Shown here one piece after another: positions 1 through 35,160 of a DNA stretch of 35,160 bases (within the stretch, counting starts at the first letter, position 1; each line of letters begins with the position of its first letter). The DNA lies in contig JAPSFT010000034.1 of NCBI GenBank assembly GCA_035063765.1, forward strand, positions 1 to 35,160, given 5' to 3'. Both the position numbers and the translations under genes were made by a program. This DNA comes from Deltaproteobacteria bacterium (GTDB taxonomy: Bacteria > Myxococcota_A > UBA9160 > PR03). The notes beneath the pieces were generated by a model. That model was not told where the DNA came from and did not search any database. It worked only from the letters and a program-made list of their open reading frames with translations.

Positions 1-79
1 TACGGGCCGCTCGCAAGGCGCGCGACCGAGCCATGGCCGTCGCCATGGGGAGGGAGCGCAACGCTGCGAGCGGCCCGTA
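1..79. repeat. 15-bp perfect inverted repeat with 49-nt loop
   Basis: Bases 1-15 (TACGGGCCGCTCGCA) are the exact reverse complement of bases 65-79. The loop contains two CCATGG palindromes 6 bp apart. The structure lies 38 bp past the stop of the aldehyde dehydrogenase gene on the minus strand, so it would form a large hairpin in that transcript's 3' end. There is no T-run, so it is not a classical intrinsic terminator. The left arm begins at the window edge, so the repeat may be longer. Confidence 0.6.
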
Positions 80-117
80 GCCGCGATCGAATGCAGGCGA
101 ACTTCCGACACAGGGCA

Positions 118-1599
118 CTAGAGCCGCAGGCACACCGACTTCACCTCGGTGTAGAGCTCGAGCGCCTCGCGGCCCATCTCGCGGCCCCAGCCGGACTGCT
201 TGTAGCCGCCGAAGGGCAGGGCGGCGTCGAAGACGTTGTAGCAGTTGATCCACACCGTTCCGGCGCGCAGCTTCGCGGCGACCCGGTGGGCGCGGCCGAC
301 GTCGCGGGTCCAGACCGCCGCGGCGAGCCCGTAGATCGTGTCGTTGGCGGCGGGCAGGACCTCGTCCTCGCGCGAGAAGGGCAGGGCCGCGACGACCGGG
401 CCGAAGATCTCCTCCCGGACCACCTTCGTCTGCGGCTTGGCGTCGACGAGCACGGTCGGCGCGACGAAGTAGCCCCGGTCGCCGACGCGCTGGCCGCCGG
501 CGACGGCGCGCGCGCCCTCGCGGGCGCCCGCGTCGAGGTAGCCGCAGACCCGCTCGAGCTGCTCCTGCGAGACCAGCGGGCCCATCTCGGTCGCCGGGTC
601 GAGGCCGCGGCCGAGGCGGATCGCGCGCGCCTGCTCCGCCACGCCCTCGACGACCTGGTCGAAGAGCGGGCGCTCCACGTAGAGCCGGGAGCCGGCGACG
701 CAGCACTGGCCGTGGTTGAAGAAGATCGCGTGTGCGGCGCCGGCGATCGCGAGCTCCGGGTCGGCGTCGGCGAGCACGATGTTGGGCGACTTCCCGCCGA
801 GCTCGAGCGACACCTTCTTGAGATTGCCGGCCGCGGCCTGCACGATCCTGCGGCCGACCTCGGTGGAGCCGGTGAAGGCCACCTTGTCGACGCCCGGGTG
901 GGCGGCGAGCGCGGCACCGGCCGTCTCGCCGAAGCCCGGCACGACGTTGAGGACACCGTCCGGGAAGCCCGCCTCGCAGGCCAGCTCCGCGAGCCGCAGC
1001 GCCGAGAGCGGCGTCTGCTCGGCGGGCTTGAGGACGATCGTGCAGCCGGCCGCGAGCGCGGGGCCGAGCTTCCAGGCCGCCATCAGGAGCGGGAAGTTCC
1101 AGGGGATGATCTGGCCCACGACGCCGACCGGCTCGCGCAGCGTCCAGGCCGCGTGCCCCGGCACCGAGATCGGGATCGTCGCGCCCTCGACCTTGGTGGC
1201 CCAGCCCGCCATGTAGCGCAGGCAGTCGACCGCGAGGGGCACGTCCGCGGCGCGTGCCACCGTCACCGGCTTGCCGTTGTCGAGGCTCTCGAGCTGCGCG
1301 AGCTCCTCGGTGTTGGCCTCGAGGAGATCGGCGAGCTTCCAGAGCAGGCGCCCGCGCTCCGAGGGCGTCATCGCCGGCCACGGCCCGGCGTCGAAGGCGC
1401 GGCGCGCCGCGCGCACCGCGCGGTCCACGTCCTCGCGGTCGCCTTCGGCGACCTCGGCGAGCCGCTCGCCGGTCGCGGGATCGAGGCTCTCGAAGGTGCG
1501 GCCGGAGGCAGCCTCCACCCACTTGCCGTCGATCAGGAGCGGACGGCGGCGGCCGACGAAACGGCGGACCTCGGGCTGGAGCTCGATCGCGGCGGACAT
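118..1599 (-). CDS. NAD(P)-dependent aldehyde dehydrogenase
   Basis: A 493-residue member of the ALDH superfamily that oxidises an aldehyde to the carboxylic acid using NAD(P)+. Visible landmarks are the PWNFP motif (N168), the cofactor-loop FTGSTEVG near 242-249, the general base in LELGGK (E266) and the catalytic Cys in GQCC (C300 by alignment with ALDH2-type enzymes). The length fits the family. The ATG at 1599 was chosen over an upstream in-frame ATG at 1683 because GAGGAGG sits just ahead of it and homology begins shortly after. It is the last gene of the TetR/Coq4-like unit, separated from the previous gene by 124 bp holding a strong hairpin. The substrate cannot be told; betaine-aldehyde-like or general aliphatic/aromatic aldehydes are possible. 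Confidence 0.93.
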   Translation of the reverse strand: MSAAIELQPEVRRFVGRRRPLLIDGKWVEAASGRTFESLDPATGERLAEVAEGDREDVDRAVRAARRAFDAGPWPAMTPSERGRLLWKLADLLEANTEELAQLESLDNGKPVTVARAADVPLAVDCLRYMAGWATKVEGATIPISVPGHAAWTLREPVGVVGQIIPWNFPLLMAAWKLGPALAAGCTIVLKPAEQTPLSALRLAELACEAGFPDGVLNVVPGFGETAGAALAAHPGVDKVAFTGSTEVGRRIVQAAAGNLKKVSLELGGKSPNIVLADADPELAIAGAAHAIFFNHGQCCVAGSRLYVERPLFDQVVEGVAEQARAIRLGRGLDPATEMGPLVSQEQLERVCGYLDAGAREGARAVAGGQRVGDRGYFVAPTVLVDAKPQTKVVREEIFGPVVAALPFSREDEVLPAANDTIYGLAAAVWTRDVGRAHRVAAKLRAGTVWINCYNVFDAALPFGGYKQSGWGREMGREALELYTEVKSVCLRL

Positions 1600-1655
1600 C
1601 GGGGCCTCCTCCTCGGGGGCCCGCGCGGGCGCGAGGCCCGGGCCGATGGTAGCCA

Positions 1656-1690
1656 GGGTCCGGTGCCCGCGCGGGCCGCGCACCGGACCC
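1656..1690. other. Strong hairpin between two minus-strand genes
   Basis: GGGTCCGGTGC (1656-1666) and GCACCGGACCC (1680-1690) form an 11-bp perfect stem with a 13-nt GC-rich loop. It occupies the middle of the 124-bp gap between the Coq4-like gene and the aldehyde dehydrogenase, both read on the minus strand. No T-run follows on either strand. It could serve as an RNA-processing or stability element that sets unequal expression of the two genes, or as a factor-dependent termination site. Confidence 0.5.
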
Positions 1691-1723
1691 GCGCCCCGGG
1701 CGGCGGGTCGTCGCGCCGAGCGC

Positions 1724-2308
1724 TCAGGCGAGCGCGCGGAGCACGAGCCAGACCCCCGCCACCGGCAGCGCCAGCAGCGCGGCCGCCTGCAGCAGCGAGG
1801 CGGCGCTCCAGACGCCGAAGGAGAGTGCGTCGCCGAGCGTCGCCGGAGGCACCGGGCGCTCGAGCCCGAGCTCGCGGCGCAGCTCGCCCACGGTCTTGTG
1901 CAGGAGCGCGTCGGACCAGCGCTCTGCGTAGAGGCTCCGGGTGTGGCGCCCGCGCACCCAGGCGCGCCAGGTCCGCAGCGGCGCCACGAGCAGGCCCACC
2001 GCGATGGCCGGCATGGTGATGACCCAGGCGAAGACGTAGCGGCCGCAGCCGGTCGCCAGCTCCCAGGCGCTGATCTCGGCCTCGCCGGTCCAGCTCGGCT
2101 CGTAGAAGGTCGCGACGTGGTGCAGGTCGTGCATCGCGATCGCGCGCCGGCGCGCGTCCGAGTTGGGAAAGGCCACGATCGGGATCGGGCCGAGCTTCTT
2201 CAGCACCACCGTCCGGGCCGAGTAGCCGCCGTCCTCGGGGAAGCCCGACTCGCGGAAGAAGCGCGCCCGCGCCTCGCCCACGCTGCTGCTCACGTCCACG
2301 TCCATCAT
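1724..2308 (-). CDS. Membrane protein with Coq4-like HDxxH-x11-E motif
   Basis: A 194-residue protein. Residues 60-64 read HDLHH and, exactly 11 residues later, E76. This matches the HDxxH-x(11)-E putative metal-binding signature of Coq4, a ubiquinone-biosynthesis protein. The rest is not a full-length Coq4. A hydrophobic segment lies near 92-112 and another near 165-192, so it is probably bound to the inner membrane with the motif on the N-terminal soluble part. Two ATG codons are adjacent (2308, 2305). AGGAGA, formed by the last codons of the upstream TetR gene, is the ribosome site, and the gap is 3 bp, so the two genes are co-transcribed. Lipid or quinone binding or modification is an inference from the motif alone. 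Confidence 0.75.
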   Translation of the reverse strand: MMDVDVSSSVGEARARFFRESGFPEDGGYSARTVVLKKLGPIPIVAFPNSDARRRAIAMHDLHHVATFYEPSWTGEAEISAWELATGCGRYVFAWVITMPAIAVGLLVAPLRTWRAWVRGRHTRSLYAERWSDALLHKTVGELRRELGLERPVPPATLGDALSFGVWSAASLLQAAALLALPVAGVWLVLRALA

Positions 2309-2311
2309 CGC

Positions 2312-2965
2312 CTATCTCCTCTTGCGGGCGCGCGCGTCGGAGTGCGGGGCCCCGGGTGCGGCCAGCCCCTCGAGCTGCAGCTCGAGCGCGCGGCGCAGCC
2401 CGGGTGCGACGCTCTCGGCCGGGAGCAGCTCGCTGCCGAGCCAGCCGAGGATCCAGAAGGTGTAGTGCGCGTAGCAGGCCATCGCGGCGGTCTGCGGCTC
2501 GACGTCGGCGCGCAGCTCGCCGCGCGCCTGTGCCGCGCTCACCAGCTCGACGACGTGCGCGGCGTACTCGCCGGAGAGCCGGCCGATCCCTCCCGGCTCG
2601 TGCGGGCGGAAGAAGAGCTCGCGCACGATGGCCTTGGAGAGGGCGGGGTTGCCGGCGTAGTAGTCGAGGAAGCAGCGGAACAGGCAGAGGAGCTGCTCGA
2701 CCAGGCCCTCGCGGCGCAGCGCCTCCATGCGCCCCTCCGCGAAGAGCCTCCGGGCATCCGCCTCGAAGCAGAGGAAGAGCAGCTCGCGCTTGTCGCGGAC
2801 GTAGAGGAAGAGCGTGCCGGTGCCGATCCCGGCCCGCTCGCAGATCTCCCGCGCGGTGGTCGCGTCGAAGCCCTTCGCGTGGAAGAGCGAGCGGGCCGCG
2901 GCCGTGATCCGGGCCAGCTTCTCGCGCTTGTTCCGCTCCCGCAGGCCGAGGGCCGGCTCGGACAT
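2312..2965 (-). CDS. TetR/AcrR-family transcriptional regulator
   Basis: A one-domain repressor of about 217 residues. The N-terminal helix-turn-helix is clear: residues 20-65 contain the typical ITAAARSLFHAKGFDATT and the AREICERAGIGTGTLFLYVRDKREL segment in two adjacent stretches. The C-terminal two-thirds is the variable ligand-binding, dimerising domain. An ATG at 2971 is also in frame, but GGAGG directly abuts it. The ATG at 2965 has GGAGG six bases upstream and is the better start. It heads the unit with the Coq4-like and aldehyde dehydrogenase genes. A strong promoter overlapped by a 26-bp palindrome lies just upstream, so autorepression relieved by a small hydrophobic or aldehyde-type ligand is likely. 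The ligand is unknown. Confidence 0.93.
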   Translation of the reverse strand: MSEPALGLRERNKREKLARITAAARSLFHAKGFDATTAREICERAGIGTGTLFLYVRDKRELLFLCFEADARRLFAEGRMEALRREGLVEQLLCLFRCFLDYYAGNPALSKAIVRELFFRPHEPGGIGRLSGEYAAHVVELVSAAQARGELRADVEPQTAAMACYAHYTFWILGWLGSELLPAESVAPGLRRALELQLEGLAAPGAPHSDARARKRR

Positions 2966-2978
2966 GGCCATCCTCCAT

Positions 2979-3004
2979 GAACGCGATCAATTATGATCGT
3001 GTTC
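2979..3004. promoter_or_regulatory. Palindromic operator, probably for the adjacent TetR regulator
   Basis: The 26-bp site has half-sites GAACGCGATCA and TGATCGTGTTC around a 4-bp AT centre. Eleven positions per arm pair except one (G against T). It covers the -10 box of the minus-strand promoter, a usual position for TetR self-repression. It also lies between the TetR unit and the plus-strand kinase/lyase pair, so it could influence both. Confidence 0.75.
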
Positions 3005-3017
3005 TTTTATATGGCAA
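2990..3017 (-). promoter_or_regulatory. Sigma70-like promoter of the TetR unit
   Basis: On the minus strand TTGCCA (3017-3012) and CATAAT (2995-2990) are separated by 16 bp. Each box differs from consensus at one position. Transcription would start near 2983, giving a leader of about 18 nt that ends in GGAGG before the ATG at 2965. This AT-rich island stands out against the GC-rich surroundings. Confidence 0.7.
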
Positions 3018-3135
3018 GGCCCCCGCGCGTGTCGGTCCCGGAGGGACCCCAGGGTCGCGCGTGGTAGGCTGCCCCGGCGCCGAGGGGAGGGACGTGCTGC
3101 TCGGGATCCCCGGTTCCACCGCTGACGGGGTCGCG

Positions 3136-3243
3136 CACCCCGGCGGGCTCCCGCACCCCGGCGGGCTCCCGCACCCCGGCGGGCTCCCGCGCTCCGGCGG
3201 GCTCCCGCGCTCCGGCGGGCTCCCGCACCCCGGCTGGCGCCCG
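3136..3243. repeat. 18-bp tandem repeat, six copies
   Basis: Six head-to-tail copies of an 18-bp unit (CACCCCGGCGGGCTCCCG type) fill most of the stretch just ahead of the FGGY kinase. Copies 1-3 are identical, copies 4 and 5 share CGCTCC in place of CACCCC, and copy 6 is diverged. The frame reads HPGGLP/RSGGLP on the plus strand, but nothing supports translation. There are no spacers, so it is not a CRISPR array. The rest of the 3005-3263 gap shows no gene. Confidence 0.9.
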
Positions 3244-3263
3244 CCCGCGCGCCGGCCTGTCCG

Positions 3264-4838
3264 ATGAGCCCTCCTCCGGGCGCCTCGCCCACCGTCCTCG
3301 CCGTGGATCTCGGCACGAGCGGGATCCGGGTCGCGCAGATCGACCTCGCGGGCCGCGCGCTCGGCGCCGCGACCCGCCGGATCCCCCTCGCGCTCGGCGC
3401 GGGCGGCGCGGCCGAGCAGGACCCCGAGGCGATCTGGCGGGCGCTCGGCGAGGCGGTGGGGGAGGTGCTCGCCGGCGCCCCGGGTGCCGGCGCGCGCGTC
3501 GCGATGATCCTGTGCGGCAGCCAGTACTCCTCGCTGGTCCCCGTCGACGCCCGCGGCCTCCCGCTCGCCCCGCTCGTGCTCTACCTCGACGCGCGCGGCG
3601 CTCCGCTGAGCCGCGCGCTCACCGCGCGCCGCCCGGAGCTCTGGCAGCTCTGGCTCGAGCGACACGGGATGGCGTCGGGCGGCAGCGGGGCCGATTCCCT
3701 CGCGCACCTGCTCTGGTTCGCGGCCGAGCGCCCGGCCGTCCACGAGAGGACCCACGCCTACGTCGAGCCGATGGATTACCTGACGGCGCGCCTCACGGGC
3801 CGGGTCACCGCCAACGTCTGCACCGTCTTCCCGCTGCTCCTCACCGACAACCGGCGCGGCAGCGCAGGCGGCTGGTGCGACGAGCTGATCGAGGCCACCG
3901 GCGTGGACCGCGCCAAGCTCCCCCCGCTGGTGGCTCCCGACAGCGTGGTGGGCGAGCTGCTCCCCGAGCACGCGAAGGCCTGGGGCCTGCCGCCGGGCGT
4001 GCGCGTGTCGTCGGCCGTCAACGACACCCACGCGCTCGCCTTCGGGACCGCGAGCCACCAGGGCAGCCACCTCGGGGTCTCGATCGGCACCACCCTGGTG
4101 GCGGCCACCCTGGTCGCCGGCATGCGGGCGGACCTGCGCCACGTCCTGCTGACCCAGCCGGCGCCGATCCCGGACCGCCACGTGCTGATGGCGGAGGGCG
4201 GCCTCGCGGGCAAGGCGCTCGAGCTCGTGCTCGAGAAGCTGCTCCTCGCGGACGACGCCCTCGGCGACCACCGCGCCGAGGACGCCTTCGCCCGCCTCGA
4301 CGCTGCCGTCGCGGCCACGGAGCCGGGAGCAGGCGGCGTACTCTTCCTGCCCTGGCTCGCCGGGAGCTGGGCGCCCGCCGGCGACGCGCGCGCGCGCGGC
4401 GCGTTCCTGAACCTCGACCTCGGCTCCACGCGCGCGAATCTCGTGCGGGCGGCGCTCGAGGGCGTGGCCTTCCAGCTCGCCTGGATGCTCGCGCCGATCG
4501 AGGCCCTGACCGGGCGCCGCCACGACGAGCTCGTGTTCGCCGCCGGCGGCGCCTGCTCCGACGCCTGGGCCCAGATCCTGGCCGACGTGTGCGACCGGCC
4601 GGTACGGCAGCTCGCCGCGCCGCGGCTCACGAACTGCCGCGGTGCCGCGCTCCTGGCCTTCCACCGGCTCGGCCTGCTCGACCTGGCCGACGCCGGGACG
4701 CTCCTCGTCGAGCGCCGGCGCTACGAGCCGCGAGGGCGCTACCGGGCCCTCTACGACGACCTGGCCGGGCGCTTCGTCCTGGCCCACGAACGGCTCGGGC
4801 CCGTCTCCGGCGGCGCCCGGGCGGAGGAGCAGACATGA
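3264..4838 (+). CDS. FGGY-family carbohydrate kinase
   Basis: A 524-residue kinase of the FGGY family (xylulokinase/glycerol kinase type), which transfers phosphate from ATP to a sugar or polyol. The N-terminal phosphate-1 loop reads VLAVDLGTSGIRVA (11-24). The second actin-like half starts near VSSAVNDTHALAFGTA and carries the phosphate-2 loop VSIGTTLVA. The adenosine region FAAGGACSDAWAQILADV is near the C-terminus. It is closest in feel to the xylulokinase branch, but substrate-specific residues cannot be assigned. The ATG at 3264 leaves only nine residues before the first strand; its ribosome site is weak. The 3' end overlaps the next gene by 4 bp (ATGA), so the kinase and the PLP enzyme are translationally coupled and probably work in one pathway. 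Confidence 0.9.
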   Translation: MSPPPGASPTVLAVDLGTSGIRVAQIDLAGRALGAATRRIPLALGAGGAAEQDPEAIWRALGEAVGEVLAGAPGAGARVAMILCGSQYSSLVPVDARGLPLAPLVLYLDARGAPLSRALTARRPELWQLWLERHGMASGGSGADSLAHLLWFAAERPAVHERTHAYVEPMDYLTARLTGRVTANVCTVFPLLLTDNRRGSAGGWCDELIEATGVDRAKLPPLVAPDSVVGELLPEHAKAWGLPPGVRVSSAVNDTHALAFGTASHQGSHLGVSIGTTLVAATLVAGMRADLRHVLLTQPAPIPDRHVLMAEGGLAGKALELVLEKLLLADDALGDHRAEDAFARLDAAVAATEPGAGGVLFLPWLAGSWAPAGDARARGAFLNLDLGSTRANLVRAALEGVAFQLAWMLAPIEALTGRRHDELVFAAGGACSDAWAQILADVCDRPVRQLAAPRLTNCRGAALLAFHRLGLLDLADAGTLLVERRRYEPRGRYRALYDDLAGRFVLAHERLGPVSGGARAEEQT

Positions 4839-6217
4839 CGGCGCGGGCACGCTTCGGCTTCGACGACGAGGGCGCGGGCGCTCCGGCGGTCCTTCGCGAG
4901 CTCGACGCGATCGCGCGCGCCGAGGACGGCGTCTGGGCCGACGGCCGCTGCTCGGGGACGATCTACTGCGGCGACCGCGCGATCTACGAGCTGATCGCCG
5001 AGGCCTTCGGCCGCTTCTCCTACGTGAACGCCCTGCAGCGCGACATGTGCCCGAGCCAGACGCGCTTCGAGTCCGAGATCATCGCCATGACGCTCGACAT
5101 GCTGCACGGCGAGGCCGCGCGCGCGCGCGGCGAGCGCCCCTGCGGCGTGATCGGGTCCGGCGGCTCGGAGAGCATCCTCCTGGCGATCTACGCCCATCGC
5201 GAGTGGGGCCGGGCCGAGAAGGGCGTGACGGCGCCCGAGATGATCCTCCCCGAGACGGCCCACGTGGCCTTCGACAAGGGCGCCCACGCCTTCGGCGTGC
5301 GGGTCGTGCGCGCGCCCGTCGATCCCGTGACGACGCTCGTCGACGTCGACTTCGTGCGCGCGCACGTGAACCCGAACACCGTGCTGCTGGTCGGCTCGGC
5401 GGGCAACTACCCCTACGGGACGATCGACCCGATCGCGGCGCTCTCCGAGATCGCGCTCGAGCGCGGGACGGGGCTGCACGTCGACGGCTGCCTGGGCGGC
5501 TTCATCCTGCCCTGGGGCGAAGCGCTCGGCTACGAGATCCCCCCCTTCGACTTCCGCCTGCCCGGCGTGAGCTCGATCTCGGCCGACACCCACAAGTACG
5601 GCTACGGCCCGAAGGGCACCTCGGTCCTGCTCTTCCGCGACAAGGCCCTGCGCCGGCACGGGTACTTCGCCCGCTCGGACTGGAAGGGCGGCATGTACGC
5701 GTCGCCCGGGATGGGCGGCAGCCGCTCGGGCGGCCTGATCGCCGCCACCTGGGCCGTGATGGTGGCGCTCGGCCGCCGGGGCTACCTCGACAAGGCGCGC
5801 GGCATCTTCGAGACCGCCTTCGCGATGCAGGCCGCCGTGCGCGCGCACCCCGCGCTGCGCCTGCTCGGCAGCCCGACCTTCTGCTTCTCCTTCACCTCCG
5901 ACGCGTTCGACATCTACCACGTGAACGACTTCCTGAAGACCCGGGGCTGGCGCCTGAACGGCCAGCAGTACCCGAGCGCGATCCACATGTGCGTCACCGG
6001 GCCCCAGACCCAGCCGGGCGTCGTCGAGCGCTTCGCGGCCGACCTCGGGGAGGCGGTGGCCTACGCCCGGCACCCGGAGCGGCCGGTCCCGCGCAGCGGC
6101 GCCCTCTACGGCGGGCAGGGCACCCGCGCCACGGCCGCCGGCGTCGACCTGGCGCAGCTCCGCGAGCGCCTGCTCGACTGGCTCGACTCGACGCTCGAGC
6201 AGCCGGGGCCGTCCTGA
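4835..6217 (+). CDS. Sphingosine-1-phosphate-lyase-like PLP-dependent enzyme
   Basis: A 460-residue fold-type I PLP enzyme of the group II decarboxylase/aldolase family. The cofactor lysine is in SADTHKYGYGPKGTSVL (K254). The upstream LHVDGCLGGF segment holds the Asp that contacts the PLP ring. Both closely resemble sphingosine-1-phosphate lyases rather than glutamate decarboxylases. No membrane segment is present, so it is cytosolic, unlike the eukaryotic enzyme. It would cleave a phosphorylated amino alcohol, such as a sphingoid-base phosphate, to an aldehyde and an amine phosphate. Its start overlaps the kinase stop (ATGA). A kinase directly coupled to a lyase echoes the phosphorylate-then-cleave logic of sphingoid-base breakdown, although FGGY kinases are not known sphingosine kinases. 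A tyrosine- or aspartate-decarboxylase role is the alternative. Confidence 0.88.
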   Translation: MTARARFGFDDEGAGAPAVLRELDAIARAEDGVWADGRCSGTIYCGDRAIYELIAEAFGRFSYVNALQRDMCPSQTRFESEIIAMTLDMLHGEAARARGERPCGVIGSGGSESILLAIYAHREWGRAEKGVTAPEMILPETAHVAFDKGAHAFGVRVVRAPVDPVTTLVDVDFVRAHVNPNTVLLVGSAGNYPYGTIDPIAALSEIALERGTGLHVDGCLGGFILPWGEALGYEIPPFDFRLPGVSSISADTHKYGYGPKGTSVLLFRDKALRRHGYFARSDWKGGMYASPGMGGSRSGGLIAATWAVMVALGRRGYLDKARGIFETAFAMQAAVRAHPALRLLGSPTFCFSFTSDAFDIYHVNDFLKTRGWRLNGQQYPSAIHMCVTGPQTQPGVVERFAADLGEAVAYARHPERPVPRSGALYGGQGTRATAAGVDLAQLRERLLDWLDSTLEQPGPS

Positions 6218-6241
6218 GCCGCGGGCGGCTGCGCGAGCCCC

Positions 6242-7762
6242 TCAGCCGCTCCGCCGCCGCACCCAGGCCAGCGCCGCCGCCACGACGCAGAGCTCCGGGA
6301 CGAGCAGGCCCACCCCGTAGAGCATCCCGAGCGACTGCTGGGGGGTCAGCGGGAACTGGTCGGCGGTGAGGGTCTTCGGGCGCCGCGTGATCGCGGGCTC
6401 GCGCGACGCGGCCCAGTGGACGGCGTTCAGCACGAAGTCCGCGTTGTAGAGCGCGCGGAAGTTGCGGTTGCTGGCGAAGTCCGCGTCGCCGATCACGACG
6501 ATCCGGGTCTCGCTGCGCGCGCGCGGATAGCGCCCGGCGGCCGCCAGCGACACGTAGCCCTCCTCGGCGCCGGGCGGCTGCACGGGCTCGGCGCCGGGCG
6601 CCCGCGCGGCCGGGTCGGGCAGCAGCCAGGCGCGCCGCGAGGAGTAGGCGAGCGCGCGCAGCTCGTCGTCCGGCTCGGGCTTGCGCTCGGGGAGCACGGG
6701 CCGCGCCCGGCGCAGGAACATCATCGCGCCGGCGCCGAGCCCGCGCGTCACGGGGTGGTCGCCGAACTGGAAGACGATCGGATCGACGCCCGGCGGGTCG
6801 CCCTCGACGGGCCCCGAGGCGGGATCCACGACCAGCGCGTCGGGCAGGCCGAAGCCCCAGCCCGTGAGCAGGGGCTCGAGCCCCGTCGCGACGCCGGGCT
6901 CGAGCAGCGCGACGAGCCGGCCGCCGCGGGCGAGGTAGCGCTCGAGCGCCGCGAGCGAGGGCTCGCGCAGCGCCCGCGCGGGCCCGACGATCAACACCAG
7001 CGAGGCGTCGGCCGGGATCTCGGCGGTGGCCGGCAGCACCAGGTCGCGGAGCCGGTAGCCCTCGGTCTCGAGCGCGGCCGCGAGGCCCGAGTAGCCGGCC
7101 TCGGCGACGTCGCCGAGCCGCCCCTCGCCCTCGCCGCGCGTCACGTAGAGGACGCTCTCGCGGGGCGTCGCGAGCCGGCGCAGCGCCTCGTAGAGCGCAC
7201 CCTCGGTCGGGCGCTCGACCAGCTCGAAGCGGTCGCCGAGCGCGAGCACGATCGTCTCCGAGCTCGCGATCCCGTAGCGCTCGGCCTCCTCGGCCGCTTC
7301 GGCGAGGTCGCGGCCGTGCACCGCGAGCGGGCCGGCGGCGGCGAGCGTGTCGAGCAGCAGGCGCACGGAGCGCGTGCGGTTGTCGCCGGCCTCGGAGTAG
7401 AGCGTGGCCTCGAGGCCCGGGGGCAGCGCGCGCAGGGCCTCGACGGTGGCGGGCGCGAGCGTGAAGCGCCGGTCGGCGGTGAGGTCCCAGACCCAGCCCG
7501 TGCGCGCGGCGCCGCGCTCGCAGGCCCAGGCGAGGGCGAGCGCGGCGGCGACGGCCGCGACGCGTACGAGGAGGAGCCGCCGCGCCGCCGGCGAGGCGCC
7601 GCCGCGGGCCGTGCGGCGCAGCGCCAGCGCCGCGCCCGCCAGCAGGCACAGGGCGCCGATCGCGAGGTTCGCGGCCGCGAAGAGCGGCACGTCGCGGGCC
7701 GCGTAGAAGCCGCCGAGCCCGAAGAGGAGCGCCACGGCGCCGACGGCGAGGAGCGCGCGCAT
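6242..7762 (-). CDS. GldG-like ABC exporter auxiliary protein
   Basis: A 506-residue membrane protein of the ABC-transporter auxiliary (GldG-type) family. Two to three hydrophobic helices lie at the N-terminus (1-50 and about 82-102) and one near the C-terminus (about 475-500). Between them is a large periplasmic region with DLTADRRFTLAPATVEALRALP, the typical opening of GldG-like domains. The start ATG directly abuts the TAG of the permease gene, so it is the last gene of the ATPase-permease-auxiliary set. In Bacteroidetes the GldA/F/G set works in gliding and secretion; in other phyla homologous sets are common and their cargo is unknown. Gliding should not be inferred from this gene alone. 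Confidence 0.8.
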   Translation of the reverse strand: MRALLAVGAVALLFGLGGFYAARDVPLFAAANLAIGALCLLAGAALALRRTARGGASPAARRLLLVRVAAVAAALALAWACERGAARTGWVWDLTADRRFTLAPATVEALRALPPGLEATLYSEAGDNRTRSVRLLLDTLAAAGPLAVHGRDLAEAAEEAERYGIASSETIVLALGDRFELVERPTEGALYEALRRLATPRESVLYVTRGEGEGRLGDVAEAGYSGLAAALETEGYRLRDLVLPATAEIPADASLVLIVGPARALREPSLAALERYLARGGRLVALLEPGVATGLEPLLTGWGFGLPDALVVDPASGPVEGDPPGVDPIVFQFGDHPVTRGLGAGAMMFLRRARPVLPERKPEPDDELRALAYSSRRAWLLPDPAARAPGAEPVQPPGAEEGYVSLAAAGRYPRARSETRIVVIGDADFASNRNFRALYNADFVLNAVHWAASREPAITRRPKTLTADQFPLTPQQSLGMLYGVGLLVPELCVVAAALAWVRRRSG

Positions 7763-8557
7763 CTACGCGCCCACCCGCCGCTGGTCCCAGGCGAGCCGCA
7801 CGAGCGCCGCCGCCACCAGCACGTAGCCCGCGAAGTAGGCGACGTCCGGCGCCCGCACGAGGCCCTCCGCGAAGGCCCCGAAGCGCAGGTGGAGCGAGAG
7901 CGGGTCGATCCAGGCCGCCGCGGCCTCGGGCAGGAACTGCGTGGTCCAGCGGAAGTCGTAGAGCACGAAGGCGATCGCGTAGGCGGAGATCGCTGCCAGC
8001 AGCTGGCTCTCGGTGAAGGCCGAGCAGACCAGGCCGATCGAGGCCAGGGCGATCCCGAGGCCGAGCATCCCCGCGTAGACCGCGAAGAGGTGCGGGAGCC
8101 CGAGGCCGGAGCGCACGATCGAGGTGGCCGGGTACACGAAGGAGAGGGCCATCAGGAGCGCCACGAAGCCGTAGGTGGCGAGGAGCTTCCCGGCCACGAT
8201 CTCGCCCGGCGTGAGCCGCGTGGTGCCGAGCAGCTCGTCGGTGCCGCGCGCGCGCTCCTCGGCGAAGACCCGCATCGTGACGAGCGGCACGAGCCCGATC
8301 AGGGTGAGCGCCAGCGTCTCCATCACGGGCAGGAAGACCTGGTCGCGCAGGTTCACGTAGATCGGCACGGTGTCGGTCGTGAAGCCGCCCATCGTGTCGC
8401 TCGAGTAGAGGAACAGGATCTGGTTGTAGACGCGCAGGTGGTCGAAGAAGAGCAGGGCGGTGACGAGCGCCACGCCCGCGAGCGTGAGCCAGGCGAGCGG
8501 CGAGCCGAACAGGACCGCCAGCTCCTTGCGCACGAGCGCGGCCAGCCGGGTGCTCAC
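7763..8557 (-). CDS. ABC-2 type permease, GldF-like
   Basis: A 264-residue integral membrane protein with six predicted helices: one near residues 20-42 and the rest spread from about 95 to 255. The first periplasmic loop is long. The stretch RVFAEERARGTDELLGTTRLTPGEIVAGKL is typical of ABC-2 permeases of the GldF/NosY type, where the coupling helix meets the ATPase. The gene starts with GTG at 8557, overlapping the ATPase stop by 4 bp (GTGA), and its stop abuts the next ATG. Two copies would pair with two ATPase subunits. Confidence 0.88.
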   Translation of the reverse strand: MSTRLAALVRKELAVLFGSPLAWLTLAGVALVTALLFFDHLRVYNQILFLYSSDTMGGFTTDTVPIYVNLRDQVFLPVMETLALTLIGLVPLVTMRVFAEERARGTDELLGTTRLTPGEIVAGKLLATYGFVALLMALSFVYPATSIVRSGLGLPHLFAVYAGMLGLGIALASIGLVCSAFTESQLLAAISAYAIAFVLYDFRWTTQFLPEAAAAWIDPLSLHLRFGAFAEGLVRAPDVAYFAGYVLVAAALVRLAWDQRRVGA

Positions 8558-9288
8558 GCCCGCGCCTCGGGCGCGAAGAGCGCGAGCGGGTCGGGCCCGC
8601 CCAGGATCTCGCCGGGGGGGCCTTGCGCCACCACGCGGCCCGCCGCCAGCACCGCGACGCGGTCGCAGAGCGCGCGCGCCTCGGCGAGGTCGTGGGTGCA
8701 GACGAGCAGCGTGCGGCGGCCGGCCGCGGCCCGCAGGAGCCGGCGCACCTCCTCCTGCTGGAGCGGATCGAGCCCGCTCGTGGGCTCGTCGACCACCAGC
8801 AGCGGCGGGTCGTGCAGGAAGGCCTGGGCGAGCGAGACGCGCTGCTGGAAGCCCTTCGAGAGGTTCCCGACGAGCCGGCCGGCGACCGCCTCGAGGCCGA
8901 GCGCCGCGAGCGTGCGCTCCACGGCGGTGTCGCGCGTGGCGCCCGCGAGCCCCCGCGCACCGGCCACGAAGCGCAGGAAGCCCTGCACGCGCAGGTCGGG
9001 GTAGAGGCGCGAGGTCTCGGGCACGAAGCCGAGCCGCGCGTGCACCGCGTCGGGGTCCTCGGCCGGCGAGCGGCCGTCGACGCGTACCGTGCCGCTCGTG
9101 GGCAGCAGCCAGCCCGTCAGGCAGCGGATGAAGGTGGTCTTGCCGGCGCCGTTGGCCCCGAGCAGGCCGAAGGCCTCGCCCGGCGCGATCCGCAGGTCCA
9201 CGCCGGCCAGGGCCTCGCGGGCGCCGAAGCGGCGCACGAGGCCCTCGGCCTCGATCGGGACTCCCTGGCGCGGCGCGGCGGCGGTCAC
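8554..9288 (-). CDS. ABC transporter ATPase, GldA/CcmA type
   Basis: A 244-residue nucleotide-binding subunit. Walker A is GANGAGKTTF, the signature is the degenerate LSKGFQQRVSLAQA, and Walker B with the D-loop is LLVVDEPTSGLDP, followed by the switch His in CTHDLAEA. The start is GTG at 9288, 10 bp after the stop of aroA, with no clear ribosome site, so it depends on aroA transcription and perhaps on coupling. The ATPase, permease and auxiliary order gives a complete exporter. The SKGFQQR form of the signature is frequent in the multidrug/gliding-type ABC-2 branch. Confidence 0.93.
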   Translation of the reverse strand: MTAAAPRQGVPIEAEGLVRRFGAREALAGVDLRIAPGEAFGLLGANGAGKTTFIRCLTGWLLPTSGTVRVDGRSPAEDPDAVHARLGFVPETSRLYPDLRVQGFLRFVAGARGLAGATRDTAVERTLAALGLEAVAGRLVGNLSKGFQQRVSLAQAFLHDPPLLVVDEPTSGLDPLQQEEVRRLLRAAAGRRTLLVCTHDLAEARALCDRVAVLAAGRVVAQGPPGEILGGPDPLALFAPEARA

Positions 9289-9298
9289 GGCGAGGGGA

Positions 9299-10591
9299 CT
9301 ATAGACGCGCGAGCGCGTCGAAATAGTCCGGCCAGGTCTTGGCCACGCAGCCCGGGTCGCGGATCACGACGCCCGGCACCCGCAGGCCGGCCAGCGCGAA
9401 GGACATGGCCATCCGGTGGTCGTCGTAGGTGTCGATCGCCGCGCCGTGCAGGGGGCCTGGCTCGATCGTGAGCCAGTCGGGCCCGGCGGTCGCGCGGGCC
9501 CCGAGCTTGGCGAGCTCGGCCTCGAGCGCGGCCAGGCGGTCGGTCTCCTTGATCCGCAGGTTCGCGACGTTGCGGATCCGGGTGGTGCCCTCGGCGAAGA
9601 GCGCCACCACGGCCAGCGCCAGCACCGCGTCGGGCAGCTCGTTCATGTCGGCGTCCACGGCGCGGAGGGGGCCGGCAGGACCGCGCACCGCCACCGCGTC
9701 GCCCTGCCGCGTGACCGTGCAGCCCATCCGCTCGAGGATCCCGAGCAGGCGGAAGTCCGCCTGCAGCGAGTCGGCCGGCACGCCCGGGACCCGCACCTCG
9801 CCCCCGGCGATCGCCGCCGCGGCGAAGGGATAGGCCGCGGCCGAGGCGTCGGGCTCGATCGCGAAGCGGCACGCCTGGTAGGGCCGGCCGGCCGCGACCC
9901 GGAGCGCGCGCCCGTCCGGCGCCCAGCCCGCGCGGGCCCCGAAGGCGCCCATCACCTGGAGGGTCAGGTCCACGTAGGGGCGCGAGACCACCACCCCCTC
10001 GACGGGCGCGAGCTCGACGTCGCGCCGCGCGTAGGGCGCCGCGAGCAGGACCGCCGTCACGAACTGGCTCGAGCGGCGCGCGTCGATCGCGGCCCGCCCG
10101 CCGGCCAGGCCGCCGCCCGCGACCCGCACCGGCGGGCAGCCGCCGGGGCCCAGGATCTCGACCGCGGCGCCGAGCGCCACGAGCGCGGCGGCGAGGTCGT
10201 CGATCGGGCGCTCGCGCATGCGCGGGGCGCCGTCGATCACGACCGGGCCCTCGGCGAGCGTGGCGGCCGCGGTCAGGAAGCGCGCGGTGGTGCCCGAGGC
10301 GCGCGCGTCGAGCGGCGCCGCGGGCGCGGCGAGCCGCCCGCCGCGGCCCGACACGTGCCAGGCGTCGCCCGCCACCGTGATCGGCACGCCGAGCGCGCCG
10401 AGCGCCACGCGCATCGCGTCGGTGTCGTCGCTCGCGAGGGCGCCCGCGAGCGTGCTCTCGCCCGCGGCCAGCGCCGCGCACACGGCCGCGCGGTTGGTGA
10501 TGCTCTTCGAGCCCGGCACCCGCACGGTCGCGTCGAGCGGGCCGCGCGGCCGGATCGCGAGCTCCGCCGGAAGGCGGCCTGCTCCGCTCAC
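9299..10591 (-). CDS. aroA: 3-phosphoshikimate 1-carboxyvinyltransferase (EPSP synthase)
   Basis: A 430-residue EPSP synthase that joins shikimate-3-phosphate and phosphoenolpyruvate in the sixth step of chorismate synthesis, in the cytosol. The substrate-binding VPGSKSITNRA (K29, S30, R34) is at the N-terminus. The C-terminal RDPGCVAKTWPDYFDAL corresponds to the conserved CVxKTxPxF end. The GTG at 10591 gives the family's usual length. A longer open frame to 10846 shows no homology and would run into the serA start region. The GTG overlaps the stop (GTGA) of an 11-codon leader frame with a good ribosome site. Three exporter genes follow on the same strand. Confidence 0.95.
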   Translation of the reverse strand: MSGAGRLPAELAIRPRGPLDATVRVPGSKSITNRAAVCAALAAGESTLAGALASDDTDAMRVALGALGVPITVAGDAWHVSGRGGRLAAPAAPLDARASGTTARFLTAAATLAEGPVVIDGAPRMRERPIDDLAAALVALGAAVEILGPGGCPPVRVAGGGLAGGRAAIDARRSSQFVTAVLLAAPYARRDVELAPVEGVVVSRPYVDLTLQVMGAFGARAGWAPDGRALRVAAGRPYQACRFAIEPDASAAAYPFAAAAIAGGEVRVPGVPADSLQADFRLLGILERMGCTVTRQGDAVAVRGPAGPLRAVDADMNELPDAVLALAVVALFAEGTTRIRNVANLRIKETDRLAALEAELAKLGARATAGPDWLTIEPGPLHGAAIDTYDDHRMAMSFALAGLRVPGVVIRDPGCVAKTWPDYFDALARL

Positions 10592-10623
10592 CGGGCCTGC
10601 CCGCCCCGCCGTGCTCCGCTCAT
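10588..10623 (-). CDS. Possible 11-residue leader peptide coupled to aroA
   Basis: ATG at 10623 is preceded at seven bases by a strong ribosome site (GGAGGGGG, 10638-10631). It opens an 11-codon frame, MSGARRGGQAR, whose TGA overlaps the aroA GTG as GTGA. The aroA start itself has no good ribosome site, so translation of the short frame may deliver ribosomes to aroA. The peptide has no run of aromatic codons, so classical attenuation is not indicated. A genuine start with a one-base sequence error is the alternative. Confidence 0.4.
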   Translation of the reverse strand: MSGARRGGQAR

Positions 10624-10676
10624 CGTCGTGCCCCCTCCGATCGGCGACGCCCAACCTAGCGAAGCGCGCGCGAGCG

Positions 10677-10705
10677 TTGACAACCCCCGGGCCGGCCGGG
10701 ATACT
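10677..10705 (+). promoter_or_regulatory. Probable promoter of the serA-purA-mla operon
   Basis: TTGACA (10677-10682, full consensus) is followed after 17 bp by GATACT (10700-10705, four of six). Transcription would start near 10712, leaving a leader of about 130 nt before the serA ATG. The -35 lies in GTTGACAAC, a near-palindrome, so the minus strand shows TTGTCA at the same place, possibly for aroA. The rest of the 253-bp divergent gap shows no gene other than the short aroA leader frame. Confidence 0.6.
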
Positions 10706-10844
10706 CCTCGCGCTTCGGGGCTTTCCGCTTCGATCCCGCGGATTTACGGCCCCCCGTCCCACCCCGGTCGTCGCGCTCTCGCCGGCTTCGTCGAGGGGGC
10801 GCGCGCGTCCCGCGGGCGGGCCCATGTGCGCCGGAGGGAGAGGC

Positions 10845-12425
10845 ATGGCCAGGGTGCTCGTCAGCGACTCGCTGGCGCCGCAGGGGCTCGAGATCCTCGA
10901 GCAGGCGCGCGGGATCGAGGTCGACTACGCCCCCGGCCTGGCGCCCGCCGACCTGCTCGAGCGGATCCGCGACGCCGAGGGCCTCGTGATCCGCAGCGGC
11001 ACGCGGGTGACCCGCGAGGTCCTGGCGCGCGCCGAGAAGCTGCGCGTGATCGGGCGCGCCGGGATCGGCGTCGACAACGTCGACGTGCCGGCCGCGACCG
11101 AGCGCGGCGTGGTGGTCGTGAACACGCCCTCGGGCAACAACGTGACCACCGCCGAGCACGCCATCGCGCTCCTGGTCGCGCTCGCCCGCCACATCCCGCA
11201 GGCCTCGGCCTCGATGAAGGCGGGCAAGTGGGAGAAGAACGCCTTCACGGGCATGGAGCTCGCGAACCGCACGCTCGGGGTGATCGGGCTCGGCAACATC
11301 GGGCGCGTGGTGGCCCAGATCGCGCAGGGGATCGGCATGCGGGTGGTCGCCTACGACCCGCACCTGCCCGAGGAGGTCGCCTCGAAGCTCGACGTCGAGC
11401 TCCTGCCGCTCGACGAGCTCTTCGCGCGCGCGGACGCGCTCACCGTGCACGTGCCGAAGACCAAGGACACCACCGGCCTGCTCGACGCCCGGGCCTTCGC
11501 GAAGTGCCGGAAGGGCGTGCTGGTGGTGAACGCGGCGCGCGGCGGGATCGTCGACGAGAAGGCGCTGCTGGCGGCGCTCGAGAGCGGCCAGGTGGGCGGC
11601 GCCGCGCTCGACGTCTTCGTGACCGAGCCGCCGGCCCCGCAGGACCCGCTGGTGGCCCACCCGCGCGTGATCTGCACGCCGCACCTCGGCGCCTCCACCG
11701 AGCAGGCCCAGCTCAACGTCGCGATCCAGGTGGCCGAGCAGGTCCGTGACTACCTCGTGAACGGCGAGATCCGCAACGGCGTCAACGTCCCCTCGGTGTC
11801 GCCCGAGATCCTGTCGCAGATCCGGCCCTACCTCCTGCTGGGCGAGAAGCTCGGCCGCTTCCAGGGCCAGCTCTGCCCGGGCAAGATCGACGAGATCGAG
11901 ATCGAGTACGCCGGCGACGTGGCGGAGCTGCGCGTGGCGCCGATCACGATCGCGGTGCTGAAGGGCCTGCTCGAGAAGGTCACCGAGCGCGTCAACATGG
12001 TGAACGCGCCGGTGGTCGCCCGCGAGCACGGGATCAAGGTGATCGAGTCGAAGTCGAGCCGCTCGACCGACTACGCGAGCACCGTGACGACCCGCGTGCG
12101 CGGCTGCGTGGACCGGCGCATCGCCGGCGCCGTCTTCCACGGCGTCCAGCCCCGCATCGTGCGCCTCGACGACTTCATCCTGGAGGCGATTCCGGAGGGC
12201 TTCGCGCTGCTCCTGCACAACCACGACCGGCCGGGCGTGGTGGGCGCGGTGGGCACGATCCTCGGCGAGGAGCGGGTCAACATCTCGCGCATGCAGCTCG
12301 CGCTCCAGCGCGAGCGCGGCGAGGCGGCCATGCTGGTGAACGTGGACGCGCGCCCGGCGGAGTCGGTGATGGAGCGGCTGCGCAACCTGCCGCACGTGAT
12401 CTCCGCCGTGCTCGTGGAGTTCTAG
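10845..12425 (+). CDS. serA: D-3-phosphoglycerate dehydrogenase
   Basis: A 526-residue long-form enzyme that oxidises 3-phosphoglycerate with NAD+ in the first committed step of serine synthesis. The nucleotide-binding GVIGLGNIGRVV starts near residue 145. The conserved NAARGGIVDE and the catalytic HLGAST (H280) are present. An intervening domain follows, then a C-terminal ACT domain (about 452-526, starting FALLLHNHDRPGVVG) that usually binds serine for feedback control. The ATG at 10845 has GGAGGGAG upstream; the frame is open further upstream but without homology. purA follows after 2 bp, so the two are co-transcribed, an arrangement seen in deltaproteobacteria. Confidence 0.96.
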   Translation: MARVLVSDSLAPQGLEILEQARGIEVDYAPGLAPADLLERIRDAEGLVIRSGTRVTREVLARAEKLRVIGRAGIGVDNVDVPAATERGVVVVNTPSGNNVTTAEHAIALLVALARHIPQASASMKAGKWEKNAFTGMELANRTLGVIGLGNIGRVVAQIAQGIGMRVVAYDPHLPEEVASKLDVELLPLDELFARADALTVHVPKTKDTTGLLDARAFAKCRKGVLVVNAARGGIVDEKALLAALESGQVGGAALDVFVTEPPAPQDPLVAHPRVICTPHLGASTEQAQLNVAIQVAEQVRDYLVNGEIRNGVNVPSVSPEILSQIRPYLLLGEKLGRFQGQLCPGKIDEIEIEYAGDVAELRVAPITIAVLKGLLEKVTERVNMVNAPVVAREHGIKVIESKSSRSTDYASTVTTRVRGCVDRRIAGAVFHGVQPRIVRLDDFILEAIPEGFALLLHNHDRPGVVGAVGTILGEERVNISRMQLALQRERGEAAMLVNVDARPAESVMERLRNLPHVISAVLVEF

Positions 12426-12427
12426 CC

Positions 12428-13726
<1,299 letters not shown>

Positions 13727-13732
13727 CGCGCC

Positions 13733-14488
13733 TTGCAGGTCGAGGCGCGCGATCTCCACTTCGCTCGCGGCGACCGCCGGATCTTCCGCGGGCTGAGCTG
13801 CGCGTTCCCGCGCGGGAAGATCAGCGTGGTCGCGGCGGCGAGCGGCGGGGGCAAGACCACGCTCCTGCGCATGATCGCCTGCCTGCTCCAGCCCGACCGC
13901 GGGAGCCTCGTGGTGGACGGCACGCAGGACCTGGCCCGGCTCGGGCGCGAGGAGGTGGTGCGCTACCGCCGGCGGGTCGGGATGCTGTTCCAGTTCGGCG
14001 CGCTCCTCGATACCTTCACGCTCTACGACAACGTGGCGCTCCCGCTGCGCGAGCACAGCGAGCTCGGCGAGGACGAGATCCACGGCGAGGTGCGGCGCGT
14101 GTTCGAGGCGGTCGGCCTGGAGGGCGTCGACCACCTGCTGCCCGGCGAGCTGTCGGGCGGCATGGTGAAGCGGGCGGGCCTGGCGCGCGCGCTCATCGAG
14201 AAGCCCGAGCTGCTGCTCTGCGACGAGCCCTTCTCGGGGCTCGATCCCCCGACCGTGCGGCGCGTCGAGGAGCTGCTCGTGGCCGTGAACCGCCGCTTCG
14301 GCGCCACCCTCGTCGTCACCTCGCACCACCCGCAGTCGACGCTGCGCATCGCCGACCACCTGGTGATGATCGGGGAGGGCGCCGCGGTGGAGGGCGAGCC
14401 GCGCGAGCTGATGCGCCGCGACGCCGGAGCGGCCGAGTTCTTCCTCGACGCGCTGCCTCCCCCGGCGTCCGGGGCCGCGGCGCGATGA
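13733..14488 (+). CDS. mlaF: MlaF-like ATPase of the phospholipid ABC transporter
   Basis: A 251-residue ABC ATPase of the Mla/Mce branch, which powers phospholipid movement between inner membrane and periplasm. The signature reads ELSGGMVKRAGLARAL, close to the MlaF-type LSGGM..R..LARA, and Walker B is LLLCDEPFSGLDP. Walker A is AAASGGGKTT, with Ala35 where most ABC proteins have the first Gly. The start is TTG at 13733, six bases after purA. The gene overlaps mlaE by 4 bp (ATGA). Permease, MCE protein, MlaA and MlaC genes follow directly, which fixes the assignment. No STAS partner (mlaB) is present nearby. Confidence 0.92.
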   Translation: MQVEARDLHFARGDRRIFRGLSCAFPRGKISVVAAASGGGKTTLLRMIACLLQPDRGSLVVDGTQDLARLGREEVVRYRRRVGMLFQFGALLDTFTLYDNVALPLREHSELGEDEIHGEVRRVFEAVGLEGVDHLLPGELSGGMVKRAGLARALIEKPELLLCDEPFSGLDPPTVRRVEELLVAVNRRFGATLVVTSHHPQSTLRIADHLVMIGEGAAVEGEPRELMRRDAGAAEFFLDALPPPASGAAAR

Positions 14489-15267
14489 GCCCCGCCGGCC
14501 CCGTGCGCGCGCTCGGCGCCCTGGTCCTGCGCTCGCTGCGCGGGCTCGGCCGCTTCGCGCTCTTCACGGCCTCGGTGCTGCGCGCCGGCAGCCGCCCCCC
14601 GCTGCGCCTGCGCCGCCTCGTCGGCGAGATCTACGACGCCGGGGTGCTGTCGCTCCTGATCGTCTGCGTCTCGGGCTTCGCCGTGGGCATGGTGCTGGGG
14701 CTCCAGGGCCACAACACGCTCTCGCGCTTCGGCGCCGAGGAGAGCCTCGGCGCGGTGGTCGGCCTGTCGCTGATCCGCGAGCTCGGGCCGGTGCTCACCT
14801 CGCTCCTGGTGGCGGGCCGCGCGGGCTCGGCGATGGCGGCCGAGATCGCGGCCATGGGCGTCACCGAGCAGCTCGACGGCCTGCGCATGATGTCGGTCGA
14901 CCCGCTCGACTTCGTGGTGGCGCCCAAGGCCTTCGGCATGATCGTCGCGATGCCGCTGCTCTCGACCCTCTTCGTGGTCTTCGGGATCCTCGGCGGCTGG
15001 ACGGTCGGGGTGGCGCTGCTCGGGGGCGACCCGGGCTCGTACCTCTCGACGCTCGAGCAGGCGGTCGCGTTCCGGGAGGACGTGGTCGGGGGCATCCTGA
15101 AGGGCGTGGTCTTCGGCCTGCTGGTGGGCTTCGTGGCCACCTTCCGGGGCTACACCGCACGGACCACGACGGCCGGCGTCAGCGCGGCCGCGACCTCGAC
15201 CGTGGTGATCGCCTCGGTGGCGACGCTCATCTTCGACTACTTCATCACGGCGCTCTGGGGGTACTGA
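14485..15267 (+). CDS. mlaE: MlaE-like phospholipid transporter permease
   Basis: A 260-residue inner-membrane permease of the MlaE family. The diagnostic block runs from about residue 50 to 145: DAGVLSLLIVCVSGFAVGMV, then SLIRELGPVLTSLLVAGRAG with SAMAAEIAAMGVTEQLDGL. Five to six helices follow the family pattern. It overlaps mlaF by 4 bp and is followed after 3 bp by mlaD. With MlaF and MlaD it would form the inner-membrane complex. Confidence 0.95.
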   Translation: MSPAGPVRALGALVLRSLRGLGRFALFTASVLRAGSRPPLRLRRLVGEIYDAGVLSLLIVCVSGFAVGMVLGLQGHNTLSRFGAEESLGAVVGLSLIRELGPVLTSLLVAGRAGSAMAAEIAAMGVTEQLDGLRMMSVDPLDFVVAPKAFGMIVAMPLLSTLFVVFGILGGWTVGVALLGGDPGSYLSTLEQAVAFREDVVGGILKGVVFGLLVGFVATFRGYTARTTTAGVSAAATSTVVIASVATLIFDYFITALWGY

Positions 15268-15270
15268 AGG

Positions 15271-15732
15271 ATGCGCGAGTCACCGGCAAGGGAGCTGTGG
15301 GTCGGCCTGTTCGTGCTGGCCGGGCTGGCGGCGTTGGCCTGGCTGTCGTTCTCGGTGGGCGGGGTGGAATCCCTGCGCGCCGGCGGCCTCCAGCTCACCG
15401 CGACCTTCGACGAGATCGGCGGGCTCAAGAAGCGCGCCCAGGTGGTGATCAGCGGCGTCCGGGTCGGACAGGTCAAGTCGATCGACCTGTCGGACGATTT
15501 CCGGGCGCGGGTCACGCTCGACGTCGACGCGGCGCTAGCGTTGCCGGCCGACACCTCGGCGTCGATCCTGACCTCGGGGGTGCTCGGCGACCAGTACATC
15601 GCGCTCGAGCCGGGCGGAGACCCGGAGACGCTGCACTCCGGGGAGCAGATCTCGTTCACGCAGAGCGCGGTGATCCTCGAGCGGCTGATCGGCAAGCTGA
15701 TCCAGAATCTCGGCTCGGGCTCGAAGGAGTAG
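15271..15732 (+). CDS. mlaD: MlaD-like MCE-domain protein
   Basis: A 153-residue periplasmic, inner-membrane-anchored protein. One N-terminal helix (about 8-27, ELWVGLFVLAGLAALAWLSF) is followed by a single MCE domain with LTATFDEIGGLKKRAQVVISGVRVGQV in its first half and GVLGDQYIALEPG near the end. Single-MCE proteins form hexameric rings on MlaE and receive lipid from MlaC. The length matches short MlaD proteins. The Thr/Ser-rich start of the domain is normal. Confidence 0.94.
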   Translation: MRESPARELWVGLFVLAGLAALAWLSFSVGGVESLRAGGLQLTATFDEIGGLKKRAQVVISGVRVGQVKSIDLSDDFRARVTLDVDAALALPADTSASILTSGVLGDQYIALEPGGDPETLHSGEQISFTQSAVILERLIGKLIQNLGSGSKE

Positions 15733-15734
15733 GC

Positions 15735-16469
15735 ATGGGGGGACGGAGCTCGCTCGCGTGTGGGCTGCTGGTGGCGGCTGCGTTGGGTGCCGGCTGCGCG
15801 AAGGGGCCCGCCGAGGATCCCTGGCAGGCCTGGAACCGTCCGGTGTTCCGCGTGAACGACGCCGCCGACCAGTGGGTCCTGCGCCCGATCGCACGGGGCT
15901 GGAGCTTCGTAACCTTCGAGGAGCTGCGCGACTCCGTGCGGCGCTTCTTCTTCAACCTCGCCTTCCCCTCGCGCTTCGTGAGCAGCGTGGGGCAGGGCGA
16001 GGGCCTGAAGGCGGCCGACGAGGTGGGGCGCTTCCTGGTCAACAGCACGGTCGGGATCGCCGGGCTCTTCGACCCCGCCACCCACTTCGGCTTCCCGCGC
16101 CACGACGAGGACCTGGGCCAGATGTTCGGGCGCTGGGGGATCCCGCCGGGCCCCTACCTGGTGCTGCCCGTGCTCGGCCCCTCGAGCCCGCGCGACGCGG
16201 TGGGCACCGGGCTCGACCTGCTCCTGAACCCCCTCCTGTGGGTCGACGTCCCGGTCTACGGGCTCGGGGTCCTCAACGCCGTCAACAGCCGCGCGCTCGC
16301 CGACGACGAGATCCAGCGCGCGCGCGCGACGGCCCTCGACTTCTACGTCTTCGTGCGCGATGCCTACGTCCAGAACCGCGCGGCCGCCGTCGCCGACCGG
16401 GAGCAGGCCTCGCCGGCCAAGGGCGCCGGCCCCTACGACGACCTGTACGATCTGCCCGACGAGGAGTGA
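15735..16469 (+). CDS. mlaA: MlaA (VacJ)-like outer-membrane lipoprotein
   Basis: A 244-residue VacJ/MlaA family lipoprotein that removes misplaced phospholipid from the outer leaflet of the outer membrane. The signal peptide ends in LGAGC, with C21 as the lipidation site (position -3 is Gly, somewhat unusual). The family motifs DPWQAWNRPVFRVNDAAD, NSTVGIAGLFDPA and FPRHDEDLGQMFGRWGIPPGPYLVLPVLGPS are complete. The ATG lies 2 bp after mlaD. Including mlaA in the same operon as the inner-membrane complex differs from the separate vacJ locus of E. coli but is common elsewhere. Confidence 0.95.
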   Translation: MGGRSSLACGLLVAAALGAGCAKGPAEDPWQAWNRPVFRVNDAADQWVLRPIARGWSFVTFEELRDSVRRFFFNLAFPSRFVSSVGQGEGLKAADEVGRFLVNSTVGIAGLFDPATHFGFPRHDEDLGQMFGRWGIPPGPYLVLPVLGPSSPRDAVGTGLDLLLNPLLWVDVPVYGLGVLNAVNSRALADDEIQRARATALDFYVFVRDAYVQNRAAAVADREQASPAKGAGPYDDLYDLPDEE

Positions 16470-16474
16470 GCCCG

Positions 16475-17098
16475 ATGCGCCGTGTCCTGCTTCCCGCCGT
16501 CGCCGCCGCCGTCCTGCTCGGCGCATCGGTGCTCGCCCGGGCCGCCGTGGCGCCGGCCGAGGAGGAGGCGCGCCGCTTCGTCCAGCAGACCATCGACGAC
16601 GTGCTGGGCGTGCTCCACGACTCGTCCCTGACGCTCGACCAGAAGAAGGACCGCGTGGAGGCGATCGCCTACGAGCGCTTCGACTTCGAGCTGATCTGCC
16701 GCTTCGTCCTGGCCCGGAACTGGAACACGATGAGCGAGCAGCAGCAGCACGATTTCGTCGACGCCTTCAAGAAGCACCTCTCCGCCACCTATCGCGACAC
16801 CCTCGACAGCTTCAGCGACGAGAAGATCCTCGTCGACGGCTCGCAGCCCGAGGCGCGCGGCGACGTCACCGTGAAGACGATCGTCCGCCAGGGCAGCGGC
16901 GATACCCGGGTCGACTACCGCCTGCGCAAGACCGACGCCGGCTGGCGCGGCATCGACGTCATCATCGAGGGCGTCTCGCTGGTCCAGAACTTCCGCACCC
17001 AGTGCCAGGAGATCATCAGCGCCGAGGGGGCCGACGCGCTGATCCAGAAGCTCCGCGACAAGCAGATCCAGCTCGATCCCAAGGTCGAGAAGGGCTGA
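16475..17098 (+). CDS. mlaC: MlaC-like periplasmic phospholipid-binding protein
   Basis: A 207-residue protein of the MlaC (Ttg2D) family that shuttles phospholipid across the periplasm. A signal peptide covers about residues 1-24 (ends near ARAAVA). The mature part has the family pattern: YERFDFELICRFVLARNWN, then SEQQQHDFVDAFKKHL, and near the end WRGIDVIIEGVSLVQNFRTQ. The ATG lies 5 bp after mlaA. Together with the preceding genes this makes a complete MlaFEDAC set. Confidence 0.95.
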   Translation: MRRVLLPAVAAAVLLGASVLARAAVAPAEEEARRFVQQTIDDVLGVLHDSSLTLDQKKDRVEAIAYERFDFELICRFVLARNWNTMSEQQQHDFVDAFKKHLSATYRDTLDSFSDEKILVDGSQPEARGDVTVKTIVRQGSGDTRVDYRLRKTDAGWRGIDVIIEGVSLVQNFRTQCQEIISAEGADALIQKLRDKQIQLDPKVEKG

Positions 17099-17099
17099 G

Positions 17100-17813
17100 A
17101 TGGCGGGGCTGCGCGACGACCGCTCGAGCCCCGTCCTGGCCGCGCTGCTCCTTGGCCTGGGCGTCGCCGCGGCCGGCTGGCTCGGCGCACAGGGCCTCGC
17201 CCGGCTGCGCACCCAGGACCGCTTCGTCACGGTCAAGGGCTCGGCGGAGCGCATCGTCGACGCCGACCTCGTCGTCTGGCCGCTGCCCCACACCGTGGTC
17301 GGCAACGACCTCGCCGACGTCCAGAGCCAGCTCGAGGCCAACAGCGAGACCGTGCGCTCCTTCTTCCAGCAGGCCGGCTTCGGGGCCGACGAGATCGTGG
17401 TCTCGCCGCCGCGCCTCGAGGACCGCTGGGCCTACAGCTACGGCGACCAGCGCCCGCCCGAGCGCTATCGCTACTCGACGACCGTGACCCTGCGCACGAG
17501 CCGCGTCGCCGAAGCGCTCGCGGCGCTGCGCCGCAGCGGTGAGCTCGTGAGCCGCGGCGTCCTGATCGGCGAGGGCAGCACGCCAGAGTTCGCCTACACC
17601 GGCCTGAACGAGATCAAGCCCGAGCTGATCGCCGAGGCCACCGCCAACGCCCGCAAGTCCGCCGAGCAGTTCGCGAACGACTCGGGCGCGCGGCTCGCTG
17701 GCATCCGCACCGCCAACCAGGGCGTCGTCTCGATCGAGGACCGCGACCAGGGAAGCCCGCAGGTCAAGAAGGTGCGGGTGGTCACGACGGTCGAGTACTT
17801 CCTGCGCGACTGA
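17100..17813 (+). CDS. SIMPL-domain (DUF541) exported protein
   Basis: A 237-residue protein with one N-terminal membrane helix (about 12-33) and a SIMPL/DUF541 domain. Recognisable elements are FVTVKGSAERIVDADLVVWPL at the start of the domain and VVTTVEYFLRD at the end. It is probably periplasmic and anchored by the uncleaved or cleaved signal. The biochemical role of this family is not established; members are linked to the cell envelope and oxidative stress. It starts 1 bp after mlaC, so it belongs to the mla transcript, and converges on the superoxide dismutase gene 12 bp away. The 12-bp gap holds no terminator. Confidence 0.85.
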   Translation: MAGLRDDRSSPVLAALLLGLGVAAAGWLGAQGLARLRTQDRFVTVKGSAERIVDADLVVWPLPHTVVGNDLADVQSQLEANSETVRSFFQQAGFGADEIVVSPPRLEDRWAYSYGDQRPPERYRYSTTVTLRTSRVAEALAALRRSGELVSRGVLIGEGSTPEFAYTGLNEIKPELIAEATANARKSAEQFANDSGARLAGIRTANQGVVSIEDRDQGSPQVKKVRVVTTVEYFLRD

Positions 17814-17825
17814 GGGCGCCGGCCC

Positions 17826-18482
17826 TCAGCTCCTCGCGGGCGGCGCCGTCAGACCCTCCGTCCCGTGCGCGACGCCGAGGTCGAGCTTCTGGGCGAGCGC
17901 GTAGCGGCGGGCGACGTCCTCCCAGGACCAGAGGTCCCAGAGCGCCTCGAAGTACTGCTTCTTCTCCGTCTGGTACTGGAGATAGTAGGCGTGCTCCCAG
18001 GCGTCGATCACGAGCAGCGGGACACCGCCCTGGGTGATCTGCGACTGGTGGTCGTGGATCTGCGTGGTCCCGAGCCTCCGCGTGAGGGGGTCCCAGACGA
18101 GCGCGGCCCAGCCGGAGCCCATGATGGTCGCGGCGGCGCTCACGATCTGCTGCTTGAAGGCGTCGAAGCCGCCGAAATCGCGCTCGAGCGACGCGGCCAG
18201 CTCCCCCTTCGGCTGCCCTCCGCCGTCGGGCGAGAGGTTCTGCCAGAAGATGCTGTGCAGGACGTGCCCGGACACGTGGAAGGCGAGCCGGCGCTCGAGC
18301 GACGCGATCTGCTCGAAGTCGCGCTTGCGCCGGGCGTCGGCGAGCGCCTCGACGGTCTTGTTCGCCCCGTCCACGTAGGCGCGATGATGCCGGTCGTGGT
18401 GGAGCTCCATGATCCGCTGCGAGAGATGGGGCTCGAGCGCGTCGTGCGGGTAGGGCAGATCCGGGAGTGCGTAGCGAATCAC
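17826..18482 (-). CDS. Superoxide dismutase, Fe/Mn type
   Basis: A 218-residue cytosolic enzyme that dismutates superoxide to oxygen and hydrogen peroxide. The four metal ligands are in place: H28 in MELHHDRHH, H76 in GHVLHSIFW, D160 and H164 in DAWEHAYY. The usual GHxNH is GHVLH here, with Leu for Asn. TQIHDHQSQ is reminiscent of tetrameric SODs. Fe and Mn cannot be separated by eye. The GTG at 18482 has GAGGAGGT nine bases upstream and no ATG fits better. The 284-bp gap upstream, shared with the tRNA, shows a 9-bp hairpin (18538-18563) in the leader but no convincing promoter. Confidence 0.95.
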   Translation of the reverse strand: MIRYALPDLPYPHDALEPHLSQRIMELHHDRHHRAYVDGANKTVEALADARRKRDFEQIASLERRLAFHVSGHVLHSIFWQNLSPDGGGQPKGELAASLERDFGGFDAFKQQIVSAAATIMGSGWAALVWDPLTRRLGTTQIHDHQSQITQGGVPLLVIDAWEHAYYLQYQTEKKQYFEALWDLWSWEDVARRYALAQKLDLGVAHGTEGLTAPPARS

Positions 18483-18537
18483 GGTGCGATGACCTCCTCG
18501 TTCTCCGTCGCCCGCCATCCTCGGGTCGGCGCCGGGC

Positions 18538-18563
18538 GCCGGAGCGCGGCCGGTCGCTCCGGC
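18538..18563. other. Hairpin in the superoxide dismutase 5' leader
   Basis: GCCGGAGCG (18538-18546) and CGCTCCGGC (18555-18563) make a 9-bp perfect stem with an 8-nt loop. It lies 55 bp upstream of the dismutase GTG, in the gap between that gene and the tRNA. It could be a leader structure or part of a transcription barrier; no T-run follows. Nothing else in 18483-18766 can be called. Confidence 0.35.
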
Positions 18564-18766
18564 CGCGTGCGATTCCTGCGTTGCACTCCCGGTGCCAACC
18601 CGCGGAGGGCGGCCGGGCGCGCGCCGCCTCGCCACGCGGGATCCCGGCCCCGCACCCGCCCGCGGTGTGCAACGCGAAGCCCGTCTTTGTAGAAACGACG
18701 AGCCGCACTCCACCCGAGGGCCCGGGAGCGGCGGCCGTCCGCTACCGTCCGGGCCGTCCGCCCGAG

Positions 18767-18841
18767 GGGCCGTTAGCTCAACGGTAGAGCAGCGGGCTTT
18801 TAACCCGTTGGTTCTGGGTTCGAGTCCCAGGCGGCCCACCA
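18767..18841 (+). tRNA. tRNA-Lys (anticodon TTT), CCA encoded
   Basis: A 75-nt cloverleaf. The acceptor stem pairs GGGCCGT with GCGGCCC (last pair T-G). The D arm is GCTC/GAGC. The anticodon arm is GCGGG/CCCGT with loop CTTTTAA, giving anticodon TTT. The T arm is CTGGG/CCCAG around TTCGAGT. Discriminator A and an encoded CCA finish the gene. The 3' half is also the antisense of the last codons of a tyrosine recombinase, so the gene is probably the attachment site of an integrated element. Confidence 0.97.
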
Positions 18842-19623
18842 GGGAAATCAATGGGTTGCGTCGCCTCGTCGGGATCGCCGTCGAGGGCAGGGGCCGTATA
18901 GGGCCGTCCGGAGCCGCCGAGCTCGGCGAACGAGAGGTCGTTCTCCTCCTCTCGCATGGCGTGCGCGTAGACGCGCAGTGTGAACGCGGGGTCCTGATGG
19001 CCGAGCTGCTGCGCGACCCAGCGCACGCTCTTGCCCGCGCGAAGCGCCCACGTCGCCCAGCTGTGGCGCGTCGCGTGGAAGCGCAGCGGGCGGACTCCAT
19101 GGGCCTCTCCGCGCCGGCGCACGCGCTCCCAGTGACGCGCGAAGTTCGTCTCGTCCCACGGCGTGCCGGTCCGGGAGCAGAAGACCCACTCGGGCGGCGG
19201 GCTCGCGGGCTCGGCGCTCCCCGGCTCGAGCGCTGCCCGAGCCTGTAGCGCCGCGTGCTGGCGTCGCACGGCGAGCAGGTCGAACAGCTCGTTGGCGAGG
19301 GTCTCCGTCATCGCAACGCTTCGCCAGCGTCCGCTCTTCGGGGTCGTCACCCGCCGCATCGTAATCGCGCGTCGGATCGCCAACGTGCGGTGCTCGAAGT
19401 CGATGTCCGGCCATTTGAGGCCCAGGATCTCGCCTTTCCGGCATCCGGTAGAGAAGGCGAGCACGAGAGCTGGGGCGAAGCGTGGCTCGTACTCTCGTGC
19501 GAGCGCGATCAGTCTCGCCGCCTCCTCGGGCGTCCAGTACTCCACTTCGGGCGTCTCGATCGCGACTCGCCGGTCCACCCGACGCATCAGCTCCCCCACC
19601 CTCGCCGCCGGGTTCCGCGCCAC
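18778..19623 (-). CDS. Tyrosine recombinase (phage-type integrase), N-terminally truncated
   Basis: The 281-residue frame from GTG 19623 contains a full catalytic domain: R62 (STGCRKGEILGL), K96, H183 and R186 (HATRH), H209 (LGHQ) and nucleophile Y219. Residues 261-281 are read through the antisense of the tRNA-Lys and the frame stops inside that gene. Upstream of the GTG the same frame continues with LEQGLAPKTVQNALGVLRRV, clearly the second half of a core-binding domain, until an in-frame TAG at 19711-19713. The start is thus only a formal choice and the DNA-binding N-terminus is broken or very short. It would have integrated the neighbouring DNA at the tRNA; activity today is doubtful. Confidence 0.85.
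   Translation of the reverse strand: MARNPAARVGELMRRVDRRVAIETPEVEYWTPEEAARLIALAREYEPRFAPALVLAFSTGCRKGEILGLKWPDIDFEHRTLAIRRAITMRRVTTPKSGRWRSVAMTETLANELFDLLAVRRQHAALQARAALEPGSAEPASPPPEWVFCSRTGTPWDETNFARHWERVRRRGEAHGVRPLRFHATRHSWATWALRAGKSVRWVAQQLGHQDPAFTLRVYAHAMREEENDLSFAELGGSGRPYTAPALDGDPDEATQPIDFPGGPPGTRTQNQRVKSPLLYR
18800..18841. other. Probable integrase attachment site in the tRNA-Lys 3' half
   Basis: The recombinase gene lies directly downstream of the tRNA 3' end and points into it, as is usual where an element has integrated in a tRNA and rebuilt its 3' part. The core site would lie between the anticodon loop and CCA. I found no second copy of the tRNA 3' end in the window, so the exact repeat and the far boundary cannot be fixed. 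Confidence 0.5.
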
Positions 19624-19863
19624 GGTCCCCTCTCGCTGCGCCAGGTAGAGAACGCGACGGAGGACACCGAGAGCGTTCTGGACCGTCTTCGGGGCCAGTC
19701 CTTGCTCCAGCTACCAGCGACCGCTCGCTTCGCGTTCGCCCACTGCTGCGCGCACGTGCGGCGCAAGCTCCTCGGGTGCGAGCCTGCCTTCCCGCAGGCC
19801 GACGAGGCGTTGGATCAGATCGGCCGGCACTACGGCGTCGAGGCTGAGGATCGACGGAGGCAT
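19624..19863 (-). pseudogene. Remnant of the integrase N-terminal region
   Basis: In the integrase frame, ATG 19863 opens MPPSILSLDAVVPADLIQRL and about 50 codons lead to TAG at 19713-19711. After the stop the frame reads LEQGLAPKTVQNALGVLRRV and on into GTG 19623 without a break. The part after the TAG is typical of the core-binding domain. The part before it is not convincingly integrase-like, so either an amber mutation or a junction with foreign sequence is possible. The 139 bp from 19864 to 20002 hold nothing I can call. Confidence 0.5.
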
Positions 19864-20002
19864 CCGCACAGGAATCGAGATTCAGCAGATGTGCCGGCAC
19901 TATTCTCTGGTGCGATGAAAGTTGCTCTGGCAGAATGCGCGCCGTCGCAGGCGGGTGTCGCCCGGAAGGGGCATTGCCGAGCCGCGTTAGCCGAGGCTGT
20001 GT

Positions 20003-21253
20003 TTGGGGCTGTCGAACGGAACGCTCGAGCAATCCGAGGTGGCGTGGAGGGCCGGGCTCGGGCGCTGGGGCATTCGGATCCGGCTCCTCGAGCACCCCGC
20101 CCTGGTTCTGCCCTTCTTGGCCGGCGCCTCCTCGATCGCGAGCCTGCTCGGCTACTTCTACGGCTTGTTCTCGATGCGCACCGGCGTGTCGCTCGTCGTT
20201 GTCCCGGGTCTCCTCTCCGCCGCGGCCTTCGTATGGCTGGCACGGCGGCGCGGTCGGGCAGACTTGGCCGATCGCGTTCTGGGAGGAATCTTCGCGGGCG
20301 GCGTCGCAACGCTGTTCTACGACATGTGTCGAATTCCACTCGTCCATGCTGGCCTCCCGATTTTCAAGGCGATCTCCTACTTCGGAGCGCTCATCGTGGG
20401 CGGGACCGCGGTCACTGCGGAGGCGCAGCTGGCGGGCTGGGCCTACCACTATTCGAACGGGGTCGGCTTCGCGCTCATGTATGCCACGCTCGCGGTCCGC
20501 GACCGACTCTGGACCGCCGTCGCCTGGGGCGTCTTCCTCGAGACGGCGATGCTGCTGACACCGTACGCGGAGGTCTTTGGCTACACGCGCGGCCGGGAGT
20601 TCTTGGCAATCACGCTCGGCTCCCACCTCGTGTACGGATTGGGGCTCTGGGCCGGATTGCGGCTCTGGGGCCGCATCCGTCGGCCGCTGCCCTGGCGGCT
20701 CGTCACGACAGGGTTCCTCCTACCGGCGCTCGGGGTCGGCCTCGTCGGGGCCGACTTCCACCGCATCCATGCCGAGAAGCTCCCCCCGGCGCCGCCTGCC
20801 GCGCTCGGCGAACATCTTCACACGACGTGGAACGTGCTCGAGGTGGACCGGATCATCACGCTCTGGCTCGTGAAGCGCTTCATCGACCCCGATGCCCGCT
20901 TCGCGCTGCTGCCTCCCTTCACGCGGACTCCGTACGGGCAGCCCCTCGACGTGCCGGAAGCGGAGATCCGGCGCTCGGGAGCGAAAGCAGCCGCGGAAGT
21001 GGCGATCGAGCGCCACTCGCTCGACTCCGACCCTGCTCTTCAGCGCCTCGGGGCGATCGCGACCCATTTCGAGATCCATTCCTGGGCTGCGCCGCCTGCC
21101 GACGCGCGCGAGCTGGGAACCGTCCTGCGCGAGCAAGCCGAGCAATGCGGCCCGAAGCCGGACGAGCGTTGTCTCGATCCACTCTTCGCGACGCTCGATG
21201 CCTGGTATCGAACGGGCGGCTCCCTGAATCCTTCGACCGGGGACGAGCACTGA
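20003..21253 (+). CDS. Polytopic membrane protein with ChrB-like (chromate-resistance) C-terminal domain
   Basis: A 416-residue protein. Residues about 28-265 hold around eight membrane helices of no family I recognise. Residues about 285-405 resemble the C-terminal domain of ChrB-type chromate-resistance proteins: VDRIITLWLVKRFIDPDARF corresponds to the family opening VDRIACPWLIRRFIDP, and later PEAEIRRSGAKA and ALQRLGAIATHFEI fall in the expected order. Usually this domain is soluble, so the fusion is unusual. The start is TTG at 20003, immediately after an in-frame stop; GTG at 20039 is an alternative. The putative lipoprotein gene follows after 29 bp. A role in chromate handling is not shown, since no chrA is seen. 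The domain may sense or bind another ligand at the membrane. Confidence 0.75.
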   Translation: MGLSNGTLEQSEVAWRAGLGRWGIRIRLLEHPALVLPFLAGASSIASLLGYFYGLFSMRTGVSLVVVPGLLSAAAFVWLARRRGRADLADRVLGGIFAGGVATLFYDMCRIPLVHAGLPIFKAISYFGALIVGGTAVTAEAQLAGWAYHYSNGVGFALMYATLAVRDRLWTAVAWGVFLETAMLLTPYAEVFGYTRGREFLAITLGSHLVYGLGLWAGLRLWGRIRRPLPWRLVTTGFLLPALGVGLVGADFHRIHAEKLPPAPPAALGEHLHTTWNVLEVDRIITLWLVKRFIDPDARFALLPPFTRTPYGQPLDVPEAEIRRSGAKAAAEVAIERHSLDSDPALQRLGAIATHFEIHSWAAPPADARELGTVLREQAEQCGPKPDERCLDPLFATLDAWYRTGGSLNPSTGDEH

Positions 21254-21282
21254 CGGACGATGTCATCGAGTGGGAGGAAGCC

Positions 21283-22254
21283 ATGGATCGGAAGCGCGCC
21301 AGTCTGGCATTCGTGGCGGTATCGATCGCGTGGATCGTGGGTCTCGGCTGCACGCCGGTGGGTCTGGGAGGCGATCCGATCGTCTGGCCGAAGGCGGCAC
21401 GGCTCGGTGACACGCTCGCGATGTCGCTCGATTCGAACTACGTGCCGGTCTTGGGGGGGTACTACGAGAAGTACAATCTCTCGGTCGACAACGTGACGCT
21501 CCAGATCAAGCAGGGGACGACGGTCCTCGCGACCGCCACGCCGCGCGCGGTCTTCGACGGCTTGTCGGCTCCGGCAGGCGTGCTGAACGTCACCAAGGCC
21601 GGCCCCTTCCTCACCATCGTCGTCTTCGACCTGCCGACCTCGATCTCGGCGGCCTTCCCCGTGGCGACGAAGGTGCACATGCTCGTGAACGGGGTGGCGC
21701 CGACCTGGAACTCGATCGGGAGCCTGGAGATCCTCGGGACGGGCGGGAGCCCGATCGTCTTCACCAGCGATTCCAATCCAACCGGCCTCGGCCCGCGCCC
21801 GACGCTGCGACTCCAGGGTCGCGCCGCGACGGCTCAGGTCGATGGCTTCGACCCGGAGTGGGAGATCGGCTCGATCGAGTTCACGCTCCAGTACCCGAGC
21901 GGCGCCGTTTCGCAGCCGGACGTGTTCCCCCTCACCGAAGCGAGCCGGGCGGTAGCCTTCACCAGCACGGGCGATGCGCCGGGCAGCGTCCGGATCTTCG
22001 TCGCCGATCCGCGTGGCTTCGTCCTCCCGATCGTCCCCCCGCCCTACCCCGACGCCGAACGGGTGGGCGAAGGCCCACTGCTCGACGTGACCTTCACGAA
22101 GGCGCCGGGCGTCGGCTTCGCCGCCACCGACTTCACGATCCGAGATCTCGAGGTTCGCGACCTGGATGGGAATCTGCTCACTCCGGTCTACACGCCGGGG
22201 ACCGACACCACGCACTACTTCACGCGGATCGCCCGCAAGCACCTCGCGGAGTAG
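21283..22254 (+). CDS. Putative lipoprotein of unknown function
   Basis: A 323-residue exported protein. The N-terminus has a basic start (MDRKR), a hydrophobic stretch and VGLGC, with C23 as a likely lipidation site. The mature part is rich in Thr, Val and Gly and reads as beta-sandwich-type sequence, for example VDNVTLQIKQGTTVLATATP and KVHMLVNGVAPTWNSIGSLE. No enzyme motif is visible. GGGAGGAAG lies two bases before the ATG, a strong site though close. The next gene starts 5 bp after the stop. A structural or surface-anchoring role beside the dockerin-like protein is inferred from context only. Confidence 0.7.
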   Translation: MDRKRASLAFVAVSIAWIVGLGCTPVGLGGDPIVWPKAARLGDTLAMSLDSNYVPVLGGYYEKYNLSVDNVTLQIKQGTTVLATATPRAVFDGLSAPAGVLNVTKAGPFLTIVVFDLPTSISAAFPVATKVHMLVNGVAPTWNSIGSLEILGTGGSPIVFTSDSNPTGLGPRPTLRLQGRAATAQVDGFDPEWEIGSIEFTLQYPSGAVSQPDVFPLTEASRAVAFTSTGDAPGSVRIFVADPRGFVLPIVPPPYPDAERVGEGPLLDVTFTKAPGVGFAATDFTIRDLEVRDLDGNLLTPVYTPGTDTTHYFTRIARKHLAE

Positions 22255-22259
22255 CGGCC

Positions 22260-25200
22260 ATGAGCGCTGGAACGAAGGCTCGAACGGTCGTGTGGGGGGT
22301 CCCTGTCTTCCTGCTGGGTGTTCTGTTCGGGCCGTCCGTTTCGTCGGCTGCGCTCGGAGACGTCGACGAGGACGGCTCCCTGTCGATGGCGGACGCCTTG
22401 CGCGTACAGCGCCACGTGGCAGGAGAGCTGTCCCTGAGCGCTGCAGAGGAGGCGGCCGCGGACGTCGCTCCCTGGAGCGCGGTCGACGGTCCCGCACCGG
22501 ATGGGGAGGTCGATGCCGGGGACGTAGTGGTCCTGCTGCGAGCGATCTCCGGCGAGATCTCGTTGGTCCCGCCCCCGGTACTGGACGCGATCCCGTCGCC
22601 GACCACGGCCAATCCGCAGGCCGTCACCGGCTCGAGCGGCTCGGGCTACGAGGTGACGCTCTACGTCAACGGTCAGCCCCAGGCGACGACGACCGCGAGC
22701 GCTGGGACCGGCGCGTTTTCGTTCTCGGCCATCCTCGACGACGCGAACGAGATCCATGCGATCGCTTCGGATGGCGTTTCGACCAGCGACCCGTCGACCT
22801 CCCAGAACGTCGCCTACCAAAACACGACGCCCCGGATCCAGGGCGGCACCGTCGCGGCGGGGGTCCACGTCTGGACTCCGGGCAACCCTGCCACCCCGTA
22901 TTCGGTGACGAGCACCCTCGTGGTTCCAACCGGGGCGACGCTGATCCTTCAGCCAGGAGTCGAGCTGCGTTTCCTCGGGTCCACGCAGACGACTGGCGCT
23001 GCGGAGCTCCTGGTCAACGGCACGCTCCGCATACAGGGGACCGCAGGCGGAGTCGTGCGCCTCGTCCCGGAAACCGCAGGGACCTTTTGGAACGGGATCC
23101 GCGTGAACGGTACCTCCGCCACGGCGACGATCGAATCGGCCTACATCGAGCGGGTATTCAACGGGATCCGGGCCGAACAGGCGTGGGTCTCGGTGCGCAA
23201 CAGCGAGATCCGGAACTTCGCCGAGGGCAGCTCCTGCTCGCTGTGTGTCGGCATTCGCTTCGACAATGCGCCGGGCGAGGCGGTAGGGAACCTGATCCAC
23301 CGGGATCCTCCCACGCGGCGTGGGTCCGCCATCCATGTCGACGAGGCATCGCCGCTCCTGCAGGGCAACATCATTCGCCGGGCCGACGAGGGCATGCGAA
23401 TCGTCGGGCCGCTCGTGGCGCCGGCGGCGACTCCCTCGGTGCTCGGCAACCTCATCGAGGACAACAACCGAGGAATCCAGATCGAGCGCCTTGCCAGTCC
23501 AACCATCAGCGGCGTCAACGTCATTCGCAGCAACACTGGGACCGGGATCAACGTCCAGGCGTCCAGCCGTGAACCGATGCCGGTGATCAACGGCAACGAC
23601 ATCTACGCCAACGGCCCAGCCGGCGTCCAGCAGAACCTGGCCTTCAGTGGCTACGTGGACGCGTCGGACCTGGTGGTTAACGCCGAAGGCAACTGGTGGG
23701 GATTCGCGAGCGCCTGGGAGATCTCGCGTCGGGTCTGGGATTTCAAGGTCGACGATAGCTACCTCGACCGGCCTCATGCCGACGTGGTGCCGTTCCTCGA
23801 CGGTCCAGTGGCCGCGGGCGGAGGCCCGGTTGCAGGGTCCTTCCTGCACGGGCCGGTGACCCAGACCCTGACGACCCTGTCTCCCGGCACGGTGTACGAC
23901 GTCGTCGGCTCGATCGTCGTGCCGGAGGGCAAGACGCTCAGCATTCCGCAGAACGTGACGCTCCGCATCGCCTGGGATGCAGAGATCCTCGTCGACGGAC
24001 TGTTGAGCGTGGCGGGGGCGCCGGGGTCACGAGTCGTGCTGACTTCTCTCTCGCCGTCGGCGCCCTCGCTCGCCGACTACTGGGACGGGCTCGTCGTCCG
24101 CTCGAGCCCGTCCCTTTCGATCGATCAGGCCAGGATCCTCTACGCGAACCAGCCCATTTTCGCGACCAACACCCCGGTAACGGTTCGGGACAGCGAGATC
24201 ACCTACTTCAATGCCGGTGGAATCCGGGTCGTCGACGGCACCGCGACGATCACGGGGAACCTGATCGATCGCGAGAGCTCCACGAGCGGTCACGTAGTCC
24301 GCCTCGAGGATACGGGTGGAACGATCAGCGGGAATACGATCAGTCAGGGAAGCTTCGGGATCTACCTGATCCATGGATCGAGTCCGCTGATCGAGAACAA
24401 CACGATCACGGGCAATGGGACGGGTTTGTATCTCCAGGGGAGCGGCTCGGCGGGGGGCAACCCCGTTCCGGTGCTCCGCCACAATCGAATCTACGCGAAC
24501 TCGCAACGCAACCTGAACGTCCTGCAGTACTACCACCTGGGTTCGACGGACCGGGTGGACGCCCGAGAAAACTTCTGGGGCACGGAGACTCCTGCTGGAG
24601 TCCGGGCAACGATCCTCGCCAATGACTTGGAAAGCGGTTTTCCGATCGCAGTGGATTTCTCGAACTTCACCAACTTCGATTTCGTGGTGGTCCCCGGGAC
24701 CCATCTCACCAACACCGTGACGGCCGTGCGCCACGATCCATTGCGATTCCGCCCGGGCGCCGGCGAGACCGGCAACGTCCGCTTCGAGCTCTTGGCACCC
24801 TCGTCAGTGACCGTACGAATCTACGACGAGGCGACGAACGCCCTGACGCGTGAGATCGTCACGAGTCTGCCGGCGGGCGATCAGGTCGTGCCCTGGGATG
24901 GGCGTGATGGCTCCGGCGTCTACGCACCGGCCAACGCCTACTACTACCGCATCGATGCGACCGATGGCGCGAATGTCGGCATCTACACCACGCCGTCGAC
25001 CATGGCCAACCCGGTGACCGGTGTGTTCGGCGCCGTGCCGAACGCGTACAACGTCTACGCGAACGACTTCGTGGACTTCCAGATGGACGCGCTGAACGCG
25101 GGAGCACGCCCGCGGATCGAGGTGAGGCCGGACGGGGAGCCGACGTTCCGGATCGACGGCGGGCGAGCCTACCCGAAGGGCGTCTCGAGGGTCGTCTGGG

Positions 25201-25700
25201 ACGGACGTCGCCCGGACGGCTCGCTGATCGGCAACAAATTGGCCTACGTGTACGTCGCGGTCGATTCCGGGAACGCGATCGTCCCCAACAGCTTCGTGGT
25301 CGAGCCCGCGCCGACCGTGGGAGGCGTCGCGCCGGTCGTCGAGGTGAAGGCGGACCCCTATCGCGTCCATCACAGCTACGACCAGATCTCCCGCATCGCC
25401 TACCGCATCGATCAGCCAGCCGTGATCACGCTCAAGCTGCTGCCGCCGGGGGTCGCCGACTTCGCGGATCCGAGCGCGGTGGTGTTGATCGGAGGCGAGC
25501 TCCAGCAGGCGCAGAGCGACGGGGTGCCGATCGACCACGTCGCCGAATGGAGCGGCTACGACCCGAACGATCCGACGCCGGCGAACGTCAACGAGATCCG
25601 CACGCTCGCGGACGGAGTTTCCACCTTTGCGATCCAGGCCGTCAGCGCCGTGACCGGTCACAGCACGCTCTATCGCGGCGTGATCGACGTGCGGCGGTGA
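22260..25700 (+). CDS. Exported protein: dockerin-like repeats, parallel beta-helices, FlgD-Ig-like domains
   Basis: A 1146-residue secreted protein. A signal peptide spans about 1-31 (ends VSSAA). Residues 32-100 hold two dockerin-like segments: GDVDEDGSLSMADALRVQRH, with a calcium-loop pattern of acidic residues, and DGEVDAGDVVVLLRAISGE. Two right-handed beta-helix regions follow (about 280-480 and 600-775), with NosD/PbH1-type repeats and the closing motifs GNWWG and ENFWG. From about 838 on are FlgD-type Ig-like domains (SVTVRIYDEATN, then VVPWDGRDGSGVYAPANAYY). Parts of the two helix regions look like internal duplicates. Such proteins bind or cleave polysaccharide or act as surface scaffolds; no catalytic site can be named. 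Its stop overlaps the next start by 4 bp. Confidence 0.85.
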   Translation: MSAGTKARTVVWGVPVFLLGVLFGPSVSSAALGDVDEDGSLSMADALRVQRHVAGELSLSAAEEAAADVAPWSAVDGPAPDGEVDAGDVVVLLRAISGEISLVPPPVLDAIPSPTTANPQAVTGSSGSGYEVTLYVNGQPQATTTASAGTGAFSFSAILDDANEIHAIASDGVSTSDPSTSQNVAYQNTTPRIQGGTVAAGVHVWTPGNPATPYSVTSTLVVPTGATLILQPGVELRFLGSTQTTGAAELLVNGTLRIQGTAGGVVRLVPETAGTFWNGIRVNGTSATATIESAYIERVFNGIRAEQAWVSVRNSEIRNFAEGSSCSLCVGIRFDNAPGEAVGNLIHRDPPTRRGSAIHVDEASPLLQGNIIRRADEGMRIVGPLVAPAATPSVLGNLIEDNNRGIQIERLASPTISGVNVIRSNTGTGINVQASSREPMPVINGNDIYANGPAGVQQNLAFSGYVDASDLVVNAEGNWWGFASAWEISRRVWDFKVDDSYLDRPHADVVPFLDGPVAAGGGPVAGSFLHGPVTQTLTTLSPGTVYDVVGSIVVPEGKTLSIPQNVTLRIAWDAEILVDGLLSVAGAPGSRVVLTSLSPSAPSLADYWDGLVVRSSPSLSIDQARILYANQPIFATNTPVTVRDSEITYFNAGGIRVVDGTATITGNLIDRESSTSGHVVRLEDTGGTISGNTISQGSFGIYLIHGSSPLIENNTITGNGTGLYLQGSGSAGGNPVPVLRHNRIYANSQRNLNVLQYYHLGSTDRVDARENFWGTETPAGVRATILANDLESGFPIAVDFSNFTNFDFVVVPGTHLTNTVTAVRHDPLRFRPGAGETGNVRFELLAPSSVTVRIYDEATNALTREIVTSLPAGDQVVPWDGRDGSGVYAPANAYYYRIDATDGANVGIYTTPSTMANPVTGVFGAVPNAYNVYANDFVDFQMDALNAGARPRIEVRPDGEPTFRIDGGRAYPKGVSRVVWDGRRPDGSLIGNKLAYVYVAVDSGNAIVPNSFVVEPAPTVGGVAPVVEVKADPYRVHHSYDQISRIAYRIDQPAVITLKLLPPGVADFADPSAVVLIGGELQQAQSDGVPIDHVAEWSGYDPNDPTPANVNEIRTLADGVSTFAIQAVSAVTGHSTLYRGVIDVRR

Positions 25701-26578
25701 GGATACAAGGCATCGCCGCACTCGCCGTCTGCGTCGTCGGCGGCTTTGCGGGACAGGCTTCGGGCGCGGACGAGAGCGGCGGACGCATCGGTTACCTGGC
25801 GCCCGCGAACGGCTATTGGCAGGCCTGGATCCAGGAGCTGGGAGGCGACCCCCGGCAGATCACGGGATCCCCCGGCGACAAGACGCGCTGCTCGTGGTTC
25901 CCCGACGGTAAGGCAATGCTGGTGAGCTCGACCGCCGGCGAGGTGGTGCGCGTCGGACTCGACTCGCTCGAGGAGACGAAGCTGCCGCTTCCGCGCGGAA
26001 TCCATGACGCGGCTGTTTCGCCCGATGGAGACAGGATCGCGTTCTCGATGAGTCCCGGCGGGACCCGCGACGCGAACGAGATCTTCGTCGCCGCGCCCGA
26101 CGGGTCCGCGATGACGCGGCTCACGCGTCTCGGCGCGTTGCAGCACGAGCCTGCCTGGAGCCCGGACGGGAAGTGGATCTATTTCCTGTCCGGAGACGGC
26201 GGCCAGGCGCACGACATCTGGCGCGTGTCGGTCGACGGCTCGGCGCAGGAGCAGCTGACCGCGGGCGAGCTGTATCACTTCGACGTGGCAGCGGGGCCCC
26301 GCGGCCTGCTGGCCTTCTCGGGCAATCGCGGCGGCCGCTACGCGATCTGGGTGAAGCCGGCTGCGGGTGCGTCGCGCGTCATCGCCGGCGACGCCGCGTT
26401 CGCGGCTGGGCCGTCGTTCGCGGGCGATGGGCGTGAGCTGGCCTTCGAGCGCGCCGTCGACGGCGGCGCCAGCGCGATCTTTCGAACTCCTGTCGATGGA
26501 AGCGGGTCCGAGCGCCTGGTGGTCGGCGCCCCCGCTCGGCGGCCGTGCTGGGAACCGGCTCGGCGAAGGCTGCGATGA
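25697..26578 (+). CDS. TolB/WD40-like beta-propeller exported protein
   Basis: A 293-residue protein with an N-terminal signal peptide (about 1-24, ends GQASGA) and repeated PD40/TolB-type blades, for example AAVSPDGDRIAFSMSPGG, EPAWSPDGKWIYFLSGDGG and FAGDGRELAFERAVDGG. About five to six blades fit the length, so it is probably periplasmic or secreted. The start is GTG at 25697, overlapping the previous stop (GTGA), and the stop overlaps the next ATG (ATGA). This strict coupling suggests the propeller is made in balance with its neighbours, perhaps as a binding partner in export or assembly. Confidence 0.82.
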   Translation: MRIQGIAALAVCVVGGFAGQASGADESGGRIGYLAPANGYWQAWIQELGGDPRQITGSPGDKTRCSWFPDGKAMLVSSTAGEVVRVGLDSLEETKLPLPRGIHDAAVSPDGDRIAFSMSPGGTRDANEIFVAAPDGSAMTRLTRLGALQHEPAWSPDGKWIYFLSGDGGQAHDIWRVSVDGSAQEQLTAGELYHFDVAAGPRGLLAFSGNRGGRYAIWVKPAAGASRVIAGDAAFAAGPSFAGDGRELAFERAVDGGASAIFRTPVDGSGSERLVVGAPARRPCWEPARRRLR

Positions 26579-27669
26579 GGCTCCTGGCCGCCTTCCTCTT
26601 GCTCGCTTGGGTCCTGTCGCCCCCCCGCGCTCCGGCGTCCGAGATCACACAGGTCTCGCACGATCCGGCGGCCTTCGATCCTGCGAAGGACGAGATCGTC
26701 AGGATCCGCTTCCACCTAGGTCAGCCTGGATCGGTGACCCTTCGAATCTTCGACGCGCGGAACCTCCTGGTGCGCGAGATCCGAAGTCGCGGACCGTCGT
26801 CGGCCGGCGTGCAGGAGCTCACCTGGGACGGCGAGGATCAAGCAGGCAGGCGTGTCCCGCCGGAGGCCTACCACTACACGCTGGTCGTGCGCGACGAGGC
26901 CGGAATCGAGGTCGAGCACGACGTGACGGACCTCACGGGCGGCGAGCTCCTCGCGGTTCCGGACGCCACCTGGAACTCCGACCGAGGCGCGATCGAATAC
27001 GACCTTCCGAAGTCGGCCCGGCTCAACATGCGCATCGGCCTGAAGGGCGATGGCCCGATGTTAGGGACGCTGCTCGATTGGGTGCCGCGGCTCCCCGGAC
27101 GGCACTCGCGGGTCTGGGACGGCAAGGACGCCTCCCGTGTCCTCGACCTGCGCGAGCATCCCGAGCTCAGGATCTCGATCCTCGCCTACTCGCTGCCGGA
27201 CAACACGATCCTGGTGCTGCCGCCCTCCAACCGGAGCGAATGGATCGCGGCGCTGCCGTGGGGCGAGACGCGACGCCTTCCCAAGGCCGAGCGGCCCCGT
27301 CGCATGTACGACTTCGCCGCGCAAGCGGCTGAGGACCGCCGCGACGTGTCCATCACGCTCGTGCCTGCGGAGCCGCTCGCGCGTACCGAGGATGGCGATC
27401 CGATCGTGCGTGGGCCCATAGGAATCCGGATGGACGTCGAGGATCGCGACCGGGCGCGGATGCAGGCGGAGCGCTTCGAGACGGTCTTCTACGTCAACGG
27501 GAGCTACCAGACCGAGACGGAGCTCGGCTTCCTGCCGGCGACCTGGGTCTGGGATCCGGGGAGCGTCGCGGAAGGCATCCACTACATCACGGGGAACCTG
27601 CGTGGCTACGAAGGGCACTTCGGAGCGGCAACCCTGCGGGTTTTTGTCGATCCCGGCGGCACGAGATGA
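26575..27669 (+). CDS. Exported FlgD-Ig-like protein
   Basis: A 364-residue protein with a signal peptide (about 1-22, ends APAS). Residues about 42-110 form a FlgD-type Ig-like domain: VRIRFHLGQPGSVTLRIFDA, then QELTWDGEDQAGRRVPPEAYHYTLVV. Similar beta-rich modules follow, with a second RVWDGKDASRV near 179-189. The C-terminal part has no recognised motif. FlgD-type domains occur in flagellar hook caps and in many secreted proteins; here, with no flagellar gene nearby, the latter applies. It overlaps the propeller gene by 4 bp and precedes the RHS gene by 10 bp. Confidence 0.8.
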   Translation: MRLLAAFLLLAWVLSPPRAPASEITQVSHDPAAFDPAKDEIVRIRFHLGQPGSVTLRIFDARNLLVREIRSRGPSSAGVQELTWDGEDQAGRRVPPEAYHYTLVVRDEAGIEVEHDVTDLTGGELLAVPDATWNSDRGAIEYDLPKSARLNMRIGLKGDGPMLGTLLDWVPRLPGRHSRVWDGKDASRVLDLREHPELRISILAYSLPDNTILVLPPSNRSEWIAALPWGETRRLPKAERPRRMYDFAAQAAEDRRDVSITLVPAEPLARTEDGDPIVRGPIGIRMDVEDRDRARMQAERFETVFYVNGSYQTETELGFLPATWVWDPGSVAEGIHYITGNLRGYEGHFGAATLRVFVDPGGTR

Positions 27670-27679
27670 GGTACGGGCG

Positions 27680-30600
27680 ATGACACGAATGGGCCGATGG
27701 ATCTCGATGGCGCTCGCGCTCGCTCTCGCCGCGCCCGGCGTCGCCGCGAGGGCCGATGACTTCGGCGGTCCGACGCTGTCCGACCCCAACCAACCCGATC
27801 CGCCGCCCGATCCGTGCAATGCGGACCCGTCCGCCGCGGGATGCCCGCCGTGCAGCGGCAACGGCGCGACCGACGAGGCAGGGGAGGGCGACGAGGGCCA
27901 TCCGATCAGCGTCGTAAGCGGGCGCTTCTACCACGAAGAGACGGACCTGGTCGTCAACGGCGTCCATCCGATCGAGCTGCGCCGGCGTTACGACAGCCAG
28001 TCCTACTACGATTCGCCGCTCGGTCACGGCTGGGCCTGGTCGTTCGACCTCCAGCTCTTCGAGTACCCCGACAACTCGGTGATCGTGCGCACGAGCTGTG
28101 GCTACAAGCACCGCTTCGTGTTTACCGGCGGCGCGTACCAGACGCCGGCAGGGCAGCAGACCCGCCTCACCGCCTACCCGGACGGCACCTATGCCCTCCG
28201 CTTTCCACGCAACCGGCGGGCGCTGTTCGACGTGCAGGGTCGACTCACGGCCTGGGAGGATCCGAACGGCAACCGCCTGGAGATGATCTACGACCCGGCC
28301 GGAAGGCTCCCGCTCGTCGGGTCCTCGGACTTCTCGGTGGACCCGCTCGCGCCGTCGACGGTGGCGTATGTGTTCCGGCTCACCCAGGTCCGGGAACGCC
28401 TGGCCGATGGGACCTTGACCGGGAGGGCCGTCAGCTTCGCCTACGATCCGACGACGGGGCGTCTCGAATCGGCGACCGCGTCCGACGGCAGAGCCGTGGA
28501 GTACGTCCACGACGTCCACGCCGGCACGGGCCTGACCTTGGGCAACCTGACCCAGGTCCTGGGCCTCGAGGGCATCGTCACGACCTACGCCTATCAGGAT
28601 GCAAACGATCCCCATAACCTGACGAGCCTCGACTCCGGTGCCACGACGATCCCGCACGTCAATACCTACGACGGTCAGGACCGTGTGACGCGCCAGACGT
28701 TCGGCATCGGCTCGACCGGTCATCAACGCTTCGACTTCGATTACTCCCAGCCGCTGGCAACCCGCGTCACGCGCTGGGTCTACAACGCGGCCGGCAGCCA
28801 ACAGCGCACGGCGGTGACCCGCTACACCTACGACGCCGGCGGCCGGCTCCTGACCCACACCGACGCGCTCGGCCACCAGACGACGTGGGTGCGCGACGCA
28901 AGCGGCCTCACCGATCGCGTGGAGGTCCGGGAGAACACCGGGACCGTGGGCGCACCGGTCCTGGTCCTGGTCCGCACCGTCGATCTCCACTACGACGCCG
29001 ACGGAAACCTCGACCAGCGCGTGACCGCCCTCGACGGTGGCGAGACGATCACCGAGAGCTGGACGTGGGAGCAGCACTGGCTGGCCTCCCATGAGGTCGT
29101 GTCGAGCGCCGATCCCGGCAAGCCCTTCCGCACCGAGCACACCTTCCATCGCACCGGCCCGGGCGCGAGCGATCCGATCACGAACGTGAAGGAGATCAAG
29201 CGTCGTCGAGACGATGGAACGTTCGAGACGACGCTCCTGACCTACGACGCCTACGGCCAGCTCGCAACGATCACACCACCCGCTGTCGAGCCGGACGACG
29301 GCCTCCAGATCGTCCGAACCCATTTTCCTGCCACTGGTCCCAACCCCGGCTTGCTCCAGGAGGTAAGGATCGAGCTCGACGGGGTCGAGGACGATCATCT
29401 GCGTCGAGAGTTCACGTACGACGCCCGCGGCTTCGTGGCGACGCTCACCCAGACAGGCGGACCCGAAGGATCGCCGCGCGCCGACGTCACGACTTACACG
29501 TGGGACGATCTGGGACGTCTCACCGAGCTCGGCAACGCGCTCGGCGAGGCGACGCTCTACACCTACAGCAGTCCGACCGATGGGCTCGGCGACCCGTCGC
29601 TGGCGCCCCCCGGCCGCTACCTGACGCAGATCGAGATCGGCCGGACGCAGGCAGACGGGGAAGGCCAGCAGCGCCGCTTCCGCTACGACGGTCGCGGGCG
29701 GCTCAAGAAGGTCGAGCGCAAGAACGACGCGGGGACGTGGTCCGACTATTGGACGTTCACCTACGACAGCGACGGGAACCGGCTCACCGCCGTCGATGCC
29801 ACCAACTCGATCTCGCGTGATGTCTCGTACACGTACGACGGCCTGGAGCGGCTCGTCACGTTCACGAACGCCGTGTCGCAATCCACGCAGTTCGCCTACG
29901 ACGTGTTCGGGAAGCGCACGCGCATCACCGACCCGGCCGGCCGCAAGACGAGCTACGCGTACGATGATCGCGACCGGCTGCTCACCGTCACGCAGGAAGG
30001 CACGTCTGCATTTCCGCTGCCCGCGCCTCTCGTGACCGCCTTCGGCTACGACGCCGCCGGCAACGTGACGACGGTGACCGACCCGAAGAGCCAGGTCACG
30101 ACCTACGGCTACGACGCCCTCTCACGCCTCACGTCGATCGAGCAAGAGCTCGGACAGACCGTGACCTACGCGTACGATGGACGTGGGCGCCTCGACGCGG
30201 TGACCAACGCCCGAGGCAACGTGCTGCGCCACGCGTACGAGGCTTGGGGCGCTCTCGCCGCCGTCCAGCACTTCGTGGATACAGCGGCGGATACGCCGGT
30301 CCGCACCGTCTCCTATGACTACGATCTCGCCGGCAACGTCACCTCTGCCAGCGACACGGACCTCCAGCCTGGTCCGCTCTACAGCTATGTCTACGACCCG
30401 CTGGGGCGCGTCGACACCGCCACCGCCCACTACCTCCCGGGCGGCAACCGCGTCCTCGACTCCAGCTACGACCGCTTCGGCAACCGAAGCGAGCTCGAGC
30501 TCATGCACGGCTCCGAGACGCTGACCCACGCCTGGACCTACGACGACCTCGACAGGCTCACCCAGGCGAACTTCCCGGGCGGCCAGACCCTCGACTTGCA

Positions 30601-32095
30601 GTACTTCGCGAACGATGACCTCCAGACCCTGACCCACGGCAACGGCACGACGACCTCGTACACCTACTTCAACCAGGGCCCGGTCTCGACGATCACGGTC
30701 CAGAACGGCTCGTCGCAGCTCCACCAGCTCAACTACACTCTCGACACCGTGATGAACGTCGACCAGGTGCGCGAGGAGTTCACGACGACGACCCAGTACC
30801 TCTACGAATATGCCTACGACGGCGCGAACCGCCTCACGAGCGCGAACTATCCGAACTCGATGCCGGCCGGCTTCCCCCTCTTGCAGGACGAGGCCTTCGC
30901 GTATGACCCGGCCGGCAATCGCGAGAACCCGAGCGAGCTTAACGCCTACGACTACGACGCCAACAACCGCATCCTCGCGAGCACTGGCCGGAGCTACGCC
31001 TTCGACGCCGACGGAAGCCTCGCGGCGATCCACCCCGGGCAGCCCAACGAGATCAGTCTCGGGCACGATTTCGTCAACCGACTCCGCTCCTACAGCGACC
31101 CGACCGCCGGCACTACGGCGGGCTACGCCTACGACCCCTTCGGCCGCCGCCTGCGCAAGACTGTGAACGGCCTGACGAGCTGGTTCTTGTGGGAGGACGA
31201 CGTCCTGCTCGCCGAGTACGACGGAGCCGGCAACAGGACGCGCCGCTACGCCTACGCGGGCGGCTGGGCCCCCGTGCAGACCGCGACTGGGAGCGGCGCC
31301 GGCGAGTCGATCTACGACGTGCACGTGGACCACCTCTCTACGCCGAAGCTGCTGACTGTGGCGAACCGCTCGGCGGCGTGGCGCGGGATGTACCGAGCCT
31401 TCGGGGAAGTGTCGGTGCAGGCGGGAGCGGCGACGTCTTTCGACCTTCGCTTCCAGGGCCAGGTTGCGGATGCGGAAAGTGGGCTGCACTACAACCGGTT
31501 CAGGCACTTCGATGCAAGCACGGGCCGATTCCCCTCGGCCGATCCGATCTACCAGCGCGGCGGCATCAACCTCTACGAGTACGCTCGCTCGAATCCTGTG
31601 ACGCTGTCGGACCGTCTTGGACTGTGTCCGCCGTGTGCAGCGGCAGCGATGGGCCCTGCGGTGCCATCCCTCGCTGGTCTAGGGCAAGCAGCACTTGTCG
31701 GGCTCGGTGCTGCATTTGCAGCTGTTGCCGGTTCCTACCATCAACACTCGGGAGAGGACCCCTTGCCACCGCCACCGCCACCTTCGGAGGCAGGCGACAC
31801 TCCAGCGGACGGCGATGAGCCAGCTCCGATCTGTTATGACCCTGATCAGGCGGCACTCCGGGATCTCGTCAATGACGCCACTTTCGGTGGCAGGATACCT
31901 CTTGATCTCGATGACGCCGAGACAGTTCTGGATTGGGCAGGAGAGCTTGGATACCCCGGAGCAAGGGCGAGCCCAGGCGACGTCTCGGACCCGTCGAACT
32001 GGCTTGGGCATCCGGGACGGCCGCCTCACATTCATCTTCCAGGTGCGGGACGCGGTGGCCACGTGCCAGTCAGACCTGGGCTTCCGCCTCGATGA
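27680..32095 (+). CDS. Sec-exported RHS/YD-repeat protein with a candidate C-terminal toxin
   Basis: A 1471-residue protein. A signal peptide spans about 1-26. A Pro/Cys-rich linker leads to a DUF6531-type start (from about 73, GHPISVVSGRFYHEETDLVV). More than 15 YD repeats (YDxxGRL type) follow, forming the usual beta-shell. The RHS-associated core ends RFPSADPIYQRGGINLYEY and DRLGL (D1311-L1315). Typical proteins have DPxGL at this cleavage point, so Arg replaces Pro. Beyond it are about 156 residues with a hydrophobic Ala/Gly helix, a Pro run and a compact tail containing VLDWAGELGYPG, SNWLG and PHIHLPGAGRGGHVPV (H1450, H1452, H1461). That tail looks like a polymorphic toxin domain with a His cluster; its activity is unknown. 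The stop overlaps the next gene. Confidence 0.88.
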   Translation: MTRMGRWISMALALALAAPGVAARADDFGGPTLSDPNQPDPPPDPCNADPSAAGCPPCSGNGATDEAGEGDEGHPISVVSGRFYHEETDLVVNGVHPIELRRRYDSQSYYDSPLGHGWAWSFDLQLFEYPDNSVIVRTSCGYKHRFVFTGGAYQTPAGQQTRLTAYPDGTYALRFPRNRRALFDVQGRLTAWEDPNGNRLEMIYDPAGRLPLVGSSDFSVDPLAPSTVAYVFRLTQVRERLADGTLTGRAVSFAYDPTTGRLESATASDGRAVEYVHDVHAGTGLTLGNLTQVLGLEGIVTTYAYQDANDPHNLTSLDSGATTIPHVNTYDGQDRVTRQTFGIGSTGHQRFDFDYSQPLATRVTRWVYNAAGSQQRTAVTRYTYDAGGRLLTHTDALGHQTTWVRDASGLTDRVEVRENTGTVGAPVLVLVRTVDLHYDADGNLDQRVTALDGGETITESWTWEQHWLASHEVVSSADPGKPFRTEHTFHRTGPGASDPITNVKEIKRRRDDGTFETTLLTYDAYGQLATITPPAVEPDDGLQIVRTHFPATGPNPGLLQEVRIELDGVEDDHLRREFTYDARGFVATLTQTGGPEGSPRADVTTYTWDDLGRLTELGNALGEATLYTYSSPTDGLGDPSLAPPGRYLTQIEIGRTQADGEGQQRRFRYDGRGRLKKVERKNDAGTWSDYWTFTYDSDGNRLTAVDATNSISRDVSYTYDGLERLVTFTNAVSQSTQFAYDVFGKRTRITDPAGRKTSYAYDDRDRLLTVTQEGTSAFPLPAPLVTAFGYDAAGNVTTVTDPKSQVTTYGYDALSRLTSIEQELGQTVTYAYDGRGRLDAVTNARGNVLRHAYEAWGALAAVQHFVDTAADTPVRTVSYDYDLAGNVTSASDTDLQPGPLYSYVYDPLGRVDTATAHYLPGGNRVLDSSYDRFGNRSELELMHGSETLTHAWTYDDLDRLTQANFPGGQTLDLQYFANDDLQTLTHGNGTTTSYTYFNQGPVSTITVQNGSSQLHQLNYTLDTVMNVDQVREEFTTTTQYLYEYAYDGANRLTSANYPNSMPAGFPLLQDEAFAYDPAGNRENPSELNAYDYDANNRILASTGRSYAFDADGSLAAIHPGQPNEISLGHDFVNRLRSYSDPTAGTTAGYAYDPFGRRLRKTVNGLTSWFLWEDDVLLAEYDGAGNRTRRYAYAGGWAPVQTATGSGAGESIYDVHVDHLSTPKLLTVANRSAAWRGMYRAFGEVSVQAGAATSFDLRFQGQVADAESGLHYNRFRHFDASTGRFPSADPIYQRGGINLYEYARSNPVTLSDRLGLCPPCAAAAMGPAVPSLAGLGQAALVGLGAAFAAVAGSYHQHSGEDPLPPPPPPSEAGDTPADGDEPAPICYDPDQAALRDLVNDATFGGRIPLDLDDAETVLDWAGELGYPGARASPGDVSDPSNWLGHPGRPPHIHLPGAGRGGHVPVRPGLPPR

Positions 32096-32736
32096 GGGTC
32101 TTGGAGAGGGAGATCGATCTCTGCGGCTTCTTGGTCGTACGCGTGGCTCCCTTGAACTTTGACGCTGAGGGGCGCGGCGCCTTCCCAGCCCAGCCGCCAC
32201 GAGTTGGTGATGTCTTCTACGCTGGCGTCGATCGAATGGCTTGGTTCGATCTGGATGAGGAGATCATTTCTGGGGCGGCTCCACCGAGCCTCGCCACGGT
32301 TCGAGAGCGAGTTCGAAGAGCGTGCCATGACCTGACGGGACTCGAACTGACTCGCAATCTCGGTGACGCGATTGAGATCGCCGCGTTTTGCAACGCAACC
32401 ACTCCCCGCTGCGAAATCATTGGGCTGTGGTCGCCGAGACTTGCAGAGATCAAGAGCTTCTCGATGACAACTAGTGCAACTCCACTTGGATACGACCCCG
32501 TATCCTTGGGGCACGGATCCCTATTGCGCGAGGGGCTGTTCGCGAGGCCGGAGCTGTTCGGCGAGTTTGTAGAGCAGTTGAACGCTGATGGGCTCTTCCC
32601 AGAAATGGAGCGCGCAATGGTCTACGTGAGGCGTTACATCGATCTGTCAAGAGCAGGGGCTGTTGAGCCGCTTATCTCGCAACCCTATGGAATCGACCTC
32701 CTTCGTGTCGCTCGCGTGAGTCCCCCGCTCGTCTAG
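32092..32736 (+). CDS. Candidate immunity protein for the RHS toxin tail
   Basis: A 214-residue protein with no signal peptide or membrane helix, so it is cytosolic. I do not recognise a family. It is rich in Arg, Glu, Asp and Leu and has segments such as LATVRERVRRACHDLTGLEL and VYVRRYIDLSRAGAVEPLIS. The ATG at 32092 overlaps the RHS TGA (ATGA). That coupling, the place directly behind a variable RHS tail, and the lower GC content shared with the tail are the marks of an immunity gene. An upstream in-frame ATG at 31933 lies inside the RHS gene and is less likely. It is the last gene of the operon. The 78 bp to the IS remnant show no clear terminator. Confidence 0.72.
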   Translation: MRVLEREIDLCGFLVVRVAPLNFDAEGRGAFPAQPPRVGDVFYAGVDRMAWFDLDEEIISGAAPPSLATVRERVRRACHDLTGLELTRNLGDAIEIAAFCNATTPRCEIIGLWSPRLAEIKSFSMTTSATPLGYDPVSLGHGSLLREGLFARPELFGEFVEQLNADGLFPEMERAMVYVRRYIDLSRAGAVEPLISQPYGIDLLRVARVSPPLV

Positions 32737-32814
32737 ATGCCCGAGGGACGGACCGGGCAGTATTGTGAGACACAGGTCTGCACTGCTGCAGCGAGCATCT
32801 TTGTCAGGATCCCG

Positions 32815-32894
32815 GTAACCGCTCAGCGAACCCCATGTTTCGCTCTGCTCTCGCCGGCGCGACGATCCTTTCCGAGGAGGATCACCCGATGGGA
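32815..32894 (+). mobile_element. 80-bp remnant of a second IS66-family copy
   Basis: The segment begins GTAACCGCTCAG (32815-32826). Its next 68 bases are the exact reverse complement of 35093-35160, the tnpA end of the neighbouring element. It includes that element's ribosome site (GAGGAGG) and the first ATG of tnpA, and breaks off where GTAACCGCTCAG begins again at 32895. It therefore represents the tnpA-proximal end of another copy in the opposite direction. Confidence 0.75.
32827..32894. repeat. Left arm of a 68-bp perfect inverted repeat
   Basis: All 68 bases equal the reverse complement of 35093-35160. Identity stops exactly at the inner side of GATGGGA; it may continue past the window on the outer side. 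It is far longer than the terminal repeats usual for IS66 elements. Confidence 0.95.
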
Positions 32895-32962
32895 GTAACC
32901 GCTCAGTAAACGCTCGACGAACACAGGTCGTGATTGACGAGAGGCGCGGGTCGGGCCGGCGT

Positions 32963-34361
32963 TCAGTGGGTGCTGGCGAGGTGGGCGCGGTCGAGGCGGT
33001 GTGGGAGGAGTAGATCGAAGTGCTCGGGACGAGTGGCCTTTGGGATCTCGGTGAAGAGGTGGCGTAGGTAGGCGTAGGGATCGAGGCCGTTCGCCTTGGC
33101 GGTCTGGACGAGGCTGTAGAGGTTGGCGCTCGCCTGGGCGCCGCCGACCGTGTCGGCGAAGAGCCAGTTTTTGCGGCCGAGCGCGAAGGGGCGGATGGCG
33201 TTCTCGACCGCGTTCGTGTCGATCGGGATGCGCCCGTCGTCGAGATAGCGCACGAGCTTCGGCCACTGGCGGGCGACGTAGCCGAGCGCCTGGCCGGTGA
33301 GGCTCTGGGGCGGGACGCTCGGGAGCGCCGTGTCGAGCCAGGCGCGCAGCTGCGCGACGAGCGGCCGGGCCTCGCGCTGGCGGACGTCGTGGCGCTCTTC
33401 GGCGCTCGCGCCGGCAACCGTGCGCTCGATCCGGTAGAGGCGCTGGATCCACGCGAGCCCCTGCTGGGCGCGGCTCTTGCGCAGCGAGGGCGAGGGGCCC
33501 TTGTCGCCCGCCTGGCCCTTCAGGGCCTCGTGGAAGCGCCGCCTCGCCGCGCTGCACCCAGACGTAGGAGAGGCTCTCGGCCGGCTTGCCGGGCTCTTTC
33601 AGCACCTGGAAGCGCGACTCGTCGCACTGCACGAAGCCAGACGCGAGGATCTCCTCGCGCATGCGGTTCACGAGCGGCTGCACGAGCTCGCCGCAGCGCA
33701 CCATCCACATGGCCAGGGTGGCCCGCGAGAGATCGATCCCGAGGCGTCCGAGGATCTGCTCCTGGCGGTAGAGCGGGAGCGCATCGGCGTACTTCGAGAC
33801 CGCCACGTAGGCGAGGAGCGACGGCGAGGCCAGGCTCTTCGGGATCGGTTGCGGGGGGAGCGGGGCCGTGTGCACGCCGGTCTTGCAGGTGGGGCAGCCG
33901 TAGCGGGGCCGCACGTGGACGAGCACCCGGGCCGTGGCCGGGACGAACTCGAGCTGCTCACTGCTCTCGCGGCCGATCTCGACGAGCGCGCTCCCATCGT
34001 GCGGGCAGACCTTCTCGGCCTCGGGCAGGTCGTGGAGGATCTCCTCGCGGGGCATCCAGGCCGGCAGCGGCCGCCGGCCGCGCGGGGTCCGCGTGTGGGC
34101 CGCGACTGCGATGCCCGGGGCGTCGGCGGCCGCGCGCTCTGCCGCCGCGAGCACTTCGGCCTCGTTGAAGAGTCCGAGCTGGCTCCGGTGGCTCTGCTCG
34201 CTCTTCGCCCCGAAGCGCTGGCTCTTCAGCAGCCGGATGTACTCGCGCAGCTGCGCGATCTCGACGTCTCGCTCGGAGAGAGCGGCATCGAGCGCGATCA
34301 CACGCGCTCGAAGGCTCTCGACATCGCTCGGGATCGCCCCCATCTCTACCACGGAGCGCAT
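32963..34361 (-). pseudogene. tnpC: IS66 transposase tnpC, inactivated by internal deletion and frameshift
   Basis: The N-terminal part (from ATG 34361 to about 33545) shows a coiled-coil start, IS66 zinc-finger motifs (CPHDGS and YGCPTCKTG) and the first catalytic Asp in VQCDESRF (D247). It ends in YVWVQRGE. The sequence then continues in another frame as ARRRFHEALKGQAGDKG and runs to NAVENAIRPFALGRKNWLF, which carries the catalytic Glu, and stops at 32963. In complete relatives about 55 residues lie between these blocks, including the DGY segment with the second catalytic Asp and the CWAH motif. Those are missing here. The junction lies near 33537-33553. The protein cannot be made as one chain and lacks a catalytic residue. 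Confidence 0.88.
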
Positions 34362-34388
34362 CGTAACACAGTTGCGTGCGAGAGTGCA

Positions 34389-34742
34389 CTACCGGACCGA
34401 AGAAAACGACAGCTCCGCGTGCGGCCGCAGCCGGAACACGTCGATGCCGTCGAGCAGCCAGTTGAGCTCGCGCCCCGTCACCGCGAGCACCGCGTCCTCG
34501 CCGCCGCGCGGCCACGGGAAGCGATCCTTCTCGAGCCGCTTCTGCCACAACACGAAGCCGTTGCGCTCCCAGACGAGCAGCTTCACCTGGTCGCGCCGCC
34601 GGTTGCAGAAGCCGAAGACGTGAGCCGAGAAGGGATCGAGCGCCAGATCCTCGGCCACCAGCGCCGAGAGCCCGTTGATTGCCTTGCGGAAGTCCACCGC
34701 CTCGCGGCACAGGTGGACGCGCACCGTCTCGAGCGGCCGCAT
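34389..34742 (-). CDS. tnpB: IS66 accessory protein TnpB (Orf2)
   Basis: A 117-residue IS66 Orf2-like protein needed for transposition in family members that encode it; its biochemical role is not settled. The family pattern is plain: VHLCREAVDFRKAINGLSAL, then DPFSAHVFGFCNRRRDQVKL and GFVLWQKRLEKDRFPWP. The ATG at 34742 overlaps the tnpA stop by 4 bp (ATGA). It is complete and tnpC follows after 27 bp. Confidence 0.95.
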   Translation of the reverse strand: MRPLETVRVHLCREAVDFRKAINGLSALVAEDLALDPFSAHVFGFCNRRRDQVKLLVWERNGFVLWQKRLEKDRFPWPRGGEDAVLAVTGRELNWLLDGIDVFRLRPHAELSFSSVR

Positions 34743-35098
34743 CAGAGCCTCGCAAGCATCGCCAACGCAGCGGCCAGCTCCCCGGCGCCCTCGACCACGA
34801 CGCCGTTCGGGAGCTGCGCCCGCCAGCGGCTCGGCGGCTCGACGGTCGCCGCTGTCGCCGCCCGCACCTCGACGAAGCGGCCCTGCGTCCTCGCGGTCCG
34901 AGCCCTCCGGGCGCGCTCGCTCGGCGCCCAATGCCCCTTCCGCCGCAGCTCCTTCGCCGCTTGGTAGAGCGCATGCTCGGACAGCCGGTGGCGCCTCGCG
35001 TAGGCCCGCACCGCCACCTTCTCGCGCGCCGCCTTCCGAAGGTGCCCCAACCACTCCCGCTGGCGCGGCGTCACCGTGCTCGATCGCTTGCTTCCCAT
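34742..35098 (-). CDS. tnpA: IS66 accessory protein TnpA (Orf1)
   Basis: A 118-residue protein with an N-terminal helix-turn-helix (about 8-55: TPRQREWLGHLRKAAREKV, then RRHRLSEHALYQAAKELRRK). It matches the small DNA-binding Orf1 of IS66 elements. The ATG at 35098 has GAGGAGG seven bases upstream. An in-frame ATG at 35152 lies in the terminal repeat and lacks such a site. The start codon and ribosome site are also duplicated in the remnant at 32815-32894. Confidence 0.9.
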   Translation of the reverse strand: MGSKRSSTVTPRQREWLGHLRKAAREKVAVRAYARRHRLSEHALYQAAKELRRKGHWAPSERARRARTARTQGRFVEVRAATAATVEPPSRWRAQLPNGVVVEGAGELAAALAMLARL

Positions 35099-35160
35099 CG
35101 GGTGATCCTCCTCGGAAAGGATCGTCGCGCCGGCGAGAGCAGAGCGAAACATGGGGTTCG
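35093..35160. repeat. Right arm of the 68-bp inverted repeat
   Basis: Exact reverse complement of 32827-32894. It holds the tnpA start codon, its ribosome site and the DNA up to the window edge. The IS end itself (expected CTGAGCGGTTAC) would follow just outside the window. Confidence 0.95.

Follow-up and report, generated by a model that had tools for sequence, protein, structure and literature searches.

A short Coq4-like protein of 194 residues, encoded in a genome of the Myxococcota_A, belongs to a real, divergent branch of the Coq4 family which is equipped with a dedicated regulator in part of its members. The function of Coq4 was unknown until recently. A reconstructed ancestral COQ4 catalyses the Zn2+-dependent C1 decarboxylation of a ubiquinone precursor, and double mutants of its metal site (HDxxH/E) are inactive (PMC7615680). 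In a review, a human-cell study is cited which terms COQ4 an oxidative decarboxylase (PMC11495197). The cyanobacterial Coq4 protein Alr8543 binds oleate plus two Mg2+, the latter via the motif HDxxH-x11-E (PMC9774615). A partial literature search found no paper on the short Coq4 clade described here.

Organization of the locus

The window, i.e. the whole stretch of 35,160 nt that was analysed, comprises positions 1 to 35,160 of contig JAPSFT010000034.1 (assembly GCA_035063765.1; Deltaproteobacteria bacterium; Myxococcota_A; UBA9160; PR03). The features of the locus are as follows.

118-1599, minus strand: aldehyde dehydrogenase gene (PF00171, 616 bits)
1724-2308, minus strand: short Coq4-like gene (194 aa; open reading frame confirmed)
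2312-2971, minus strand: TetR-family regulator gene (PF00440, E 1.4e-13), of the TetR cluster found directly upstream in 13/51 loci
2978-3005, minus strand: predicted TetR operator, two TGANCNNGNTCA half-sites with a 4-bp spacer: AGAACACGATCATAATTGATCGCGTTCA
2990-3017, minus strand: sigma-70-type promoter-like site TTGCCA-16-CATAAT (10/12 matches; mean in shuffled sequences 0.0)

Between the stop codon of the TetR gene and the start of the Coq4-like ORF there are 3 nt, and a gap of 124 nt separates the Coq4-like gene from the aldehyde dehydrogenase gene on the same strand. No terminator was found between the latter two genes, which are possibly co-transcribed here. An alternative ATG of the TetR gene at position 2965 has a better-placed Shine-Dalgarno sequence and may be the actual start codon.

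Two further elements of the window may be mentioned. An 18-bp GC-rich unit is repeated in tandem in 6.6 copies (3126-3244) between the TetR promoter and the start of an FGGY kinase gene. Near the right contig end, fragments at 32963-33253 and 34389-34742 resemble parts of an IS66-type transposase set, as judged from the sequence only.

Homology of the short protein to Coq4

A preliminary description of this DNA had reported an exact HDxxH-x11-E signature in the 194-residue protein, and the signature is indeed there: MHDLHHVATFYEPSWTGE is present in the ORF product, with H60, D61, L62, H63 and H64 together with E76 making up the motif. The sole family match of the protein is Pfam Coq4 (PF05019) with 14.6 bits, which is under the gathering score of 22.9 and leaves profile positions 1-120 unmatched; the closest homologue just attains the cut-off, and 35/51 short members match at E<1 (best E 3.2e-5). 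In the Myxococcota genomes and GTDB contigs searched, about 50 short homologues with roughly 31-71% identity were found, some of them scattered in metagenome-assembled genomes (MAGs) of Acidobacteriota, Verrucomicrobiota, Bacteroidota and Gammaproteobacteria. The plasmid and phage collections searched gave no match. That homologues might not keep H60, D61, H64 and E76 had been named beforehand as a refuting outcome; all 51 sequences keep them, and these residues together with E83 and A116 are the six invariant columns of the 51-sequence alignment.

As a single-sequence phmmer search of the 194-residue protein against the PDB gave no match, a profile was needed. The 51-sequence profile hit only two PDB chains, both of them Coq4 (3msq, E 8e-6; 6e12, E 5e-5), with which HDxxH and E of the short clade align residue for residue. 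The comparison with a Coq4 profile that had been proposed at the outset was carried out by hhalign against 29 full-length Myxococcota Coq4s and gave a probability of 99.2% (E 3e-19, residues 6-155); here, the first helix of the short protein was also aligned, namely to the 'PxGSLGr' helix of Coq4. Since Pfam Coq4 is the sole family match, the PDB search finds only Coq4 chains and the profile-profile comparison is this clear, the motif is judged to reflect true Coq4 homology and not chance.

Predicted structure and metal site

AlphaFold2, run on the alignment, gave a model of the 194-residue protein with pLDDT 95.8 and pTM 0.90 and with helices at residues 10-21, 51-67, 73-86, 92-108, 110-121, 134-137, 140-146 and 158-193. 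Four of these are of particular relevance.

Residues 51-67: HDxxH helix, carrying H60, D61 and H64
Residues 73-86: helix of E76 and E83
Residues 92-108: hydrophobic helix, counterpart of a Coq4 helix made more hydrophobic
Residues 158-193: added C-terminal hydrophobic helix

Searches with Foldseek and VIA-align matched the model only to the Coq4 structures 6e12 (Z 9.3, 128 residues) and 3msq (Z 8.7, 123 residues), the next, unrelated structure having Z 2.0. Middling Z values are common among helical proteins, a caution which is offset by the sequence profile independently picking the same two chains. Together with an rmsd of 4.4 A and an identity of 18-24% over the aligned fold, the Z values speak for a distant homologue with a shifted periphery. 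For a full-length Coq4 paralogue, AlphaFold2 run without an alignment reached a pLDDT of only 40.9, which is no basis for a comparison between models.

The fold was earlier thought to lack the Coq4 length, a view that the model corrects: residues 5-151 superpose on residues 78-216 of Alr8543 (6e12), so the core fold is kept, and about 60 N-terminal residues are missing. The lost N-terminal helices may be part of the Coq4 substrate pocket. Likewise, of the membrane helices said to have been added, the predicted tail helix is an addition, whereas helix 92-108 already exists in Coq4. The short protein thus shares with Coq4 (PF05019), Alr8543 and Npun02000094 (3msq) the HDxxH-x11-E motif, the core fold and the C-terminal motif G-R-x-x-x-L...elR.eL, and differs from the two cyanobacterial proteins in its shortened N-terminus and its hydrophobic C-terminal helix. 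The equivalents of H60, D61, H64 and E76 in Alr8543 are H120, D121, H124 and E136, the residues of its two-Mg2+ site (PMC9774615). When the boundaries of the helices are used to construct an ideal hairpin, a crude and weak approximation, distances of about 7 A or less are possible for the tested pairs among the side chains of H60, H64, E76 and E83.

A clade separate from full-length Coq4

The proposal of a distinct Coq4-related branch is supported by homology, fold, the invariant metal residues and the phylogeny. A core-region tree, which is based on few columns and a short search, has long branches and leaves out eukaryotic Coq4, keeps the 51 short sequences apart from 29 full-length ones by a single branch with SH-aLRT 98, so that the short proteins fall outside the clade of full-length Coq4 as sampled. 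Position 83 is Glu in 51/51 short proteins and in 0/29 full-length Coq4s, eukaryotic COQ4 not being among the sequences compared. The median number of residues before HD is 58 in the short clade versus 116 in the full-length proteins, and 38/51 versus 0/29 have a strongly hydrophobic stretch at the C-terminus. The tail is absent in a Polyangium-type group (L046-L053), so it was either gained later or lost in that group. In sum, computation strongly supports the short proteins as a separate, monophyletic Coq4-related clade.

Besides the short gene, the studied genome has two genes for full-length Coq4, which exceed the cut-off with 60.4 and 52.6 bits. Directly upstream of a full-length Coq4 paralogue and on the same strand, there is a gene for an AurF-type diiron N-oxygenase (PF11583, E 8.8e-15), and the two (G000:C17; L005:1450-3184) may form an oxidation pair. 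In Myxococcota genomes of the same order (e.g. G026, G016, G050, G110), full-length Coq4 is multi-copy with up to 7 genes per genome; the member of this order studied here is of the menaquinone type.

The TetR regulator and its predicted operator

The conserved partner of the short Coq4-like gene is the upstream TetR gene and not the aldehyde dehydrogenase gene; of the two neighbours stressed in the preliminary description, only the former stands. In the 13 TetR-linked loci, the regulators belong to one homology cluster, which is confined to the directly adjacent upstream place within the range -5 to +5 around the short Coq4-like genes of the 51 loci, and in several cases the TetR and Coq4-like genes share 4 nt. 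As 38/51 loci have no adjacent TetR gene, this regulation is not universal. Members with a linked TetR lie dispersed in the tree (8 changes), which means either an ancient pairing with frequent losses or repeated gains.

A double half-site, TGANCNNGNTCA-N4-TGANCNNGNTCA, is found in front of the TetR gene or between divergent genes. With spacers of 1-5 allowed, 13/13 TetR-linked loci match it with at most 2 mismatches, a count which is partly circular because the motif was derived from some of the same loci (L060 was left out of the derivation). TetR-unlinked loci are mostly at chance levels, the closest matches being L074 (2 mismatches, zero spacer) and L046 and L092 (3 mismatches each). Independent support comes from three sides: at dyad positions 4/25 all four letters occur, yet they are complementary in 9/10; in the 4.4-Mb genome, 2978-3005 is the only site with at most 1 mismatch; and in related genomes nearly every such site sits at a TetR/Coq4-like locus. 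The exceptions are in two genomes. In G129, the double operator recurs at the start of a TetR paralogue (L144:894-1523) whose divergent neighbour is a sulfatase-like gene. In G088, a second operator of this type (L143:1281-1308) is located just before a SAM methyltransferase gene, which is possibly co-regulated. Conservation of the predicted operator is strongly supported by these computations.

The promoter-like site at 3017-2990 is the only one in the region, and the predicted operator overlaps it. With an operator over its own promoter and sites nearly confined to such loci, the TetR protein looks like a local autorepressor that would bind the predicted site and have the Coq4-like operon as its main target. 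In its HTH domain (PF00440), the palindromic site over its own promoter and the adjacent target, it resembles TetR autorepressors with lipid or aromatic ligands such as FadR and KstR, but its matches to these and similar proteins are weak, its target is a Coq4-like gene and its operator was derived in the present analysis.

Neighbouring genes and quinone setting of the host

The aldehyde dehydrogenase was rejected as a functional partner, as it is the downstream neighbour in 2/48 loci only. At the locus of the closest homologue (L054), it is absent and a gene for a CBM9-like protein takes the downstream place. Clusters of molybdopterin oxidoreductases, SDRs and DUF1552 proteins were likewise rejected as partners, being present in 3-7 loci at scattered positions. 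Around the short Coq4-like genes, no recurrent biosynthetic neighbour hinting at a substrate was found.

As described earlier, quinone genes are not found beside the short Coq4-like gene, and this is also the case at the homologue loci. In the genome, MenD (468.7 bits) and MenA are present, while searches for UbiD, COQ7 and MqnA/D found none of them. Five good matches to the UbiA family comprise two heme O synthases, MenA, a MenA-like protein and a decaprenyl-phosphate phosphoribosyltransferase-like protein, and thus no UbiA-type 4-HB prenyltransferase. As the MAG is 96% complete, the absence of the ubiquinone markers searched for is likely though unproved; with MenD and MenA, the host is of the menaquinone type. 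Ubiquinone synthesis is thus an unlikely role for the short protein, and Coq4-type proteins occur here without this pathway being visible in the genome. Cyanobacteria likewise have Coq4-type proteins without ubiquinone synthesis, and a Synechococcus control was matched in the Coq4 profile search.

Proposed function and alternatives

Because the short clade retains all metal-site residues of COQ4, the favoured reading is that it carries out metal-dependent chemistry with a lipid-soluble molecule, and the substrate cannot be a ubiquinone precursor if the genome has been read correctly. With confidence and doubt in balance, we propose a TetR-derepressed, membrane-anchored divalent-metal enzyme whose chemistry would be Coq4-like (of the decarboxylase type) and whose substrate would be a lipid outside ubiquinone synthesis. 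Its metal site (Zn2+/Mg2+) would lie at a lipid-binding groove and be formed across a hairpin, whose first helix supplies H60, D61 and H64 and whose second supplies E76; E83, two turns beyond E76, probably enlarges the site. The C-terminal hydrophobic helix would anchor the protein in the membrane, by which a lipid-soluble substrate could come in sideways. Most likely, a hydrophobic carboxylated compound, aromatic or prenylated, would be decarboxylated with the help of the metal or would undergo a related step. The adjacent TetR, acting on its own promoter, would repress the operon in the absence of a hydrophobic effector, which is probably the enzyme's substrate or a related compound and would free the promoter. 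Like the eukaryotic C1 decarboxylase, the short protein has the metal signature needed for COQ4 activity (PMC7615680), and unlike it, it has a membrane tail, a TetR gene next door and a host in which ubiquinone markers were not found. Somewhat more tentatively, the whole clade can be regarded as a separate, membrane-anchored enzyme family on the Coq4 fold (site H60/D61/H64/E76/E83), whose members would act on demand on an isoprenoid or aromatic lipid other than ubiquinone, some of them under a TetR that senses this lipid, mainly in Myxococcota and scattered in the four other groups named above.

A non-catalytic role is less probable but deserves weight: the protein would bind lipids or quinones as a chaperone or would organise a complex, using the metal site to steady a lipid groove and the tail as a membrane tether. 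Coq4 was for long proposed as an organiser of the CoQ complex (PMC11495197), a scaffold role once having been suggested for yeast Coq4, the structure of Alr8543 was solved with a bound fatty acid (PMC9774615), and metabolic neighbours are not conserved. However, invariance of the metal-ligand positions and E83 in 51 homologues from several phyla is stricter than binding needs, and COQ4 itself has decarboxylase activity (PMC7615680). We consider it rather improbable that the protein acts in a quinone pathway by trimming, oxidation or repair of menaquinone or a derived side quinone. The menaquinone-type genome with its second, MenA-like prenyltransferase (L127) and the action of Coq4 on prenylated rings would fit, but quinone genes are not nearby at any of the loci, and the gene is probably dispensable, given that no copy was detected in a same-genus genome (G060, 93% complete). 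Least probable is a detoxification of aldehydes or aromatic acids, in which the dehydrogenase would yield a carboxylate to be decarboxylated by the Coq4-like protein. Gene order argues for it through the same strand, the short gap and the missing terminator, as does a dehydrogenase scoring best, though below cut-off, against phenylacetaldehyde dehydrogenase models; the rarity of this neighbour among the loci and its absence next to the closest homologue argue against it.

Significance

A short, membrane-tailed Coq4 relative under its own TetR, in a host without signs of coenzyme Q synthesis, makes it probable that the Coq4 fold here serves a different lipid-soluble molecule. Why bacteria that lack ubiquinone have relatives of Coq4 is still unexplained, and such a pared-down Coq4 with a membrane tail and a single regulator gene of its own makes the question approachable: the TetR ligand would reveal the class of compound, and the small core which part of Coq4 is sufficient for catalysis.

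What the first reader, a model, noticed from the sequence alone, without database searches (positions are those of the whole stretch)
31616..32736. RHS C-terminal tail and overlapping gene: a candidate new toxin-immunity pair
After the RHS core (ends DRLGL, residue 1315) comes a 156-residue variable tail with a His cluster (PHIHLPG, GGHVPV). The next ATG overlaps the RHS stop by 4 bp and opens a signal-less 214-residue gene of no known family. Position, coupling and shared lower GC are what polymorphic toxin systems show. The tail resembles toxin tails with conserved His and Trp, but I cannot name its activity.
Basis: partly seen in the sequence, partly recalled or inferred. Interest (0 to 1): 0.82.

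Follow-up and report, generated by a model that had tools for sequence, protein, structure and literature searches.

The report
Rhs toxin tail with immunity gene
A large bacterial cell-surface (Rhs) protein carries a swapped-in tail, probably a toxin used against rival bacteria, followed directly by a gene that probably protects its owner; the arrangement is well known, but this toxin and protector match no catalogued family and a related pair sits in a bacterium of another phylum.

Summary
The RHS ORF (27680-32095, 1471 aa) has a TIGR03696 core ending at residue 1315, a 156-aa tail, and a 214-aa gene overlapping its stop by ATGA. Neither tail nor partner matches any Pfam, NCBIfam, PHROGs or PADLOC model, or a PDB sequence. 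Three new facts support the toxin-immunity reading. (1) Codon usage breaks sharply at the core end: the best GC3 change-point is codon 1301 (log-likelihood gain 54; largest of 500 permutations 8.6). Four-fold GC3 is 0.89 in the core, 0.49 in the tail, 0.58 in the partner, so tail and partner look like one imported cassette. (2) A motif scan of 84,980 genomes found two other tails sharing SNW, PHIH and GAGRxGHVPV. One, in an Acidobacteria MAG, is a broken orphan module followed by a homologue of the partner (33% identity); the other has a different downstream ORF. (3) Across the order, related RHS cores carry unrelated tails. I file it as a new, rare member of a known kind: an Rhs polymorphic toxin-immunity module with an uncatalogued toxin domain and immunity family. 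The activity is not shown; a small histidine-dependent RNase is my best guess. Structure predictions were too weak to use.

The parts
27680..32095 (+). RHS/YD-repeat protein, 1471 aa, with a probable N-terminal Sec signal peptide (by eye), DUF6531 and 19 RHS repeats
   Evidence: translation; Pfam PF05593 1.4e-58, PF20148 1.7e-16; TIGR03696 2.1e-22
31391..31624 (+). Rhs-associated core domain, residues 1238-1315, ending PVTLSDRLGL (the canonical PxxxxDPxGL with the second P replaced by R)
   Evidence: motif definition from PMC8636562 and PMC3150448
31625..31813 (+). Variable linker: CPPC, a hydrophobic Ala/Gly/Val stretch, then a proline-rich stretch
   Evidence: GC3 already low, 0.51
31889..32092 (+). 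Candidate toxin domain, residues 1404-1471, with conserved DDAETVLDWA, SNW, PHIH and GAGRxGHVPV, ending at PR-stop
   Evidence: alignment A1 with L088 and L089; substitutions mostly at third codon positions
32092..32736 (+). Candidate immunity gene, 214 aa, overlapping the RHS stop by 4 bp
   Evidence: homologue directly after the tail in L089, E 5e-17, BLASTP 75 bits, 32% over 173 positions; low 4-fold GC3 0.58
32816..35160 (-). IS66-type element that follows the pair and runs into the contig end (flank, not part of the module)
   Evidence: Pfam TnpB_IS66 3e-38 and DDE_Tnp_IS66; 68-nt perfect inverted repeat

Best explanation
The tail (residues 1316-1471, catalytic part about 1404-1471) is the interchangeable C-terminal toxin of an exported Rhs protein, and the 214-aa gene is its cognate immunity protein. 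Inferred steps: the Rhs shell is exported through Sec, encloses the tail, releases it by aspartyl autocleavage near SDRLGL, and the small domain enters a neighbouring cell and acts there. The partner stays in the producer's cytoplasm and binds the toxin. Shown here: module anatomy, imported composition, conservation of the tail as protein in three genomes, and co-conservation of the partner in one other phylum. Inferred only: toxicity, delivery, cleavage, immunity. My best guess for the activity is a metal-independent RNase using conserved His residues (HxH and GHVP) with Arg; I put that at about 0.35.
For: The core ends at residue 1315 and the GC3 change-point is codon 1301, with gain 54 against at most 8.6 in 500 permutations; tail and partner both depart from the core (Fisher p 3e-20 and 2e-14). 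L089 carries a tail relative (E 2e-10) with the partner's relative (E 5e-17), whose start codon lies about 10 bp after the tail's stop. L088 carries a second tail relative, E 3e-17. Between tails, third codon positions differ at 0.63-0.71 and second positions at 0.21-0.26, so the protein is under selection. RHS cores in 12 of 80 genomes of the order carry tails unrelated to each other and to this one. Literature: Rhs-CT regions differ in GC and codon bias from the shell (PMC8636562) and are followed by immunity genes (PMC3150448).
Against: Only one other locus has the partner. L089 is broken (tail in two frames, partner frameshifted) and L088 is an orphan fragment with a different downstream ORF. 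The second core motif is DRLGL, not DPxGL. AlphaFold2 models are poor (pLDDT 45 and 42) and Foldseek found nothing. No activity can be assigned by homology.
Confidence: 0.82

Rival explanations
1. The tail is a non-toxic surface or adhesion extension of the RHS protein, and the downstream gene is an unrelated gene or a folding helper.
For: No toxin family matches. The neighbouring upstream genes are dockerin/beta-helix, PD40 and FlgD-Ig surface-type proteins, so the RHS protein may serve a surface role.
Against: Sharp codon-usage break shared by tail and partner; tail and partner conserved together in another phylum, apart from any intact full-length gene; polar HxH/GHVP conservation resembles an active site.
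Confidence: 0.1
2. The module is a once-functional toxin-immunity pair that is now silent or weakened, as both known relatives are; the DRLGL change and the adjacent IS66 mark decay.
For: L088 and L089 are orphan or broken copies. The core motif departs from PxxxxDPxGL. IS66 begins about 80 bp downstream.
Against: In the window both frames are intact and coupled by ATGA, and the SNW, PHIH and GAGRxGHVPV residues are complete.
Confidence: 0.12
3. The tail acts by another chemistry than RNase cleavage, for example as a DNase, a peptidase or an NAD/nucleotide-attacking enzyme, still paired with the partner as immunity protein (a rival to the activity guess only).
For: His-rich motifs serve many toxin folds in the Zhang et al. 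2012 catalogue (PMC3482391); the fold could not be modelled.
Against: No HNH, JAB, ART or peptidase model matches. The His, Arg and xH[IV]P pattern is closest on paper to families predicted as metal-independent RNases (Ntox30 'RxH, R, THIP').
Confidence: 0.5

Closest known systems
Rhs-CT/RhsI toxin-immunity modules (Poole et al. 2011, PMC3150448)
   Same: Conserved YD core, abrupt variable tail, small gene directly after it, orphan CT/immunity copies in other genomes, IS elements nearby
   Different: Tail and partner match no listed family; core motif is DRLGL; no VgrG, PAAR or T6SS part was found on the protein, and it starts with a probable Sec signal
Ntox30 (PF15532; predicted metal-independent RNase toxin, motif RxH, R, THIP in PMC3482391)
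   Same: Order of an [RH]xH pair, an Arg, then [TG]H[IV]P; found after RHS repeats
   Different: No HMM match to the tail at E 10; Ntox30 is called all-beta, whereas the tail looks helix first, then short strands (low-confidence model)
Ntox50 (predicted BECR-fold RNase, H, K, HxVP in PMC3482391)
   Same: C-terminal His next to VP
   Different: No HMM match; spacing differs (HVP, not HxVP); Ntox50 is not listed with RHS repeats
Bacterial teneurin-like proteins with C-terminal toxin and immunity gene (PMC13018210)
   Same: Sec-exported YD-shell protein with variable toxin tail and downstream immunity gene
   Different: No teneurin-type extra domain was detected in this protein by Pfam; full superfold membership was not tested

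Membership tests
Rhs polymorphic toxin-immunity module | RHS/YD repeats and an Rhs-associated core | tested here: met
   PF05593 1.4e-58, TIGR03696 2.1e-22
Rhs polymorphic toxin-immunity module | PxxxxDPxGL border motif | tested here: inconclusive
   PVTLSDRLGL: first P, D and GL kept, second P is R; relatives in the order have DPLGL, DPNGL or DSMGL
Rhs polymorphic toxin-immunity module | Tail differs in composition from the core and varies between related cores | tested here: met
   change-point at codon 1301; unrelated tails across the order
Rhs polymorphic toxin-immunity module | Small gene directly downstream that travels with the tail | tested here: met
   ATGA overlap; homologue beside the tail in L089; but L088 has a different ORF
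Rhs polymorphic toxin-immunity module | Tail is toxic and partner neutralises it | not testable with these tools
   needs expression
Ntox30 (PF15532) | match to the family HMM | tested here: not met
   hmmscan of the tail at E up to 10 gave no family; PF15532 also not found in 68 genomes of the phylum, though the controls rang nowhere
Any catalogued immunity family (Imm, SUKH, SuFu, Barstar and others in Pfam/NCBIfam) | match of the 214-aa protein to a family HMM | tested here: not met
   no hits at E up to 10; the L089 homologue also has none

The most novel reading that the evidence does not exclude
The tail founds a new toxin superfamily with its own fold and catalytic site (HxH plus GAGRxGHVPV), neutralised by a new immunity family, and carried across phyla as cassettes.
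Probability: 0.2. Interest if true: 0.62.

Novelty: new member of a known kind. Interest (0 to 1): 0.42.

Why it matters
It adds an uncatalogued toxin domain with a short, sharply conserved motif, and its likely antidote, to the Rhs arsenal of poorly studied bacteria. The motif gives a handle for finding the family in metagenomes and a small (about 70-aa) target for structure and mechanism. The codon break mapped close to the core end is a clear single-locus picture of cassette exchange.

Tried and rejected
Weak protein matches from genome searches were read and are chance: wrong frames, no motif, E near the limit. The plasmid hit in Mycolicibacterium is unannotated, lacks the motif and was dropped. 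Viral-contig motif hits are chance; the one covers 11 residues only. Of 49 motif hits in genomes, 47 are chance. Partner searches in viral contigs, plasmids and phages were empty. Structure models of tail and partner are below usable confidence; Foldseek on the partner gave nothing with E under 1. Ntox30 was considered for the motif and rejected as membership. The broken L089 reading frames were left as they are and not joined.

Full report
Observation. The RHS frame runs from 27680 to 32095 and encodes 1471 residues. It carries 19 RHS repeats and DUF6531, and its Rhs-associated core ends at residue 1315. The tail is residues 1316-1471: CPPC, a hydrophobic stretch, a proline-rich stretch, then about 70 residues ending PHIHLPGAGRGGHVPVRPGLPPR. 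The next gene starts at 32092 inside ATGA and encodes 214 residues.

No catalogued family. Tail and partner give no toxin or immunity match in Pfam or NCBIfam at E up to 10, none in PHROGs or PADLOC, and no credible PDB sequence match. The genome holds one clear copy of each.

Composition. Position-specific GC shows the tail is foreign to its gene. GC3 stays at 0.74-0.98 per 50 codons over 1300 codons, then falls to 0.38-0.58. A likelihood change-point lies at codon 1301 (gain 54; largest in 500 permutations 8.6). At four-fold sites GC3 is 0.887 in the core, 0.486 in the tail and 0.583 in the partner; five other genes of the window lie at 0.79-0.97. Published work states that Rhs-CT regions differ from the shell in GC and codon bias (PMC8636562).

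Relatives. Ordinary searches with the tail found nothing. I therefore scanned genome contigs with a degenerate motif H[IV]x[LIVFM]xGxGxxGH[IV]P. Of 49 hits, two are real. L088 (MAG labelled Acidimicrobiia) has a 74-residue frame, E 3e-17. L089 (MAG labelled Acidobacteria) has a tail fragment, E 2e-10, and directly after it a relative of the partner, E 5e-17. The alignment keeps R, D, PSNW, PHIH and GAGRxGHVPV in all three. The two partners share 33% of aligned residues, among them YAGxDRxxWFD and a SLLxEGLF block. Between the tails third positions change about two and a half to three times as often as second positions, so the conserved thing is the protein.

State of the relatives. L089 is a decayed orphan module: its tail lies in two frames and its partner has a frame break near its start. 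It sits beside RHS repeats and another small gene pair. L088 is an orphan fragment, followed by a different 133-aa ORF of no family. The partner is thus co-conserved once, and replaced or lost once.

Rarity. Profile A1 found no further member among 91 genomes of the class, 396 of the Acidobacteria MAG's phylum, 396 of the L088 MAG's phylum and 199 of a planctomycete MAG's phylum. Single-sequence searches found none in 379 genomes of the host phylum. Searches of large sets score only the best candidates per genome, so distant members may be missed.

Polymorphism. Searching 80 genomes of the order with the core end found RHS proteins in 12, the window's own included. The others match the core at about 28-52% identity, and their tails do not resemble the window's. 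One (L128) carries an HTHG motif like that of JAB-type tails. This is what an exchangeable tail predicts, though these cores are too far apart to show one exchange event.

Mechanism. The most likely reading is an exported Rhs shell that carries a small toxin, released near SDRLGL, and an immunity protein made with it. Cleavage in a studied Rhs protein uses an aspartate in the second of two DPLGL motifs 17 residues apart (PMC8636562). Here the second motif keeps D1311 but reads DRLGL, and an earlier DP (D1288) lies 23 residues upstream, close to the published spacing. Cleavage is therefore plausible, not shown. For the activity, two conserved histidines in HxH, one in GHVP, and conserved arginines point to acid-base chemistry. 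On paper this resembles Ntox30 (RxH, R, THIP), predicted to be a metal-independent RNase (PMC3482391), but the HMM does not match. I put an RNase at about 0.35.

Structure. AlphaFold2 gave pLDDT 45 for the tail (three sequences) and 42 for the partner (two sequences). Foldseek on the partner model found nothing. These results carry no weight either way.

Verdict. It is a new, rare member of a well-known kind, not a new kind of system.

Noticed in passing
32816-35160: IS66-type element right after the pair. A 68-nt perfect inverted repeat joins 32827-32894 and the contig end 35093-35160, and GTAACCGCTCAG occurs twice (32816 and about 32895), suggesting a nested or rearranged copy or an assembly fold-back. 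The transposase appears split into two frames.
   Followed up: partly
21411-27669: Upstream of the RHS gene lie a large beta-helix/dockerin/FlgD-Ig protein, a PD40 propeller protein and another FlgD-Ig protein, closely spaced or overlapping, perhaps one operon with the RHS gene.
   Followed up: partly
L089:547-1403: A second small gene pair (118 aa and 167 aa, the latter with a weak TPR match) lies after the orphan tail module and before an RHS fragment; it may be another orphan toxin-immunity module with no family match.
   Followed up: partly
L088:5979-6418: A 133-aa ORF of no family directly after the orphan tail, preceded by a short duplicated stretch; possibly an alternative immunity gene for this tail.
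   Followed up: partly
L128 (end of the RHS frame): An RHS tail in the same order carries HTHG like the Tox-JAB-2 motif and is followed by a signal-bearing 137-aa gene overlapping its stop by 4 bp.
   Followed up: no
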